A DNA stretch of 64,000 bases, from assembly GCF_029433105.1 (NCBI RefSeq), contig NZ_JARNTW010000002.1:413744-477743 (forward strand), read 5' to 3'. Source of the DNA: Runella sp. MFBS21. GTDB lineage: Bacteria; Bacteroidota; Bacteroidia; Cytophagales; Spirosomataceae. How positions within the stretch are numbered: position 1 is the first letter of the stretch; every line of letters starts with the position of its first letter. The notes below the pieces were generated by a model. The model saw only the letters and a list, made by a program, of their open reading frames with translations, was not told the DNA's origin and did not search any database. Position numbers and translations under genes: made by a program. Of this stretch, positions 1 to 64,000 are shown in pieces.

Positions 1-422
1 CTACCGTCTGCAACCAAAAAAGTGAAATCAGGCGCACTACCAAAGCGAGTTGCTTTTGGAAGTTCATGTTTTGAATAGAGATGACCTGCCCATGCATTGC
101 TAAAAACGGCTTTGTCGTCCAGAAAAACAAACTGCTTCTCATGTGCCGCCATGTCGGTTATTTTTTTGTCCAACATCGGTAAATAAGAGCGGTCGGAGCG
201 AAGCGTGCCAGGGTACTGAAATTGCCCATCGTGAGGCTGTAATATTCCTACTGATGAACTGATACGGGTCTTGCCGTTTTTGTCTGTGAATACCTTATGT
301 AGCTGTGTCGAGGTGTCAGGTAGATAGTATTTTACACTAAAATCTTGAAGATAAGGCGAGTCTTGGTAAGCGGTGGATTGAGCCCAAATGTTGCTTGTGA
401 CTCCTAAGATTACGATAGACAT
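1..422 (-). CDS. Partial secreted protein, paralogue of the next gene upstream
   Basis: This is the 5' part of a gene whose 3' end lies outside the window; about 140 codons are visible. Function is unknown. It aligns along its length with the N-terminus of the protein at 885-3095: YLQDFSVKYY against YVQDYSVKYY, then YPGTL, DKKI and DDKAVFSNAWAG against DDKSVLSDAWAG. This is a tandem duplication. From the ATG at 422 the protein begins with a short hydrophobic stretch ending WAQS, which resembles a signal peptide but has no positive n-region. The frame stays open upstream through the whole 78-bp repeat array to an ATG at 806, which would add 128 residues of 26-residue repeats. An in-repeat ATG giving an n-region with lysines is a third option. 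I prefer a start in or just after the last repeat, because the array looks non-coding and a terminator sits just above it. Confidence 0.7.
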   Translation of the reverse strand, partial: MSIVILGVTSNIWAQSTAYQDSPYLQDFSVKYYLPDTSTQLHKVFTDKNGKTRISSSVGILQPHDGQFQYPGTLRSDRSYLPMLDKKITDMAAHEKQFVFLDDKAVFSNAWAGHLYSKHELPKATRFGSAPDFTFLVADG

Positions 423-807
423 TCCAAGTTTAGTTTTCGTGGTTTGGGAAACTTGGAATGTCTTGAAGGGCATCAAAAATGTTTGTAGAGGCATAGACAT
501 TCCAAGTTTAGTTTTCGTGGTTTGGGAAACTTGGAATGTCTTGAAGGGCATCAAAAATGTATGTAGAGAAATAGACATTCCAAGTTTAGTTTTCGTCAAT
601 TGCGAAACTTGGAATGTCTTAAAGTGCTTCAAAAATGTATGTAGAGAAATAGACATTCCAAGTTTAGTTTTCGTCAATTGCGAAACTTGGAATGTCTTGG
701 CATGCATCAAAAATGTTTGTAGAGGCATAGACATTCCAAGTTTAGTTTGTGTCGATTGCGAAACTTGGAATGTCTTGAAGTGTCTCAAAAATGTATGTAG
801 AAACATA
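418..807. repeat. Five tandem 78-bp repeats, each with a 14-bp hairpin
   Basis: Five units start at 418, 496, 574, 652 and 730. Each has a perfect inverted repeat, GACATTCCAAGTTT and AAACTTGGAATGTC, around a 17-nt loop, followed by a 33-nt linker. The arms are identical in all five units. Loops and linkers differ: units 1-2 have a GTGGTTTGGG-type loop, units 3-5 an ATTGCG-type loop. Because 78 is a multiple of three, both strands have an open frame through the array. It lies between the terminator of the 885-3095 gene and the start of the downstream paralogue, so it occupies that gene's leader or promoter region. There is no spacer diversity of the CRISPR kind. Confidence 0.95.
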
Positions 808-827
808 AGGTGAGTTGTTTTGGAACC

Positions 828-868
828 TAAAAAACAAATTTGGCAAGGTCTTGAAGGAGCCTTGCCAA
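828..868 (-). terminator. Rho-independent terminator of the 885-3095 gene
   Basis: The stem TTGGCAAGG (840-848) pairs with CCTTGCCAA (860-868). On the minus strand it is followed by a T-rich tract opposite the A-rich stretch at about 828-838. It lies just after the stop codon at 885 and separates this gene from the downstream paralogue. Confidence 0.7.
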
Positions 869-884
869 GATGTTTAAAGCACAA

Positions 885-3095
885 TTATTTTTTTACAGCA
901 GTTTTTGAAGTAGCAGGGCTAATGACACCCAAATATCGCCCTGCCCAATAAGGCAAAAGCCAAATATCACCGGCGCTCATCTCCGAACTTCCGCGCCCAT
1001 TGCGGTCGAGTATAAAACGGCTATTGTTGTGGCGAATGATGCCCAACTCATCAGGAGGAAGCACTTCTTTGGTGGTTTGTTCGATAAAATTAGGGGGTAA
1101 TAGTTCGATGTCTTTACGGTGACTGTTTTTTACCGTCCAGTCAATCATATCAAGGGGATATTCTTGTAGATACCAAACCGATTCTTCCAAATCAAAATCT
1201 TGAATACCCGTAATTGCCGTTAAGATATTCCACAATCCATCTTTTTCGGGACGTTCAAACTGCCAATGATCCACGATTGCCTTTTTGAAATTGGTCTTGA
1301 GCGTATCATTGAATGCATATCTGTACAAGCCCCAGTAGCCCATGTAGTACATTTCGTCGTCAGAGTGATTCCAATCACCCGAAAGTTTTTTGCTCCAATC
1401 GTCGGCATTGTCGGGAGCTTGTCCGATAATTTTCATGGGACGCATGAGGTTTTCGTAATACCCATGCTTCGTCATAAGTTCAAAAGCCTTGACTTTGTAT
1501 TTTTCTTTTTTTGTAAAGTGATAAGCCGTTTGAAGCATAGCCACGATATTGGAAGAATTGAGCTTACGGTCACCTACATTGATAGGGAAACCGTTGACAT
1601 AAGCAGGGTTCCATTTACCCCAAAGCGTAGGCTTGCCGTCCCAATCTATGAGGTACATATCATTTTTGATGACATGACTCATAAGGGTATCAATAAGCGA
1701 AATAGAGCGCGATTTGAGGTCTTTGTCGTCGATAAGCTCGGCCATTGCCCCAAACGCAAAGATGTGTCCAATCACTTCATCGCTACTTGTGGTAGATTTC
1801 CAATCCCATTCGGGGTCGTCGGTGCGGCGCCAGGGTTGGTCGTCGTATTTATAACCACGTCTTTCAAAAGAACGAGAAGGAAAACCAGGTACACCATTGA
1901 TGGTATAGAGGCGCTCCATTGCATCGAGCGATTCGCGGCAGTTTTGGAGGGCTTGTGGGTCTTTGGTAGCAGCATATCTGAAGATTTGGCCACCGAGGTA
2001 CATCGATGTCCAGAGGCCGTCGTTGTCCGAATCTTGTAGCCTTCCGGTCGAGAGATTGCCGTTTTTCATGTGGCCCAGCGTACCGTTGAAGCCATTGCGA
2101 ATATGGCGCGTGCGAACTTGTTTTTCGTAAAAACGAGCTTTTTCTTCTAAGGTCATGGGCGTGAAAATAATTTTTCCGACGCCCTTATCGGTCAAAATCA
2201 CCACAGAACCTTCATCGCCCGCCGCGATATGAACAACCTTGTTAGAAGGAATCCAGCGCTCAGAAGCATAATAACTAAATTTGCCGTCAGGCTTTTTAAT
2301 AAAAGCACCCTCGGTAGAGCCAAACCACAGTTGGTTGCCGATTGCGGTGATGCAAGTAAGCTCAGTCCCAGGCAGTTTTTGTTGGATAGGCGTGAGGGTT
2401 TTGCCCGTTTTATCCAATTCTAAATACCCATTTTTTGTGCCGACAACGATTTTACTCGCCAATACTTCAAAACAAGTAAGGTCGGTGCCGGTGTAGATTT
2501 TTTGCGCTTTTTTGTCTTTTTCTGAAAAACGATAAACGCCTGTAGGAGTCAATATCAAGAAATTGCCCGTAGCGCTATCATACTTCAAATCAAGGACTTC
2601 AGAGAGGCTTTCTTTAGTGGAGGGGGCGTCTTTGGTGAGGTATTCGATTTGCTTTCCGTCCGAAATCAAAAAGCCAAAGTCTTTACCACCCGCTAAGAGA
2701 TAAGCATTAGGTAGCGAATGCTTGAGGAATAGTTTACCCGCCCAAGCGTCGCTCAATACGGATTTGTCGTCTATCATCACAAATTGCTGTTGGTATAAAG
2801 CAAGATTTGCGATTTTTTTGTCAGCAATCGGGCGATATGAGCCGTCTTTTTCAAGGGTGCCTGGATACAGTAATTGACCCGCATAAGGTTGGTACAAACC
2901 TGCCTGAGCAGATACTTTTGTGACACCATTGAGATCGGTATAAACTTTGCGAGGCGTAGCGTTTTCGTGAAAATAATACTTGACACTGTAATCTTGTACG
3001 TATGGCACGTCTTTATGCACAGGAAGCTTGGGCTTTTGAGCAAACAAAGCCCCGCCACACAACCACGCGCTAAAGAACAAAAAAGTGGTTTTCAT
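885..3095 (-). CDS. Secreted propeller plus helical-toroid protein, function unknown
   Basis: A 736-residue exported protein. Residues 1-19 form a signal peptide ending ALFAQ. Residues of about 25-320 contain short repeated strand units (ITAIGNQLWFGSTEGAF, VLASKIVVGTKNGYLEL) like those of two-component-regulator or YVTN propellers. From about residue 330 to the end the protein is helical with many aromatic residues (LQDSDNDGLWTSMYLGG, HSDDEMYYMGYWGLYRYA), resembling the alpha/alpha toroid of six-hairpin glycosidases. A role in binding or cleaving glycans in the periplasm or at the surface is inference from this architecture and from the sialidase, deacetylase and GH92 neighbours. I do not recognise a named family. 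The downstream neighbour is a paralogue. Confidence 0.85.
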   Translation of the reverse strand: MKTTFLFFSAWLCGGALFAQKPKLPVHKDVPYVQDYSVKYYFHENATPRKVYTDLNGVTKVSAQAGLYQPYAGQLLYPGTLEKDGSYRPIADKKIANLALYQQQFVMIDDKSVLSDAWAGKLFLKHSLPNAYLLAGGKDFGFLISDGKQIEYLTKDAPSTKESLSEVLDLKYDSATGNFLILTPTGVYRFSEKDKKAQKIYTGTDLTCFEVLASKIVVGTKNGYLELDKTGKTLTPIQQKLPGTELTCITAIGNQLWFGSTEGAFIKKPDGKFSYYASERWIPSNKVVHIAAGDEGSVVILTDKGVGKIIFTPMTLEEKARFYEKQVRTRHIRNGFNGTLGHMKNGNLSTGRLQDSDNDGLWTSMYLGGQIFRYAATKDPQALQNCRESLDAMERLYTINGVPGFPSRSFERRGYKYDDQPWRRTDDPEWDWKSTTSSDEVIGHIFAFGAMAELIDDKDLKSRSISLIDTLMSHVIKNDMYLIDWDGKPTLWGKWNPAYVNGFPINVGDRKLNSSNIVAMLQTAYHFTKKEKYKVKAFELMTKHGYYENLMRPMKIIGQAPDNADDWSKKLSGDWNHSDDEMYYMGYWGLYRYAFNDTLKTNFKKAIVDHWQFERPEKDGLWNILTAITGIQDFDLEESVWYLQEYPLDMIDWTVKNSHRKDIELLPPNFIEQTTKEVLPPDELGIIRHNNSRFILDRNGRGSSEMSAGDIWLLPYWAGRYLGVISPATSKTAVKK

Positions 3096-3415
3096 AAAAT
3101 GGGAATATTGGTGTTGGTTAGTAATAAATGAAATCTAAACATTCATAGTACGCTGCATCTCATTGCGTAGGCTATTTTGGAAGAAAGAAAAAAACAAAGA
3201 AGATAAACCAAACCCTAGAACCTTATAGTCACAAGTAAGGATAAAATGGAAGATAATGCCTTTAAATAAATGTGCAAATTGGTACACTTTTAAACAAATC
3301 GCCGTTATCGCTGACATATGAGCAATGGCTTGACTCAAACGGTCATTTGGGTCGGAATGGGGCTGTGTCTCCGATGCAAATCATGTAAACTAAACAATTT
3401 AAAAAACAAATTTTG
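3096..3415. other. Divergent intergenic region with a degenerate palindromic element
   Basis: No convincing gene. The region separates two divergent starts, so it should hold two promoters, but neither has a clean TTTG-N19-TAnnTTTG match. Positions 3320-3380 are a degraded copy of the dispersed element seen at 60,966-61,025. Shared parts are CTTGAC-CAAAC, the inverted repeat around ATTTGGGTC, and GTCTCCGA-GCA. Confidence 0.6.
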
Positions 3416-4261
3416 ATGAATATGTATCCAACAAAGGGTCTCAAAAAATGGCTGTTATGTGTAGTATTGATAGGTATTTTAAGTTCATTTTCTACCGAAA
3501 AAACCACGTGGGTGGCACTTGGAGATTCTATCACGTATCTTAATGACCACCAAAATGAGACGGGCAATCGGGTCACCAAAGGATATATGACGATGGTAAC
3601 CGAACAATTGCCTCATATCCAATACATCAACCAAGGGCACAATGGCTGGACAGCGGCGCGGATTGCTGAGAAAATAGAAAGTTTAAACTTGGTCAAAGCC
3701 GATGTATATTCTGTTTTTTTAGGTACAAACGATTGGTGGGGTGGTCGTCCTTTAGGGACTTTATCCGACTATGAAAACAATACTGGATTTGGTACTTTAT
3801 ATGGCTCTTTTAGAGTGATTATCAATAAATTGCGTAGCCTAAATCCTGATGCAAAAATCATTTTGATTACGCCTATGCAGCGAGTTGATTTTGTGTATAT
3901 CGCCAACTTTAAAAACAATGCTTACGGCTCCTACAAAGAGAAGAAAGGGCAGATGTTGGAGCAGTTTGCGGATGCGATCAAGGAAATTGGAAAGCACGAA
4001 CGGTTGCCTGTGGTGGACTTATATCACGACAAAAAATTGGGGTTGAAAAAACTGGTAAAATTCAAAAGGCTCAAAGACCCGCAAACAGGGCAATATAAAA
4101 ACTACGCTTATCCTGATTTTATCGAAGTGCCTTTCAATCCTGACACTGACGAATATCCTTATCCTGTAGAATCAATCGCCATGACTTACGACGGACTGCA
4201 CCCTTCTGACGCAGGCTATGAGGTGATTTCCAGAAAATTGGTGAAGCTTATGAAGAAGTAA
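3416..4261 (+). CDS. Secreted SGNH/GDSL-type esterase
   Basis: A 281-residue hydrolase of the SGNH superfamily, probably an esterase or deacetylase acting on acylated sugars outside the cytoplasm. An N-terminal hydrophobic segment (about residues 12-25) looks like a signal anchor or signal peptide. Block I is VALGDS with the nucleophile near Ser38. The block III equivalent is LGTND (near residue 104). Block V is DGLHPSDAGY near the C-terminus and carries the Asp-His pair. The open frame also has a TTG three bases upstream; the ATG at 3416 is preferred. It faces the sialidase-like gene convergently across a strong terminator. The substrate is not readable from sequence. Confidence 0.88.
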   Translation: MNMYPTKGLKKWLLCVVLIGILSSFSTEKTTWVALGDSITYLNDHQNETGNRVTKGYMTMVTEQLPHIQYINQGHNGWTAARIAEKIESLNLVKADVYSVFLGTNDWWGGRPLGTLSDYENNTGFGTLYGSFRVIINKLRSLNPDAKIILITPMQRVDFVYIANFKNNAYGSYKEKKGQMLEQFADAIKEIGKHERLPVVDLYHDKKLGLKKLVKFKRLKDPQTGQYKNYAYPDFIEVPFNPDTDEYPYPVESIAMTYDGLHPSDAGYEVISRKLVKLMKK

Positions 4262-4269
4262 TTTTATAT

Positions 4270-4306
4270 TAACCACTAAGACACTAAGGATGTGTCTTAG
4301 TGGTTA
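4270..4306. terminator. Bidirectional terminator between convergent genes
   Basis: A perfect 15-bp stem, TAACCACTAAGACAC (4270-4284) with GTGTCTTAGTGGTTA (4292-4306), around a 7-nt loop. It lies between two converging stop codons. Confidence 0.8.
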
Positions 4307-4312
4307 ATTAGG

Positions 4313-5494
4313 TTATTTCATTTTTTGAGGATCCACAACCACGTATTTGATTGATTTCGCTTTGTTGTCGGCGTGGTGAGAGTAAGTGATGTGCAAAAGC
4401 CCATCGGAGGTCTGAATCAAACAAGGATAGGAGTAGCCACTTTTGTCGCGGGGGTGGTCTTCGAGGCGGGTTTTCCATTTCCAAGTTTTACCTTCATCGT
4501 CCGAAAGATATAAGCTTACGCGATAACGCCCGTCGTCGATGTCGTTTCCTAAAAATGCCCAACGTCCATCTTTCAAATTCAATAGTTCTACGCTTGCCGT
4601 GTTAGGAATCTCTGTTTTGGTAGAAGCCGCCCAGCTTTCTCCTTTGTCTGACGATTCGCTTATGTGTACACGCGTAGGTTCGTCGCCACTATCACGGAGG
4701 TAAGCTACGAGGTTACCATTTTTGCGTTGGGCCAGCGCGGGTTGAATCGGCCCACGGCCTACGAGTGGGAGACTAGGCCGCCAAGTAGCCCCAAAATCTT
4801 CTGAAATCGCCATCATTGAAAAATTGTAGCCATCCGAATAAAGGGGCAATACAATGCGGCCATTATCCATTTGCAAAGGCTTGATGCGGGTCATCCAGCC
4901 GATGCTTCGCTTAGGGACGTCTTTGGCTGCTTCGATTATCATATCGTCGTATTTGGGTGCATAGCCGGCCCATCCAGCGGTGTTTTCTGGTAGTTTTTTA
5001 AACTTCTCAGCTACTTCTTTGGCAAAACGCTCATCAGGTTTGAGCAAAATATTGTCTTGCCATTCCCAGACGGGTGCTCCGCTTTTGGTATAATTGGTAG
5101 AAGTTTTGAAGCGCAAAATAGATTGCTCCCATTGATTAGCCTGAACCGCAATCCACACCAAAAAAAGTTTGCCTTGTTGATTTAGAAACAACACAGGATT
5201 ACAATCAGGCAGGTGAGGAGTATCGGCCATTTCAAAAGGCTCACTCCATTGAGTTTCGCCTTTTTTGAGTCGGGCTCCCATGATTTTGACATCGTCGGCG
5301 GTGCGCTCGCCACTACCATAAAACCACGCAGCCAGAAAATCGCCATTGGGCAGGCTTACCAAGCTACTGCCATGCACGTGTTTTTCTTGAGGCGTAAAAA
5401 TGAGATTATGACGAACAATAGGGGAGGTTTGAGCCACCATTGACGGCACAACAAAAAAACTCAAAAGGAATAATAATAAGGTTATTTTTTTCAT
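4313..5494 (-). CDS. Secreted sialidase-like BNR-repeat protein
   Basis: A 393-residue exported protein with a signal peptide ending SMVAQ at residue 21. It shows the BNR/sialidase propeller pattern. Three Asp-box motifs are visible: SEDFGATW, SSDKGESW and SDDEGKTW. The N-terminal strand region (HGSSLVSLPNGDFLAAWFYGSGERTAD) and the PVLF segment match the BNR_2 type of exo-sialidase-like enzymes common in Bacteroidota. True sialidase activity is not certain, because this family also contains rhamnosidases and other glycosidases and I cannot place all catalytic arginines. It precedes no obvious operon partner on its 3' side and lies 72 bp downstream of the deacetylase gene. Confidence 0.85.
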   Translation of the reverse strand: MKKITLLLFLLSFFVVPSMVAQTSPIVRHNLIFTPQEKHVHGSSLVSLPNGDFLAAWFYGSGERTADDVKIMGARLKKGETQWSEPFEMADTPHLPDCNPVLFLNQQGKLFLVWIAVQANQWEQSILRFKTSTNYTKSGAPVWEWQDNILLKPDERFAKEVAEKFKKLPENTAGWAGYAPKYDDMIIEAAKDVPKRSIGWMTRIKPLQMDNGRIVLPLYSDGYNFSMMAISEDFGATWRPSLPLVGRGPIQPALAQRKNGNLVAYLRDSGDEPTRVHISESSDKGESWAASTKTEIPNTASVELLNLKDGRWAFLGNDIDDGRYRVSLYLSDDEGKTWKWKTRLEDHPRDKSGYSYPCLIQTSDGLLHITYSHHADNKAKSIKYVVVDPQKMK

Positions 5495-5516
5495 GTAATC
5501 ATTGTTAAATCATGAA

Positions 5517-5547
5517 ACCCTAACAAAGTTCAAAACCTTGTTAGGGT
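5517..5547 (-). terminator. Putative terminator after the deacetylase gene
   Basis: A 10-bp stem, ACCCTAACAA (5517-5526) with TTGTTAGGGT (5538-5547), lies 20 bp after the stop at 5567. The following minus-strand sequence has only a short T stretch, so termination may be weak and allow readthrough into the sialidase-like gene. Confidence 0.5.
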
Positions 5548-5566
5548 AATTGGGCATTTGCAATTT

Positions 5567-6628
5567 CTACTTCACTTTCTTGCGGCGTTCCATTACTTCG
5601 CGCCAAGTTGTGAGGATGATTCCTTTGGATTGAATGTGAGCTTTCAGTTCTGGACTCATCATCGAAAGCATATCGGCGTAGCGTGAGCCACCAGAAGAAC
5701 TGATGTGCTTGAAAGCATCCGTAATGTCGCTACTATGAATGATAAACATTGCCAAGCCTGGCTGCATAGCATCTAGCGTTTCGATGAATTTTTGTGCTTT
5801 GTATTTGCCCCATTCGTCTGGAGTAGGATTAGAGGTTTCGGGTTTCCAATCACCGCTAATGGTGTGCAAATCATCTAATACGGGCAAGCCCAAACTCCAG
5901 ATTTTGCGACCTACAGGACCCGTCATTTTGAGTAGTTCAGGGTCGGGGAGTTGCATACCTTCTTTCCATTTTCCTTCGGCTTTGAGCTTCTTAATAACAG
6001 GGTGAAGCTGACATTCGCGAAGGAGCTTATTGTTGCCGCCCGGAAACATCACCGGAATCCCGTACTCAGCCCCTACTTTGATATATCTTTCCAAAAAAGG
6101 TTGATGTGCAAAGAGTGTCCCCATGTGAGAATCGAGGTGAGTAGGTTTGAGCCCCATGCGAAGGGCACGCTCAACTTGTGCTCTGATTTCTTTTTCAACA
6201 TCGTCGGCGGTACCATTCTTGACAACTTGGGCTACTTCGTGCCACATGTTGCCTTCTTTGTCGACCAAACTAGGTACATTCTGAAAGCCCGCCAGGGGTG
6301 TCCAGCGATAATCGCGCCATTCTGAGGTAAGCGTAAGGTGTACTCCTGCATCTAAATTAGGATTGCTCTTCAGAATATAATTCACAAAACTCGCCGACCA
6401 AGGACAAGGAAACATAATGCTACACGAAGTGGCTACGCCTTGTTCTACTGACTTGATAGTCCCTTGATTGGAAGAGTACGACATACCGGGGTCGTCTACG
6501 TGAAATATGACTACTTTCGCGCCTTTGGGCCAGCCGAGTTGTTCGGCATAAGTTTGCTGGGCATGGCTTACTAGTGGTGTGATAGCCATAGATGCAACTA
6601 CCCATGTTTTGAGTGTTTTGTAAAACAT
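5567..6628 (-). CDS. Secreted YdjC/ChbG-type carbohydrate deacetylase
   Basis: A 353-residue protein of the YdjC (ChbG/HpnK) family, metal-dependent enzymes that remove acetyl groups from amino sugars and oligosaccharides. It has a signal peptide ending VSHAQ near residue 23. Metal and catalytic residues are visible in HVDDPG (residues 43-48), GVHLTL, and THLDSHMG. The open frame reaches back to 6697, but those codons lie inside the end of the GH92 gene; the ATG at 6628 is followed directly by the signal peptide and leaves a 17-bp gap to the GH92 stop. The genes are therefore almost certainly co-transcribed, which suggests deacetylation and demannosylation of one host or plant glycan. Confidence 0.88.
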   Translation of the reverse strand: MFYKTLKTWVVASMAITPLVSHAQQTYAEQLGWPKGAKVVIFHVDDPGMSYSSNQGTIKSVEQGVATSCSIMFPCPWSASFVNYILKSNPNLDAGVHLTLTSEWRDYRWTPLAGFQNVPSLVDKEGNMWHEVAQVVKNGTADDVEKEIRAQVERALRMGLKPTHLDSHMGTLFAHQPFLERYIKVGAEYGIPVMFPGGNNKLLRECQLHPVIKKLKAEGKWKEGMQLPDPELLKMTGPVGRKIWSLGLPVLDDLHTISGDWKPETSNPTPDEWGKYKAQKFIETLDAMQPGLAMFIIHSSDITDAFKHISSSGGSRYADMLSMMSPELKAHIQSKGIILTTWREVMERRKKVK

Positions 6629-6645
6629 AGTTGGATGAAGTGTTT

Positions 6646-9030
6646 TTAAAGTTTTGCGCTTTGAGAATAAGGAGCTGCACTTTTTTGAGTCCCCCATGAT
6701 TGATTGGGTTTATCGCCCATTTCAAAAACCAATTCGCCTCCTTTCATGATTTCAGAATGGTCAATCCAAGTGCGGTCAAAAGGCTGACCATTGAGCGTAG
6801 CTGACTGAATGTAGCGATTTTGTGAAGAGGTGTTTTTTGCAATGATTTTAAACGTTTTATTTTCTTTAACCTTAAATTCTACCTCATCAAACAAGGGGCT
6901 TCCAATCGTATATTGGGTACTTCCAGGGGCAACAGGATAAATCCCCATGCTACTTAATATATACCACGACGAGAGTGAACCCATGTCTTCATTGCCACAT
7001 AAGCCAGTGGGACCTGTACGATAAAAACGCTCCATGACCTCCCGCGCCCAATATTGGGTTTTCCAAGGTGCGGCGGCGTAATTGTAGAGGTATGCCACGT
7101 GATGTGAGGGTTGATTGCCGTGTACATATTGACCAATGGTACCCACTACACCTACGTACTTGGGTGGCGTAATGGACGCATCCATGCTAAAAAACGTATC
7201 AAGTTTTTGGGTAAAAGCTTGATTTCCACCGAGGAGTTGGATTAAGCCAGCGGGGTCATGCTGTACCGACCACAGATATTGCCAAGCATTGGACTCCGTA
7301 TAGTGGCGGTTGGGTCGGCGTCCTACCAAGAGTGGGTCAAAGTATCGGTAATAATGATGGATTCCTACCGAATCAATGGCTTGTTGGTTGTTGCCAAGGG
7401 CTTCGAGCCAAGTTCCATTTTCGCGGCGAGGGCGCATAAAAGCCGTAGATGCATCAAACACGTTGCGGTAGTTTTGGGCACGTTTGTAAAAAAGAGCGGC
7501 GTCTTCTTTTTTGCCTAATGCCTCGGCCAACCTAGCGATGCACCAATCATCATAGGCAAGTTCCATGGTATTGGGTACCGACTCGGTGGTGCGGTCGCAA
7601 GGAGCATATCCCAGTCGAATATAATCCGCCAAACCTGCTCTACCCGCCGATGCCGGGATGCTATCGGGGGGAGATTCGAGGGCTTTGCGCCGCATGGCAG
7701 TATAAAGCGCTTCGATGTCCCAATCGCGGTAGCCTTTGAAATAGGCGTCAACAATGACCGGTATAAGGTGGTCGCCTACCATGCTTGGGCGGTAGGTATT
7801 ACGGAAATGTTGGGCGGGAAGCCACCCAAATTCCTTGGCTTTGGCGTCGATAGATTTAATAAAATCATTGACGTGGTTGGGCGCAATGAGCGTCAGTAGA
7901 GGGTGTTGGCTACGGTATGTATCCCAGCACGAAAACGAAGGATAAAAGTCGTAGTTTTGAGCATTATGGATTTTTTTGTCCATACCCATGTATTGGCCGT
8001 CTACGTCCTGACTGATGTATTGAGCAAGCAAGCTGCGGTAAAGAGCAGTATAAAAAATCTGTTTTTGCGCTTCATTCTCGGTTTTAATACTTACTCGCCC
8101 GAGTTCGTCGTTCCATGTTTGGCGGGCTTCATTTTTTACTTTGTCAAAATCCCAATGAGGCACTTCCGCTTGGAGGTTTTTGCGAGCCCCTTCAACGCTC
8201 ACGTGCGAAATCGCCACTTTTACCACCACTTGGTCATCTTTTTGGGTTTGATAACCCACAAAAAAACCAATGTTCAAGCCCTTTTCTTCGTTTTTGTAAG
8301 GCCAATATCCTTCGGCTGATTCGGGCGTTTTGTAGTCGTTGTCCCAAGTGCCGTAGTATTCAAAAGGACGATTGAATTTGGCCACAAAATAAATCGGTGT
8401 ACCGTTGGCATCTTTATATCCTTCCAAAGTCGAATCATTAACCATTTTTACAAAGGATTCGCCGCTTTCGGCATTGCCACCAATTTCGTGGCCAATATCC
8501 ACCAAAATAGTTGATTTACGAGAGGCAGGGAAAGTATAACGATGCACTCCCACGCGTTTAGTAGCACTCAGTTCGGCTTTGATATTGCCATCTTTAAGCA
8601 ATACTGAATAATAACCCGGCGATGCAGTTTCGTCCTTTTTATCATAACGCGAACGATAACCTGACTCAGGGTCTTCTTTGCTTCCCGGTGAAGTTTGGAC
8701 TTTATCGCCTACGGTAGGCATGACCAAGATATCTCCCCCCGTAGTCATACCTACTCCGCTAAAATGAGTATGACTAAATCCGATAATAGAACTATCGGAA
8801 TAAACATACCCCGCCGCATAAGTCCACCCTTTTACATCATGGTCGGGACTGAGCTGTACCATGCCATAGGGAAGGGTCGCACCCGGAAAAGTATGACCAA
8901 AAAAGTCAGTACCATTGAAAGGGTCAACATAATCGACGGGGTCTTTACTACCTTTGTCTGACGAACAGGCTAGAAAAAAAGAGGCACAAATGCCAAAAGT
9001 GAGTAACTGTAGAAATGTATTTTTAAACAT
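6646..9030 (-). CDS. GH92 alpha-mannosidase-like lipoprotein
   Basis: A 794-residue glycoside hydrolase of family GH92, calcium-dependent exo-alpha-mannosidases. The N-terminus has a lipoprotein signal with lipobox FLAC (Cys22). The GH92 opening is clear: YVDPFNGTDFFGHTFPGATLPYGMVQ, with GFSHTHFSGVG and the conserved GNEDMGSLSSWY and PLFDEVEF toward the C-terminus, which is the (alpha/alpha)6 catalytic barrel. Length fits the family. The start is set at the ATG at 9030; the longer frame begins with a TTG. It lies 17 bp upstream of the deacetylase and follows the kinase gene after a terminator. Mannosidase activity is the family norm; linkage specificity is not readable. Confidence 0.95.
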   Translation of the reverse strand: MFKNTFLQLLTFGICASFFLACSSDKGSKDPVDYVDPFNGTDFFGHTFPGATLPYGMVQLSPDHDVKGWTYAAGYVYSDSSIIGFSHTHFSGVGMTTGGDILVMPTVGDKVQTSPGSKEDPESGYRSRYDKKDETASPGYYSVLLKDGNIKAELSATKRVGVHRYTFPASRKSTILVDIGHEIGGNAESGESFVKMVNDSTLEGYKDANGTPIYFVAKFNRPFEYYGTWDNDYKTPESAEGYWPYKNEEKGLNIGFFVGYQTQKDDQVVVKVAISHVSVEGARKNLQAEVPHWDFDKVKNEARQTWNDELGRVSIKTENEAQKQIFYTALYRSLLAQYISQDVDGQYMGMDKKIHNAQNYDFYPSFSCWDTYRSQHPLLTLIAPNHVNDFIKSIDAKAKEFGWLPAQHFRNTYRPSMVGDHLIPVIVDAYFKGYRDWDIEALYTAMRRKALESPPDSIPASAGRAGLADYIRLGYAPCDRTTESVPNTMELAYDDWCIARLAEALGKKEDAALFYKRAQNYRNVFDASTAFMRPRRENGTWLEALGNNQQAIDSVGIHHYYRYFDPLLVGRRPNRHYTESNAWQYLWSVQHDPAGLIQLLGGNQAFTQKLDTFFSMDASITPPKYVGVVGTIGQYVHGNQPSHHVAYLYNYAAAPWKTQYWAREVMERFYRTGPTGLCGNEDMGSLSSWYILSSMGIYPVAPGSTQYTIGSPLFDEVEFKVKENKTFKIIAKNTSSQNRYIQSATLNGQPFDRTWIDHSEIMKGGELVFEMGDKPNQSWGTQKSAAPYSQSAKL

Positions 9031-9084
9031 CGTAGGCAAATAAGAGACTGATTTTTGAAGAGAAGTTTTTGTGAAATCAGGTAT

Positions 9085-9118
9085 AAAAAAAGGAACCCTC
9101 TCCTGGGCAAGGAGAGGG
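9085..9118 (-). terminator. Rho-independent terminator of the PfkB-HAD gene
   Basis: On the minus strand the stem CCCTCTCC/GGAGAGGG (9111-9118 with 9096-9103) is followed by a run of seven T. It starts 6 bp after the stop codon at 9124 and separates this gene from the GH92 operon. Confidence 0.9.
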
Positions 9119-9123
9119 CAGGT

Positions 9124-11049
9124 TTAGACAGTTTCGGATACTTCTGCTTCTTTAAACAAAAGGCTAATGAGTTTTTGGTATTGTGAGAAATCGGGGATGA
9201 TAAGTTGCGCGCCCGCTTTCACGAGGCGGGGGCGTTTGTCGAGGTTGTGACCATGCCGTTGCACTTCATTGCTCGTAATTCCTACCGAGATTCCTCCAAA
9301 GCGGCGTCCTTCGCGGATTTCGTCGGGACCATCTCCAAATACAGCTAGTTCATTGCCGTTGAGATTGTTGTCGCGGATGATACGTTCAATAATCATCTTT
9401 TTAGAAAACTTGGTGTATTCGCGTAAAGCACCATAAATACCGCCATCAAACAAATCAGCATAACCCAACACGGTAGCTTCGTTGCGAACATCATCTACGT
9501 CTGTGCCACTTGCCAGATACATCACCACACCTCTTGCTTGCAATTCTTTCAAGAAGGCTACCGCTCCTTTCATGGTATAATCTTCCCAGTCAAGCTCACC
9601 TGCTTGCAGTTTGGCGAGGCGTTTGTTGACCAACTCCATCAAGCCATCATTATAAATTTCTTTGTATTGGAACTTATCCAAAATCTTGTCTTCGGGGACA
9701 TAACCTGCTTCGCGTACCATATTGACCAGCCCTTCCATTTGGTAAATGGTCTGAATACCAGTGGTTTTGTGGATGAACTCCTGTACTTGTCGCTTTACTT
9801 TATTGAAACCCGCTTGGTCGATAGTATCGTATGAATCTCCCAAAATCGCTTTCATCATCACAGGTTCCATGATTTCTTCCCAACCGTGGCGTAACGTGCT
9901 GATTGTACCATCGTGGTCAAAGACAGCATATTTGATGTGGCCGAGTTTGTCCAAAACCGCAGGGTCGCATAGCTCGGTTTCGGTGCCGGGCAAATACACC
10001 GCTTGGCGGGGATTTTCGGCCAAATCAGGTTGATAAACATAATTGGGGTCTTTGCTGATTGCCAAGATTTCTTCGGCATTGGCCGTACCCGTAATAAATA
10101 ATTTTTGTACCGTAACCGCCGCCGCAAAATTGGCAAATTGTGCCGCTTCGGCAGGAGTTATCCCCGCCGCCAAACACAACGTAATGGCGCTAATGACGGT
10201 ATCGCCCGCACCTACGGTATCGAGTTGGGAAGTGAGCTGCAAGCCCGGAAACTCGTGCGAACCTTCCTTGTCGAAGGCCGTAATGCCTCTTGCACCACAG
10301 GTCACAAATACTGGTTTTTGGGATTGTTGGAAAAGAGATTGACCATAATGGAGCACATCCGTTCTTGGAAGCATGGTACGAGGCTCTACTTGTACGCCGT
10401 TGAGATGAGCGGCTTCTGTATCGTTCACTTTACGATATACGTTAGAAAAACGGTCGTTGAAATGACGCGAGTCAACTAGAATGATTTTGTCAGTGTATTC
10501 ACTGAAAAGGTCGTTGGCTTTTTCTATAAATGACTCGTTAGTGATACTTCCAAGTACTTGCTGATTGAAAATGAGGGCGTCGTAAGTTTGGAGAGCTTCT
10601 TCTAAGCCAGCGAGTATTTTATAATCCGTTTCTTCGGTGCGGCGGTTATAAACCCCAAAATCAATGCGAGGTTCTTCTACGCCTTCTACGTATCTTTTTA
10701 GATAAGAATAAGTTTGAAAATGCTCTTTTTGAATAATAAGAGAGCTTGTATCGGCACCCAGATGCTGGAGTTGAGCGGTGAGTTCGCGGCCATAAATATC
10801 ATCGCCTACTACGCCAATTACCTTTAGTTGAGCGGGTGTCAAAGCAGCGAGATTGGCTACTACATTGGCAGCACCTCCGGGCGAATAGTAATGCTTTTCG
10901 ACGGCCTCTGCTTGCAGACCCGTTTCGATTGAAACCTCCGATTTACGCGTATCCATGATCCAATACGCATCCAAACAGAAGTCGCCATAGACAGCTACTT
11001 TAACGGTTTTTATTTTTTCTAAAATAGAAGAGATTTGATGGGTGTCCAT
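9124..11049 (-). CDS. Fused PfkB sugar kinase and HAD hydrolase
   Basis: A 641-residue cytoplasmic two-domain protein. Residues 1-330 form a PfkB/ribokinase domain close to the kinase half of heptose enzyme HldE: VAVYGDFCLDAYW, GGAANVVANLAAL, VVGDDIYG and the anion-hole DTVGAGD. Residues of about 375-620 form a HAD phosphatase-like domain with AVFDHDGT (nucleophile Asp), ASGTDVDD, a lysine in the TKFSKK segment and FGDGPDE. The fusion would couple sugar phosphorylation to dephosphorylation or a phosphoryl transfer; the substrate is unknown. It is not HldE, which carries a cytidylyltransferase instead of HAD. The frame extends to 11109, but the ATG at 11049 leads straight into the kinase fold. 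Confidence 0.85.
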   Translation of the reverse strand: MDTHQISSILEKIKTVKVAVYGDFCLDAYWIMDTRKSEVSIETGLQAEAVEKHYYSPGGAANVVANLAALTPAQLKVIGVVGDDIYGRELTAQLQHLGADTSSLIIQKEHFQTYSYLKRYVEGVEEPRIDFGVYNRRTEETDYKILAGLEEALQTYDALIFNQQVLGSITNESFIEKANDLFSEYTDKIILVDSRHFNDRFSNVYRKVNDTEAAHLNGVQVEPRTMLPRTDVLHYGQSLFQQSQKPVFVTCGARGITAFDKEGSHEFPGLQLTSQLDTVGAGDTVISAITLCLAAGITPAEAAQFANFAAAVTVQKLFITGTANAEEILAISKDPNYVYQPDLAENPRQAVYLPGTETELCDPAVLDKLGHIKYAVFDHDGTISTLRHGWEEIMEPVMMKAILGDSYDTIDQAGFNKVKRQVQEFIHKTTGIQTIYQMEGLVNMVREAGYVPEDKILDKFQYKEIYNDGLMELVNKRLAKLQAGELDWEDYTMKGAVAFLKELQARGVVMYLASGTDVDDVRNEATVLGYADLFDGGIYGALREYTKFSKKMIIERIIRDNNLNGNELAVFGDGPDEIREGRRFGGISVGITSNEVQRHGHNLDKRPRLVKAGAQLIIPDFSQYQKLISLLFKEAEVSETV

Positions 11050-11209
11050 AAACTGTGAAATTGGAATATCTACCAAAAGATTGCTTTTAAATACATACTC
11101 CAATTGCACTATTCAAGGCTATTGTTTCATTCATTAAATTCGTAATGGCTTACTCTTCGGGTTTATTGGAAAGTTTATCAGTCTTATGCCTGGGCTTGGG
11201 AGTATTGGA

Positions 11210-11824
11210 TTAAGAGCTAATAAGGTGTTGGAAGTCTTCTTTTTGGGTGAAATGTTGCAACAATAAAATCACACCTATCGCACTGGCAAAGGTGATTTTT
11301 TGCATGATAGGTAACCATGCAAAATCACCAGCACCATAGAGGTATAAAGTATAGTAAAAGATAAGAAGGCAAATGATACACAAGAACTTAAATAAATGAA
11401 GTCTTGATTTTAAGACAAAAACAGTAATGTAAAAAAAAGCTAGGAGAAACATGGTGCTTGCAATCGTAACCATGATGTCGTGCCAGGGTGTGGCGATTAA
11501 AAAAGTACAAATCGCACTACCTGCACCCCAATATTTAATGACGTTGGAGGCGCCCTTTCGAGGGATTTTCTTAGAAAAATCAATAAAAAATAAGGCTAAA
11601 CTTAAAGAAAGAAAAATCATTCCGGCATTGGCCCAATTTCTTGAAGGATTGAGAGAACCATTCAAGGCAATGGGTGCAAATAGATTACTGATAAAGTTTT
11701 TAGTCCAATCGAAGCCCACCATATTTTTATCAGACCATGACCCTCCCGGATATAGACTCGTTGCTATCAGCAGCAAGATTCCTGAACAAATAACTCCGAT
11801 GAGTACTGAATATTTTTTGAGCAT
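11210..11824 (-). CDS. Six-helix integral membrane protein, DUF998-like
   Basis: A 204-residue membrane protein with about six hydrophobic segments. The opening (first helix, then YPGGSWSD, then WTKNFISNLF) and the placement of helices resemble DUF998-type proteins, whose function is unknown. It is a lone gene, 160 bp from the kinase start, with no partner that suggests a role. No catalytic motif is visible. Confidence 0.75.
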   Translation of the reverse strand: MLKKYSVLIGVICSGILLLIATSLYPGGSWSDKNMVGFDWTKNFISNLFAPIALNGSLNPSRNWANAGMIFLSLSLALFFIDFSKKIPRKGASNVIKYWGAGSAICTFLIATPWHDIMVTIASTMFLLAFFYITVFVLKSRLHLFKFLCIICLLIFYYTLYLYGAGDFAWLPIMQKITFASAIGVILLLQHFTQKEDFQHLISS

Positions 11825-11848
11825 CTGAGATAAAATTTGTAGGCTTTG

Positions 11849-11931
11849 CGTCAGAGACGTAGCGCCAGTTTGTCATCGAAATCATGTAGAGGAAAGCTAT
11901 TTTTCGTCCCGACACAACATCGGGACGAAAA
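11849..11931. repeat. Degenerate copy of the dispersed palindromic element
   Basis: TTGCGTCAGAGACG at about 11,847 resembles one arm of the GCGTCTCCGACGC palindrome found elsewhere. It is followed by a perfect 12-bp inverted repeat, TTTTCGTCCCGA (11901-11912) with TCGGGACGAAAA (11920-11931). This resembles the CGTCCCGAA/TTCGGGACG hairpins at 31,770-31,930. The 170-bp gap between genes holds nothing else I recognise. Confidence 0.6.
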
Positions 11932-11996
11932 CGGAATAAAGTCTCGGACTTTAATCAAAGCGGCAAAAAATCATAATGATTTATATCTCAATCTTT

Positions 11997-13523
11997 CTAT
12001 ATCTCAAATTTGATACCTTGTGCTAAGGGGAGGGTAGTGCCGTAGTTGATGGTGTTGGTTTGGCGGCGCATATAGGCCTTCCAAGCATCAGAGCCTGATT
12101 CTCGTCCGCCGCCCGTCTCTTTTTCACCACCAAAAGCACCGCCAATTTCGGCACCAGAAGTACCAATATTGACGTTGGCAATACCGCAATCTGAACCCGC
12201 TTGACTCAAAAATACCTCGGCTTCGCGGAGATTGAGCGTAAATATTGCCGACGAAAGTCCTTGAGGAACTCCGTTTTGCAAGGCAATGGCTTCGTCTAAA
12301 GTAGTATATTTGATAAGGTACAGAATAGGCGCAAAAGTCTCGTGTTGTACAATATGCCAGTGATTTTGGACCTCGGCAATACAGGGAGCCACATAACAAC
12401 CCGACGCAAACGCCTCCCCGCTCAACACCGCCGGTGGTACTACAAAAGTACCTCCTTGAGCCTCAATAGCCTGCACGGCGGATTGGTAGTTCGCGACCGC
12501 GTCGGTGTCAATCAATGGGCCTACATGATAGTGAGCATCGAGAGGATTGCCAATGCGAAGTTGGGCGTAGGCTTTGGCCAATCGGGTTTTTACTTCTTCG
12601 TAAATAGTTTCGTGAACAATCAGGCGGCGGGTGCTTGTGCAGCGTTGTCCTGCCGTGCCTACTGCACCAAACACAATGGCTGGAATCGCCAGTGGCAAGT
12701 CGGCTTGTGACGAAACGATGATGGCGTTGTTGCCACCTAATTCTAGCAAACTACGCCCTAAACGACCACCCACGGCTTGGCCTACGGCTTTACCCATGCG
12801 AGTACTACCTGTAGCCGACACGAGCGGAATCCGCACATCGTGAGAGAGCCATTCGCCTACTTCGCGACCTCCTACCACCAAGCCTGATACACCTTCAGGT
12901 ACGTTGTTGGTTTTCAATACTTCTTTAATGATATACTGACAAGCGATAGCAGTCAAGGGTGTTTTTTCGGAAGGCTTCCATACACATACATCACCACAAA
13001 CCCACGCCAACATCGAATTCCATGACCACACAGCTACGGGAAAATTGAAGGCCGAAATGATACCCACAATGCCAAGCGGATGCCACTGCTCATACATGCG
13101 GTGGGAGGGGCGCTCGCTGTGCATACTAAGTCCATAAAGCTGACGCGACAACCCTACCGCAAAATCACATATATCAATAATTTCTTGGACTTCGCCTAAA
13201 CCTTCTTGTAGACTTTTGCCCATTTCGTAGCTTACGAGGGTGCCGAGTTCGGTTTTGTATTGGCGAAACTGTTCCCCCATTTGCCGAACGATTTCGCCGC
13301 GTTTGGGAGCAGGCACAAGCCGCCAAGTTTTGAAGGCTTCTTGTGCCTGCCCTATGACCGTTTCATAATCTTCGCGCGAAGCAGCATTTACTTTTCCGAT
13401 GAGATGTCCATCCACGGGGGAGAAAGAAGAGATTTCCTCTCCTTGTCCTTGCCAAGATGCTGCACCCGTGCTGATACCTTCGTTGAGGTGGGAGAGACCA
13501 AGTGATTTCAAGATTTGTTGCAT
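11997..13523 (-). CDS. Aldehyde dehydrogenase, ALDH7 (antiquitin) type
   Basis: A 508-residue NAD(P)-dependent aldehyde dehydrogenase of the ALDH7 group, which oxidises alpha-aminoadipate semialdehyde in lysine breakdown. The signature LELGGNNAIIV is followed by VGTAGQRCTSTRRLIVHE with the catalytic Cys in QRC. The NAD-binding ATGSTRMGKAVG and the C-terminal FGGEKETGGGRESGSDAWK also match. Length is normal. It is cytoplasmic. A TAACTTTG box at 13568-13575 on the minus strand, about 45 bp before the ATG, fits the -7 element TAnnTTTG, though no -33 TTTG lies at the right distance. No other lysine-catabolic gene is nearby, so the physiological substrate is uncertain. Confidence 0.92.
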   Translation of the reverse strand: MQQILKSLGLSHLNEGISTGAASWQGQGEEISSFSPVDGHLIGKVNAASREDYETVIGQAQEAFKTWRLVPAPKRGEIVRQMGEQFRQYKTELGTLVSYEMGKSLQEGLGEVQEIIDICDFAVGLSRQLYGLSMHSERPSHRMYEQWHPLGIVGIISAFNFPVAVWSWNSMLAWVCGDVCVWKPSEKTPLTAIACQYIIKEVLKTNNVPEGVSGLVVGGREVGEWLSHDVRIPLVSATGSTRMGKAVGQAVGGRLGRSLLELGGNNAIIVSSQADLPLAIPAIVFGAVGTAGQRCTSTRRLIVHETIYEEVKTRLAKAYAQLRIGNPLDAHYHVGPLIDTDAVANYQSAVQAIEAQGGTFVVPPAVLSGEAFASGCYVAPCIAEVQNHWHIVQHETFAPILYLIKYTTLDEAIALQNGVPQGLSSAIFTLNLREAEVFLSQAGSDCGIANVNIGTSGAEIGGAFGGEKETGGGRESGSDAWKAYMRRQTNTINYGTTLPLAQGIKFEI

Positions 13524-13601
13524 AACTAGCTTTGCTGATGAAAATGATTTTTGGATGTTGACATAAGCAAAGTTACAATAAAAGCCCCTCCTTTGGGTAT
13601 T

Positions 13602-14861
13602 TTACATCAGCAAAAATACCGCAGCACCTGCCACATAGCCTAGCAGCGCCAATAAACTGATGCGCTTGAGATACCAAAAAAAACTGATACGCTCCATCCC
13701 CATTACGGCTACACCCGCTGCCGAACCTATGATGAGCATACTTCCACCTGTACCAGCACAGTATGCCAAAAACTCCCAAATACGGTGGTCTTGAGGGTAA
13801 GTAGCCAAGTCATACATACCCATAGAAGCGGCTACCAGCGGTACATTGTCAATGACTGCCGATGCAATCCCAATGATAAACACAATAGCGTCAAGATTGC
13901 CAATTGTATCGTTCATCCAACCTGCCAATACACTTAGCGTGTGCGTCACTTCGAGTACACCAATAGCCAACAAAATCCCCATGAAAAACAAAATACTACT
14001 GGTGTCGATTTTGCTAAGAGCATGGGCAGCTGTGAAAGGTTTACGGTCTTCTTCATCTTTTTTGGAGTGCAATATTTCTGAAACGGCCCAGACGGTTCCG
14101 AGGGCGAGCAATATCCCCATGTAAGGAGGAAGGTGAGTGACAGTTTTGAAAATAGGGACAAATAGCAACATTCCCAAACCTACTCCAAACATGGTATTGC
14201 GTTCAAAATCTGATACTTCCTCCTGTTTTTTGGAAGCTCTAGGAGTAGCGATGTTTCCCTTCAGACGAAAAGACAAATAAATAAGGGGTACAATCAGTGC
14301 GACGAGGCTAGGAATAATCAATACTTTGATGACATTGGTGGCGGAGATTTGTCCACCAATCCAGAGCATGGTGGTTGTAACATCTCCTAGAGGTGACCAA
14401 GCGCCGCCGGCATTGGCCGCAATAATGACAATCCCCGCAAAAAAACGCCGCATATCATCGTCGCGAATGATTTTACGCAATAGTGATACCATCACAATCG
14501 CTGTGGTAAGATTGTCGAGAGCGGCAGAAAGAAAAAAAGTAAGAATACTAATAATCCATAGCAATGAGCGCGCGTCTTTGGTATGAATTCGATCCGTAAT
14601 GACACTGAAACCTTGGTGGGCGTCGATAAGCTCCACGATAGTCATCGCTCCCAATAAAAAAAAGGCGATTTCGGCAATACCCGCTAAGTGGTGCGAAAGT
14701 TCTTCGGTAATGTGGTGGGTATCGGTGCTAGAAAATGCGTATAATGTCCAGCAGATGACTCCTGTAAGTAAGGCCGAAGCAGTTTTGTTTATGTGGATGT
14801 TGTGTTCAAGCGTAATGAGTATATAGCCAATCACAAAGACGGCAATAATGAAAGTAATCAT
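13602..14861 (-). CDS. nhaD: Sodium/proton antiporter NhaD
   Basis: A 419-residue inner-membrane antiporter with about 11-12 hydrophobic segments, of the NhaD branch of the ion transporter superfamily. It exchanges Na+ for H+. Family features are the segment around ALDNLTTAIVMVSLL, ANAGGAWSPLGDVTTTMLWIGG, and DNVPLVAASMGMY, where polar Asp/Asn/Thr residues lie inside membrane helices. It diverges from a calcium/sodium antiporter gene across 156 bp that contains an array of 11-bp TTAA boxes, so both ion transporters may share a control region. Confidence 0.93.
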   Translation of the reverse strand: MITFIIAVFVIGYILITLEHNIHINKTASALLTGVICWTLYAFSSTDTHHITEELSHHLAGIAEIAFFLLGAMTIVELIDAHQGFSVITDRIHTKDARSLLWIISILTFFLSAALDNLTTAIVMVSLLRKIIRDDDMRRFFAGIVIIAANAGGAWSPLGDVTTTMLWIGGQISATNVIKVLIIPSLVALIVPLIYLSFRLKGNIATPRASKKQEEVSDFERNTMFGVGLGMLLFVPIFKTVTHLPPYMGILLALGTVWAVSEILHSKKDEEDRKPFTAAHALSKIDTSSILFFMGILLAIGVLEVTHTLSVLAGWMNDTIGNLDAIVFIIGIASAVIDNVPLVAASMGMYDLATYPQDHRIWEFLAYCAGTGGSMLIIGSAAGVAVMGMERISFFWYLKRISLLALLGYVAGAAVFLLM

Positions 14862-14906
14862 AATTGAATAGTAAAGTTAACATACATACAAATTTCGGAC
14901 TCAATC

Positions 14907-14939
14907 CTTAAAAAGTCGTTAAAAACTCGTTAATTCCAT
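14907..14939. promoter_or_regulatory. Array of TTAA boxes at 11-bp spacing, between nhaD and CaCA gene
   Basis: Three consecutive 11-mers: CTTAAAAAGTC, GTTAAAAACTC, GTTAATTCCAT. Direct repeats at this spacing are typical of OmpR/PhoB-type response regulators. It sits 46 bp upstream of the nhaD start and 79 bp upstream of the antiporter start at 15018. Confidence 0.55.
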
Positions 14940-15017
14940 AAAAAACAACAATTTTGCATACTTGTTATTTCTTAAATAGACGGATTTAAGAAAGGTCTCT
15001 ATCAAATTTTTGGGAAA

Positions 15018-15953
15018 ATGATTTTGAATTGGATTTTAGTTTTTGTAGGAAGTTTAGCGGTTTTATTGGTGGCGGCTCAGTATTTTACCAATGCGGCCGA
15101 GGGCGCAGGGCAGCGGTTAAAACTGCCTTCTTTTGTCACAGGTATTTTCATCGTAGGAATCGGTACCTCTCTTCCCGAATTAGTGACAGCATTAGTGTCG
15201 GTTTCATCAGGTCATGCGGAGATTGTGGCCGGAAACCTAGTAGGCTCTAATATTTCCAATTTATTTTTGATAGTAGGAACTACCGCCCTGCTCAACCGCC
15301 GTACTATTGAATTGGGAAAGCGTTATCTCATGATTGACTTGCATTATTTGCTTGGGGCAGCTTTAGTATTTTATTTATTTTTTCAAGAAGGTGTACTTAC
15401 ATGGCGAGAAGGTGCATTTTTATTGGTGATATTTGTAGTATATAGTTTATATCTTCTCAAAGCGGGTAGCGAAGATGAACCCGAAGATGTGCCAGAGACG
15501 GTACCATCATGGGGTAAAATTTTGTTGATTTTAGGAGGGTCTGGGGTAGGTATCTATTTGGGCGCCGATTATACCGTTTTAAGCATTACCAAAATCGCCG
15601 AAATCCTCGAAATTCCGTCTTCTATTATTGCTCTTACTATTTTGTCATTGGGAACAACCCTTCCCGAATTGGCCGTCAATTATTTCTCTGTCAAAAAAGG
15701 GAAAGCTTCTTTAGCGATTGGCAATGTAATGGGCTCTTGTATTTTTAATTTACTTGTCATTCCGGGCGTAGCAAGTTGGGCTGGTAATCTCACCGCTAGT
15801 GGACAAGTGCTGTCACTGGCATTGCCGATGTTGGTAGTAGCTTCGGCCTTCTTTTATTTGTTGGCGCAAGACAAGCGTATCTCTGCTTGGGAAGGTGCTC
15901 TGTTTTTAATTTTGTACTTCATCTTTATGTTCAAAACAGCAGGGTTGATTTAA
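15018..15953 (+). CDS. Calcium/sodium antiporter, CaCA family (YrbG type)
   Basis: A 311-residue inner-membrane cation exchanger with two inverted halves of five helices. The two alpha-repeats are visible: GIGTSLPELVTALVS with GNLVGSNISN in the first half, and SLGTTLPELAVNYFS with GNVMGSCIFN in the second. The paired Glu residues (LPEL) form the ion site in this family. The first half begins with a hydrophobic segment, no signal peptide. The gene ends 23 bp before a strong terminator. Confidence 0.94.
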   Translation: MILNWILVFVGSLAVLLVAAQYFTNAAEGAGQRLKLPSFVTGIFIVGIGTSLPELVTALVSVSSGHAEIVAGNLVGSNISNLFLIVGTTALLNRRTIELGKRYLMIDLHYLLGAALVFYLFFQEGVLTWREGAFLLVIFVVYSLYLLKAGSEDEPEDVPETVPSWGKILLILGGSGVGIYLGADYTVLSITKIAEILEIPSSIIALTILSLGTTLPELAVNYFSVKKGKASLAIGNVMGSCIFNLLVIPGVASWAGNLTASGQVLSLALPMLVVASAFFYLLAQDKRISAWEGALFLILYFIFMFKTAGLI

Positions 15954-15976
15954 TGAAGCTAGGCTTTTCAAAAAAG

Positions 15977-16007
15977 ACACGAGCGAGAAAGACTTTCTCG
16001 CTCGTGT
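15977..16007 (+). terminator. Terminator after the CaCA antiporter
   Basis: A long perfect stem, ACACGAGCGAGAAAG (15977-15991) with CTTTCTCGCTCGTGT (15993-16007), lies 23 bp after the stop codon. The loop must open by a pair or two to form. There is no long T tract downstream. Confidence 0.6.
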
Positions 16008-16067
16008 GATGGCAAACACTTAGGACGATCATTTAAAATAGACTCAACACAAAAATCTTCGGCAAAC

Positions 16068-16111
16068 CTTAAAAACTCATTAAGGAACTATTAAAAGTTT
16101 GCTAAAACCAA
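16068..16111. promoter_or_regulatory. Array of TTAA boxes at 11-bp spacing, no downstream gene
   Basis: Four consecutive 11-mers: CTTAAAAACTC, ATTAAGGAACT, ATTAAAAGTTT, GCTAAAACCAA. The sequence then runs into an AT-rich stretch (TTAGAATAAATATAGG) that could be a promoter, then about 60 bp to a hairpin at 16172-16202. No protein gene follows on the plus strand. The array is out of place unless it drives a short transcript. Confidence 0.5.
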
Positions 16112-16171
16112 TAAAAAATTAGAATAAATATAGGCCAAACAGATTGTGGCTACAGATTGTGATAAAATAAG

Positions 16172-16202
16172 AATGACGAGCCTAGTATCTGGGCTCGTCA
16201 TT
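16172..16202. terminator. Strong hairpin, possible terminator
   Basis: An 11-bp stem, AATGACGAGCC (16172-16182) with GGCTCGTCATT (16192-16202), around a 9-nt loop. It lies downstream of the small gene at 16247-16564 on the minus strand, where the following sequence is moderately T-rich, and could also end a short plus-strand transcript. Confidence 0.5.
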
Positions 16203-16246
16203 GCTAGTCAACCAAATCGTATGTTACCTTCATTTTCCGCTTTTTC

Positions 16247-16564
16247 TCACAAATTATTTTTTAATACCAAATTATTCTTTTTCAGAATAAGTGATTGATT
16301 GGTCTTTCGAAGTTGGGCAATCGTGTCGCGCATCAAAAAAATAATTTTCTCTTGTGACAACTTTACCGCTTCGAGAGAGTCTTGCCTCAATATCGCACGG
16401 TTGGTTTGTTCTATCATGTCACGTTGGGCAACCCACTGATAGAGACAAGTGAATGTGAGGCACACCGTAATACCTAGTAAGCAATAAAAAGCAAGCTTTT
16501 TGTTGTGCTCGCGGGCGGGTCGGTGGTACACATTGCCATACTGGGGCAAAATTCTTGACTTCAT
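16247..16564 (-). CDS. Small single-pass membrane protein with coiled coil, unknown
   Basis: A 105-residue protein of unknown function. Residues of about 22-45 form one membrane helix (KLAFYCLLGITVCLTFTCLY). The rest is helical, charged and heptad-like, rich in Gln, Asn, Leu and Lys. Such an arrangement resembles small FtsL/FtsB-like or envelope proteins, but I see no motif to name it. It sits directly downstream of the two-component operon, separated by 123 bp that contain another 11-bp TTAA array, so it could be a target of that regulator. Confidence 0.65.
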   Translation of the reverse strand: MKSRILPQYGNVYHRPAREHNKKLAFYCLLGITVCLTFTCLYQWVAQRDMIEQTNRAILRQDSLEAVKLSQEKIIFLMRDTIAQLRKTNQSLILKKNNLVLKNNL

Positions 16565-16646
16565 TCAAACGACCATTTGTACCTAACTTTTTTTTAACCC
16601 TGTTTGACTTGCGGGTTAGATTTGATTGCAAAGAAACAGGTCAATC

Positions 16647-16690
16647 CTTAAAAACTTATGAATGAAATGTTAAAAACTCACTAAAAGTTA
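16647..16690. promoter_or_regulatory. Array of TTAA-like boxes at 11-bp spacing
   Basis: Four 11-mers in register: CTTAAAAACTT, ATGAATGAAAT, GTTAAAAACTC, ACTAAAAGTTA. Units 1 and 3 are strong, 2 and 4 weak. The array lies between the histidine-kinase stop codon (16688) and the small membrane gene, 83 bp upstream of the latter's start. Confidence 0.5.
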
Positions 16691-18076
16691 GGATAAATGC
16701 TCGGAAAAATGGTATGGAATCAAGAGCGAAAAGAAAGTGGTTTGGGAAGTGTCTTCTGAAGTGGCTTGGATGCTGCTTCCGTGAAGTTTGGCGATACGCT
16801 CCACCAACGACAACCCCACGCCATAGCCTTTGATGGTAGTGGTATTATCGCTGCGATAAAAAGGCTGAAATATATAAGGTAAGTCTTTGGGCGAAATCAC
16901 GATGCCTGTATTGGTAAAACGAACCTCAATCAAGTTTTCTTTGGGAAATACATCTACTACTACTTGATGATTGGGCGAAAACTTGCAGCCATTTTCCATC
17001 AGATTGACAATGGCAGTTTTCATCAAATGATGATTGGCTTTCACGATGAGCTGATTGTCGTCTTCAATCGTACTCAAAAACTGTACTTGTACTTGATAGC
17101 TAGGCTCGGCTTTGAGGAGAAGCTCACGCGCATCCCAGACGATTTCGTCGATACGAACATCGGTATAAATTAAGGTGCGGTTTTGGTCATTGACTTTGGC
17201 AAGCTCTAGCAGCGTTTCGGAGAGTTGACCTAAATCACGGATATCTTCTCTGACTGATAGGAGTGTTTGCTGATATTCGGCTTCGCTCCGGTCTTTAAGA
17301 AGAGCTACATCGAGCTGCGCCCCCATACGCATGAGGGGATTTTTGAGCTCGTGCGATACATTCGAAATAAATAAATTTTGGAGTCTAAACACTTCACCGA
17401 TGCGGTCGAGGAGGGTATTGAAGGTGCTAGTGAGTTGGCCTATTTCGTCGCGGGGATTTTGTACCGAAAGGCGTTGGTCAATCAGTTTAGGATAAATTTG
17501 ATTGACTTGGCCGATGGCATTAGATATAGGTTTCATCGCTTGACCAGCAAAATACCACCCTGCCATGACAACAAGGCCGATTAATCCAAAATACATTCCT
17601 GTCAAGATTCGGAAAAGGCTATTGAGTTCTTCTTGGCCGAATTTGTCTTCGGCTCCAGCTACACATACCACTCTATTGAAGCGGTCGGTATATAAGATGC
17701 CAATTATTTTGGCGTTGTCTTCTGAAAACTGAACTTCTTTTTCGAGCCTAATTTCGTCAAGGATTTCGGGCGTAATATGATAATACAATGATTCATTGCT
17801 AGTATAAAGCTCATTGTTTGCATGGTCATAAATCGTCAGATTTTCATTGTGCAAAACGTCGTAATTGGTCTTGTCGATTTTGCGAAGTAGTTTTGAATCT
17901 ACCCCTTCTACCTTTACCAGCAACTCACAGGTAGTGATGGCTTTGTGTCTGAGCCGTTTATAAAACTCCTGCTCCACATAATTGAGCCTCAGCAAATACA
18001 CTGTTACGAAAGCCACGAGCATAATAGCTGAGACTAGTAGTGCAAATTGCAGAGTGAGTTTGGTACGTATTTGCAT
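16688..18076 (-). CDS. Sensor histidine kinase with HAMP domain
   Basis: A 462-residue membrane kinase. Membrane helices lie at about residues 8-28 and 158-180 and enclose a sensor region of about 130 residues outside the cytoplasm. A HAMP linker follows, then HisKA with the phosphorylated His in NVSHELKNP, and an HATPase with NLMENGCKF (N box), PYIFQPFYR (F box) and GYGVGLSLVERI (G2 box). It forms an operon with the response regulator, whose stop lies 3 bp upstream. The signal is unknown. Nearby TTAA-box arrays are candidate targets. Confidence 0.95.
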   Translation of the reverse strand: MQIRTKLTLQFALLVSAIMLVAFVTVYLLRLNYVEQEFYKRLRHKAITTCELLVKVEGVDSKLLRKIDKTNYDVLHNENLTIYDHANNELYTSNESLYYHITPEILDEIRLEKEVQFSEDNAKIIGILYTDRFNRVVCVAGAEDKFGQEELNSLFRILTGMYFGLIGLVVMAGWYFAGQAMKPISNAIGQVNQIYPKLIDQRLSVQNPRDEIGQLTSTFNTLLDRIGEVFRLQNLFISNVSHELKNPLMRMGAQLDVALLKDRSEAEYQQTLLSVREDIRDLGQLSETLLELAKVNDQNRTLIYTDVRIDEIVWDARELLLKAEPSYQVQVQFLSTIEDDNQLIVKANHHLMKTAIVNLMENGCKFSPNHQVVVDVFPKENLIEVRFTNTGIVISPKDLPYIFQPFYRSDNTTTIKGYGVGLSLVERIAKLHGSSIQATSEDTSQTTFFSLLIPYHFSEHLS

Positions 18077-18079
18077 CGT

Positions 18080-18757
18080 TTATTCTTGTTTGAGTACGTA
18101 CCCTACGCCATAATGAGTATGGATAAGTTTGACTTTAAAATCTTTGTCAATTTTTTTACGTAAGAGTGTAATATATACTTCGATGATGTTGGTACCTGTA
18201 TCGAAGCGGATATCCCATACTTTTTCGGCAATATCTACTTTCGACAATACTCTTTCAGAATTACGTAGTAAATACTCCAATAAGGAGTATTCTTTACCAG
18301 TGAGGTCGATGCGCTGATTTCCCCTAAAAACCTCGCGGGTGGTGAGGTTCATCTCTAAGTCGGCGTAGCGTAGTACATTGACTGAGATAGGCTCAGCTTG
18401 TATGCGTTTGGTAACGACCCTGATGCGAGCCAATAATTCTAAAAAATCAAAAGGCTTGACTAAATAATCGTCTGCTCCAGCATCAAATCCGATGAGTTTT
18501 TCTTCTAAAGCTCCTAGGGCTGTAAGCATGATAAAGGGTGTTTGTACTCCTTCTTGACGGAGTTCTTGGCAAAGTTGCACGCCGTTGATACCCGGAATGA
18601 TAATATCGGACACAATGACGTTGTATTCATTTTTACGAGCCAAGTGCTTTCCAATAAGTCCGTCGTAAGCAATATCTACCTCACAGCCATTCTCTTCCAA
18701 CCCTTTTCGCAGAGATTGAATAATTTTAATATCGTCTTCAATCAATAAAATTTTCAT
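18080..18757 (-). CDS. OmpR-family response regulator
   Basis: A 225-residue transcription factor. Residues 1-120 are a receiver domain with acidic pocket EDD, phospho-acceptor Asp in IVSDIIIPG (about residue 51), the Thr in MLTALG and Lys in LVKPFDF (about residue 101). Residues of about 128-225 form a winged helix with DLEMNLTTREVFRG, LTGKEYSLLEYLL and the C-terminal HTHYGVGYVL hairpin. Members of this class bind direct repeats at 10-11-bp spacing, which fits the arrays at 14,907, 16,068 and 16,647. It is first gene in the operon with the kinase. Confidence 0.96.
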   Translation of the reverse strand: MKILLIEDDIKIIQSLRKGLEENGCEVDIAYDGLIGKHLARKNEYNVIVSDIIIPGINGVQLCQELRQEGVQTPFIMLTALGALEEKLIGFDAGADDYLVKPFDFLELLARIRVVTKRIQAEPISVNVLRYADLEMNLTTREVFRGNQRIDLTGKEYSLLEYLLRNSERVLSKVDIAEKVWDIRFDTGTNIIEVYITLLRKKIDKDFKVKLIHTHYGVGYVLKQE

Positions 18758-18948
18758 ACTATCTAAGGCTTAATAAGGAGCTTCGACGCCAAAAATAAGG
18801 GAGAATGGCGATAATTAAGCAATTATTATATGGCTTTTGTAACTTTGGTCGTTGTTTTAAGAAGCTTCTCTGAGGGAACCAAAGCCTTTCAGAATGGTGT
18901 TGTCTCCAAGTGTTTCATTGAGTAAAAACCTAAAAAGTCATCTTACGA

Positions 18949-19704
18949 ATGAAAAAACTCGTGATGTTGGTAAGTGTAGGGGCCTTGTTGCTGATTGCGC
19001 TTGTTGGATTTCAAAAAAAAGATTCTCCTTTTTATCTCTCACTTACATCTGCTGATTCTGCTAACGATAGCGCGTCGGTTCATTTCAAACACAAGATAGT
19101 ATCTCTTCCTGAGTGGCAAACATTGTATGATTCTCTACATTTGCAAGAAGCGGGTTTATCGTTGGATGGTTTTCGTTTTGCATGGAATGGTTTTCAAAAA
19201 GCTAAATTTGAAAAACCAGTTTTAGCAATTGCTGATTTTAGTCAATCTTCGCGTCAAAAGCGCCTCTACGTCATTGATATCAAAGCCCGCAAGCTTATTT
19301 ATAATACTTACGTGGCTCATGGCCGTAATTCGGGTGAAGAATATGCCCGTAAATTCTCCAATCAAAATTCCTCTTATCAGTCTAGCCTTGGATTTTATAG
19401 AGCATTGACTACCTACCAAGGTAAGCACGGTCTTTCGCTCCGATTGCAAGGGCTTGAAGAAAATATTAATCACCGCGCCTACGAGAGAGCTATTGTGATG
19501 CATGGTGCCGACTACGTAAGTGAGGAGTTTATTCGTCGTACTGGTAGACTTGGTCGTAGTCAAGGGTGTCCAGCGGTGTCGGTAGCCGATACTCCTAAGT
19601 TGATTTCTTTGTTGTCAAACGGGGCGGGTCTTTTTTTGTATTATCCTGATATAGCCTATCTCAAAAAATCAAAGATGATAGGAATGTTCAGAAATGATTC
19701 CTAA
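18949..19704 (+). CDS. Murein L,D-transpeptidase-like protein (YkuD_2 type)
   Basis: A 251-residue exported protein with an N-terminal signal segment (residues 4-21). The catalytic region has the family pattern: FSQSSRQKRLYVIDIKARKL as the entry strand, then VAHGRNSGE, MHGADYVS, and GRSQGCPAVS with the nucleophilic Cys. This group is annotated as a murein L,D-transpeptidase catalytic-domain family and would form or edit peptidoglycan cross-links or anchor proteins. Its stop overlaps by 4 bp the stop of a second, unrelated-subgroup L,D-transpeptidase on the other strand. A TAACTTTG box at 18840-18847 could be its -7 promoter element. Confidence 0.88.
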   Translation: MKKLVMLVSVGALLLIALVGFQKKDSPFYLSLTSADSANDSASVHFKHKIVSLPEWQTLYDSLHLQEAGLSLDGFRFAWNGFQKAKFEKPVLAIADFSQSSRQKRLYVIDIKARKLIYNTYVAHGRNSGEEYARKFSNQNSSYQSSLGFYRALTTYQGKHGLSLRLQGLEENINHRAYERAIVMHGADYVSEEFIRRTGRLGRSQGCPAVSVADTPKLISLLSNGAGLFLYYPDIAYLKKSKMIGMFRNDS

Positions 19705-20864
19705 CTCCATTTGCGTTCCCACTGATACACGTCTTTGAAAAACACAAGCTGCCCATTTTCGTTGACATCAGCACCTAGATATAGTATAAAGACCGGGATT
19801 CGTTTTTTGAGAGGGTTTGATTGAGGCTCTTTATGAGTTTGTGGCTCATTCATAAAATCATCTTTCACCCAGTCCTTGCCAGCTAAGAAATTGGCGAGTT
19901 GGGCGGGGTTTTGAAGTCTTACACATCCGTGGCTACGCCAACGTTGTGTACTATCAAATAGAGTGCGGGCATTGGTATCGTGCAAATAAATCGCCAACGG
20001 ATTTTTGATGTTTACTTTCATGAGTCCTAGAGAATTTCCTTCGCCATTTTCTTGACGAAAACGATACGGGAAATTATCGGGGGTCATATCATCCCAGTCA
20101 ACTTCTTCATTATCCATTACTTCACCCTCTTTATTGATAACTTCAATACTATTGCGAGCTAGATAGTCGGCATCTTGCTTGATTTTTGGTAAAATCTCTT
20201 TGAGTGCAATATTTTTCGGAACATTCCAATAAGGATACATGATGACATTGGTAGCATAAGTATCTATACCGGGAGTAGGAGAGGAGGTTTTGCCTACTAC
20301 TACGCGCATTGCTATCTGTTGATTGCCGTCAGCATCCAATCCTTTAAGATAAGCCCCACGCGTATTGACAATCACTAAGCGGTCGGCATCTTGAGACTGA
20401 CGGTTTATCCAACGATAGGCATTCAACGACTCTGCTACGATAGCTGCACTATCGGTTTGATCTTGCTCTAAGAGGCGGCGGTAATGTTGTTTGAGTTGAG
20501 TATAAGAAGGAAAAGAAGGTTCAAGAGAAGGCAAAACCTTATCCGCATTTTTTCCTTTTTTGTCAACCAAAGCCCAACCGATTTCGCGGATGTGCGTAGA
20601 GTCAATAGGTTTTACTTTGGCGGTGTAGCGGAGATAGTGGGGTTTATGACCATAACTGATTTCTTCCAATAGTCCCCAAGCACTTTTGTTTTTGAGAGAA
20701 GAAGTATCTATGCCGATTTGTGAACTGTAATCCGCAATACGGCGGTAGGTGTCGGGTGCTTCTAATTCTTTGGTAAGATTTTCGTCCGTTTTTTCAATAG
20801 GTTTACAACTGTAGAATCCTATTAAAACAACCCAGGCTAAAGCAACTTGAATGACATTTTTCAT
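19701..20864 (-). CDS. L,D-transpeptidase lipoprotein, YkuD family
   Basis: A 387-residue lipoprotein with lipobox FYSC (Cys20). The C-terminal half carries the YkuD domain: RVVVGKTSSPTPGIDTYA, MYPYWNVPKNIALKEILP, and the catalytic SHGCVRLQNP with the Cys. Enzymes with this architecture (YcbB-like) make 3-3 cross-links in peptidoglycan. The long N-terminal part (residues 25-190) is helical with charged residues, as in the YcbB group. The frame extends to 21014, but the lipoprotein signal fixes the start at the ATG at 20864. It converges with the other transpeptidase gene. Confidence 0.9.
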   Translation of the reverse strand: MKNVIQVALAWVVLIGFYSCKPIEKTDENLTKELEAPDTYRRIADYSSQIGIDTSSLKNKSAWGLLEEISYGHKPHYLRYTAKVKPIDSTHIREIGWALVDKKGKNADKVLPSLEPSFPSYTQLKQHYRRLLEQDQTDSAAIVAESLNAYRWINRQSQDADRLVIVNTRGAYLKGLDADGNQQIAMRVVVGKTSSPTPGIDTYATNVIMYPYWNVPKNIALKEILPKIKQDADYLARNSIEVINKEGEVMDNEEVDWDDMTPDNFPYRFRQENGEGNSLGLMKVNIKNPLAIYLHDTNARTLFDSTQRWRSHGCVRLQNPAQLANFLAGKDWVKDDFMNEPQTHKEPQSNPLKKRIPVFILYLGADVNENGQLVFFKDVYQWERKWS

Positions 20865-21036
20865 AAAAAATAGAAGTAGTATCCTTCTAATGCTTAAAAT
20901 TGTCGTGCCATAAAGTATGCTTTTTATAATCTCCTCATCACAAGGAATATAAGCTGTAAGGAAGCTAAAATAGGAGAGCTGAATTGAATAAAAAATGGGG
21001 TGATAATTGCCCAAAAATCAGCAGAGGAGTAGCAAT

Positions 21037-21069
21037 AACGCAGGGAGCGTTCAAAACGCTCCCTGCGTT
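21037..21069 (-). terminator. Terminator of the 165-residue conserved gene
   Basis: A 15-bp perfect stem, AACGCAGGGAGCGTT (21037-21051) with AACGCTCCCTGCGTT (21055-21069), overlaps the last base of the stop codon at 21069. It separates this gene from the transpeptidase gene downstream on the same strand. Confidence 0.75.
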
Positions 21070-21566
21070 TATACATTTAAAGCAGCGAAATATTTTTTGA
21101 GCCAAGTGTTTTGAGCTTGGGCTTTCCAGCGCTTCATCCATTGAGCTTTGGTAGCTACTGTATTATCAAAAACTATAGAATCGGGGAGAATATCGCCTGT
21201 AGAGATTGCGGCTTTGATTTGCGAAACTGACACTGTCTGAAGATTATTGTCATCATCAAGATAAGCCAGTGAACGGTCAAAGAAATCAATCCCTAATTGT
21301 CCCCCAATTTCTTGCATCCACCTTGTGGATTTATCAATCGAACATCCGCTTGGTAGCTCTTTAGCCTCATCGACGGCAATCACCACAAATCGGTTTAAAA
21401 ATATCTTTCCTGAGGCTGTGAGTGCTAAACCATGAGCTTCCCAACCATCGAGAGCTGCGATGAGGGTTTCAGTGAGGGTACTAACCTCATCATGAGTCAA
21501 CGAGCGATTGGCTTGGTAAATCCAGACGCGGGCTTCAAAATCTATTTCGTCAAAAGGAAGATACAT
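21069..21566 (-). CDS. Conserved Bacteroidota protein, unknown
   Basis: A 165-residue soluble protein. It resembles a family seen across Bacteroidota that databases often label 'ABC transporter ATPase', a label I do not trust here because no Walker motif is visible. Recognisable stretches are EARVWIYQANR, FLNRFVVIAVDE, STRWMQEI and a C-terminal KAQWMKRWKAQAQNTWL. No signal peptide or membrane segment. Function unknown; the neighbour upstream is a Fe-S protein. Confidence 0.75.
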   Translation of the reverse strand: MYLPFDEIDFEARVWIYQANRSLTHDEVSTLTETLIAALDGWEAHGLALTASGKIFLNRFVVIAVDEAKELPSGCSIDKSTRWMQEIGGQLGIDFFDRSLAYLDDDNNLQTVSVSQIKAAISTGDILPDSIVFDNTVATKAQWMKRWKAQAQNTWLKKYFAALNV

Positions 21567-21657
21567 AGCTAAAATGTTTAGATTTTAAAAATTGTCACTG
21601 ATTGGCAGTGGCAAAAATAAATGAAGTGGATAGTAGCTTACCCGAATTTATACGCTA

Positions 21658-22446
21658 TTAACTTAAACTTTGTTCGACTAGTTCCGCGAGGTCATAGACT
21701 TTGACAGAGTCTTCCTTTTCTTTGTTTTTGATACCATCACTCATCATGACCATACAAAAAGGACAACCTACGGCAACCGTAGTAGCACCTGTTTCTAGTG
21801 CTTCTTCGATGCGTTCGATGTTGATGTCTTTTTTTCCCTTTTCTGGTTCTTTAAACATCTGAGCTCCGCCTGCGCCGCAGCACAGACCTTTGGCTTTAGT
21901 ACGTTTCATTTCTACCAAATCCACGTCGAGTGCTTCAAGTATGGAGCGAGGAGCTTCGTAGACGTCGTTGGCTCGGCCCAAATAACATGAATCGTGGAAG
22001 GTGATTTTGCGACCTTTAAAATCCCCGCCTCCTTCTATTTTGATTTTGCCCGCATTGATAAGTTGTTGTAAAAACTCTGAGTGATGTAGTACTTCATAAT
22101 GACCTCCCAAAGCTGGATATTCATTTTTGAGGGTATTGAAACAGTGAGGACAAGCCGTGACAATTTTTTTAACCCCATACATATCTAATACTTGTACATT
22201 GGCAACGGCTTGCATTTGAAACAAAAATTCATTGCCAGCACGGCGGGCAGGGTCGCCTGTACAAGATTCTTCGGTGCCTAGAACCGCAAATTTAATACCG
22301 ACTTTATTTAAAATTTTGACGAAAGCAACAGTGACTTTTTTGTATCGGTCATCGAAAGAGCCTGCACAACCCACCCAAAACAAAATTTCGGGCGTTTCGC
22401 CGTTGGCAGCCATTTCGGCCATAGTTGGAACTTTTATTTCACTCAT
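21658..22446 (-). CDS. Cysteine-rich CCG-domain Fe-S protein (HdrB/LutA-like)
   Basis: A 262-residue cytoplasmic protein with two cysteine-rich CCG-type motifs: the first half has FWVGCAGSFDDR, ACPHCFNTL; the second has FHDSCYLGRAN and LCCGAGGAQMF, plus VGCPFC. These bind iron-sulfur clusters in heterodisulfide reductase subunit B, glycolate oxidase GlcF and LutA. It is therefore part of an electron-transfer or lactate/glycolate-type oxidoreductase. No partner subunit is visible beside it; a 4Fe-4S partner gene may lie elsewhere. The 101-residue DUF3784-like gene is 38 bp upstream. Confidence 0.9.
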   Translation of the reverse strand: MSEIKVPTMAEMAANGETPEILFWVGCAGSFDDRYKKVTVAFVKILNKVGIKFAVLGTEESCTGDPARRAGNEFLFQMQAVANVQVLDMYGVKKIVTACPHCFNTLKNEYPALGGHYEVLHHSEFLQQLINAGKIKIEGGGDFKGRKITFHDSCYLGRANDVYEAPRSILEALDVDLVEMKRTKAKGLCCGAGGAQMFKEPEKGKKDINIERIEEALETGATTVAVGCPFCMVMMSDGIKNKEKEDSVKVYDLAELVEQSLS

Positions 22447-22484
22447 GGTTGATTCTTAGATTTTGATGAAAATTGGAGGTATTT

Positions 22485-22790
22485 TTATTTTTTTAAATAC
22501 TTCTGACCACCTATCAAATAAAGCAGGCTCATGATAACAATACCCGCCACAAAAATAAGGGGAAGAGCAATCTGCGCCGAATCTGTGTTCCAATAATTCA
22601 TTGCGATTCCGATGGATATCGACCAAATCCCCATCACAATGAGCCATTTCCCTGCCCATTTGGATAAGCCTGGTTTATTTTCGGTCGTAGATTCATCGAA
22701 GTTTGAAAGGAGCCAAATGGCCTGTTTCTGCCAAATATACCCTCCCAATACTATCAATAAGATTCCTATCAGTACAAAGGTTATCATCAT
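22485..22790 (-). CDS. Small membrane protein, DUF3784-like
   Basis: A 101-residue protein with three hydrophobic segments (residues 3-18, 48-65 and 73-93). The length, the opening MMITFVLIGILLIVLG and the charged loop followed by LSKWAGKWLIVMG fit DUF3784, a small membrane family of unknown function. It probably shares a transcript with the CCG protein 38 bp downstream. Confidence 0.75.
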   Translation of the reverse strand: MMITFVLIGILLIVLGGYIWQKQAIWLLSNFDESTTENKPGLSKWAGKWLIVMGIWSISIGIAMNYWNTDSAQIALPLIFVAGIVIMSLLYLIGGQKYLKK

Positions 22791-22908
22791 TTATAGATTA
22801 TATGTTGCAAAATCCACAATTTTATGAAAAACACAAAACCATTTGGGATGGTTGATTACATTTGCTACGAAAAATAGTTCAACCATCAAACGAAACATAC
22901 AACTAGCC

Positions 22909-23526
22909 TTGAAAAGCGTATATAAATCTCATCCTTGGCATGGTATTCCGTTGGGCGATAATGCTCCTCATACTGTCACTGCCTTTATCGAAATCGTACC
23001 TACCGATACTGTAAAATACGAAATTGACAAAACGACGGGCTATCTTAAAATAGACCGTCCCCAAAAATATTCTAACATTGTTCCGGCTTTATACGGCTTT
23101 GTACCTAAGACTTATTGCGGTGATGCCATCGCCGATTATGCGCGTCAGCAATCGGGGCGTGCCGACATCAAAGAGGGCGACGGTGACCCCCTCGACATCT
23201 GCGTACTTTGTGAAAGTACCATTCCACACGGTGACCTTATTTGTCAGGCAATTCCAATTGGGGGACTGCGTCTCATTGACAAAGGAGAGGCCGATGATAA
23301 AATCATCGCAGTCTTAAAAGATGACTTATTGTATAGCAAATACAAAGACATTACAGAGCTGCCTCAGAGCGTTGTCAATCGTCTTCAACATTACTTCTTG
23401 ACTTACAAAAACCTTCCAGGAGAACCGATGACTTGCGAAATTGCCAATGTATATGGCCGTGAAGAAGCCCATCAAGTGATTCGTCATTCGGTGACTGATT
23501 ATTTAAATAACTTCGGGATGCTCTAG
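22909..23526 (+). CDS. ppa: Inorganic pyrophosphatase, family I
   Basis: A soluble enzyme hydrolysing pyrophosphate to phosphate, about 205 residues from the chosen start. The active site motif GDGDPLDICVL with three Asp is present, as are YEIDKTTGYLKIDR, FVPKTYC and KDDLLYSKYKDI. The frame opens at 22843, with TTG as its first start-type codon, and contains no ATG before the conserved region (SHPWHG). The TTG at 22909 is taken as the likely start. A TACATTTG sequence at 22857-22864 resembles a -7 box and would lie upstream of it, but no -33 match is present. The start is the weak point of this annotation. Confidence 0.85.
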   Translation: MKSVYKSHPWHGIPLGDNAPHTVTAFIEIVPTDTVKYEIDKTTGYLKIDRPQKYSNIVPALYGFVPKTYCGDAIADYARQQSGRADIKEGDGDPLDICVLCESTIPHGDLICQAIPIGGLRLIDKGEADDKIIAVLKDDLLYSKYKDITELPQSVVNRLQHYFLTYKNLPGEPMTCEIANVYGREEAHQVIRHSVTDYLNNFGML

Positions 23527-23547
23527 GTCATCGTTCTGTTTGACAGT

Positions 23548-23595
23548 GACTTATTTGTTGATTTTAAGTCTAATTTGATAATTAACAAATAAGTC
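23548..23595. promoter_or_regulatory. 12-bp hairpin just before the start of the 184-residue gene
   Basis: GACTTATTTGTT (23548-23559) pairs with AACAAATAAGTC (23584-23595) around a 24-nt loop. The right arm ends 5 bp before the ATG at 23601, covering any ribosome landing site. It could be a terminator for the pyrophosphatase gene or a leader structure for the next gene. Confidence 0.45.
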
Positions 23596-23600
23596 GCGTC

Positions 23601-24155
23601 ATGGAAACAATTGCTACCTACGTCAAAGAAGTCTATTCTTCAAAAGATTTTGTTGTCACAATCAATGAACTTTTTGGGGAAACGCCCGCCAAAACAGAGC
23701 AAGTACTTGATTTGTCTTTGGCCTGCTTGATGGTTTGTTTAACCAAGCAAATGACTCATCCTATTGGTAAAACCATCGCCTCCAATAAAATATTAACGGC
23801 CAATGTCCCTAGTCTGGAAGCAGAACTTTTGTCAGATGCTGCTTACCTTTCACACATCGCCTTGAAAGGCGACCAGCTTTTAGGTGGCCTCTTACCTAGT
23901 CAGAAAAGCTCCATTGTCAATCTGTTGGTGATGCACACCAAAGTACGCCGTGAACCTGCTTCGTTTTTACTAGGAGTGCTTACTTACGTTTTGGTGTCAA
24001 AATTGCAAGCTGTAGTAGCTAAAGCCCACAAAATAGATGAGCTTTCAACCTTCCTCAATCGACAAGTTGTAGAATGGAGCGCCCCTCGTCTCTCTTTTAA
24101 AGATATAGAGGTGCTAGGAGCATCTTCGCTTTTTGTTCGCCCTCAATACGCCTGA
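23601..24155 (+). CDS. Conserved helical protein, unknown (DUF937-like?)
   Basis: A 184-residue, mostly helical, soluble protein with no signal peptide. The segment ALKGDQLLGGLLPSQKSSIVNLL resembles parts of DUF937-type proteins, but I am not confident of the family. It lies 74 bp downstream of the pyrophosphatase gene on the same strand, with a hairpin in between, and converges with the hydrolase gene at 24157 with a 1-bp gap. Confidence 0.65.
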   Translation: METIATYVKEVYSSKDFVVTINELFGETPAKTEQVLDLSLACLMVCLTKQMTHPIGKTIASNKILTANVPSLEAELLSDAAYLSHIALKGDQLLGGLLPSQKSSIVNLLVMHTKVRREPASFLLGVLTYVLVSKLQAVVAKAHKIDELSTFLNRQVVEWSAPRLSFKDIEVLGASSLFVRPQYA

Positions 24156-24156
24156 T

Positions 24157-25137
24157 TTACTTAAATACGATTTCTTTTAGAAATTTTTCACTTTCTGAGA
24201 CCACACTTTGAAGGTCTTTGGAAGTAAAATGTGATGCAATGACGTGAGCACCCGTATTGGGCAACGCCTTTTGCCGTTTTTGGGCAGTAGGAGTGCCAAG
24301 TTCTTCAAAGGCTTCTTGCATTGCTGCTACTGATACGACTTTATCTTGGTTGTTATCATCTTTATAATAATACAAAATCAAAGTAGGTACTTTGATTTTG
24401 CCAAAAAGTTCGGGAGTGGCTATTGCATCCATACTTTGCTGGAGGGTCATTAGCCCATTGGTGTGATGTGATGTAAGCCAATATTGGGTTCTTTCGGGTT
24501 CTAAATGTGTATAATTGAGGTGAGAACCCGCAAAAAGCGTTAATAGCTGCTGCCCCCAAGGGCCGGTAATCATTCCTAAACCATTTACTTTAAAGCAAGG
24601 AGAATAAAGCAACAGAGCTTTGATTTCGGGGTGATAAGCCGCCAAGTAGCTACTCAATAATCCCCCTGCCGAGCATCCTATCAAAATCACACTATCACCC
24701 AGTGCTTTTCCTACAGCGAGAGCGTGTTTGGCTCCCTCCAGAAAATTTTCGGGAGTCAGGTTTTTGAATGCATCCGGGTCTTTGAGTCCGGCATCTTTGA
24801 GACGAGCCAAGTAGAGATTACAGCCGTATTTTTGAGCCAACTGCCGATGCACAGGGTCTCCCTCTGCCCAACTTGCGCCAAATCCATGAATATACACAAT
24901 ACTATAGCGGGTTTTTTGTTTTTTTGCGGTATCAGCCCAAATGATGCGCGCTTCGTTGTCGAGTTTAAGATGGAAAGAAGCTTCCGAATTTTGAATCGAT
25001 TTTTCGAGTTGAGACAAATCAGAAGTAATAACTGGTAGCGTAGGAGATAAAATGGCTTTGGGTGGACGTGGGCCAACAAAGTAAACCAAAACAAGACTCA
25101 CAAGGACAATTGCAGTCCATTTCAAAAACTTTTTCAT
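24157..25137 (-). CDS. Alpha/beta hydrolase, membrane-anchored or secreted
   Basis: A 326-residue alpha/beta hydrolase fold enzyme with an N-terminal hydrophobic segment (residues 3-23). The oxyanion region is VYIHGFGASWAEGD. The nucleophile elbow is GCSAGG near residue 175. An acidic residue follows in YYYKDDNNQDKVV and the catalytic His is probably in TGAHVIASHF. Substrate unknown; it may be an esterase or thioesterase-like lipase. The frame extends to 25182, but the ATG at 25137 starts the signal segment. It diverges from the GH2 gene across 112 bp. Confidence 0.88.
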   Translation of the reverse strand: MKKFLKWTAIVLVSLVLVYFVGPRPPKAILSPTLPVITSDLSQLEKSIQNSEASFHLKLDNEARIIWADTAKKQKTRYSIVYIHGFGASWAEGDPVHRQLAQKYGCNLYLARLKDAGLKDPDAFKNLTPENFLEGAKHALAVGKALGDSVILIGCSAGGLLSSYLAAYHPEIKALLLYSPCFKVNGLGMITGPWGQQLLTLFAGSHLNYTHLEPERTQYWLTSHHTNGLMTLQQSMDAIATPELFGKIKVPTLILYYYKDDNNQDKVVSVAAMQEAFEELGTPTAQKRQKALPNTGAHVIASHFTSKDLQSVVSESEKFLKEIVFK

Positions 25138-25249
25138 AGGGCTTGGGGAAGGAGAGAATCTCCGCAAATGTAAAGAAAGCATTAGTTTTTCATCAAAAAC
25201 TACTTTAAATAAAAGTTAATATTCTGATTCCAACCCTAATCTTCTCTTT

Positions 25250-28021
25250 ATGCGCCGTTTTTCTATCTACTTGTTTTTGATATGGTCACATACACTTTTT
25301 GCCCAAAATGGGATACCACTTCCTGAGCATCCTCGCCCCGACTGGCAGCGCGCCAATTGGCTCAATCTCAACGGAGATTGGTCTTTTAAGTTTGACAAAG
25401 ACGATGTAGGCCTCAAACAGGGCTGGGCCAAGGGAAATCAAGCATTTCCGCTTACTATCAAAGTGCCTTTTCCGTGGGGAGCGCCTCTATCGGGCGTTAA
25501 AGATGAAGCCGATATAGCGTGGTATCAGCGCAGCATCACTATTCCAAAAGCTTGGAAAGGGCAACGGGCATTTGTAGTAATAGGAGCGAGCGATTACAAA
25601 ACAACGGTGTGGTTTGACGGTAAAGAATTAGGAAGTTTTGAAGGAGGATATGTGCCTTTTGAGTTTGAATTGCCCACCGTCAAAGCAGGCTCTCCGCAGA
25701 AGTTGGTGATTCGGGTAGATGACAAACGTCGAGAATATGCACTTTATGGCAAGCAAGGGTACGGAAATGCGCGCGGAATTTGGCAGACGATTTACTTGGA
25801 AGCCCGTGCAAAAGACTATTTAGAAACCCTCCATTTTTCTCCCGATATTGACAATGGTAAAGTAAAAGTAACGGCTACTTTACCCACACCAGCTTCTCAA
25901 GATCTTAGCCTGAAACTAAGTATTGCTGGCGTACGTGATGCTAGCGGCACCGCTCAGACCATTGCCAAAGGGCAAACTGAGCTAAGTTTTGATGTTTCAT
26001 TACCCAATTTCAAACTTTGGACTTTAGAAAATCCATTTTTGTATGAGGTAGAAGCCGAACTCGGAGGCGATAAAATCAATACGTATTTTGGGATGCGTAA
26101 AATATCGGTGGTCAATTTGCCAGGTACCAATTATCCCTATGTGGCACTCAACAATCAGCCGATTTATCTTCAACTTACCCTCGATCAATCTTACCATCCA
26201 GAAGGATTTTATACTTTTCCAACGGATGAATTCATGCGCAACGAAATCAAATTGGCAAAGGATATTGGTCTTAACGGCATTAGAACCCACATCAAAATCG
26301 ACGTGCCACGGAAGTTGTATTGGGCCGATAGATTGGGGGTGCTGGTAATGTCGGATTTACCTAATTTTTGGGGACAGCCCGATGCCCAAGCTCGCGCCGA
26401 ATCAGAGCGGGTTTTGCCGCAACTCATCAAAAGGGATTTTAATCACCCTGCCATTTTTTCTTGGATTGTTTTTAATGAAACATGGGGACTCCGCTCCAAA
26501 GTGGAAGAAAATGGAAAAAAAGTAGATAAGTATTTGCCCGAAACTCAAGCATGGGTAGCAAGTATGTACCGCAAAGCCAAAGCCCTTGACCCTACGCGCT
26601 TGGTAGAAGACAATTCAATCTGCTGCGGGGCGGGTCATACCGAAACCGACATCAATTCTTGGCATGAATACTTGCCCGGTTATGGTTGGGAAGAATACCT
26701 CAAAAATCTTACTTCCAAAACTTTTCCAGGTTCTGAATTCAATTTTGAAAAAGGGTATAAAGCCGGAAATCAGCCTAATATGAATTCGGAGTTTGGCAAT
26801 GTATGGGGATATGAAGGGAGCAGCGGCGATGTCGATTGGACGTGGGATTACCACCGCGCTATCAATGCTTTTCGGAAGTTTCCGTTGGTGTCGGGGTGGC
26901 TTTATACGGAGCATCACGATGTGATCAACGAATGGAACGGCTACTGGAAATACGACCGTACCAAGAAGTTTACGGGCTTGGAAGCTTTCGTGCCGGGGAT
27001 GAGTTTGAAGGATTTGCACGCTGAGATTTATGTCACTACGGGGCAGGATATTTCGCACAGTGTACGCCCCACTGAAGTAGTACAAGTGCCACTGACGATT
27101 TCGTCGATGACGGGGCGCGCAGATGTAGGAAATGAGCTTACTCTCAAAGTAGAACTCAATGGCTGGGACGCTACGGGGCAAGAACGTAATTGGCAATCAT
27201 TTACTCAAAAGATTCCGTACAAGCCGTGGATGCAACAGGCATTATCGCCTGTGTACGTGATTATGCCCGCCGAAAAAGCCGTGGTCGTTTTGGCTTTGAC
27301 TTTGCTAGATGCAAAGGGCAATATCGTGAGCCGCAATTTTAATACTTACATCATCGAAAAACCGATGCCGACCGAAGTACCAACGCCTGGAGGAAATCAA
27401 CTCAGAATGCTATCCATTGAGCCTAAGTCTTTTAGCGACGCCAAATGGTCTTTGAAGCAATGGGATGTGTTGGACGGCTTGAAAGTCAACGGGGCAGGTA
27501 CGGGTTATTTTGAATATCGTATCAAATGGCCAACGGATTTGAAACTCGACAATGTCATGGGAGCGTCGTTTATGATGGAAGCATCGGCAAAACAGCTTTT
27601 TGGAAAAGACAAAAAAGAAGGAGCCAAAATCGCCGACAATTATATGCTTGGTGGAGGTACTTTCGACAATAGCCTCAATCCCAATGCTTATCCCATGACC
27701 GATGAGACCAAGTTTCCGAGCGAAGTGGCTTTTAGTTTTAATGGCGTAGCAGCGGGAAAATTGTCGATTCCCGACGACCCTGCCGACCATCGGGGGGTAT
27801 TGTCGTGGCATTATCAACCCCAAGACAAAAAACTACGAGAAGCGGGGAGTTATGGCTACAAATTGGTAGTATCAGTACCCAATGAAGCCATTCAAAAAGC
27901 TGCACAAACGGGCGAACTCGTATTGCGATTGGCCGTAGAAGGTACGGGAGGTTTGGCAATTTATGGTGATAAGTTTGGGATGTATCCTTTCAATCCTACG
28001 GTGATTGTCAAAGTGAAATAA
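25250..28021 (+). CDS. Secreted GH2 glycoside hydrolase
   Basis: A 923-residue exported enzyme of family GH2 (beta-galactosidase, beta-glucuronidase and beta-mannosidase group). The signal peptide ends TLFAQ at residue 19. Domain order is the sugar-binding jelly roll (NWLNLNGDWSFKFD, PFPWGAPLSGV, WYQRSI), an immunoglobulin-like domain, and the TIM barrel. The acid/base Glu is in FNETWG near residue 410. NMNSEFGNVWGYEG near 514 carries the likely nucleophile. Two to three beta-rich domains follow. Linkage and sugar are unknown. Two TTAA boxes 11 bp apart at about 25,205-25,219 lie 30 bp upstream. Confidence 0.93.
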   Translation: MRRFSIYLFLIWSHTLFAQNGIPLPEHPRPDWQRANWLNLNGDWSFKFDKDDVGLKQGWAKGNQAFPLTIKVPFPWGAPLSGVKDEADIAWYQRSITIPKAWKGQRAFVVIGASDYKTTVWFDGKELGSFEGGYVPFEFELPTVKAGSPQKLVIRVDDKRREYALYGKQGYGNARGIWQTIYLEARAKDYLETLHFSPDIDNGKVKVTATLPTPASQDLSLKLSIAGVRDASGTAQTIAKGQTELSFDVSLPNFKLWTLENPFLYEVEAELGGDKINTYFGMRKISVVNLPGTNYPYVALNNQPIYLQLTLDQSYHPEGFYTFPTDEFMRNEIKLAKDIGLNGIRTHIKIDVPRKLYWADRLGVLVMSDLPNFWGQPDAQARAESERVLPQLIKRDFNHPAIFSWIVFNETWGLRSKVEENGKKVDKYLPETQAWVASMYRKAKALDPTRLVEDNSICCGAGHTETDINSWHEYLPGYGWEEYLKNLTSKTFPGSEFNFEKGYKAGNQPNMNSEFGNVWGYEGSSGDVDWTWDYHRAINAFRKFPLVSGWLYTEHHDVINEWNGYWKYDRTKKFTGLEAFVPGMSLKDLHAEIYVTTGQDISHSVRPTEVVQVPLTISSMTGRADVGNELTLKVELNGWDATGQERNWQSFTQKIPYKPWMQQALSPVYVIMPAEKAVVVLALTLLDAKGNIVSRNFNTYIIEKPMPTEVPTPGGNQLRMLSIEPKSFSDAKWSLKQWDVLDGLKVNGAGTGYFEYRIKWPTDLKLDNVMGASFMMEASAKQLFGKDKKEGAKIADNYMLGGGTFDNSLNPNAYPMTDETKFPSEVAFSFNGVAAGKLSIPDDPADHRGVLSWHYQPQDKKLREAGSYGYKLVVSVPNEAIQKAAQTGELVLRLAVEGTGGLAIYGDKFGMYPFNPTVIVKVK

Positions 28022-28040
28022 TTTTTTGAAGTATTTTACC

Positions 28041-28080
28041 AATTGAGAGGAGCGGGGTATTGATCTCGTTCCTCTCAATT
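28041..28080. terminator. Bidirectional terminator between converging genes
   Basis: An 11-bp stem, AATTGAGAGGA (28041-28051) with TCCTCTCAATT (28070-28080), is followed by T5 on the plus strand. It separates the GH2 gene from the broken oxidoreductase. Confidence 0.8.
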
Positions 28081-28081
28081 T

Positions 28082-29490
28082 TTATTGATATAGTACACGC
28101 GGGTCATAAGAGGGGTAGGGGCAAGTAGGCCACGTACTAAAAACTTGAGAAGAATCTCTTACGGCCCTGATTTGATTTAATTTTTGCAGATGCGTATCCG
28201 ACATGACACGCGCAGGTCGGTTGTGCAGGTTTTCGTCGGCTAGCTGAATTCCTGAGGATAAATGAGACATCCATCGCATCCAATCAGTAGCCCATGTGCA
28301 AGATTTTCGAGTTTGGAGAGGAGATTTCCAAGCTCCATATAATCCCAAATAAATTTTGTCTTCGACCGAAAAAGCCATGTCTGCCTGACGAGCTGAAGGG
28401 TGCCAATTGCGCCAAAGCATATGAGAAGGAGCTGTTGGTAAAGCTTTGGCGATTCCTTTTAAATAAGGTAAAAGCTCATTGATAGTAGCCGAAGTCCACA
28501 TATTATCTACGCACCAATGATGATTTTCGGGATAGTGAATAGCCCTAAAACGGCACATAGTAGCCACTTGATAAGGCACAAAGGGTGTACTCAAAAAAGC
28601 TTTCTTTTTAATGGGACTTTGGAGCATAAAAGCTTTTGCCTCTTCTAACTCTTCTTTTGAATCAGCAAAAATTGGAACGGAGGCCTCGATGCCAGCCCCT
28701 AAAAATCTTAACACCCGCCGACTCATCAAGAGCTGTAGCTCGGCTGCCGCAGGCACTTGTGGACCTACCTCATATGCCCACCGATACACTTCTTCTAAAT
28801 GCTTCATATCATAAGCTTGCGTAATGGCGCCACTATAGAGAGGTTTAGGAAACAAACGAAGATGAAAACAAACAACTACGCCACAAAAACTCCCGCCTGC
28901 GCCACGCGCTGCCCAAAACAAATCGGTATTGTGTGAGGCATTGGCATGGACCAATTCGCCGTTTGCGGTCACAATATCAAGACCTATCACATTTTCGCAG
29001 GCTATGCCAAATTTTCGACTATTCCACCCCAATCCTCCTTGCAATAAGTAACCTCCTAGCTTCGTGTTTTTACAATGCCCCGTTGGGAAAAACAAATTTT
29101 GAGTCATTAAAGCATTTAAAAATACCCCCCTGCTACTCCTGGCTCTACTTGAGCCGTTAGGGTTTCTTTATTGATTTGAAAATGCTGGAAGCCCCCCATA
29201 TTGATAAGAATATTGTTTTCTCGGAGATGATTGGCCGACCAACTTTGTCCTCCTGAATACACGCTGATGGTTTTGCCGATTGATTTGGCGTAGCGGATAG
29301 TGGCTATAATATCAGCAACATTGTGGGGAGTGATGATACAAAAAGGGCGCCTTTTGGGGTCGAGTTTGTTGAATAAAGTATCCATAAGGGCTTTTTCAAA
29401 TCCTCGGTCTTCTTTCCGAAGGATATTTCCCTTGATGTATAATGAAGGCATTTTGCTTAAAATAGGTTTAGGGTTCAAATGGGATAACAT
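28082..29490 (-). pseudogene. FAD-linked oxidoreductase, frameshifted in a G tract
   Basis: Two open frames on the minus strand together encode one protein of the FAD_binding_4 (berberine-bridge-like) family. The N-terminal part (29116-29490, 124 residues) ends TAQVEPGVAGGYF then stop. The C-terminal part (28082-29107) begins MTQNLFFPTGHCKNTKLGG. Inserting one G into the G6 run at 29125-29130 makes a continuous VEPGVAGGVFLNALMTQ, which fits the family's FAD-binding core (PGV, then FFPTGHC, GGYLLQGG, GWNSR). This is a one-base deletion, a sequencing slip, or a slippage site that switches expression. A TetR gene lies upstream and shares a promoter motif with it. Confidence 0.85.
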
Positions 29491-29511
29491 AGTAAGTTTT
29501 TTTTACAAAAA

Positions 29512-29536
29512 TGTTCGACAAAATTGTTTATAAAAA
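29512..29536. promoter_or_regulatory. TetR operator candidate before the oxidoreductase
   Basis: A 25-bp sequence beginning TGTTCGACAAAATTGT is identical to the one before the TetR gene (30203-30227). It holds an imperfect short inverted repeat centred on TCG and lies 22 bp upstream of the oxidoreductase start. On the minus strand it overlaps CAATTTTG, one mismatch from the -7 consensus TAnnTTTG. Confidence 0.65.
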
Positions 29537-29539
29537 GTC

Positions 29540-29567
29540 AAAAAAAGATGACCACTTAAAGGTCATC
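29540..29567 (-). terminator. Rho-independent terminator of the TetR gene
   Basis: GATGACC/GGTCATC stem (29547-29553 with 29561-29567), then T7 on the minus strand (29540-29546). It lies 12 bp after the stop codon at 29580 and just before the oxidoreductase promoter motif. Confidence 0.85.
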
Positions 29568-29579
29568 GATAAAGGCGTT

Positions 29580-30191
29580 TTAAGGCTGAATGCCTTTCAA
29601 AACAAATCTTTTGATTTTCTCTTTTCGGGCTTTTAAAAATAGTCTCATGGCTTCATCGTCCCTTTTTTCTTTTATTTTGATGTAAGATGCGCCCAAATAA
29701 GGAATGGCACAAAGGGCATAAATATTGAGTATTAAATCTTCGCCCGTAAGATGAGCATCTACTTCTCCTTTACTTTGGGCTTCTTTTAATACTTCATTTA
29801 ACAACACAGGCAGGGTATCATTTTGAGAATAAGCCAAAAAATAGGCGATTTCGGGAGATTCATTGAGGAGGTTTACTACAAAACTAGGTAGGCCGGGTTT
29901 GGCTTCGAATACATCCGCTATTACCTCCACCACATGCTCAATGAGTTCATTCAATGATAGAGATTTGTCGAGTACGTTTTTAGTATGACTCAATACCGTA
30001 CCGATTGTGTTTTTTAAAACTTCCTGAAAAAGAGCTTCTTTGGAATTGAAATAATAATGGAGCATGGTGCGGCTAATACCCGCTTCTTCAGCAATTTGGG
30101 AGGTACGCGTACCTTTAAAACCGTTGCTGTGAAAGACTTTTTCGGCAGCGGCTAAGATTTTTTCTTTGGTATCGTGGTCAATTTTGGGCAT
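29580..30191 (-). CDS. TetR-family transcriptional regulator
   Basis: A 203-residue repressor. Residues of about 10-56 form the helix-turn-helix: KEKILAAAEKVFHSNGFKGTRTSQIAEEAGISRTMLHYYFNSKEALF, the standard TetR layout. The rest is the helical ligand and dimer domain. It is likely autoregulated, because the 25-bp motif at 30203-30227 lies 12 bp before its start and recurs before the oxidoreductase. The effector is unknown. Confidence 0.95.
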   Translation of the reverse strand: MPKIDHDTKEKILAAAEKVFHSNGFKGTRTSQIAEEAGISRTMLHYYFNSKEALFQEVLKNTIGTVLSHTKNVLDKSLSLNELIEHVVEVIADVFEAKPGLPSFVVNLLNESPEIAYFLAYSQNDTLPVLLNEVLKEAQSKGEVDAHLTGEDLILNIYALCAIPYLGASYIKIKEKRDDEAMRLFLKARKEKIKRFVLKGIQP

Positions 30192-30202
30192 ATAAACTTA
30201 AT

Positions 30203-30227
30203 TGTTCGACAAAATTGTTTATAAAAA
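30203..30227. promoter_or_regulatory. TetR operator candidate before its own gene
   Basis: Same 25-bp sequence as at 29512-29536. Here the left base makes TTGTTCGACAA, a perfect 4-bp inverted repeat around TCG. A TTTG about 20 bp upstream of CAATTTTG on the minus strand gives a near-consensus Bacteroidota promoter, so bound TetR would block it. Confidence 0.65.
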
Positions 30228-30342
30228 AATAAACTACCAAATTTTTCCCCTTTTTTTATAAGGGTTGTTTTGGGTATTGTGAGGAGAGAAGATAAAAAGA
30301 AGACTTTTAGAGATTGATAAACCATAAACTGCCTTCTACAAA

Positions 30343-31746
30343 ATGAAACAATTTTTGATTTTTCTTCTTTTTTTAAGCCCTTTGGGCGCGGTAGCAGATG
30401 TGTGGCTACCCGCTATTTTTAGCAATGAGATGGTACTTCAACAACAATCGTCGGTCACGGTGTGGGGCTGGGCGCAGCCGGGAGAAAAAGTAAAGGTAAC
30501 GGGTAGTTGGCTAGGAGAATCTGTAAATACGGTTACGAACGAAAACGCCGTTTGGAAACTTACAATCACGACACCCACAGCAGGAGGCCCGCATACGCTA
30601 TCGATTGAAGGACGCAATAAGATTGTGCTCCAAAATGTAATGATAGGGGAGGTGTGGCTATGCGCGGGACAGTCAAATATGGAATGGAGTGCGGAGCATG
30701 GCGTAAAAGATGCCAAAGCCGAATTGCCGACGGCTTATAATACCAATATTCGTTTTTTTAAAATGCCCAAACTCACCGGCGAAACACCCCAAACCGATGC
30801 CAAAGGCAAATGGGCAATGTGTGATTCCTTGACGTTGAAACGATTCAGTGCGGTGGGATATTTTTTTGGAAAAAAGCTCACTCAATCCCTCAATGTGCCG
30901 ATTGGCCTGATAGATGTGGCTTGGGGTGGCTCTTACATCGAATCGTGGATTCCCGAGCATATTGTGAATATGTTTCCTAATACTCGTATCTCCGCCGAGA
31001 CCATGATTCCGAGCAAAGGATGGCCCCGACAGGCAGGTTATATCTACAATGGCATGGTGGCCCCGATTACGTCTTTCAATATTGCGGGGGCATTGTGGTA
31101 TCAGGGCGAATCAAACCGACATTTTCCTTCTACTTATTACCAACTGATGCACCTGTTGGTGGATACGTGGCGCGGGGCATGGCAAAAAGATTTCCCTTTT
31201 TATTATGTTCAAATAGCTCCCTTCAACTACCGAGATAGCACCGAATTCAAAGCCCCCGCCGTGCGTGAAATGCAAACCCGCGCCATGGATATTCGCAAGT
31301 CGGGGATGATTACGGTGACGGATTTGGTGGATAATCTCAACGATATTCACCCGGCCTACAAACGAGAAGTGGGCAATCGATTGGCAGGTTGGGCATTGGC
31401 CGAAACTTACGGACAAAAAATGGGTAATTATCGCAGTCCTCAGTATCGTTCGTGGCAAGTGGAAGGCAGCAAAGCATTGGTGACATTTGATTGGGCCGAA
31501 AGGGGTCTCATTGCCAAAGGAAATACTGAACTAGCCGAATTTGAAATAGCAGGCAGTGACCACATTTTTTATAAAGCTAAAGCGAGAATTGTAAAAGGCA
31601 ACCAAGTAGAAGTAACGTCCGACAAAGTGAGTCAGCCCGTGGCGGTGCGGTTTGCTTTCCGCGACACCCCCGTCCCTAATCTCTTCAATAAAGAAGGCTT
31701 ACCCGCTATTCCTTTCCGAACCGACGATTGGAAATTAGGAAAATAA
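30343..31746 (+). CDS. Sialate O-acetylesterase-like SGNH hydrolase
   Basis: A 467-residue exported protein with signal peptide (residues 1-18). Family features of 9-O-acetylesterase (SASA domain) are WLPAIFSNEMVLQQ with a carbohydrate-binding beta domain, CAGQSNMEWS with the nucleophile Ser, GALWYQGESN, and NDIHPAYKREVG with the Asp-His pair. It would remove acetyl groups from sialic acids or from plant glycans. It lies 150 bp from the divergent TetR gene and 280 bp from the Tat oxidoreductase, with no clear operon partner. Confidence 0.92.
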   Translation: MKQFLIFLLFLSPLGAVADVWLPAIFSNEMVLQQQSSVTVWGWAQPGEKVKVTGSWLGESVNTVTNENAVWKLTITTPTAGGPHTLSIEGRNKIVLQNVMIGEVWLCAGQSNMEWSAEHGVKDAKAELPTAYNTNIRFFKMPKLTGETPQTDAKGKWAMCDSLTLKRFSAVGYFFGKKLTQSLNVPIGLIDVAWGGSYIESWIPEHIVNMFPNTRISAETMIPSKGWPRQAGYIYNGMVAPITSFNIAGALWYQGESNRHFPSTYYQLMHLLVDTWRGAWQKDFPFYYVQIAPFNYRDSTEFKAPAVREMQTRAMDIRKSGMITVTDLVDNLNDIHPAYKREVGNRLAGWALAETYGQKMGNYRSPQYRSWQVEGSKALVTFDWAERGLIAKGNTELAEFEIAGSDHIFYKAKARIVKGNQVEVTSDKVSQPVAVRFAFRDTPVPNLFNKEGLPAIPFRTDDWKLGK

Positions 31747-31768
31747 ATCACATCATTCGTCCCGAACC

Positions 31769-32026
31769 CTCACTCGTCCCGAAATACAGTTCGGGACGCT
31801 TATGGCATTGCGTCTCTGACGCATTTGAATGTAATTGTTGTGCGTCGGAGACGCAATGCCAAAAAAATCCCCCAATCGGAGTTTGGGGATAGGCAAGTCT
31901 CTCACTCGTCCCGAACTGTATTTCGGGACGCCTGTGGTATTGCGTCTCCGACGCATTTAAAATCTGTACGTCGGAGACGCAATAACAAAAAAATCCCCAA
32001 AACGGAGTTTGGGGATAGAGGCTACT
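31769..32026. repeat. Two tandem 132-bp modules, each with three hairpins
   Basis: Modules begin at 31769 and 31901, an exact 132-bp offset. Each has CGTCCCGAA/TTCGGGACG, then a longer palindrome (GGCATTGCGTCTCTGACGCA, 31804-31823, with TGCGTCGGAGACGCAATGCC, 31841-31860, in module 1), then an ATCCCC/GGGGAT terminator stem. The second module runs to the stop of the oxidoreductase gene. No gene lies here; short frames in it are by-products of the repeats. Confidence 0.85.
31987..32016 (-). terminator. Terminator of the Tat oxidoreductase gene
   Basis: On the minus strand, ATCCCCAAA (32016-32008) pairs with TTTGGGGAT (32001-31993), followed by a run of seven T. It starts 10 bp after the stop at 32026. 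A second, near-identical terminator lies at 31861-31890 in the other 132-bp module. Confidence 0.85.
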
Positions 32027-33444
32027 TAACTACGCATTCCAAGTTGATGTAGCAACTGAGCGGCGTCACTCCAGTCGATTTCGTGAGGGAGTTTGTTGTT
32101 TTTAGCAGCTAGGGCGGCCACTGCCCCGGCGGCTTCGCCCATCGCAACGGCATTGCCCGTGACACGATAGCTGGCATGGGCGGTAAAATCGCCGCTGATA
32201 CAGCGCCCCGCCATCATAAGCCCATCTACATCTTTGGCAATGAGTGCCCGCAAAGGAATATCGTAAGGAATCATCTTGATGCCTCCGCGCGAAATGGTTT
32301 CTACTTCGTTGGTCTTGCGATCGGTAGCATGAATATCTACCCCAAAAGTAGGGCGTGTGACGGCATCGGTATGGCGAGCTCCGACTACCAAATCTTCTTT
32401 CGTAACGGTATAACGCCCCTGAATTCGCCGACCGTCACGGATGCCAATTTGCTCAGGCGTAGCCACGATTTGCATTCCTTCCCAAGGGCCGCCAAGTTTG
32501 TTGAGACCTCTTACGATATTGTATACTTCGGCGCGGGCGCGTACGGTAGCATCGGTGATTTCGGTAGCATCAAATGCCTTGATGTTATACTCATGATTGA
32601 CCATAATCATTACCAAATTTTCACGAATCAAAAACAAAGTAGGCATCCCATAAGAAGGCGTGATACCCGCCCGTTTGATTTCTTTCATGAAGGCATTGAC
32701 GGCAGGGACGTGCCAATTGGCACGTTCGCCTTCGTTGGTATAAAATGAAATGTATTGCTTGAGGGCGGCGGGGTCTTTTACTACGGCCAATACATTGAGC
32801 GTCAGAGGTTGACAAGGACAAGTGTCACCTCCTTTTCCGATTTCCCAAGCATTTCCAGCTTGAGCACCGAGGTCGCCATCGCCAGTAGCGTCAATAAACA
32901 CCTTGGCCTTCCATGCTTCTCGACCCGACTTTGATTCGGTAATGGCGGTGGTGAGGCGTTTTTTGTCGCGATAGGCCGCCGCCACTCGCGTGTGCAACAA
33001 AAATTTTACACCTGCTTCTTGGCACATTTCTTCCAAAAGCAGCTTCATTTCGTCGGGATGATACACAAACTGGTCGGCGATTTTGTTGCGACGGGCATCT
33101 CTTTCGTCGAGCTTGGCTTTGATTTCTTTGGTCAAACCAGGTTTATTAAAATCAAAAATATAAGTCAGAAGTCCTGCCGTCCATACGCCACCTAAACAAC
33201 CGTGTATTTCGATGAGTTGGGTTTTGGCACCCGCTCTTGCAGCGGTGATAGCGGCCGATACACCCGCAGGCCCCGCCCCACATACCATCACATCTACTTC
33301 ATCTTTGATAGGAAGATTTTGGGCAGGTTCTTTAAACGTACTGGCTTCGGGAGCTGCTGCTTCGGCTTCTTGAGAAAGTAAGGCAGAAGCACTCGTACTG
33401 GCAATAGCCGACTGTAAAAACTTACGGCGATTGAGGTTAAACAT
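32026..33444 (-). CDS. Tat-exported FAD-dependent oxidoreductase
   Basis: A 472-residue protein with a twin-arginine signal, NRRKFLQSAIASTSASAL, then ALLSQEAEAAA. The FAD site is VMVCGAGPAGVSAAITAARAGA with the ribose Glu in IEIHGCLGGVW. The mid-part has FIDATGDGDLGA and the C-terminal MMAGRCISGDFTAH, as in FAD_oxidored proteins. It is the last gene of the ECF-controlled locus, 64 bp downstream of SusD. A role in oxidising a sugar or aromatic substituent of the imported glycan is inference. The start is set at 33444; the frame reaches 33480. Confidence 0.9.
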   Translation of the reverse strand: MFNLNRRKFLQSAIASTSASALLSQEAEAAAPEASTFKEPAQNLPIKDEVDVMVCGAGPAGVSAAITAARAGAKTQLIEIHGCLGGVWTAGLLTYIFDFNKPGLTKEIKAKLDERDARRNKIADQFVYHPDEMKLLLEEMCQEAGVKFLLHTRVAAAYRDKKRLTTAITESKSGREAWKAKVFIDATGDGDLGAQAGNAWEIGKGGDTCPCQPLTLNVLAVVKDPAALKQYISFYTNEGERANWHVPAVNAFMKEIKRAGITPSYGMPTLFLIRENLVMIMVNHEYNIKAFDATEITDATVRARAEVYNIVRGLNKLGGPWEGMQIVATPEQIGIRDGRRIQGRYTVTKEDLVVGARHTDAVTRPTFGVDIHATDRKTNEVETISRGGIKMIPYDIPLRALIAKDVDGLMMAGRCISGDFTAHASYRVTGNAVAMGEAAGAVAALAAKNNKLPHEIDWSDAAQLLHQLGMRS

Positions 33445-33543
33445 GGAAGACAGGGGGGCAAAATTATCGTTGGCATTCATGATTTCGATGGTTTGAATGG
33501 GAAGAAATTAAATAAAAGAGGAAGAATCTCTAATCGGCATAAC

Positions 33544-35010
33544 CTAATAACCCGGATTTTGGTCTTTGACAGGGTCTATGGCGGTGTTGTAGCCTAGTTC
33601 GGATACAGCAATGGGCCACAAATAAGCTTTGTCGGCAATGGTCTTGCTTTTGGTGGCCATGATGATTTGTTGTGCTTTGCCCGTACGTTTGAGTTCTAGC
33701 CATCGTTTGCCTTCATACTGAAACTCATAGCCGCGCTCTTTGATGACCAAGTCTAAAAAGGAGCTGGCAGTATAATCAGTCAATTTGAAATCAATCGCCG
33801 AAGGGCTGGTAGGAGCGAGGCCGTAAGCGCGGCGATGTACTTGGTTGAGGGCTTCTAAGGCTGGGGTTGTAGGCCCGTTGGCAGCTTGGCTAGCTGCTTC
33901 GGCATAGATGAGCAGTACATCGGCGTAGCGGTACCAAGGGGCGTCGTTGCCTGCACCTGAGCCACCGATTGCGTCAGGGTCGATGAATTTTTTTGACAAA
34001 ATCGACGTAGCCCCCAAACCAATATTCCAACTATACCAAAGTCCTTTACGAAGGTCTTTGTCGTCCCAGTTTTTATAAACAGGATTGGTGATGTCGCTGT
34101 GATGTCCATATACGCCACCGCCGCCATGAAGCCGCGTGCCGGGGTGATTGGTGAGCCAAGGCCAAAGGTTTCCTTGACCTGATTGACGAGAATATTTGAG
34201 GTAAAATACTTCTTCGGGAGTGGTGACGACGGTAGGCCCAAAAATCTTCTGAAAGTCTTCGGATGTTTGAACTGGCACCAACGAAAATTTCTTAGAAAGC
34301 ATTACTTCTTCGGCTTTGTCGCGGGCTTCGGCGTAGCGTTTGAGTTCTAAATATACGTCGGCAAGTAGTGTTTTTGCCGCCCATTTTGAGGGACGTCCCG
34401 ACTGAGAGATTTGCTCAGGTAGACCTGCTTCGGCCACTTTCAAATCCGCCAAAATAAGGTCATATACTTCGGCTACGGAATTGCGTTTGGCGTTGATTTC
34501 GGTCATGTTGGCTTCGGTGCGGATAGGTACTCCACCCCAATTTCTAACCAAGTGAAAGTAGTTGAAAGCCCGTAAAAACTTTGCTTCGGCTAGGTATTTG
34601 TCAATGTTAGCCTTGGAAATAGACTTACCATTGGGAGCATTTTTGATGACCAAATTAGCATTGCGAATACTGAGATAAAAGCCTTCCCAGGCACCCGCCG
34701 TGCGGCTGATGTTTACGTTGTCGAGTCCTTGGAAATTGTTCAAAACTGCGTAACTACCGCGTCCATAAGCATAATCAATGTGGGCTTCTAACACAGCAAT
34801 ATAAACTCCCATGCCACTCGTATTGCTACTACGCAGCGGTGTATAAATGGCATTGACGGCCGCTTCTACTTCGGCTGCTGTGTTGTAGAAAGTTTCGACA
34901 GCAAGGGATTTGGGTTCTTCTTTCAGAATGCTTTCACAAGAAGATAGCACGCACACCAGCACGAGAAAGAAGGTGGCTATTTTCGGAAAAATAAAGTATC
35001 TTTTTTTCAT
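33544..35010 (-). CDS. SusD/RagB-type glycan-binding lipoprotein
   Basis: A 488-residue outer-membrane lipoprotein with lipobox VLSSC (Cys25). N-terminal SusD motifs NTAAEVEAAVNAIYTPLRS and KANIDKYLAEAKFLRAFNYFHLVRNWGGVP are clear, as is the C-terminal YADVLLIYAEAA and EFQYEGKRWLELKRTG. It forms the lid over the SusC channel and binds the target glycan. Its start lies 44 bp after the SusC stop, so the two genes are co-transcribed. Confidence 0.96.
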   Translation of the reverse strand: MKKRYFIFPKIATFFLVLVCVLSSCESILKEEPKSLAVETFYNTAAEVEAAVNAIYTPLRSSNTSGMGVYIAVLEAHIDYAYGRGSYAVLNNFQGLDNVNISRTAGAWEGFYLSIRNANLVIKNAPNGKSISKANIDKYLAEAKFLRAFNYFHLVRNWGGVPIRTEANMTEINAKRNSVAEVYDLILADLKVAEAGLPEQISQSGRPSKWAAKTLLADVYLELKRYAEARDKAEEVMLSKKFSLVPVQTSEDFQKIFGPTVVTTPEEVFYLKYSRQSGQGNLWPWLTNHPGTRLHGGGGVYGHHSDITNPVYKNWDDKDLRKGLWYSWNIGLGATSILSKKFIDPDAIGGSGAGNDAPWYRYADVLLIYAEAASQAANGPTTPALEALNQVHRRAYGLAPTSPSAIDFKLTDYTASSFLDLVIKERGYEFQYEGKRWLELKRTGKAQQIIMATKSKTIADKAYLWPIAVSELGYNTAIDPVKDQNPGY

Positions 35011-35054
35011 TTTGAATATCTTTTTAAGATGAAATATCAAATAGGTAGCTCTTC

Positions 35055-38000
35055 TCAGAAGCCTACTCGTACGCCTGCCGTCATGGCTTTGGAAGTAGGG
35101 TAGCTATTATGGTCAAAACCTTGAGCGGTCGAGTTGGCTCCCCCGTTTGAGTTCACTTCGGGATCCCACCAAGAGTATTTGGTAAAGGTCAAGAAGTTTT
35201 GAGCACTGGCATAAATCTGTGCCGAACGCATCCATTTTACCCCCCAACTTTGGAGGGGAAGGCTATAGGAAATTTGAATGTTTTTGAGGCGCAAATAAGA
35301 GCCATCCTCTACAAACCGATTGGAGACATTGGTACGGGTGGTATTGCTCACGATGGGGTATTTGGCGTTTGGCGTAGCAGGTGTCCAGTGATTGAGATAT
35401 ACTTCGCGTGGCATGTTGAGCCCATAGCCAAAATCGACAGTATTGTTGATAGAACTTGTATTGAAGATATCATTGCCTTGGGTACCTTGTAGGAAGATAC
35501 TCAATTCGATGTTTCTGTACGACCAATTGGAGTTGAAGCCATAAATAAAATTAGGGTTGGGATTGCCGATGTAGGTTTTGTCTAACACCGTCACCGTGCC
35601 ATCGCCGTTAATGTCTTTGTATTTAATTTTGCCTTTATCGTCGTAGCCATCTTCAATATATCCCCAAAAACGCCCTAAAGGTTGGCCTTCACGAAGGATG
35701 TTGCGATTGTCGGTAATAGCCGAAATATCTACAAATCCCCCCAAAATATCCTGACCGCCATAGAGTTTGATGATTTTGTTGCGGTTAAAAGCAATGTTGG
35801 TAGTGATATTCCACTTCAATGAACCCGTCAAAATATTGGCGTTGAGACCTAGTTCAAACCCTTTGTTTTGCATTTCGCCGATGTTTTGAATCGTGCTTGT
35901 GAACCCCAAAGAAGAAGGTAACTGAACCGTATTGAGCAAATCGCGGGTGTTTTTGAGGTAATAATCTGCCGTAATTAAGAAACGATTGTTGAGGAGACCG
36001 ATGTCGAGGCCAATGTCTTTTTGTTCGGTGGTTTCCCATTTCAAATTGCCCGGAAGCACCGTGCCAGGAGCATAAGTGGTAAAGAGCGCATCGTCAAATA
36101 CGGTTTTTCCCGAAAAAAGCTGGTTGAGAGTAGCATAAGGCCCAATGGCTTGGCTGCCCGTTAGTCCCCAACTCACGCGTAGTTTGAGGTCAGAAATAAA
36201 AGTATTGTTTTTCAAGAATTCTTCGTTCGAAATGCGCCACGCTAATGCTGCTGAAGGGAAATACCCCCATTTATTGCCTTCGCTGTATTTGGATGAGCCA
36301 TCTACCCGAAAGCTGACGGTGGCTAAATACTTGCTATCGTACGAATAATTGAGCCGTCCCAGATAAGACAAAAGCGTAGATTTGGAATAACTAGAACTTG
36401 GAATACCGGGGGTATTGGCTGCGCCTAAATCGTAGGTTTGACTTGTATTGCTCAAAAAGCCCACGCCATTTCCTCCCAAAGACGTACTCAAAAAATCTTG
36501 ATATGTAAAACCCGCTACTGCCGAGATGCTGTGTCTTTGACCGATAGTTTTGAGATAACTGATGGTATTTTCGCTCAAAAAACTGGTAAACTGACTTGTG
36601 CTGATTCCGGCACTTCCTTGCGAATTGATGTAGTTGTTGGTAGTGTAAGAATCAGTACGGTCATCCATGTTTTCGATACCTCCCGAAACCTTGATGGTCA
36701 ACTCGGGAATCGGGTTATAAATAAAAGCGGCATTGGACAATATCCTATTTCCTTTGGTTTGGTTGCTTTGCTCATTGAGAGGATTGATAGGGTTGATGAG
36801 TAAGGCGCTGATGAATGAATAAGCTGTACCAAAAACGCGGTAAGTACCATCGTCGTTGTAAGGTGAAAGAATAGGAGGAGAAGATACCGCTGCCGAAATC
36901 AATGACCCGCCGCGATTGCCGCCCTGACTATTTTGGGCTTGGGTCATAATCCGAGTTAGGGTAGTGGCTAGGTTGAAAGTGAATTTTTTGCTGATGATGT
37001 GATTGATGTTGGTTCGGAGCGAATAGCGATTGTAATCACTTCCACGGACGATACCTTCCTGGCCAAAAGCACTTCCTGATACCGAAAACTGGGTTTTTTC
37101 GTTGCCTCCGCTGATATTAAGCGACATAGTTTTCATGGGTGCTTTCTGAAATACAAAATCTTGCCAATCAAATCCTTCGCCAAAGGCGTCAATTTGTGCC
37201 TGTGTGAAGTAGGGTCGAATGCCGTCGTTGGTAGCTTGTTCGTTATAGAAGGTGGCATACTCGCGGGCGTTCATCAAGTCTAGTTTTTTGCGGAGCGACT
37301 GCGAACTAAAACTTGTTTCAAAATCCACGTTGGTTTGGCCCGCTTTGCCGCGTTTGGTCGTAATGATAACAACGCCATTGGCTCCTCTCGAACCATAAAT
37401 AGCAGTAGCTGAGGCGTCTTTTAAGATTTCGATGTTTTCGATGTCGGCGTTGTTGAGCACAGTTGGATTGCTACCCGCAATCGGAAAGCCATCTACTACG
37501 TACAGTGGTTCGTTGCTTCCCTGAATGGAATTGGTGCCCCGGATACGCACGCTCACACTCCCGCCGGGAGCGCCGTTGTTTTGGACCACTTGTACCCCCG
37601 CTGCCCTACCCGAAAGTGCCTGCAACACGTTGGTTGTAGGAAAAGCATTGAGGTCTTTGGATTTGATTTGGGTGACGGAGCCAGTCAAATCACTTTTTTT
37701 GACCGTGCCGTATCCCACTACGACTACTTCGTCTAATACCTTTTGGTCTGGCAATAGCTGAACTTTGAGGGTGCTTTGTTTCCCAATGACTATTTCTTGA
37801 TTGAGATAGCCTACAAACGAGAAAATCAGGATGCTGTTTTCGTCGGGTACGTTCAGCTTAAAACTTCCATTGGCTTCGGTGGTAGTGCCTTTGGTAGTAT
37901 TTTTAATAAGTACATTGACCCCCGGAAGTCCTTGCCCTTTTTCGTCGGTGACGATGCCCGTTATGAGTTGTTCGGAAGTAGGTTGGGCAAACAAAAAACT

Positions 38001-38405
38001 GCTTTTTGTATCCGTGTTAGGTGAACTCAATGGAAGGTTAGGTTGCCGACTTAATAGCACCTGTTTTTTGCCAACTACTTCATAGTGAATGGATTTGTTT
38101 TTGAAAATAGATTCTAGAACAGCTAAAAGCGGTTGTTTTACGACATTGACAGAGACCCGTCGGTCGGCTTGAATATGCTGAGGAATGTAAGAAAAACGGA
38201 CATCGGCGAGTTTTTCGATTTTGGTCAGTACATAGCTAATTTCTTTATCCTCGACCGATAAACTGATTGGTTTTTCTAGCAAAGTTTGCGCCAAAGCATC
38301 TTTGGCGTATGCGACTCCCATAAACAGGATAGCGCACAAAAATTGAGTGAGAGTAATACGCATAATTGTAAGGGCGTATGCGTGAAAAAGTGGGGGTAAT
38401 TTCAT
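35055..38405 (-). CDS. SusC/RagA TonB-dependent receptor with STN domain
   Basis: A 1,116-residue outer-membrane porin from the ATG at 38405. A signal peptide ends DALAQT. An STN domain (about residues 40-95) signals to FecR anti-sigma factors. Then come a carboxypeptidase-like domain (about 150-215), a plug with VVVGYGTVKKSDLTGSV, PLYVVDGFP and ATAIYGSRGANGVVIITTKRG, and a beta-barrel ending VRVGF. The STN domain agrees with the ECF/FecR genes upstream. Alternative starts are 38363 (MRITLTQ) and 38468. The gene start is crossed by a putative antisense RNA. Confidence 0.96.
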   Translation of the reverse strand: MKLPPLFHAYALTIMRITLTQFLCAILFMGVAYAKDALAQTLLEKPISLSVEDKEISYVLTKIEKLADVRFSYIPQHIQADRRVSVNVVKQPLLAVLESIFKNKSIHYEVVGKKQVLLSRQPNLPLSSPNTDTKSSFLFAQPTSEQLITGIVTDEKGQGLPGVNVLIKNTTKGTTTEANGSFKLNVPDENSILIFSFVGYLNQEIVIGKQSTLKVQLLPDQKVLDEVVVVGYGTVKKSDLTGSVTQIKSKDLNAFPTTNVLQALSGRAAGVQVVQNNGAPGGSVSVRIRGTNSIQGSNEPLYVVDGFPIAGSNPTVLNNADIENIEILKDASATAIYGSRGANGVVIITTKRGKAGQTNVDFETSFSSQSLRKKLDLMNAREYATFYNEQATNDGIRPYFTQAQIDAFGEGFDWQDFVFQKAPMKTMSLNISGGNEKTQFSVSGSAFGQEGIVRGSDYNRYSLRTNINHIISKKFTFNLATTLTRIMTQAQNSQGGNRGGSLISAAVSSPPILSPYNDDGTYRVFGTAYSFISALLINPINPLNEQSNQTKGNRILSNAAFIYNPIPELTIKVSGGIENMDDRTDSYTTNNYINSQGSAGISTSQFTSFLSENTISYLKTIGQRHSISAVAGFTYQDFLSTSLGGNGVGFLSNTSQTYDLGAANTPGIPSSSYSKSTLLSYLGRLNYSYDSKYLATVSFRVDGSSKYSEGNKWGYFPSAALAWRISNEEFLKNNTFISDLKLRVSWGLTGSQAIGPYATLNQLFSGKTVFDDALFTTYAPGTVLPGNLKWETTEQKDIGLDIGLLNNRFLITADYYLKNTRDLLNTVQLPSSLGFTSTIQNIGEMQNKGFELGLNANILTGSLKWNITTNIAFNRNKIIKLYGGQDILGGFVDISAITDNRNILREGQPLGRFWGYIEDGYDDKGKIKYKDINGDGTVTVLDKTYIGNPNPNFIYGFNSNWSYRNIELSIFLQGTQGNDIFNTSSINNTVDFGYGLNMPREVYLNHWTPATPNAKYPIVSNTTRTNVSNRFVEDGSYLRLKNIQISYSLPLQSWGVKWMRSAQIYASAQNFLTFTKYSWWDPEVNSNGGANSTAQGFDHNSYPTSKAMTAGVRVGF

Positions 38406-38412
38406 ACCTTTG
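38405..38412 (+). promoter_or_regulatory. TACCTTTG -7 box, candidate antisense promoter
   Basis: TACCTTTG on the plus strand matches the Bacteroidota -7 consensus TAnnTTTG. No TTTG lies 19 bp upstream. It would start a plus-strand RNA at about 38,419, opposite the SusC leader. Confidence 0.35.
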
Positions 38413-38418
38413 GGTGTT

Positions 38419-38539
38419 TTTGTTGAACGATTTAGACAAAGACATGCCAGCCCCTGCGCATCTGACAAGGATGTAACCGAACACGAAAATGGGGCTTGAG
38501 CTGGTCGGTGATGCTTGGACCCATCGCCGACCTTTTTTT
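38419..38539 (+). ncRNA. Putative cis-antisense RNA over the SusC leader
   Basis: Predicted from a -7 box at 38405-38412 and a strong plus-strand terminator at 38503-38539. The RNA would be about 120 nt and complementary to the 5' leader of the SusC mRNA. This layout, with an ECF/anti-sigma locus, matches the DonS type of antisense RNA described in Bacteroides fragilis. The 5' end is a guess; the 3' end is well supported. Confidence 0.45.
38503..38539 (+). terminator. Plus-strand terminator between FecR and SusC
   Basis: GGTCGGTGATG (38503-38513) pairs with CATCGCCGACC (38522-38532), then T7. The single non-Watson-Crick pair is G-U in plus-strand RNA but A-C in minus-strand RNA, and the T run is on the plus strand only. 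The signal therefore serves plus-strand transcription, against the direction of both flanking genes. Confidence 0.8.
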
Positions 38540-38605
38540 ATTGGACTAGAAGAAAAAGTGAGTAATTTAGGACATGAGACTTGGTTTTAGGGTGAAACAA
38601 TGTAT

Positions 38606-39634
38606 TTATTGACAACCTGCTCCTTTGATGACCACTTGGGTGTCTACTACTTCGTAGGAAGCATTGAGGAGTTTACAAATGATAGTCAGATTGTCGTATA
38701 AGTTTTCTTGCTCCAAAGTCGTTGTTATCAAACAGTGGCTCATTAGTGCTTCGTCATATATAATATCTATTCCGTATGTTTTTTCGAAAGCCGCAATGAT
38801 GGTTGACAAAGGGGCTTTCTGAAATGCGAAAGAAGGCGTTTCTTCCAACGGAATGAGAATCGCGGGTTTTTCTACCAGCGTCTTAACGAGTTTGTTTTCT
38901 GAACCTACATACGTCACCTGTTGGTTGGGGATAAGCACGACGGCTTCGGGGTTTGTGTCTTTGGATGACTCCGTGGTAGCTAATACCGATTTGGTGGCAT
39001 AGACCGATACTTTTCCTGTTCTAACAGCCACGGTGGTGTTTTTGTCATGAGCATAAGCTTTTACCAAAAAACTTGTTCCCAAAACCCTTGTAACTAAGTG
39101 GGTGGAATAAACAAGAAAGGGTTTGTTGGGATTTTTTTGAACTTCAAAAAAAGCTTCTCCTTCCAAAATTACTTCTCGCTTAGTACCCACAAAATCTTTT
39201 GGATAACTGAGGCGGCTCTTTGGATGAAGCGTCACTATGCTTCCATCTGCGAGCCTAATCTGTTCGTTTTTGGAAGAAGTATTGGTATGCTCTACCAAAG
39301 GAGTTTCGAGAGAAGTAAGTTGCTGTTTGAAAGTACCAATAGCCGACGGTGCCGGTTTGAGAAGAAGCCACCCTAATCCCAAAGCGATTATAATTGCGGC
39401 AGCTGCGGCCCAGTAGGGCTGCTGATACCATTTGCGGAGTGGTGCACTTCTCACGGTTTGGCTAGCCAATACGTCCCAATTGTGAGCAAGTAGTTTCTTT
39501 TTTTCAGTTTGACTCGGAAGCTCTACCTCACTATCCAACGACTCATACCATTGCTCTAGCAGTAGCTGTTCGGCTTCGGTACATTCTCCTTTGAGGTATT
39601 TGGCCAATAATTCTTGGTATTTGGTAGAGTCCAT
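38606..39634 (-). CDS. FecR-type anti-sigma factor
   Basis: A 342-residue single-pass inner-membrane protein. The N-terminal cytoplasmic part (residues 1-75) binds the sigma factor. A membrane helix spans about residues 78-98 (YWAAAAAIIIALGLGWLLL). The periplasmic FecR domain has IRLADGSIVTLHPKSRLSYP, REVILEGEAFFEV, PFLVYS and VRVLGTSF-like strands, followed by the C-terminal domain that contacts the STN domain (LSTIIAAFEKTYGIDIIYD). The start at 39634 is used; the frame reaches 39700 but those codons look non-native. It lies 112 bp after the sigma gene. Confidence 0.95.
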   Translation of the reverse strand: MDSTKYQELLAKYLKGECTEAEQLLLEQWYESLDSEVELPSQTEKKKLLAHNWDVLASQTVRSAPLRKWYQQPYWAAAAAIIIALGLGWLLLKPAPSAIGTFKQQLTSLETPLVEHTNTSSKNEQIRLADGSIVTLHPKSRLSYPKDFVGTKREVILEGEAFFEVQKNPNKPFLVYSTHLVTRVLGTSFLVKAYAHDKNTTVAVRTGKVSVYATKSVLATTESSKDTNPEAVVLIPNQQVTYVGSENKLVKTLVEKPAILIPLEETPSFAFQKAPLSTIIAAFEKTYGIDIIYDEALMSHCLITTTLEQENLYDNLTIICKLLNASYEVVDTQVVIKGAGCQ

Positions 39635-39746
39635 TTTGGTATGCGCCTTGGTGACAACTAAGGACATAAACGGATAACTCCCAAAATTCCCTAAGGCCAA
39701 ATGGACTTTTTTTGAGATTTTTTTTAATTAATCAATAATAGAGCGA

Positions 39747-40325
39747 TTAAGACAGATAAAACAATACCAGACTTGTGACAAAATCACGGAGGTTTTGGCG
39801 AAGAAAAGAAGTAGAACGAGAGAGGTGATATTCGATGGTTTTGTCAGAAAGGTTGAGTCTTTCGGCTATTTCTTTGATGGTGAGGTGCTCAAACCGATTT
39901 AAGATAAAAATCTCACGGGTTTTTTCGGGCAATTGACCCAACGCTTTTTGAATAGCCTCGGAGAGTTCGTTGTGTTGGACGGCTTCGGTAGTGGCAAATA
40001 CTTCTTCGGGAAAAAAGAGGCGAAGCTGAGTCAGGTAGTGCTCTTCGCGGATGTTTTTTCTGATATAGTCAATCATTAAGTTGCGAAGAGAAATCCCCAA
40101 AAAAGCAGGTAGATTGTTGCCCCGAATGGTGGCGCGTTTTTGCCACAACATCATAAAAAGCTCCTGCGCCAACTCTTCGGCCACTTCTCTTCGACGAAGT
40201 TTTCGGTAAGCAGTTATGTACATTTTATACCAATATCGCTCATAAAGCTCCCTAAAAGCTTGCTCATGGTCTTGATGATGAAGCAAGTCCAACAGCTCTT
40301 GGTCGGTCAATGATTGTAGGGACAT
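39747..40325 (-). CDS. ECF RNA polymerase sigma factor
   Basis: A 192-residue ECF sigma factor. Region 2 is AFRELYERYWYKMYITAYRKLRRREVAEELAQELFMMLWQKR, region 4 is LPEKTREIFILNRFEHLTIKEIAERLNLSDKTIEYHLSRS. It transcribes the locus when FecR releases it on signal from the STN domain of SusC. Start set at the ATG at 40325. It diverges from the GntR gene across 210 bp. Confidence 0.96.
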   Translation of the reverse strand: MSLQSLTDQELLDLLHHQDHEQAFRELYERYWYKMYITAYRKLRRREVAEELAQELFMMLWQKRATIRGNNLPAFLGISLRNLMIDYIRKNIREEHYLTQLRLFFPEEVFATTEAVQHNELSEAIQKALGQLPEKTREIFILNRFEHLTIKEIAERLNLSDKTIEYHLSRSTSFLRQNLRDFVTSLVLFYLS

Positions 40326-40535
40326 TGGAATCAGAATTTGTGAACAAAGGTGCAATAAGTCTTAAAATATCACAAAATTTACTTGCTATTTTTTAATAAT
40401 TTTGGATTTGAATAGTCTGCTCATTTTGGTTTTTTGTCGTATGATTTTGAAATCCAAATTTTAACTTGTTCTTTTAAGTAAGACAAATCCGAGGAGCTGC
40501 TATAAAGTGGCTCTATTTTTAAAAATTGAACCAGA
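40326..40535. other. Divergent intergenic region, sigma gene and GntR gene
   Basis: No gene. TAATTTTG at 40397-40404 matches the -7 consensus for the GntR direction, without a -33 partner. TTTGGATTT (40401-40409) and AAATCCAAA (40450-40458) form a 9-bp inverted repeat with a 40-bp spacer that may be a pair of operator half-sites or chance. Confidence 0.35.
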
Positions 40536-41306
40536 ATGCTTCAAGAAAAGGCAAAATTTATCGCCATTAGTGAGGAAATTATCGAAAAAATAAAGTCGGG
40601 AGAGTTGCTGCCTGGCGATCAAATTCAATCTGAAAACGAACTTATCAAGCATTACAAAATAAGTAATACTACGGCTCGAAAGGCATTGCTGGAGATAGAG
40701 TCCAAGGGCTGGGCGCGGCGTATCAAAGGAAAGGGGACGTTTGTGCTTAATCGTACCGAAGACCATCATTTGTTACGGACGCTGGGGTCGATTTATGCGA
40801 CGCGTCGCGGATTTCACGATAGCTTGATTGCCGAAGGATTTACGCCCAAAAACATCGTACTTGAAAAAACGATTCTGCAAGATGGTATTTCGTCCGAAAT
40901 CAATGGGCGGCATTTTATCATTGATGGGCCAGTATTGAAAATCCACCAACTCCGCTACGCTGACGACCTTTTGATGAAAGACGAAGTCAAATATATTTCG
41001 TTGACATTGTGCCCCAAAATCAACAAAGTACCTACTGAAATTTCTTATTTTAAGGTGTATGAAGATACTTATAACCTTAAAATAAGCGAAGTGCAGCAGA
41101 CACTCGGCGTGTCGATTTTGACACCTAATACCACCAATTTTGAAATCGATAAACCGATTCCAGCCTTTGTATTGGATAGTGCGGTAGTATGCTCAAACGA
41201 TAAGGTAGTCGAAATTGAGCAGTCGTATTATCACGGTGAAAAATACAAGTTTGCGGTCATTGCAAGTCCCGAATACAACTACAAAACGGCTAATCAAACC
41301 ACTTAA
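40536..41306 (+). CDS. GntR/HutC-family transcriptional regulator
   Basis: A 256-residue regulator. Residues 1-70 are the winged helix (KSGELLPGDQIQSENELIKHYKISNTTARKALLEIESKGWARRIKGKGTFV). Residues of about 95-245 are the UTRA ligand-binding domain (LRYADDLLMKDEVKYISL, FVLDSAVVCSNDKVVEIEQSYYHGEKYKF). It probably senses a sugar or sugar phosphate from the second locus. Its 3' end overlaps the SGNH gene's 3' end by 17 bp. Confidence 0.93.
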   Translation: MLQEKAKFIAISEEIIEKIKSGELLPGDQIQSENELIKHYKISNTTARKALLEIESKGWARRIKGKGTFVLNRTEDHHLLRTLGSIYATRRGFHDSLIAEGFTPKNIVLEKTILQDGISSEINGRHFIIDGPVLKIHQLRYADDLLMKDEVKYISLTLCPKINKVPTEISYFKVYEDTYNLKISEVQQTLGVSILTPNTTNFEIDKPIPAFVLDSAVVCSNDKVVEIEQSYYHGEKYKFAVIASPEYNYKTANQTT

Positions 41307-41991
41307 AAATTTCTTTAGCAATCACCTCATGGCCTTGCTTATTGGGGTGATTGACGTGCGACATATAGGCTTTCAAGTCGCCTTGACGCACGATATTTTG
41401 AAAAGGGAGATAAGGGTCTGCTAAACCAATTTCATATTTTGCAGCTAAGTTTCTTATATGCTCCACGTGAGGTTGTAGTGGATTGTCGCGGGTCGATATA
41501 TCAATGCGTTGGTCGGGAGAAGGAGTGAGCAATATAACTTTGATACCTTTTTCTAAAGCAGCTTTTACCATTTTTTCCCAAGCTTCTTTGACGAGGCCAA
41601 GGTCAGAAAAACGGTCATTAAGTGCATAGTCAATCATCAACACGTCAGGCTTGTGTGGAAGAACTTCTGTTTCAAAACGTTTCTGACCTTTCAACGAATT
41701 TTCGCCCCCAATCGCCGTCACAATCACGTTGATGACAGCGTAGGGATATTTTTCTTTTAGTTTTTCTAGCACCAAATGAGGATAGGATTCGAGGGTGTGT
41801 ACTTCGTGATTGTGCCAAAATCCTGCGGGTACTGAGTGCCCATGAAATACCAGATTGATAGTACGATTTTTGGGCCATTGTGTAACCAATTCTTGTTTAA
41901 TATGAGCTAAATAACTAGCTGAATCAGCTACCTTTTGTGCTTGTAAGTGCGTGGTGGCTAGTATTCCTAAAATCATGAATAGCTTTTTCAT
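41290..41991 (-). CDS. Secreted SGNH-like hydrolase
   Basis: A 233-residue exported protein with a signal peptide ending HLQAQ. The block I serine lies in VFHGHSVPAG, replacing the usual GDS with GHS. Block II GGENS, block III YALND and a C-terminal HVNHPNKQGH are visible. The usual Asp of the DxxH pair is not present in that place, so catalysis may use a different acid or none. It ends the second locus. Likely a deacetylase acting on a pectin-type sugar (inference). Confidence 0.82.
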   Translation of the reverse strand: MKKLFMILGILATTHLQAQKVADSASYLAHIKQELVTQWPKNRTINLVFHGHSVPAGFWHNHEVHTLESYPHLVLEKLKEKYPYAVINVIVTAIGGENSLKGQKRFETEVLPHKPDVLMIDYALNDRFSDLGLVKEAWEKMVKAALEKGIKVILLTPSPDQRIDISTRDNPLQPHVEHIRNLAAKYEIGLADPYLPFQNIVRQGDLKAYMSHVNHPNKQGHEVIAKEIFKWFD

Positions 41992-42021
41992 AGGTGATAG
42001 TTGCAAGGCGTTGCTTTGTTA

Positions 42022-44823
42022 TTAGCGAATCGTGGTGATAGTTTGAATCGTAACAGGGCCTAGTAGGCCCGACTTTTTAAGAGGGAGCTGTTCCCAAGGT
42101 ACGAGGTTTTTGTTGGCTTTGATTATGTTTGTTTTGGTATATTTTTGACCTGTTATTCCGTCTCCAGTGAGGCGATTAGACCATGTATTGGCGATTTCTA
42201 TCTTGAGTATATTAGTGCCAGATTTTATGATGTTTGTGATATCCACTCGATAAGGTGGCGTCCATACAATGCCGAGCGATTGGTCATTGAGCCATACTTC
42301 TCCTACTTCGGCAATCGTGCCTAAATCAAGATATATTTTAGAAGAAGCAACTTTCGTTGTCTCAAAACGGAAGGAATGATGATAAGTGGCTCTTCCTGAA
42401 AAGTAACGAATGCCAAGATTGGAGGAAGTATCCCACGAAATCAGTTGAGGAAAAGTGGTCGTTTGAGGAGCGCCCCAGTTTTTAGGGAATCCTACTTGCC
42501 AAGGCCCGCTGAGCGTTTGGGTCTTGATTTTATTGTTAATAGACTGAGTAGTTCCTCCTTTGGTGAGCGTAAATGCTCCATTTTCCCATAAATGTACTCC
42601 TCCAGAAGTATAAATGATTTGGGGTGGCAACGAACTTAGGCCCCTTATTTTTTCAATGGGATTGACAGAAGGTGCGGTTTTAGAAAAAACCACAAAATAA
42701 GCACCCTTCGGAGGCAACGATAGCGGGAGCGTAGTGTGTGTATCGATAGATTTATAAATATTAATTGGGTAAATATTGCCTGAAATAGCATCCCATAGTT
42801 CGGGGGTTTTGTGCGGCTGCCTAAAATTACAATTGGCCGATATCCATTGGTCAGTGGTGTTTCGGACTAGATAAAAATCCATGTCGTTTTTGGAGTAATG
42901 GATATAATCTATTTCACCTTTAGCTTGGTTTGGGTAACTAAAATCAGGAGGAATAGTTAGTTTTTCGAGGATAGTGGCATAGGCGATGACTCCACCTTGG
43001 GCTTCAAGTTTTTTTAGTTTTGTCATGGCTTCTGGGTTCAGTTTTTCTCCTTTCCATAAGCTCAATACTTTGTATTTACCTACCTTAGGCAAAACCCACT
43101 CCCCATTTTCAACGGTTAAGTCTTTCAGAAGTACTTCTGTATTAATGATTTCATAATCATAGCCTTCTCCTACTTTAAAAGTCGAGTTTTTGGGTGGAAT
43201 AAGATTAGGAATCGCATCCCCATAATAGTAAAGTACATCTGCCACAAAGTTTGTTTTTTGTAAAATGTGAGAAATCCGACTCAGGTAATCATTAAATGGC
43301 TTGATGTGAGGCCACCACGTCTGACGGTCGTTGTAATGTGTCCCTGCAAAATAAGCAATGCCTGGATAACCCATTCCAGTGGGATTGTGCGTAAATCCAT
43401 GTATAACAAGACGGTTCATACCTTCGCAAAAAGCCCTGTCTGCCAAAGGTTTAAGCTGAGAGGGGCCTTCTTGCCAATCCCAATAACTCGTAAAAGCTTC
43501 TTCCTCTACTAATCCTCGCTTGTAAATATGAGATGCGGCTGCGATTTCTTTGACCAGCCACAGTAAGTCGATGATGCTGTCTTTATCAAAAAAAGTGCGA
43601 TTGTACCAAAACTCTCCGCGTGGTACATCGAGTGAGCCGAGGGCTTTGAGGGTTTCGACTGGAATATGATGTAAATGCCCAGGGCCTCCAGCTTCAGATA
43701 TGATTTTGAGGCCATGTTGATTGCAAATTTCTTTGGCTTTTCGATAATGATTATGAATCATCAATTCGGAAAGTGTATGGTCGAAATCGTGCTGAAAAGA
43801 GGCTCCCAAAGACGCTAAATACCATTCTTTATGGAAAATAGCGGGTAAAAATTTATCTAAATCATAGCCATGAAGTTGCTTAAAAGTAGCCGGTAGAGAA
43901 GGTGTCCAAGTAAATTCCTTTGCTTCATAACTAGCCAAGTACAAGTTTTTTAGCGCACTTTTACTGAAATCACCGATAAGAGGTTTGAGGCGATTGATAA
44001 AATACATGACGTGCATCCGCGTGGCAGATGAATCAAAATGATCAATGATAGGCCCCACCGACTGCGGCGTAGGTCGGATGAGTTGTTCGCCAGAATTAGA
44101 ACAAATGTATCTATAAATATCCCACTGACCTGAAGGCGGGGTCCAATTGAGTTGTTCTTTTTTAGAATCAAAAAAACGGCTGACATTGATGATTTGTGAA
44201 GTGTCTAGTACTGAACTAACACCAGATGGTAAGGCTAAGACCGCCACTTCTTCATAGTAGGCAGGTTTACCGTTTTTATCATACAAGATAGGTCGAGATT
44301 TGCCTTGCTTGTCGGGAGTGATAGTCGGAAAAGGAAGTTTTAGGGCTTGTTCTTCGTTAGCTTTGAGAGTGACTTTAGAGAAATAGAGCGTTTTGGCGGC
44401 ATGCTTTGGTGAAACCCAACTGCCGCCTGCATTCCAGCTACTAGCCAAATTGAGTCCTACTTCTAAACCTAGTTTTCCGGCCTCTTCAATCGCGAATTTG
44501 ATAGCTTTCAAAGAAGAGTCTCCCATAAAAGCGGGCCCCACCGGAATAATTTGGTGCGGGTCACTGGCGGGAGGTAAACCTATCTCAAAAATATCAACCC
44601 CACCTAAGCCTGCTTTTTTGATAGCCATTAGCTCTTCTTTCATCCTAATGGGGTCGGTATAACCATTGAGCCACCACCAGTAAACTTTAGGACGAGCTTG
44701 GTTAGGAGGATTTTTAAAATCTTGGAGCAATTGAGCTCTAAACGAATCATGGTTTTGAGCCTCACATTTGATAAAAAAGAAAGTAAGTATTGCTAAAAAC
44801 CAACATATATGAATAGGTTTCAT
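42022..44823 (-). CDS. GH106 alpha-L-rhamnosidase
   Basis: A 933-residue secreted enzyme of family GH106. It begins with a signal peptide ending KCEAQ. The conserved opening (QARPKVYWWWLNGYTDPIRMKEELMAIKKAGLGGVDIFEIG) and LNLASSWNAGGSWVSP are diagnostic, with VEEEAFTSYWDW, NRLVIHGFTHNPTG and a C-terminal jelly-roll domain (KIYLDLGTIAEVGEVWLND, GIVWTPPYRVDIT). It removes terminal rhamnose from glycans such as rhamnogalacturonan or glycoconjugates. Its neighbours include an unknown large protein, SusD and SusC. Confidence 0.94.
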   Translation of the reverse strand: MKPIHICWFLAILTFFFIKCEAQNHDSFRAQLLQDFKNPPNQARPKVYWWWLNGYTDPIRMKEELMAIKKAGLGGVDIFEIGLPPASDPHQIIPVGPAFMGDSSLKAIKFAIEEAGKLGLEVGLNLASSWNAGGSWVSPKHAAKTLYFSKVTLKANEEQALKLPFPTITPDKQGKSRPILYDKNGKPAYYEEVAVLALPSGVSSVLDTSQIINVSRFFDSKKEQLNWTPPSGQWDIYRYICSNSGEQLIRPTPQSVGPIIDHFDSSATRMHVMYFINRLKPLIGDFSKSALKNLYLASYEAKEFTWTPSLPATFKQLHGYDLDKFLPAIFHKEWYLASLGASFQHDFDHTLSELMIHNHYRKAKEICNQHGLKIISEAGGPGHLHHIPVETLKALGSLDVPRGEFWYNRTFFDKDSIIDLLWLVKEIAAASHIYKRGLVEEEAFTSYWDWQEGPSQLKPLADRAFCEGMNRLVIHGFTHNPTGMGYPGIAYFAGTHYNDRQTWWPHIKPFNDYLSRISHILQKTNFVADVLYYYGDAIPNLIPPKNSTFKVGEGYDYEIINTEVLLKDLTVENGEWVLPKVGKYKVLSLWKGEKLNPEAMTKLKKLEAQGGVIAYATILEKLTIPPDFSYPNQAKGEIDYIHYSKNDMDFYLVRNTTDQWISANCNFRQPHKTPELWDAISGNIYPINIYKSIDTHTTLPLSLPPKGAYFVVFSKTAPSVNPIEKIRGLSSLPPQIIYTSGGVHLWENGAFTLTKGGTTQSINNKIKTQTLSGPWQVGFPKNWGAPQTTTFPQLISWDTSSNLGIRYFSGRATYHHSFRFETTKVASSKIYLDLGTIAEVGEVWLNDQSLGIVWTPPYRVDITNIIKSGTNILKIEIANTWSNRLTGDGITGQKYTKTNIIKANKNLVPWEQLPLKKSGLLGPVTIQTITTIR

Positions 44824-44940
44824 ACCTTTCAGGAGATTAAGAAAGTTGTAGAAAGCAAAAAGAAAAGTAAGTACAAACTATTTAGATTGCATTTGCCCTT
44901 GTCGAAGAAAGCGTTTATGTACTTTTAGAGAATAAAGTAA

Positions 44941-47475
44941 TTACCAAAAAGCGACCAATTCGCCGCTTACATTTTCTACTACATAGTGTTTGCCGTATTT
45001 GGGGTCACCTAATTTGAAAGGAGTGCTTCCGCTTTTCCAAGGATAGCGAGTATTGGTATAAACCCGCAAGTCCTTTTCCGATACATTGTCGTCAGGATAA
45101 ATCCGAACTGTCGCATTTTTGAGACCTGTCAGCCGTACACATCGCTTCATGTATTCAATGCCCGAAGTCATTTCTTGGCAAGAAATGATACCGTCAGTTT
45201 GCTCCACAAAAAAGCGACTTTCGCGATGCCACGCTTTGGGCAAATGATAGATAGAATAGCCCTTTTCTAATTCGGTTTCATAGCCTGTCAATAAAGGTGC
45301 ACCTTGCGGTAGTTTGAAACGGTGAGTAAGAGTCGTATTGGGACAATAACCCGATAAAAAGAAGCCATTGCTGCTGCGAGAAATCGTCAAAACGGGATTT
45401 TTGACCGCAGGGTTACGCTTATCAAGGCGATAATCCCAGCCAAACTCTTTGAGCACGTAGCGAAGGAGCAGCGGGCCAGTGAAAAGTTTTTCGGGGTCGT
45501 CGGGTGTGAGGAGTTTGCCGCCCGTAAATTTACTGGAATTGGTACCGCGTACATAGGCGATTTTGCCACCGTTCCAGTTGGGGGCTTCTCGTATCCAGAC
45601 CACATCGCGCGAGTGATTACCTTGGGTCATTTGGGCTAAAACACGCGTATCGTTTGCCGAACTAGCCACAGTACTACGCACTCCTCCTCCCGAAAACAAG
45701 GCAGTATGCATGATTTTATCGGGGGCTTTTTGATCCAAAACATCCGTGAGAATAGAAGACTTTAGGGTAAATTCGCCTTCCAAGGCAGGTGCATTTTTGA
45801 GGTTGAGTAATTGCTGAAACGCTTCACTTGCTTCATCGGCAGGACCATAAATGAGCAATTTGCCGCCACGTTCGACAAACGAAATCAATTGCTTTTCATA
45901 AGTTGAGCCAGCTTCGGGTACAATGCTGACCAGCACCGATTCATTGAAAAAGTTGGGATTGGTAGTGATTACTTTTTGAAACGAACGCGTCGAAACCACG
46001 GTATTGAGCGGAAAACCGTTGTTAATCGCCTGACGGATAAGCCAATCGCCATAATAAATCTCTTCGATTCGTTTGGGCTGCGTATAGGCCCAACGATGGT
46101 ATTCTTCAAAAGGATATACCCATACTAGTGGCCCTGGCGCTGTGGGGGAGTCGTAGCGCGCTTTTAAGATGTGCGGGGTTACTTCGTCAGGAACTTGAGT
46201 GGGTAATTCGCCGTAAGAATTATCGGCTGTTAAGAAATTCAGGTGTGTTGGCAATTTGATTTCTCCTCTAGCATTGATACGCGCTACCGACATAGGCAGG
46301 TAGATGTCGTGTGGTTCTTGGCCGTAGCGGTCGAGCCACGGGCTATTGACCCACCACGGGTCATGGGTATAGTAGCGAAACAAATACCGCTCGTCGGGTA
46401 GCTCTGCCATGCGCGACATATAGCCTACCATTTCCAACCCAAAATCGCCGTCAAGGGCCGCCCAAGGCGAATTGGGAGGAGGAAGCATGTTGTATTTTCC
46501 ACCATAAATCTGCTGTAAATCTACGCCATCGCGGGCCAAATCCGCCCCAGTAGAGAGATTAGTGCCGCGCGTCTGTATCTGAAAATGAGGACATTCTTTT
46601 CGAAATAAATTCCAGAAATTAGTGATTTTGGCTTTGATGTCGGGTAGCTTTTCAGGCTGAAAAGCGGTGCCTGTGAAAGTAGCGCCTGTGGATGACCAAC
46701 CTTCTACGCCAAAGCCGAAGCCATTGCTCAACCAAATATAATCATAGCCCAAATCCTTGAGAAAATGTTGGCTTTGGCGACCCAAAAATGTCCCAAAAGG
46801 AGTATCGGCAGGGATACCTTTGGGGAAACCCGCGTAGGGTGTTTTGTCGGCGTTGAGGGTGGCGTAGCAGCTTACCATGGTTTTGTGTCCCATGGCATTT
46901 CCCCCCAAAATTTCAGGGTGTTTTTTGTACTTAAATTCTGATTTGGCAAATTCTGGCCCAGGGTCAAAAGTCGCTCCTATCAAAATAGGTTTGCCCGTGA
47001 TGCGCCTTCCCGTTTCTTTGAGGGTTTGGATGATGTATTTTAAATCTCCATAAGTAAACTTAGGTGGATTTTCCATGTAGATATAAGCCCGTTCGTGCAG
47101 CGAAAGCTCTTTGGGGTCGGAACCTACTTCGTGGTTGGTATTGGGATTGCCTATGTAGCGAGCCCATTCGAGAGGTTGGGTGAGCGAGCCTTTATAGTCC
47201 AAAATCTCTGAGCCATCGGAAGTCCACAGCATCACCGATACGGTGTCGGTATGTCGTAGCAAGGCATGCCATTGTGTAAACAACTCTTTCGCAACATCCT
47301 GAATATAAGCCTTATCGTTTTTCTTGAACGGTTTGAGCGATAGTTCCAGCGTGATGTTGTTGAAGGGTTTTCCCTTCAAAGTAGTATTGTCGAGATTAGG
47401 GGTATCAAAGGAAGATGTAAAGCCGCCTATCAAGCAAAAAACCAAGGATGCAAGAGAAAAAATAGATAAACGCAT
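44941..47475 (-). CDS. Large secreted protein, probable glycosidase-like, unknown family
   Basis: An 844-residue exported protein, signal peptide about residues 1-22. I do not recognise the family. The N-terminal two thirds has the look of a TIM barrel: ITLELSLKPF, VMLWTSDGSE, YDYIWLSNGFGFGVEGW, FQIQTRGTN, LFRYYTHDPWWVNSPWLDRYGQ. Around residues 500-610 a glutaminase-amidotransferase-like strand-turn pattern (VSIVPEAGSTYEKQLISFVERGGKLLIYGPADE) recalls the trimerisation domain of GH42-type enzymes. The C-terminal part is beta-rich. It lies between SusD and GH106, so a role in glycan cleavage is likely (inference). Confidence 0.75.
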   Translation of the reverse strand: MRLSIFSLASLVFCLIGGFTSSFDTPNLDNTTLKGKPFNNITLELSLKPFKKNDKAYIQDVAKELFTQWHALLRHTDTVSVMLWTSDGSEILDYKGSLTQPLEWARYIGNPNTNHEVGSDPKELSLHERAYIYMENPPKFTYGDLKYIIQTLKETGRRITGKPILIGATFDPGPEFAKSEFKYKKHPEILGGNAMGHKTMVSCYATLNADKTPYAGFPKGIPADTPFGTFLGRQSQHFLKDLGYDYIWLSNGFGFGVEGWSSTGATFTGTAFQPEKLPDIKAKITNFWNLFRKECPHFQIQTRGTNLSTGADLARDGVDLQQIYGGKYNMLPPPNSPWAALDGDFGLEMVGYMSRMAELPDERYLFRYYTHDPWWVNSPWLDRYGQEPHDIYLPMSVARINARGEIKLPTHLNFLTADNSYGELPTQVPDEVTPHILKARYDSPTAPGPLVWVYPFEEYHRWAYTQPKRIEEIYYGDWLIRQAINNGFPLNTVVSTRSFQKVITTNPNFFNESVLVSIVPEAGSTYEKQLISFVERGGKLLIYGPADEASEAFQQLLNLKNAPALEGEFTLKSSILTDVLDQKAPDKIMHTALFSGGGVRSTVASSANDTRVLAQMTQGNHSRDVVWIREAPNWNGGKIAYVRGTNSSKFTGGKLLTPDDPEKLFTGPLLLRYVLKEFGWDYRLDKRNPAVKNPVLTISRSSNGFFLSGYCPNTTLTHRFKLPQGAPLLTGYETELEKGYSIYHLPKAWHRESRFFVEQTDGIISCQEMTSGIEYMKRCVRLTGLKNATVRIYPDDNVSEKDLRVYTNTRYPWKSGSTPFKLGDPKYGKHYVVENVSGELVAFW

Positions 47476-47602
47476 AATGCTCAGTTTTGGAAGTTTGTTT
47501 AGGAAAGAAACAAAGTCGCTTATTCTGAATTAGGAAAGCAAAAAAAATAGGAGTGACTACTCCCTAAGCAGTAAATAAAACCGCTTAGGGAATAGTAAGT
47601 TC

Positions 47603-49045
47603 CTAATAGCCAGTGTTTTGTTTGACGAGAGAGGGGTTCAAGTCAACTTCATTTTGAGGAATCGGGAAAATAAGCTCAAAATCATCTACTTTAAAATTGA
47701 GTTTTAAGCTTTCATAGTGAGCGTTGAGGATGGTTTTGGCGCGGTCGGTACGGACTAAATCAAACCAACGATGCCCTTCATGAAGAAATTCCACACGGCG
47801 TTCTTTTTCGATAGCTACCCGTAAAGTAGCTTGCGTAAGCCCTTCTGGATTGGCGAGTTTGGCGCGTTGACGTATCATCGCTAAATAGGGCAAAGCGTCG
47901 GTCGTTTTGTTTTGCTCGTTCAATACTTCTGCATACATCAATAGTACATCGGCGTATCGCAGGGGCATAAAAGTGATAGTACCGTCCGACAAATCGATTG
48001 CCTTGAAGTCGACAAATTTTAGACCATAACGACTATATGATTTTTTGCCACCTATCAGCAAAACCGAATCGCTGACCGAAGCGGCTTTTCGGGCATCCCC
48101 ATTTTCGTAAGCTCGTATCAAATCTAAAGTAGGCACGATACGCCCAGAACCTTGAAGATTGTTGGTAAAAATGGCCATACTAGTAATGGCGGGTGTAAAC
48201 AAAGCCGAATAGTTGTTTCCCAGACTACGTCCTGCTACAAATTGCACCTCAAAAATAGACTCAGCCAAATTGTTATTGCCGTTGGTAAACAATGTTTTAT
48301 AATCATTGACTAGATTGTAAGACTTACTATCAATGACTTCCTTGAGTTTGACAGCGGCTAAGTCGTAGTTTTTGAGGGTAAGATGGACTTTGCCTAGGAG
48401 AGCTTTCACCGTAAGACGCGATGCTTTGGTCTTATCGCTGTTGAGTGTAGTGGGGAGTAGCGTTTCTGCATCGGCCAAATCCGCCAAAATTAATTTGTAG
48501 ATTTCCTCTTTGGGCTTGAGAGATATATCAGCAGCGGCTACTTGCGAAGGACTACTGTAGGTTTCCGTAATGAGGGGAACATTGCCATAGAGTCGTACCA
48601 AATAAAAATAACTGAAAGCCCTCAAAAATTTGGCTTCTCCCTTGATACGGTCTTTGGTTGTTTGGTCAAAATTGACGGCATCAATTCGGGTGAGAATCGC
48701 ATTGCTTCGCGAAATAGTATATAAGCAAGTACTCCAGACTGAGCGCACAAATCCATTGGTAGAAGTGACGGCATTTTGGTCCATTTGCATCTCGTCGGTT
48801 GAGGGAGACGACCATTGTATTTCGGTATTGTCGGTCGAAAGTTCTGTCAAATACAAAATAGCACTGCCACTAAATAGCCCCCTGAAAGTACTGTAGACGC
48901 CTGTAAGGGCTGTTTCAAAATCATTTTGGTTTTTGTAAAATGTTTGATCACTGATTTGATACTCAGGTGCCAACGCCAAAAAATCTTTGCATGACGTCGC
49001 AGAGAGCGTCATGATGAATAATAATATTACTAATTGCTTTTTCAT
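47603..49045 (-). CDS. SusD/RagB-type glycan-binding lipoprotein
   Basis: A 480-residue lipoprotein with lipobox SATSC (Cys19). Motifs are NQNDFETALTGVYSTFR, KGEAKFLRAFSYFYLVRLYGNVPL, YADVLLMYAEVLNE and FLHEGHRWFDLVRT. It lies 26 bp after SusC. It is the surface partner of the SusC at 49072. Confidence 0.96.
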   Translation of the reverse strand: MKKQLVILLFIMTLSATSCKDFLALAPEYQISDQTFYKNQNDFETALTGVYSTFRGLFSGSAILYLTELSTDNTEIQWSSPSTDEMQMDQNAVTSTNGFVRSVWSTCLYTISRSNAILTRIDAVNFDQTTKDRIKGEAKFLRAFSYFYLVRLYGNVPLITETYSSPSQVAAADISLKPKEEIYKLILADLADAETLLPTTLNSDKTKASRLTVKALLGKVHLTLKNYDLAAVKLKEVIDSKSYNLVNDYKTLFTNGNNNLAESIFEVQFVAGRSLGNNYSALFTPAITSMAIFTNNLQGSGRIVPTLDLIRAYENGDARKAASVSDSVLLIGGKKSYSRYGLKFVDFKAIDLSDGTITFMPLRYADVLLMYAEVLNEQNKTTDALPYLAMIRQRAKLANPEGLTQATLRVAIEKERRVEFLHEGHRWFDLVRTDRAKTILNAHYESLKLNFKVDDFELIFPIPQNEVDLNPSLVKQNTGY

Positions 49046-49071
49046 AGTTGTAAGGCTGATCAAATCGTAGA

Positions 49072-52000
49072 TTAGAAGGTTACTTTGAGTCCAACGGTGT
49101 AAGTGCGCGGATTAGGATACGCAAAGAAATCAATACCACTACGAGCGATGTTGTCGCCAGTGGTGCTTCCTTCGGGGTCATAGCCTGGATACTTCGTAAA
49201 AGTGTATAGATTGGTGACGTCGCCATACAGGGAGAGCGCTTGGAGTTTTAGTTTAGTTGCAATCGCCTGCGGAAAAGCATAAGAAAGATTAACATTTCGG
49301 ATACGTACGTAGGAGCCGTCAAAAAGATATTTGGTTGTGCCAGCACTAAACCCAAAAGCGTAATCATTACGAATAGCCCGTGAAAACTGCCCCGACCCAG
49401 GGTTTGATTCTGAGCGCCAACGGTTGTTCATAATAGCTAGCTGATTTTGTACACCGGCCCCATTGAGCGATACTTCGCCTCCTTGAAAATAAATTTCGTT
49501 GCCTTGTGAGCCATTTATACTGATATTAAGACGGAGGTTTTTATACGAAAACTGATTGCCAAGTCCCCATGTAAAATCAGGCCAGGGGGTTCCTACGATG
49601 GTGCGGTCGGCGCTTGTAACGGTGCCATTCCCGTCTGCATCTTCAAAACGATAATCGCCAGGTTGAACGCGTGGGTGTTGTTTGGGACTGTTGTTGACTT
49701 CTTCTTGGTTTTGAAACACTCCCAAGATATTAAGTAATCGGAAACTCGAAATAGGATATCCTACTTGGGCTACTTGATAATCGGAGGTGGCGAGGCGAGC
49801 GGTTTCAGCATTGAGTGCTAGCACTTTGTTACGATTCCAACTGATGTTGAAATCTGTATTCCATTGAAAAGCCCCTCTATTAATATTTTGGGAATTGAGT
49901 GTAAGTTCTAACCCTTTGTTTTCGACTTCTCCGATGTTCTGAAGGGAGCTACTAAAGCCAGAGGCGGCAGGTAAAATGACGTTGAGAAGTAGATTTTTCT
50001 TATGGGCTCGGTAAGCATCTACGGTAAGCGAAAGTCGGTTTTGAAACAAAGATACATCCATACCCAAGTTGGTTTGGACGGATTGTTCCCAGGTCAACAC
50101 ATCGTTAGACAAACTAGTAGGTACCACTCCCGAAATAACTTGACCATTGGATACATTTCTCGATATTCCTAGCAAACCTTGACTTGCATAGTTGGGAATG
50201 AGGTTGTTGCCAGATATTCCGTAGCTTGCTCTAATTTTGAGATCTGACACAAATTTTATTCCGCGCATAAAATCTTCATCTGATAGTCGATAGGCGGCAG
50301 AAAAAGACGGGAAAGTACCCCAGCGGTTTTTGAGTCCGAAGCGAGAACTTCCGTCTTGACGTATTGTAGCTGTGAAAAGATACTTGCCCGCCAAAGTATA
50401 ATTGGCCCTTGCTAACCAAGATAGCATCGACCACTCGCTTTTATAATTAGTACCTGAAGTAACGGCCCCCGCAGCCAGATATTTAACGTCATCGGTCGGA
50501 AAATCTGATGCGCCCGCTTGTACTACATCGTCCGTATTTTTTTGAGCCGTAAAACCTACCAAAAAGTCCACATCGTGTTGCGTACCAAATTTATGACGAT
50601 AGTTTAACGTGTTTTCGTTGAGCCAGTTGAGGCTTTTTATTTCAAATACGCCAGCAGTAGCAGCACCCGTACGGCTAGTAGCCAATCCTACCTTAGAAGA
50701 TTTCCAGAGTCTAGTAATATTGTTAGAATAATTGACTCCTACCGAAGATTTAAAAACCAATCCCGGTGCCAATTCATATTGGAGATAATTGTTAGTAAAA
50801 ACGTTGGTATTGTTGCGGTTGTCGGAAAACTCGGCTGCGATAATGAGCGGATGCTCTACTGGAATACCTGTAGGGCTCGAAAACTCCGAATAATAATTGC
50901 CACTAGCATCATAAATAGGAATGGTAGGGTCACTAGCTAGCGCTGCCGAGATAAGGCCGCGATGTTGTAAGTGGCCTTCTGCTCTTGCAAAATCTCCATA
51001 AGAGTGCGCTCCCGAAAAAGAAGCCCCAATTTTAAGTTTTTCGGTGAGTTGGGCATCGATGTTGGTACGTAAAGTGAATTTTTTAAAATTAGAACCAATG
51101 ACAATTCCTTTTTGGTCAAAAAAGCCTCCTGATACATAATAGCTCACATCTCTGCTAGTGCCACTGGTAGAGAGCTGATAGTTTTGGACCAATCCCGACT
51201 GAAAAATCACATCTTGCCAGTCGGTGCCATTTTGGATTTGGGAAGGATTTCTAAATTCGGGCTTTACTTGGGTGGCAGTGCTCCGAACGTTGTTGGCATC
51301 AGTGGCTTTTCCTCCTGCAAAAACCCAAGCATTGTCGCGCCCTTCTGCTACATATTCGGCATACTGTTGCGGGCTAAGCAAGTCGAGTTTTTTGGCAAGT
51401 TGTTGAATACCCGTCGAGTGTTCAAACGTAATAGTGGGTTTACCTACTTTTCCTCTTTTGGTTGTAATAATCACTACTCCATTGGCACCCCGTGAGCCAT
51501 AAATAGCGGTGGCAGAGGCATCTTTGAGTACTTGTATTGATTCAATGTCGGAAGGATTGATCGTACTCAGGGGGTTGATGCGGTTGGTGGCACTGCTATT
51601 GGCGATGTTGCTAGCGGAGTACGAACTAGAGGCAAAAGAGCTGAGATCAGAACCACCCCCTCCAGTACCTATGGCGTATCCATCCACAACATATAGTGGT
51701 GAATTACCCCCGGTGATTGAACTAATACCCCTAATGACCACATTCACATTGCCACCAGGTGCCCCAGATGTTTGGGTAATTTGTACTCCTGCTACCTTGC
51801 CTTGCATCATTTGGTCTACACTCGTGGCTGAGGGTACTGGCACTAAATCTTTGTTGGAAAGATTAACAATGGAGCCAGTGAGGTCTTTTTTTCGTTGAGT
51901 TCCATACCCCACCACTACTACATCTTGAAGTTGCTGTTGGTTAGGCTGTAAAATGATGTTGATTTCAGAGCGATTAGCTACGGGGATTTCTTGAAGGGTG

Positions 52001-52269
52001 TATCCGATAAAGCTCACCACAATCACGGCATTGCTTGGGACATTGAGCTTAAAATTTCCTGAAGCATCAGACGTAGTACCATTGGTCGTACCTTTTTCGG
52101 TAATGGTTGCTCCCACCAACGGCCCTCCATCATCGGAAGCCGTAATTTTGCCAGAGAGCAGCGAACGAGCCGTAGATTGGGCGGCTGCATAATAGGCAGT
52201 GCTTACCCAAAGACTCAGCATGCAGCCTATGACCCATAGGCGCAAATGGTTGAATAAACAGATTTTCAT
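49072..52269 (-). CDS. SusC/RagA TonB-dependent receptor without STN domain
   Basis: A 1,065-residue outer-membrane transporter. Signal peptide ends about residue 30 (YYAAAQS). It lacks the STN domain of the other SusC in this window and opens with a carboxypeptidase-like domain (LSGKITASDDGGPLVGATITEKGTTNGTTSDASGNFKLNVP). The plug (VVVGYGTQRKKDLTGSI, PLYVVDGYAIG, ATAIYGSRGANGVVIITTKRG) and barrel follow, ending VGLKVTF. Without STN it cannot signal to FecR, so a different regulator controls this locus. Confidence 0.96.
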   Translation of the reverse strand: MKICLFNHLRLWVIGCMLSLWVSTAYYAAAQSTARSLLSGKITASDDGGPLVGATITEKGTTNGTTSDASGNFKLNVPSNAVIVVSFIGYTLQEIPVANRSEINIILQPNQQQLQDVVVVGYGTQRKKDLTGSIVNLSNKDLVPVPSATSVDQMMQGKVAGVQITQTSGAPGGNVNVVIRGISSITGGNSPLYVVDGYAIGTGGGGSDLSSFASSSYSASNIANSSATNRINPLSTINPSDIESIQVLKDASATAIYGSRGANGVVIITTKRGKVGKPTITFEHSTGIQQLAKKLDLLSPQQYAEYVAEGRDNAWVFAGGKATDANNVRSTATQVKPEFRNPSQIQNGTDWQDVIFQSGLVQNYQLSTSGTSRDVSYYVSGGFFDQKGIVIGSNFKKFTLRTNIDAQLTEKLKIGASFSGAHSYGDFARAEGHLQHRGLISAALASDPTIPIYDASGNYYSEFSSPTGIPVEHPLIIAAEFSDNRNNTNVFTNNYLQYELAPGLVFKSSVGVNYSNNITRLWKSSKVGLATSRTGAATAGVFEIKSLNWLNENTLNYRHKFGTQHDVDFLVGFTAQKNTDDVVQAGASDFPTDDVKYLAAGAVTSGTNYKSEWSMLSWLARANYTLAGKYLFTATIRQDGSSRFGLKNRWGTFPSFSAAYRLSDEDFMRGIKFVSDLKIRASYGISGNNLIPNYASQGLLGISRNVSNGQVISGVVPTSLSNDVLTWEQSVQTNLGMDVSLFQNRLSLTVDAYRAHKKNLLLNVILPAASGFSSSLQNIGEVENKGLELTLNSQNINRGAFQWNTDFNISWNRNKVLALNAETARLATSDYQVAQVGYPISSFRLLNILGVFQNQEEVNNSPKQHPRVQPGDYRFEDADGNGTVTSADRTIVGTPWPDFTWGLGNQFSYKNLRLNISINGSQGNEIYFQGGEVSLNGAGVQNQLAIMNNRWRSESNPGSGQFSRAIRNDYAFGFSAGTTKYLFDGSYVRIRNVNLSYAFPQAIATKLKLQALSLYGDVTNLYTFTKYPGYDPEGSTTGDNIARSGIDFFAYPNPRTYTVGLKVTF

Positions 52270-52355
52270 GATTTAGGACTTTTTAGGGTTTTTGCAATAG
52301 GAATACGCTATGTAGAAGTGTTAATTGATTGATTAGTAATGAAATAATGGCAGTG

Positions 52356-53852
52356 TTAGTCTTTAATAATCACAGATTCTACTTTGAGATAATCGGCTAT
52401 TTTTTGAATAGTAGAGGCATGATGCCCCACGCCCAAAGCAAAATGGTGAGTAGGGCCTTCTTGAATCCAGCGCTTTAAGAAAGTGCGCACATCGGGTTTG
52501 AAAAAACCGCGCGTATTGGTATTGCCAGTGGGCGGGATAGGCCCTGCAATAGATTCACCTTCAGCAATGATAAACTTCATCTTTCCTTCGAAAGTGGAGT
52601 TGATACTGAGCATAGTGATAGGACCTTCTTTGATTTTAAACTCAACCCCCGCTCCAAAACCAGGTTTGCCGTGGTATTTTTTTAAACTACGCAACACGGG
52701 CTGTCCTTCAGCAATAGCGATATTGTGAGGGCCATCGTGCCCTACCAACACAAAATCTTCTTTGAAATCGACAGGGTGAAACTCCGCAAAACTGCCCCCA
52801 ATCCCCAATCGCTCCATAATGAGCATTGCAATGCAAGTCTTGAGGTCAGATTCGCCACACATCGGAAAACCAGCGCCTTGTAAAAGCGAATTGCCCACAA
52901 TCAAATTAGACATGACGACGCGGGTATCACTCTCATCAGGACCGTCATAATAGTAGGCCAAACCGTCTAATTTTTTGGCTTTTACAAACTTCTCCAGAGC
53001 CACTGTTACTTGGGCTGCAATGTGTAAATCCGAATCACGAAGCTTTTCAGAAATGGGGTCGGAGACGGGGTCTGGTGTGTCAAAAAAAGCCAAGATTCGC
53101 TCTTTGACGGTATTTATTTCCGAATCAGTTGCATTGTAATATTGTGATACGATCTCGTGGGCTTCGCATTGTACGATGTGCAATCCAAAATGAGCCGTGA
53201 GCATGGTAGAATCTGAGTGCATATCAAGCATAGCTTCGATAGGGTGCCCAATGTGCCCAATTTTGGAGGTTTTGAGATCGTGCAATACGGCTGCGATACG
53301 GCAATATTCTTCAATTTCGGCTTCGGCGGCAGGGTCGTCGTAGAGAGTTCCGATAATCATCTGTGGTACTTTCTTACCCATTCTTACCGCTACTCCTGCA
53401 AATTCGGGCAAGGCACAAATGTCGTCGTTGTAAAGCTGTAAATAAGTAGAAGCATTGCTATAATCCATGGCTTTGTCGGGCTGCAAGGCCACAAGCACAA
53501 TGGGGATGTTGATACTTTTGATAATCACCCCAAACGTGCTTGAAGTAGCATAAGTGAGCATGTCACAAAAAATCAAATCCAAATTGGCGGCGTTGAGCTT
53601 AGGGACAATATCATAGGCTTTGTTGACATCATCTACTAGCCCAAAATCGATAATTTCGACGTAACCTAATCCCTGGAGTTTTTCGATAAATACAGCCTGC
53701 TTTTGGTACATATCTTCCAATAATCCCTCAAACTGCCCCCAGTATTTGAAATAGCCTACTCCAAACACCCCAATGCGAGGACGAGTTGGATTGCGTTTTA
53801 CCACTCCTGCTCTGGCTAGCGTATCTATCTCTATAGCGTGGTTATTCTTCAT
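52356..53852 (-). CDS. L-arabinose/L-fucose-isomerase-like protein
   Basis: A 498-residue cytoplasmic protein related to L-arabinose isomerase (AraA) and L-fucose isomerase (FucI). The Rossmann-like N-terminus has GVFGVGYFKYWGQFEGLLEDM. The C-terminal half has IVGNSLLQGAGFPMCGESDLKTCIAMLIMERLG and VDFKEDFVLVGHDGPHNIAIAEGQ, which hold the metal-binding Glu and His of the fold. Sequence differs enough from AraA that the sugar is uncertain; L-rhamnose or another sugar released by this locus is possible. A motif at 53885-53898 just upstream recurs before the MFS gene. Confidence 0.85.
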   Translation of the reverse strand: MKNNHAIEIDTLARAGVVKRNPTRPRIGVFGVGYFKYWGQFEGLLEDMYQKQAVFIEKLQGLGYVEIIDFGLVDDVNKAYDIVPKLNAANLDLIFCDMLTYATSSTFGVIIKSINIPIVLVALQPDKAMDYSNASTYLQLYNDDICALPEFAGVAVRMGKKVPQMIIGTLYDDPAAEAEIEEYCRIAAVLHDLKTSKIGHIGHPIEAMLDMHSDSTMLTAHFGLHIVQCEAHEIVSQYYNATDSEINTVKERILAFFDTPDPVSDPISEKLRDSDLHIAAQVTVALEKFVKAKKLDGLAYYYDGPDESDTRVVMSNLIVGNSLLQGAGFPMCGESDLKTCIAMLIMERLGIGGSFAEFHPVDFKEDFVLVGHDGPHNIAIAEGQPVLRSLKKYHGKPGFGAGVEFKIKEGPITMLSINSTFEGKMKFIIAEGESIAGPIPPTGNTNTRGFFKPDVRTFLKRWIQEGPTHHFALGVGHHASTIQKIADYLKVESVIIKD

Positions 53853-53884
53853 TTTATGTCTTTGTGTTTTTAAAAAATTAGGTT

Positions 53885-53898
53885 GACGCACTAAGTTA
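53885..53898. promoter_or_regulatory. Operator-like motif upstream of the isomerase gene
   Basis: GACGCACTAAGTTA lies 33 bp upstream of the ATG at 53852 and matches the core ACGCACTAAGTT found before the MFS gene. AAAGGTA follows about 3 bp beyond on the plus strand, as in the MFS promoter. Confidence 0.5.
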
Positions 53899-54009
53899 AA
53901 AAAGGTATCGTTTAGCTTGTGTTACACTCTTTAGAAAAACTTCTTAAGTTTCAAATTAGAAAGTGAAAGGTATGATTGAAATTTTTAAAAAAAGATAAAA
54001 GCTTATAAA

Positions 54010-55251
54010 TCAAATAGTAATAGAGGTAGGACGCTTCTTGGGGGTATTCCATTCAATAGCCTGAATGCGTGGAATAAACATCATTAACAACCCAAAGGCG
54101 CAAGGATATAAAAGCCCCGACGCAATCCAAAGTGGACGATAAGTATACTCTTGAATCACTGCCCCCATGAGTGGATTTAATAATAAACCCGAAATCGCGC
54201 CAGCCGTGCCAGACAATCCCACTACAGTAGAGGTAGCATTTTGGCCAAACATATCAGCAATAGCGGTGATATAATTGGTAATCCAAAAACCGTGTGCTAA
54301 CATAAAAATAGACATGCAAGCAACAGCAATCTCAATAGAAGATACCCATTCGATGAGGGGTGCGGCCAAAGTGAGTGCAGCGGCGATGCCCATCACGGTT
54401 TTTCGGGCTTTATTGATAGAAAATTGTCGTGCGATAAGCTGCCCCGACAACCACCCGCCTAAGATGTTTGAAATCCCCAACGCCAAAAAAGGTATCCAAA
54501 AAAGATTACCAATACGCTCAAAAGAAAGATGTCGGACTTCGCTTAGGTACTTTGGAATCCAAAACATCATGAAATAAAAGACAGGATCTAATAAAAAACG
54601 AATAAGAATAAAAACCCACGTAGAGCGTTGACGAAGTAAGGTCAAAAAAGGAATTTTTTCAGAGATTTCTTCTTCGGCAAGTTCGGGAAGGTGTTTTTTC
54701 CAAGGAATCAAAAGCCAAACTACTACCCATGCTATCCCTACTAATCCTGGAATAAGAAAGCCACCTCTCCAGCCATAATGATTTGATAGCCAAATAGTAA
54801 GAGGAGGGGCTACCACCGCCCCTATGGCCGACCCACCAATGGCGATGCCATTGGCTAAGGCACGTTCTTTTTTATCGAACCAACGCGATACACTCCATGC
54901 TGCTCCCGGAAAACAGCCGCCTTCGCCCATGCCCAAAAAGAACCGAAAGGCGATTAGTTGGCCAAAACTGTTCATAATAGCATGTAAGCTATTGGCAATA
55001 GACCAGACTCCTACCGAAACCGCCAAGCCGAGCTTTCCTCCTACTCGGTCGATAAGCCATCCGCCTAGCGTAAACATCAGCGCATAGCTAATGAGAAAAC
55101 TCGTATTGACCATGCCATACTCAACATCGGTGATTTTGAATTCTTCCTGAATCTTGATAATAGCAATGGATAATACCTGCCTATCTAGGAAGCTTAGACC
55201 AGTTGCTATAAACAATAACCAAACGATAAGCCAGCGGATGTTTTTTTGCAT
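54010..55251 (-). CDS. MFS sugar-acid type transporter (ACS family)
   Basis: A 413-residue, twelve-helix inner-membrane symporter. Features of the anion:cation symporter group: FLDRQVLSIA in the first helix, YALMFTLGGWLIDRVGGK with the MFS motif, FRFFLGMGEGGCFPGAAWSVSRWF, then a central loop. Members carry hexuronates, galactonate or sialic acid. Here it would import the sugar or uronic acid made by the second locus, next to its isomerase. The start is at 55251. Confidence 0.92.
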   Translation of the reverse strand: MQKNIRWLIVWLLFIATGLSFLDRQVLSIAIIKIQEEFKITDVEYGMVNTSFLISYALMFTLGGWLIDRVGGKLGLAVSVGVWSIANSLHAIMNSFGQLIAFRFFLGMGEGGCFPGAAWSVSRWFDKKERALANGIAIGGSAIGAVVAPPLTIWLSNHYGWRGGFLIPGLVGIAWVVVWLLIPWKKHLPELAEEEISEKIPFLTLLRQRSTWVFILIRFLLDPVFYFMMFWIPKYLSEVRHLSFERIGNLFWIPFLALGISNILGGWLSGQLIARQFSINKARKTVMGIAAALTLAAPLIEWVSSIEIAVACMSIFMLAHGFWITNYITAIADMFGQNATSTVVGLSGTAGAISGLLLNPLMGAVIQEYTYRPLWIASGLLYPCAFGLLMMFIPRIQAIEWNTPKKRPTSITI

Positions 55252-55255
55252 TTTA

Positions 55256-55271
55256 CTTAACGCACTAAGTT
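55256..55271. promoter_or_regulatory. Palindromic operator candidate upstream of the MFS gene
   Basis: ACTTAACGCACTAAGT has inverted arms ACTTA and TAAGT around a 6-bp spacer. It starts 5 bp before the start codon and lies just downstream of the predicted transcription start, an ideal site for a repressor. Confidence 0.6.
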
Positions 55272-55279
55272 GTATATAG

Positions 55280-55310
55280 CAAAGGTATAAGCTATCTCAG
55301 ATAAAACAAA
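55280..55310 (-). promoter_or_regulatory. Consensus promoter of the MFS gene
   Basis: On the minus strand, TTTG (55310-55307), exactly 19 bp, then TACCTTTG (55287-55280): a perfect match to the Bacteroidota sigma-ABfr type consensus TTTG-N19-TAnnTTTG. Transcription would start at about 55,273. Confidence 0.75.
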
Positions 55311-55390
55311 TAAAATGGTACTTTTTTTTTGTTAAATAGAAAAAACGTAAGAATAAAGGGAGTTTGGAGATTTTTGGTAAAGAAGAAAGC

Positions 55391-56146
55391 TTATTCTGAT
55401 ACAGTCATTTTGAATTTATAGCGGAATCGACCGTTGAAACTATCTTCTTCTTTTAAGACTTCTTTGGCTTTTTTAGCTATCCAAAATCGCTGATAACCCA
55501 TGTTGCGAGGTAGTGTATATTCTAGTACCCAGCAGTCAATACCTTCTATGGGCTCGCTTTTGATGACTTTGTAGAGTTCGGTGGTGGGAATGCCAAGCCC
55601 AGGGTCATGAAATTTTACTTTCAAAACTCGATTCTCCTTTAGTGGAAATAAGGGGAAAAGGACTAAGTCTGCGTGCCAGTTGAAGAAATGCCCGCTTTGG
55701 AGAGTATTTCCAAAATCCTGTTGCAGCTTTTGACGTTGGATCTCAGTTGCATTTCCTTCAATATCTAATGCTTGGTGTTCATAGTCTAACGCTATTTTTT
55801 GGGCGGTTCGTTTCCACCAAAAATGATGCTGGAGGGTACTTAAGTCATCCCCTTTGAGCAGACTAAATGCGGTATGAGAAATGGTGTCTTTTTCGTGCCA
55901 TATTTGAGAAATAGCAATCCCCTGTTTTCCTTGATAAGGCTGTTGATGTACATTGATTTGCACAAGAGTTTGATTTTGGATAGGGGAGTCGGGGCTTTGT
56001 TTGGTGTAAATCACATAAGTATGTTTTCCAAAACGTATATCTTCATGGTGTATATGGATCTGACTTACGACAATAGTGTCAGGATTTTGGGCCCCACTCT
56101 CTAAAAAGATAAGAAGCAGAAAAATAGCTGTAAGAATTGTTTTCAT
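55391..56146 (-). CDS. Secreted protein of unknown function
   Basis: A 251-residue exported protein, signal peptide ending SGAQ (about residue 20). Beta-rich, with many His and Gln residues; the C-terminal EPIEGIDCWVLEY and RFWIAKKAKEVLKEE resemble DUF3108-type or LolA-like outer-membrane-associated proteins, only weakly. It lies immediately downstream of the broken four-helix gene. Confidence 0.65.
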   Translation of the reverse strand: MKTILTAIFLLLIFLESGAQNPDTIVVSQIHIHHEDIRFGKHTYVIYTKQSPDSPIQNQTLVQINVHQQPYQGKQGIAISQIWHEKDTISHTAFSLLKGDDLSTLQHHFWWKRTAQKIALDYEHQALDIEGNATEIQRQKLQQDFGNTLQSGHFFNWHADLVLFPLFPLKENRVLKVKFHDPGLGIPTTELYKVIKSEPIEGIDCWVLEYTLPRNMGYQRFWIAKKAKEVLKEEDSFNGRFRYKFKMTVSE

Positions 56147-56162
56147 GGTTGTTTGAAGTTAT

Positions 56163-56534
56163 TTATTTGATTGTTTTCCATTCAATGAATGCCAACGCGC
56201 CCACAATGATTGCATCTATCCATAGATATACTATTCCCATCCATGTGGCCTTGGAGAGAAAGTATACCGATGAGGCGACGCAAAAAAAAGAATAAATAGC
56301 ATTACCGTAGATTAAGATTTGTATCTCTATTTTGGATTACGATTTTCTTAGCACTAAATAAAAACCATAGGCCGCAAAACTCAATGCGATAAAGCCCATC
56401 GCTGATAGTAGCTCAAGTGGAAGCCGAAAGTAGGGCTGCAAGAAGCCTTTCAATAAAAATAAACCTATGGCTGCCATAGAGGCTGCACTAGCATCGAGAC
56501 AAAGCAGTTTTTTGAGGCGAGAGGAAGGATACAT
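56163..56534 (-). pseudogene. Four-helix membrane protein gene split by an in-frame stop
   Basis: The 65-codon frame 56337-56534 (MYPSSRLKKLLCLDASAASM... ending FYLVLRKS) stops at TAA, 56337-56339, but the same frame stays open for 57 further codons to TAA at 56163-56165. The second half has IYGNAIYSFFCVASSVYF and WIDAIIVGALAFIEWKTIK. Joined, they give a 123-residue, four-helix protein like a known small membrane family with an LDA opening, a central GNA(L/I) motif and LE near the end. A single base change at the stop would restore it. The frame's earlier TTG start at 56540 is not used. Confidence 0.75.
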
Positions 56535-56613
56535 AGACAATAGTTCCGTAAAATTTTAAACTTCAAAAATACTAGCTATTGTGTGTTTCTATTTGAGGAG
56601 TTGACAAGCTTTC

Positions 56614-57453
56614 TCAAATCCTAGGCAGCCACATTCCCATTGTGGCACCAAAGATGCCGATCGTCATGAGTGTTGTTAAAACTAAAATCACAACAATAGT
56701 AAGAACTCGAAAAAGTGGGCGGGTGGTTTTTTGTTGGGCTTTGAGATACATTTCAAATACAATCAACGAAATAGGAAGGGCATAGGTAAATACCGACAAA
56801 AACCATAAGAATGGGCCGTCGAATGTTTTTGGGTCAAAGCCAGCTGGGCCGCCATTAAGCAGTAGCCATGCCATCAAACTTACTCTAAAAAACCATACGC
56901 CATTGGCAACGAGGTATAGACGAATGGCCCATTGGCGATGAAGGGCAAAGTTGCGTTGGAGAGCATAGCGGAGCGCAAGCATTGCAAATGCAATGATGTA
57001 GAGAGCTTGCACCGAAATAGCAATATGTTGTAAAAGTCCTCCTACGGCTCCTCTGGTCCATACCATCACAAGGCCGTCAATACCTATAAGAATTGCCGTG
57101 AAAATATAAAAACGCCCTAACACCCTATGAAACATTCGGAATCGAGTCCGGATTTGGGGAATGAGTTGGATAGGGCCTCCTAAGACCATGATGAGCGCAA
57201 AAAAAACATGAGCTGCCACAAAGGTATTGCCCAATCCATCTCCCCTTACATACCCATGAGGTAGTACTTTGTTCCATTTTTCGAAATCTCCCGCCAAAGA
57301 TGATTTTCCATAAAATGAAGCAATGTAGTACGCAAAAATCCATTGGCCTATGGTCGCTAAAACAAACCAAAGTTTGACACTGAAGTTAAGGAGCACAATA
57401 CCTTTAAAACGGTGACGAAGTGAGGTGGCGGAAGGAATTAAAGATGTTTTCAT
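56614..57453 (-). CDS. DUF2306 membrane protein
   Basis: A 279-residue membrane protein with about seven hydrophobic segments. The segment FVAAHVFFALIMVLGGPIQLIPQIRTRFRMFHRVLGRFYIFTAILIGIDGL is typical of DUF2306, a family of unknown function, with conserved His in the helices. It lies divergently from the LytS gene. No catalytic motif seen. Confidence 0.88.
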   Translation of the reverse strand: MKTSLIPSATSLRHRFKGIVLLNFSVKLWFVLATIGQWIFAYYIASFYGKSSLAGDFEKWNKVLPHGYVRGDGLGNTFVAAHVFFALIMVLGGPIQLIPQIRTRFRMFHRVLGRFYIFTAILIGIDGLVMVWTRGAVGGLLQHIAISVQALYIIAFAMLALRYALQRNFALHRQWAIRLYLVANGVWFFRVSLMAWLLLNGGPAGFDPKTFDGPFLWFLSVFTYALPISLIVFEMYLKAQQKTTRPLFRVLTIVVILVLTTLMTIGIFGATMGMWLPRI

Positions 57454-57537
57454 GATTGAGGTTTTTGATACAAAAATGCCTCAACTTCTCTATGTTAGAA
57501 GCGCTTTTATGATAGGGTAAATGTCCGTTGATGTGGT

Positions 57538-57591
57538 TTGGTTGACGTTAAACCGTTGTTGGTTGACGTTCATGGAAATAGTGTTGACCAG
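57538..57591. promoter_or_regulatory. Three GTTGAC repeats at 21-bp spacing, LytTR-type site
   Basis: GTTGAC starts at 57541, 57562 and 57583, a 21-bp step. The first two are part of a 12-bp perfect repeat, TTGGTTGACGTT (57538-57549 and 57559-57570). LytTR proteins (AgrA, AlgR, BlpR types) bind direct repeats about 21 bp apart. The array lies 62 bp upstream of the lytS start. Confidence 0.65.
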
Positions 57592-57652
57592 AAAGCTATT
57601 CTTTGGTCTATTTGTATAATTTTACGAATGGTTAATATTGATTATCAGCGGA

Positions 57653-58699
57653 ATGATTAGCAATCAACTCAAGACTAGTCTTTGGATTATTCTTTCCTAT
57701 TTTGCCATTTGGTTTGTGGCTTTGGCTTTTGAATGCAATGGCGAATGGAAATGCTTTCTCACTGCCGTGGCCATTTTTTCTTGGGCGGTGAGTTTTGTTT
57801 CTTTGTTAAACCTCTTTTTGTTTCATCAAGCCATTCCTTTTATCCGGACCCAGCGCAGAAAGTGGTTATGGAATATACTGCTGATTGTTATGATGCTGCT
57901 TTTGCTCAATTTAGGTTTCGTGGCGTGGTGCAAAGTGGCAGCCAAAGTATTTGACCTTGCACCTTTAGATCAAATGGAATTTACGGTCAAAAGTGCTAGT
58001 ACGCGGTTTTTCTTTCAATTGGTGGGGATTGTTTATTTTTCATTGGCCAAATTGATAGTAGATTCTTATGAGTTGAGGCTCAAAAACCAGCGGTTGGTAA
58101 TAGAAAAACAAAACTCAGAATTGAGTTTTCTGAAATCTCAAATCAACCCTCATTTTCTCTTCAATACCCTCAACAATATTTATTCGTTGACCCGAGACAA
58201 GTCTGAGCACGCTCCTCACAATGTGTTACGACTTTCGGAAATGCTTCGCTATATGCTCTACGAAACAGGCGGAGGACTGGTAAGAGCCGACAAAGAAATC
58301 AAAATTATCGAAGACTATCTTGAATTGGAGCGAATGCGCTACGATGATTCGTTGGAGATTCGATTTTCGGTACAGACCGACAACCAACAGCAATTGATTC
58401 CGCCGTTGCTTATGATTCCGTTGGTTGAAAATGCTTTCAAACATGGGGTGTCGGAAACACTACATCGGGCTTTTGTTCATATTGCGCTTACGATTCGGGG
58501 GCATCAGCTTGCCTTAGAAATCGAAAATTCTAAAGATGAAAATGAAGAAATAGTTACGTCCAAAGAGGGGATTGGCATCAAAAACATTCGCCGTCAATTA
58601 GAATTGTTGTTTGGAAAGCACCAGCTTCAACTCGAAAATCGCGGGCAAACGTTTTTTACATATCTTTCGATTGACCTCAACAGCTATGCAAACAATTAG
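57653..58699 (+). CDS. LytS-type sensor histidine kinase
   Basis: A 348-residue membrane kinase with about four hydrophobic segments in the first 150 residues, then the His_kinase domain: LKSQINPHFLFNTLNNIYSL with the phosphorylated His, RLSEMLRYMLYE, and an ATPase domain (PLLMIPLVENAFKHGV, KEGIGIKNIRRQLELLFG). The frame begins with a TTG at 57638; the ATG at 57653 is preferred. It overlaps the regulator gene by 14 bp. Confidence 0.94.
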   Translation: MISNQLKTSLWIILSYFAIWFVALAFECNGEWKCFLTAVAIFSWAVSFVSLLNLFLFHQAIPFIRTQRRKWLWNILLIVMMLLLLNLGFVAWCKVAAKVFDLAPLDQMEFTVKSASTRFFFQLVGIVYFSLAKLIVDSYELRLKNQRLVIEKQNSELSFLKSQINPHFLFNTLNNIYSLTRDKSEHAPHNVLRLSEMLRYMLYETGGGLVRADKEIKIIEDYLELERMRYDDSLEIRFSVQTDNQQQLIPPLLMIPLVENAFKHGVSETLHRAFVHIALTIRGHQLALEIENSKDENEEIVTSKEGIGIKNIRRQLELLFGKHQLQLENRGQTFFTYLSIDLNSYANN

Positions 58700-59378
58700 G
58701 TGTATCATCATCGAAGACGAACCGTTGGCGGTCAAAATCTTACTAGATTATATAGAAGCAATTCCCTATCTTGAATGTCAGGGTATTTTTCGGGAGGCAA
58801 TCGGGGCGGGCGTGTTTTTACAAACGACTGCCGTTAATCTTATTTTTTTAGATATACATTTGCCCAAATTAAAAGGATTGGCTTTTTTGCGAACACTTGC
58901 ACATCCGCCAGCGGTGATTGTGACTACTGCTTATCATCAGTACGCCATAGAGGGGTTTGAATTGAGTGTGGTAGATTATTTGTTAAAGCCCTTTTCATTT
59001 GAACGGTTTGTAGCAGCAGTCAACAAAGTGCCTAAATACCTCCTACCTACGTTGGTTGTGGGTAAAGAAATTCTCTCAAAAGAAGCAGCTTTGTTTGTGA
59101 GTATTGAACGTAAGAAAGTAAAAATCGTGCTCGATACATTGCTATACATAGAAAGCGCCCGTGAATACATTCGCATCGTAACAACACAAGGGGAGTTCCG
59201 CGCCAAAATCAGTACCCACGAAATGGAAGCCTTACTGCCCAAGACGCAATTTGTAAGAATTCACCGTTCGTTTATCGTAGCAGTCGACAAAATTGAGGTC
59301 TTTACCAAAGAAGAAGTCACGATTCAAGGTCAAGCTATTCCGATTGGGAAGGCATACAAAGAGGCACTTTTACTTTGA
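58686..59378 (+). CDS. LytTR-family response regulator
   Basis: A 230-residue regulator. Receiver domain (residues 1-115): IIIEDEPLAVKIL, LIFLDIHLPKLKG with the phospho-Asp, VVDYLLKPFSFERF. LytTR DNA-binding domain (about 130-230): ERKKVKIVLDTLLYIESAREYIRIVTTQGEFRAKISTHEMEALL and QFVRIHRSFIVAVDKIEVF. Start set at the ATG at 58686 inside the LytS gene. Autoregulation through the 21-bp repeats upstream of the operon is likely. Confidence 0.94.
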   Translation: MQTIRCIIIEDEPLAVKILLDYIEAIPYLECQGIFREAIGAGVFLQTTAVNLIFLDIHLPKLKGLAFLRTLAHPPAVIVTTAYHQYAIEGFELSVVDYLLKPFSFERFVAAVNKVPKYLLPTLVVGKEILSKEAALFVSIERKKVKIVLDTLLYIESAREYIRIVTTQGEFRAKISTHEMEALLPKTQFVRIHRSFIVAVDKIEVFTKEEVTIQGQAIPIGKAYKEALLL

Positions 59379-59403
59379 TTTGTTCAAACCTATTATTCAA
59401 AAA

Positions 59404-59443
59404 AATACCCGACGCGCTCAATAAAGACGGCACGTCGGGTATT
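59404..59443 (+). terminator. Terminator after the LytTR operon
   Basis: An 11-bp stem, AATACCCGACG (59404-59414) with CGTCGGGTATT (59433-59443), 26 bp after the stop codon. Confidence 0.65.
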
Positions 59444-59529
59444 TGATAGATTGATAACACCACAAAAAACGAAAAGTATTCGTTTGAGTAATAATTTTCG
59501 TCTGAATGTTACAAATGTTATAATTTATC

Positions 59530-59573
59530 CTTAAAAAGTGATTAAATAGGGCTTAAAGTTTACTTAAAAAATA
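59530..59573. promoter_or_regulatory. Array of four TTAA boxes at 11-bp spacing in a convergent gap
   Basis: CTTAAAAAGTG, ATTAAATAGGG, CTTAAAGTTTA, CTTAAAAAATA in consecutive 11-bp steps: the most regular of the four arrays. It lies between the terminator of the LytTR operon and the stop of the metallophosphoesterase gene, where no promoter is expected. No gene is visible in 59,444-59,661. Confidence 0.5.
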
Positions 59574-59661
59574 GAATATAAGAAACTAAGCTGGATTAAT
59601 TGATACAATAAGTTATATTCTAGCCCCAGCCTTTAGACTAAAGCCCTTTTTACACATTTAC

Positions 59662-60876
59662 TTAGGCTTTGCGTTTGAGATTAAACTTCCCTACTATTTC
59701 GCCATCATCTCTAATCATTTGCAGATTTAATTCTTTGGAGGTAGCGTGAAGCTTGATAAGGGTACGGTTGCCTTCTACGGGGCCGCCACCAATCACGATA
59801 GGGTAGTTGTGAGTGTTATCAGGCTCGTGAGTGGCATAGCGGTGCGTATGTCCTGAAATTTGTAAATCTATTTTGGCTTTATTGAGCACTGGACCAAATA
59901 CTTTTTGGCAATGCATCGGTCCATGCCAATCGCCTGAGTGAAAAGGCGAAATATGAATCAAGACGACACGGAAAGGGGCTTTTTTGAATTCGGGCGTTTC
60001 GATTTCTTGTTCGAGCCATTTTTTTTGAATTTCGCGATAGCGGTCAAAAGCCGACAGCCCTCCATACTCCCAATTGTCGTCGGTTTTGTCTTCGCCTGCA
60101 TCTAGTACCACAAATCTCACAGGTCCACGGGTAAAAGCATAATAAAATCTATTGTTGGGAGAGGCAAAATACTGAGTCAATTGCCTTGAAAAAGCACCTC
60201 TTACCTCATGATTGCCTTGCACAAAAACAAAGGGACGCTCCGTAGAAAATACGTCGCCGCAAGGTTTGAGGAGATGTTCGATGATTTGGGTTTCGTTATT
60301 GGTGGTTTCGAAAGTATCGCCGTTGAAGACAACAAAGTCAAAATCGCGGGTATTTCCCGAAAATCCATGACGATAGAGGAGTTGAGGAATGGTTTGGGGG
60401 CGATCATGGATGTCGTTAAAAACCACCATTTTAAACTCCTCCTCGTTGGCAGCAGGTGTTTTGAAAGAGTAAATTCCGCTCATGATCGTTTCGCCAAAAT
60501 GTACCTTAGAGCCAGTATAACCCAAGATTTCGGTCGATACAATCCGGTATTTGTGATTTGCTCCTGCCGTAAGTCCCGAAATCGTAATTTTATTGATACG
60601 ATTGTTGGCTTCGACAAGGCCGTCTTGATACGCGAAGGCTTTTTTGCTAAGATAAGCCCCTTCGCCATATTCTACCCAACTAAGGCTATTTTTGTGGGTA
60701 ATCCACATGATTGTTATCTCATCCGACAATAAATTTTGGAGATATGGGCCTGCGACAAAACGATTTTTCTCTTCCAAAACAGCTCCTGGAGCCGCTTCAG
60801 CCGCTAATACTGGTAGAGTAGTTAAGGTACCAAGTTGAGCAAACTTTTCTAAAAACTTTCTTCGATTGGTCGACAT
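59662..60876 (-). CDS. Tat-exported metallophosphoesterase
   Basis: A 404-residue exported protein with a twin-arginine signal, NRRKFLEKFAQLG. An N-terminal fibronectin-like domain (GPYLQNLLSDEITIMWITH) resembles that of purple acid phosphatases. The calcineurin-like domain has FNDIHDRP, VFNGDTFE, GNHEVRG and ISGHTHRYATH with the metal-binding His and Asp residues. It would release phosphate from organic phosphates outside the cytoplasm (inference). It lies 149 bp downstream of the PVC-type gene, with a palindromic element between. Confidence 0.93.
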   Translation of the reverse strand: MSTNRRKFLEKFAQLGTLTTLPVLAAEAAPGAVLEEKNRFVAGPYLQNLLSDEITIMWITHKNSLSWVEYGEGAYLSKKAFAYQDGLVEANNRINKITISGLTAGANHKYRIVSTEILGYTGSKVHFGETIMSGIYSFKTPAANEEEFKMVVFNDIHDRPQTIPQLLYRHGFSGNTRDFDFVVFNGDTFETTNNETQIIEHLLKPCGDVFSTERPFVFVQGNHEVRGAFSRQLTQYFASPNNRFYYAFTRGPVRFVVLDAGEDKTDDNWEYGGLSAFDRYREIQKKWLEQEIETPEFKKAPFRVVLIHISPFHSGDWHGPMHCQKVFGPVLNKAKIDLQISGHTHRYATHEPDNTHNYPIVIGGGPVEGNRTLIKLHATSKELNLQMIRDDGEIVGKFNLKRKA

Positions 60877-60920
60877 CCTTATTGTTTTATTTTTTCTATA
60901 ATATACCTATATCAGCTCAA

Positions 60921-61024
60921 GTCGGAGACATGAGGCCGATTGCGTACCGACATCATGTCGGTACGAGCGATAGCTTGACCCAAACTGTTATTTGGGTCAA
61001 AACGGGTATTGCGTCTCCGACGCA
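60921..61024. repeat. Dispersed palindromic element, largest copy
   Basis: Nested inverted repeats: outer arms GTCGGAGAC (60921-60929) and GTCTCCGAC (61013-61021); inside, CGTACCGACAT/ATGTCGGTACG (60943-60953 with 60955-60965) and GACCCAAA/TTTGGGTC (60977-60984 with 60991-60998). Bases 61005-61024 are identical to 31936-31955, GGTATTGCGTCTCCGACGCA. It lies between two minus-strand genes. Confidence 0.75.
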
Positions 61025-64000
61025 CTATTTTCTTTTTAAGCTCGACATGTACTCTACCAAATCGACAAGGTCTTGTTGGCCCATAGTTTCGTGTAAGCCC
61101 GCAGTCATGAGCGATTCGTCAAGTTTTTTCATGGACACTACTTGGCTCATTTTATAACTTTGGGTAGTGCCTCCCGGAAATTTCATGAGCAAATCGGTTT
61201 CGGTTTTGCTAGCCACAATCCCAATAGTAGTACTTCCGTCTTTGAATTTTACTTCGTAGCCTTCATATCCAAAACTCACACCTGCACTTGGATAGAATAT
61301 AGCCATGTATTGACCGTCTTTTCCTAATTTGCTTCCGATTTCGGAGAGTTTGGGGCCAAAATCTGCCCCTTCACCGTTGACTTGGTGGCAAATAGCGCAA
61401 TAGTTGGCAAATACTTTTTGACCGTTGGCGGCATTGCCATTAAGCGCCACAAGCTCGCTTACAGGCGGCAATTTTTTACCCGTTTTGCTAGGGGCGGCAT
61501 TGATGTATTTGGCCGCTTCGATGCGTACATTTTTGCGCCACGCACTGCTTACGCCCTGTACGGCAGCAGCCTTGAAATCGCCCGTGAGTTTACCTTCTTT
61601 CAACAAAGCCAATACCAAATCCTCGCCATCCATGCTACCGCCCAAAGCCCGAGAAGCTTCCATGCGAAGTGCTTTGGGACGTTTGGAGTCTAGGGCTATT
61701 CCTTTCAAAATATCAAGCGACTGTTTGCTGCCTACGCCGCGTAGAGAAATGACCGCGTTTTGGGCTTTGGTGGCATCTTTACCATTGATAGTGGCTACTA
61801 GTAAAGCAGATTCATTTTGTTTTAATAACTGACGTACCGCATCTCTACCGTCGCGTTGCATGGGTTTTTCGAGAGCGATTTGGAGAAGGCGCTTGCTTTC
61901 GGTGGCAGGCTCAAATCGCTGGACCAACTCCAAATATTCGCTTGTACCAAAACTCGCATCTAATAGTTTTTGGAGACTTTGCTGTGCTGCTGGAGAGGTT
62001 TTGACAAAACCAGGGTCGAGGTGGCGCAGGCAAAGCTTCGTAATTTCGTTGTCGGTATTGCCCTTCATAATAGTGAGGAGAGCATTGGATTTTTCGACGG
62101 CACCGGGATTGAAATCAAACGCTCTAAAATACCGCAAACGCTCCTGCAAAGGCACTTTTGAATCGGCGGCAAGAGAGGCTAACAGAGGCACTGAGGTTGC
62201 AGTACGAGCGCGCCAAATGATATCGCGACCCTTGGCGGTAGCTGTGGCGTTGGTGCCTCCCATTTTGAGCCAAGTACCAAAAAACTTATCCCATTGTCCA
62301 TCGGCAGATACTCCCAAAGCTTCGAGGTACCAGCGGTCTTGTCCATCGTAACGGTTGGCCAATTGTACCCAAATATCCGCTGCCAAATCATCGTTGATAT
62401 GGCGTATAGCAAGGGCTATTTCGCGGCGTACCTGCGGGTCGGGGTCGTTGGCTAAAGTATTCAGATGATGAATAGAAAGCGGTAAAATCCCTTTGGCGGT
62501 GATTTGACGCGCGGCTCTGATGCCCGTAATTCGAATATCAGGATTGGCGTCGGTAAGGGCAGTTTCTACATAAGTACTGCCATTAGGTAATTTGCTCAAA
62601 AGCCACAATGCCCGTGCTTTCATACGTGGACTGGGGGCTGATTGGTACATTTTCACGAGTTCACCTTCTGCACTTTGGCCTAGGCTTCGGATTTTGTTCC
62701 AAGCCATGTATCTTACTGATACATTTGGACTTTGGATGGCTTTCAAAGCGCCCGAAAGTGTATTGAAATCATTTGTAGGAACTTTGTAAGACGTATTGGG
62801 CGGCGTCACTCTGTAGATACGCCCGCGGTTCAAATCGCCCGCTTGGTGGCCACCCACACCAGGGTCGTACCAATCGGCGGCAAACAAAGAACCGTCAGGC
62901 GCCACACATACATCCGACGGGCGAAACCATTGATTGCGTTTGCCGTGGAGTACGTTGACGATAGTTGCTTTATAACCTGCACCATTTTTTTCTACTGGAT
63001 ATGCTCTTACTACATTGGGGCCAGCGTCGCAGTGAATCATTTGATTTTGAAATACTTTGGGCAACATATCACCTTCATAAATGACCATACCTGTGGGTGA
63101 GCCTGCGCCTGTTTGGAGTAGGTTGGGAACTACCCCGGGATCATTGAGATGCCAATGCCGCAGCGGAATTTCAGATTCGATATTGGTACGATTGGCCGAC
63201 CAACTTGCGCCGGTCATTTCGTCGGCATAGCCATAATTGCCGTATTCCATGACATAGTTGATACGGACGCCTTTGTTCCCATCGTCGTCGTTGTCAGATT
63301 GCCACATGCTGCCGTAGCTATCTACTGCCACTTCGTAGTTGTTGCGGAAATTGTGCCCTAATACTTCTACGTTTTTGAAATCAGGGTCACACCTGAAAAC
63401 CATGCCTTGTTTGTATTTTTTACGGTCGATAGGTACTCCATCTTGGTCAAGTACGGGTTGTCCTTTGCCGTCGAGGAGTTGATTGCCTTCGTTGCCAAAA
63501 TTAAAATACAATTTTCCGTCAGGACCAAAAGTAAAGGCGTGCATTCCGTGGTCGTGCTGCTCACCTTTGATACCTTGAAAAATAATCTCTTTTTTGTCAG
63601 CTTTATCGTCACCGTTTTCATCGGTAAACAACCATACGTAAGGGCTTTGCGAAACCAGCACCCGATTTCCCATGACCAAAATTCCCAAGGGCGCATTGAC
63701 CTCAGGGCCTTGATAAAATACTTTACTGGCATCTGCTTTGCCGTCGCCGTTGGTATCTTCCAAAATCAAGATGCGATCCCCCTCGCCGTGGGTAGGGTTG
63801 CCAGTAATGTGAGGACGATAGTTGTAAGCTTCAAGCACCCATACCCGCCCTTTGTGGTCGATGTCGATATTGGTAGGATTGGTAATCATCGGCTCAGAAG
63901 CAAACAAATTAGCTTCCAGTCCTTCGGCTACTTCCAATGCCCCAACGGCATATTTGAGGTCATGTTTTTGTTCTTGTGTAAGCGTAGCATACACACTATC
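61025..64000 (-). CDS. PVC-type heme-binding dehydrogenase-like protein, 5' end missing
   Basis: At least 990 residues; the start is beyond the window edge (the apparent first codon is an internal GTG). Domain order: an N-terminal propeller (EPMITNPTNIDIDHKGRVWVLEAYNYRP, NGDGKAD), as in soluble glucose/sorbosone-dehydrogenase-like proteins; HEAT-like helical repeats in the middle; and a C-terminal cytochrome c with YCAICHQVNGEG, then the type-specific tail FPGGTTQSYKMSQVVSMKKLDESLM and GQQDLVDLVEYMSSL. These large proteins are common in Planctomycetes/Verrucomicrobia and occur in Cytophagales. Role: periplasmic sugar or alcohol oxidation (inference). Confidence 0.92.
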   Translation of the reverse strand, partial: DSVYATLTQEQKHDLKYAVGALEVAEGLEANLFASEPMITNPTNIDIDHKGRVWVLEAYNYRPHITGNPTHGEGDRILILEDTNGDGKADASKVFYQGPEVNAPLGILVMGNRVLVSQSPYVWLFTDENGDDKADKKEIIFQGIKGEQHDHGMHAFTFGPDGKLYFNFGNEGNQLLDGKGQPVLDQDGVPIDRKKYKQGMVFRCDPDFKNVEVLGHNFRNNYEVAVDSYGSMWQSDNDDDGNKGVRINYVMEYGNYGYADEMTGASWSANRTNIESEIPLRHWHLNDPGVVPNLLQTGAGSPTGMVIYEGDMLPKVFQNQMIHCDAGPNVVRAYPVEKNGAGYKATIVNVLHGKRNQWFRPSDVCVAPDGSLFAADWYDPGVGGHQAGDLNRGRIYRVTPPNTSYKVPTNDFNTLSGALKAIQSPNVSVRYMAWNKIRSLGQSAEGELVKMYQSAPSPRMKARALWLLSKLPNGSTYVETALTDANPDIRITGIRAARQITAKGILPLSIHHLNTLANDPDPQVRREIALAIRHINDDLAADIWVQLANRYDGQDRWYLEALGVSADGQWDKFFGTWLKMGGTNATATAKGRDIIWRARTATSVPLLASLAADSKVPLQERLRYFRAFDFNPGAVEKSNALLTIMKGNTDNEITKLCLRHLDPGFVKTSPAAQQSLQKLLDASFGTSEYLELVQRFEPATESKRLLQIALEKPMQRDGRDAVRQLLKQNESALLVATINGKDATKAQNAVISLRGVGSKQSLDILKGIALDSKRPKALRMEASRALGGSMDGEDLVLALLKEGKLTGDFKAAAVQGVSSAWRKNVRIEAAKYINAAPSKTGKKLPPVSELVALNGNAANGQKVFANYCAICHQVNGEGADFGPKLSEIGSKLGKDGQYMAIFYPSAGVSFGYEGYEVKFKDGSTTIGIVASKTETDLLMKFPGGTTQSYKMSQVVSMKKLDESLMTAGLHETMGQQDLVDLVEYMSSLKRK

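Follow-up and report, generated by a model that had tools for sequence, protein, structure and literature searches.

Putative DonS-like cis-antisense RNAs opposite the leaders of FecR/ECF-linked susC genes in Runella and other Bacteroidota

In the genome of Runella sp. MFBS21, a strong hairpin followed by a run of T lies between a fecR gene and a susC gene, on the strand opposite to both. Does this strand encode a small antisense RNA that acts on susC, of the type known as DonS? The locus lies in a 64,000 nt stretch of DNA (contig NZ_JARNTW010000002.1, positions 413,744–477,743; hereafter, the window) of a 7.88 Mb genome that is assembled in 72 contigs and carries 143 Plug matches and 33 FecR genes. 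Four minus-strand genes, spanning 33544–40355, follow one another in the order ECF sigma, FecR, SusC and SusD: an ECF sigma factor (39747–40355; Sigma70_r4_2 1.9e-17, Sigma70_r2 9.1e-10), a FecR-type anti-sigma factor (38606–39700; PF04773 1.6e-17, PF16344 2.9e-11), a susC-type TonB-dependent receptor, the presumed target (35055–38405), and a SusD-family lipoprotein (33544–35040; PF14322 5.8e-28, PF07980 4e-24). The gene beyond the sigma factor (40536–41306) is on the plus strand. The same locus is present in Runella zeae DSM 19591 (L033), with a SusC that is 98% identical.

The susC start codon is probably the ATG at 38405–38403 (MKLPPLFHAYALTIMRITLTQ...), rather than that at 38366; the start was moved because many paralogues have the layout M-x12/13-M(K/R)(I/L). 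It lies 13–14 codons upstream of the obvious MRIT start, and the resulting N-terminal extension is common to many STN-SusC paralogues. The domain search was performed with the translation from 38366, and gave an STN match of 23.7 bits, under the Pfam cut-off of 28.4.

The plus-strand hairpin has the sequence GGTCGGTGATG-CTTGGACC-CATCGCCGACC (38503–38532) and is followed by seven T (38533–38539; seven U in the RNA), giving the form of an intrinsic terminator (38503–38539, plus strand; stem-loop 3 of the predicted RNA). The stem comprises 11 pairs, seven of which are G-C and one a U·G that is valid on the plus strand only, so that the preliminary description of this terminator was accurate in strand, stem length, wobble and T-tail. 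The same description had the terminator running against all of its neighbours, which is true of sigma, fecR, susC and susD, and untrue of the plus-strand gene at 40536–41306. The terminator ranks first among the 19 terminator-like sites listed for 30–46 kb. In the window as a whole, it belongs to a group of five sites with a stem of at least 8 bp and a hairpin energy of −18.3 kcal/mol or lower. In Larkinella rosea (L038), the terminator hairpin is identical to that of the window at 30 of 30 positions, loop included, with 71% identity over the whole RNA and 67% over the susC DNA; no 30-nt stretch of susC has 29 matches between the two.

The putative antisense RNA gene runs from 38416 to 38539 on the plus strand (~124 nt), the 5' end being placed from a promoter-like box and the first stem. 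Folding gives (i) stem-loop 1 (38416–38443), in which GUUUUUG (38416–38422) pairs with CAAAGAC (38437–38443), (ii) stem 2 (38450–38495), in which GCCCC (38450–38454) pairs with GGGGC (38491–38495) and encloses an inner hairpin, and (iii) the terminator. The fold z-score of this RNA is −3.0 and −3.3 in two estimates, and the covariance model R1, whose seed includes the window locus itself, matches 38416–38542 with 103.5 bits. At the Rfam gathering score there are no matches in the window and none in 20 further loci; two matches at relaxed E look like chance. The sequence evidence favours a DonS-like kind of RNA, for which Rfam has no matching family.

Is the arrangement particular to this locus? 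The genome gives 44 FecR_C matches, 11 of which (in frames of 929–1233 aa) were dropped; all junctions of the remaining 33 stand-alone FecR genes were taken. For comparison, 55 control genes were hand-picked from the 143 Plug matches as open frames of ~990 aa or more with no adjoining FecR. Terminator scoring covered the 220 nt upstream of susC and the first 40 nt of the gene, with a required stem of at least 8 and an energy of −12 kcal/mol or lower, and the start codon was set to the first in-frame ATG, and shifted in L003, L007, L010 and L019 before junctions were counted. An antisense terminator is found in 18/20 fecR–susC junctions of at least 100 nt, and in 0/13 shorter ones; a sense terminator is found in 0/20 of the long junctions. 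These counts are to be read with the fact that the 100-nt cut-off, like an 80-nt cut-off used below and several start codons, was set after the data had been seen. SusC genes without FecR carry an antisense terminator in 2/55 cases and a sense terminator in 2/55 (18/20 versus 2/55 antisense; Fisher p 3.5e-13). The two long junctions without a scored terminator (L005 and L023) have hairpins with T-tails that can be seen by eye. Conservation of the terminator at other ECF-linked susC genes, which had been put forward as a check on the antisense reading, is thus borne out.

Two classes of FecR-susC locus can be told apart: junctions of less than 100 nt, without the antisense RNA and with a SusC that mostly lacks the N-terminal extension, and longer junctions with the RNA. 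The 13 short-junction loci are L011, L016, L017, L019–L022, L027, L029, L031, L032, L169 and L170, and the extension is present in L017 and L029. Separately, L142 (C31:4207–5227), a SusC gene with no adjoining FecR, has an antisense terminator at −131 with the family-like apex GGTTTGGTTGCCGCCAAACC.

A common fold plan recurs at these junctions. It opens, at what is presumed to be the 5' end, with stem 1 (GUUUUUG/CAAAAAC); stem 2 (CCCC...GGGG) follows and encloses inner hairpins, and the terminator forms stem 3. In 20 members, stem 1 starts 8–12 nt upstream of the susC start codon. Among 23 aligned members, 18 of the 23 pairs have changed on both sides and 94.4% of cells are paired, in an alignment that was fitted to the model and so favours covariation. 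On all five measures the alignment exceeded every one of 500 shuffles, and pairing fell to 42–56% when the partner strand was slid out of register. Helix 1 is paired in 96.6% of cells, with both-sided changes in 4/7 pairs; helix 2 is the weakest by pairing (80.2% of cells), with both-sided changes in 5/5 pairs; and helix 3, the terminator, has such changes in 9/11 pairs. The antisense strand is also the better folded of the two (mean z −4.2 versus −2.9 for sense; 40 RNAs, 60 shuffles each). An encoded peptide is unlikely: ATG open reading frames of at least eight codons occur in 14/40 RNAs, and no sequence common to them was seen by eye.

Whole-RNA alignments made with MAFFT misplaced stem 1, and the seed of R1 (A4) was therefore cut to begin at stem 1. 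It consists of eight sequences, four from this genome and four from relatives, chosen for consistent register and with a hand-written structure. Applied to 89 sources (33 FecR loci, 55 controls and the window), R1 found 10 further members from the genome at E ≤0.0035; the first non-member was at window position 20947 (E 0.0049), and the best control, L145, had E 0.16. The match at 20947–21077 (28 bits) is a palindromic hairpin with T-rich flanks behind the gene at 21069–21566, and looks like an ordinary terminator. For six of the 20 members (L003, L007, L010, L012, L018 and L023), R1 yields no correctly oriented match at E values of up to 10; the fold is therefore not uniform. Across the whole genome, where 150 of 1317 candidates were scored, the 12 best R1 matches (E <0.003) all lie at fecR–susC junctions, eight of them outside the seed; the next matches, C7:1956–2045 (E 0.11) and C31:9162–9242 (E 0.14), are weak. 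R1 matches at places that had not been pre-selected (L055, L059, and L111 at 15143) proved to be second fecR–susC junctions. A further model, R2, built from A6, gave 15 whole-genome matches at E up to 1, of which 13 are at fecR–susC junctions; the remaining two are the C7 site again and the opposite strand of a member.

The predicted RNA is preceded by a putative −7 promoter box, TACCTTTG (38405–38412, plus strand; consensus TANNTTTG), 90 nt ahead of the terminator. With susC starting at 38405, the first base of the box is also part of the susC start codon. The preliminary description had placed a box at the expected promoter; the −7 box is there, and no −33 TTTG is evident at the locus. The promoter type used for comparison is that of sigma-ABfr, the consensus of which we take to be TTTG at −33 and TANNTTTG at −7. 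Among 58 box-bearing loci, TTTG is not enriched at any spacing from 14 to 25, which more than anything else weakens the case for a promoter. Any −33 element would fall within the DNA that encodes the N-terminal extension of SusC. In B. thetaiotaomicron, a canonical promoter accompanies 52% of cis-antisense RNAs, according to the available text of PMC7366714.

The box itself follows the long junctions. TANNTTTG occurs at −7/−8 in 16/20 own-genome junctions of at least 100 nt and in 0/13 shorter ones, and at −7, −8 or −3 in 3/55 controls. Shorter forms behave in the same way: CAAA stands at the place of the box in 16/20 long junctions, 0/13 short junctions and 6/55 controls, and AAA at −6 to −4 of susC in 17/20, 1/13 and 8/55, respectively. 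Since CAAA is rare in the controls, the box is not accounted for by a sequence context that all SusC genes would have at their start codons; it could in part be a translation-start context, though the controls are mostly without it. In Sphingobacterium and Pedobacter (L192, L199, L200, L218 and L221), the susC start codon often lies within the box, TACATTTG, and the SusC protein then begins with Met-Tyr (MY).

How far does the arrangement reach? A DNA search with the 241-nt junction gave a match in 1/58 other genomes, and primary sequence is therefore not enough to follow it. Eighty relatives of SusC were taken, 77 of which were readable (L096, L102 and L106, having no upstream ATG, were omitted). 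With an energy cut-off of −8, and with FecR judged by length only (an upstream gene of 300–490 aa within 300 nt), relatives with a FecR-size upstream gene carry an antisense terminator in 27/37 cases and a sense terminator in 2/37; for those without such a gene, the counts are 2/40 and 9/40. Four loci from Larkinella and Spirosoma (L034, L035, L044 and L099) have a different 5' half and the terminator stem CCCGCTATG/CATAGCGGG, and are possibly a diverged branch. Within the family to which Runella belongs, 26/39 genomes have R2 matches at E 0.001, 111 in total and as many as 12 in a single genome. Of 33 R2-matched loci inspected—with FecR and SusC recognised by own-genome profiles, and three loci near contig ends placed by hand—31 lie opposite a fecR–susC junction. 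All 26 newly fetched loci are among these junctions, three of them (L356, L357 and L381) being training members. The other seven inspected loci come from a phylum-wide R2 search, which gave matches in 5/198 genomes, including the genome of origin; with 17 candidates per genome scored, it is no fair negative. Among its three matches outside the genus, L173 is a fecR–susC junction; the two exceptions among the inspected loci, L174 and L175 (E ~0.004), are not, and look like chance.

Beyond the family, 117 FecR loci were collected: the sources were nine named genomes of other families and another ten from the Tannerellaceae, which we take to be the family of P. distasonis. Three loci had an unreadable downstream gene; one of them, L216, was grouped with Prevotella but belongs to the Winogradskyella genome, which leaves the counts below unchanged. 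Of the 97 junctions that are 80 nt or longer, 56 have an antisense terminator, 2 have a sense terminator (binomial p ~1e-14) and 52 have the box; in shorter junctions the antisense count is 2/17. Among the longer junctions, antisense terminators are found in 10/11 from Pedobacter, 11/15 from Sphingobacterium, 9/14 from Kriegella, 5/8 from Algoriphagus, 4/8 from Chryseosolibacter, 3/5 from Maribacter, 1/1 from Winogradskyella, 11/25 from Tannerellaceae, 1/3 from P. distasonis and 1/7 from Prevotella. They are also few in samples of Bacteroidaceae that are Prevotella-like by size (4/16 and 3/11), and Prevotella-like genomes are mostly without the layout. Some of these antisense hairpins, such as those of L277 and L285, are unlike those of the RNA family. 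In 72 of the 90 loci L190–L279, a set that leaves out all 11 Prevotella loci and seven others, R2 gives 28 matches at E <0.07, which are individually weak, all antisense and all inside the junction. In 37 Bacteroidales loci, R2 gives eight antisense and two sense matches at E up to 1, again individually weak. Together with the 56/97 antisense terminators, these matches indicate that the putative RNA family reaches into other orders.

The layout, the conserved fold and its strand, and the association with FecR-linked susC genes are direct results of these comparisons. From them we infer transcription, pairing, repression and a physiological logic. With good confidence, we propose that the plus strand encodes a ~124-nt, DonS-like cis-antisense brake on the FecR/ECF-linked susC. 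A housekeeping-type box next to the susC start codon would drive transcription of the RNA, which would start ~11 nt upstream of the susC start, run through the leader and stop ~65 nt short of the end of fecR. While FecR holds the ECF sigma factor, low-level antisense RNA would pair with the few leaky susC leader transcripts, and the resulting duplex would block 30S loading or expose the transcript to degradation; interference would come in addition from convergent transcription across the start codon. Once a substrate releases the sigma factor, susC transcription would overrun the brake. Most sigma/FecR-linked susC genes of the genome with a junction of at least 100 nt would own a private copy of this device.

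The predicted RNA does not cover the susC start codon; because stem 1 begins 8–12 nt upstream, the duplex would end just short of it, inside the 30S footprint. An uncertain candidate for the susC sense promoter (AAAACC ... CATGTCC; 38570–38588, minus strand) was picked out by eye; should it be the ECF promoter, the RNA would end ~25 nt inside the susC transcription start. A related gapped motif (spacing 13–19) occurs in 12/40 junctions, against 1.25 expected in shuffles, with a spacing that is not uniform in the set and is only 6 at the window locus. Plain repression may not be general, because antisense RNAs of B. thetaiotaomicron correlate both negatively and positively with susC in the accessible part of PMC10994844.

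Could the hairpins have arisen, or act, in another way? We give next to no credence to a chance hairpin without function. Terminator-like sites as a class are indeed not enriched in 30–46 kb (19 versus 17.9 in shuffles), but dinucleotide shuffling of the 200-nt junction, with both strands scanned, gave a hairpin this strong in 0/1000 cases (a T-tailed hairpin of 8 bp or more, at −12 kcal/mol or lower, came up in 1/1000), and recurrence, covariation and model matches contradict chance. It is very unlikely that the conserved hairpins instead belong to the leader of the susC mRNA, as a cis-acting element such as an attenuator, riboswitch or protein site, and that the antisense terminator results only from a palindrome that happens to adjoin A-rich DNA. 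A sequence that can form a stem on one strand can do so on the other, so the leader would hold the same hairpins, and the sense strands too fold better than their shuffles; however, the combination of hairpin and T-tail keeps to the antisense strand at 18/20 junctions versus 0/20 for sense, and elsewhere at 56 versus 2 of 97. Wobble pairs point the same way, with 48 G·U on the antisense strand against 11 A·C the other way, in a count biased by the choice of members partly for their antisense terminators. Leader structure also gives the start-codon box no role.

Two further alternatives accept the terminator and differ over its use. The antisense RNA might act by transcriptional interference alone, or its terminator might just keep stray transcription out of fecR, with no role for pairing. 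Two transcription start sites pointing towards one another at a distance of ~150 bp, as the candidate sense promoter would imply if correct, and an RNA that ends before fecR and leaves the start codon uncovered would all suit this explanation; yet the covariation in stems 1 and 2 would be needless for a mere guard, the stem 3 loop is as conserved as the stem between Runella and Larkinella, and DonS-like RNAs negatively affect susC expression in Bacteroides (available text of PMC7366714). We regard it as unlikely. Possible, if doubtful, is that the RNA also acts in trans, its stem 3 loop binding a common protein or other susC leaders, such that the family forms a network. By eye, the stem 3 apex resembles RYG-YUNGCNRC-RY across paralogues and orders, and a private antisense RNA would not need a common loop; trans-acting FopS sRNAs on susC are known (PMC11697453, in the part available). 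Against it, YUNR loops are only weakly enriched (14/35 versus 8.2 expected). A loop pattern matches 24/29 antisense terminators near susC and 24/111 other terminators, but was itself drawn from the members.

Our preferred reading is thus the cis-antisense brake. The likeness to DonS drawn in the preliminary description is supported by the ECF sigma/FecR genes upstream, the recurrence, the better-folded antisense strand and the covarying fold, and the best reading of the genomes compared is that a putative family of DonS-like cis-antisense repressors extends well beyond Bacteroides. We are evenly divided on a bolder proposal: that DonS-like RNAs are one ancient structured class, already in existence before the orders of Bacteroidota diverged. 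Each FecR/ECF-controlled susC would have a private antisense RNA of three stems as a fixed accessory, its promoter would be built into the susC start codon, and its terminator loop would have been retained for a shared partner, so that an RNA brake would be standard for sigma/anti-sigma nutrient sensing in much of the phylum. If many FecR-linked susC genes carry their own antisense RNA, then a control layer described in gut Bacteroides would be a widespread component of how the phylum senses nutrients, and one whose layout can be found by sequence in genomes without RNA data. The accessible part of PMC10994844 calls for functional characterisation of such RNAs, for which a defined fold, a putative promoter position and a target geometry can now serve.

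Several known systems share parts of this arrangement. The FecI-FecR-FecA system has the same row of sigma factor, FecR and receptor with an STN-like domain; in the classical form of that system, no antisense RNA is known from the gap between fecR and the receptor gene. FopS and GibS of B. thetaiotaomicron, which act with RbpB, are likewise small RNAs, and FopS repress the translation of SusC-like transporters. FopS differ in being ~65–70 nt long and in pairing with several susC mRNAs encoded elsewhere (available text of PMC11697453), whereas the Runella RNA lies opposite the leader of its own susC and is thus not trans-encoded.

The closest likeness is to the DonS-type antisense RNAs of polysaccharide utilization loci (PULs), which we take to sit at ECF/anti-sigma loci of B. 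fragilis. The accessible literature, with subscription papers mostly outside its scope, yielded no description of such RNAs at susC outside Bacteroides: the available text of PMC9723704 gives antisense RNAs of Flavobacterium psychrophilum, with Bacteroides named as the model, and places none at susC, while that of PMC7160235 gives antisense RNAs at other genes. In Bacteroides, the portions available describe DonS-like antisense RNAs of 78–128 nt that negatively affect susC expression (PMC7366714), antisense RNAs at 15 PULs in B. fragilis (PMC9723704), and 32 PUL-associated antisense RNAs in B. thetaiotaomicron (PMC10994844). The Runella RNA differs from these in coming from another order, and in being predicted from sequence where expression has been shown in Bacteroides; the three-stem covarying fold and the start-codon box are described here for the Runella RNAs, and DonS is likened to them by description rather than by sequence. 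In other respects the two are alike: (i) a short RNA is divergent from, and opposite to, the 5' region of a susC homologue, (ii) the susC gene concerned is linked to an ECF sigma/anti-sigma pair, which we take to be characteristic of the DonS-type family, (iii) the length predicted here, ~124 nt by the placement of the 5' end, falls within the 78–128 nt range, and (iv) there are many copies per genome, 18 to 20 in the case of Runella.
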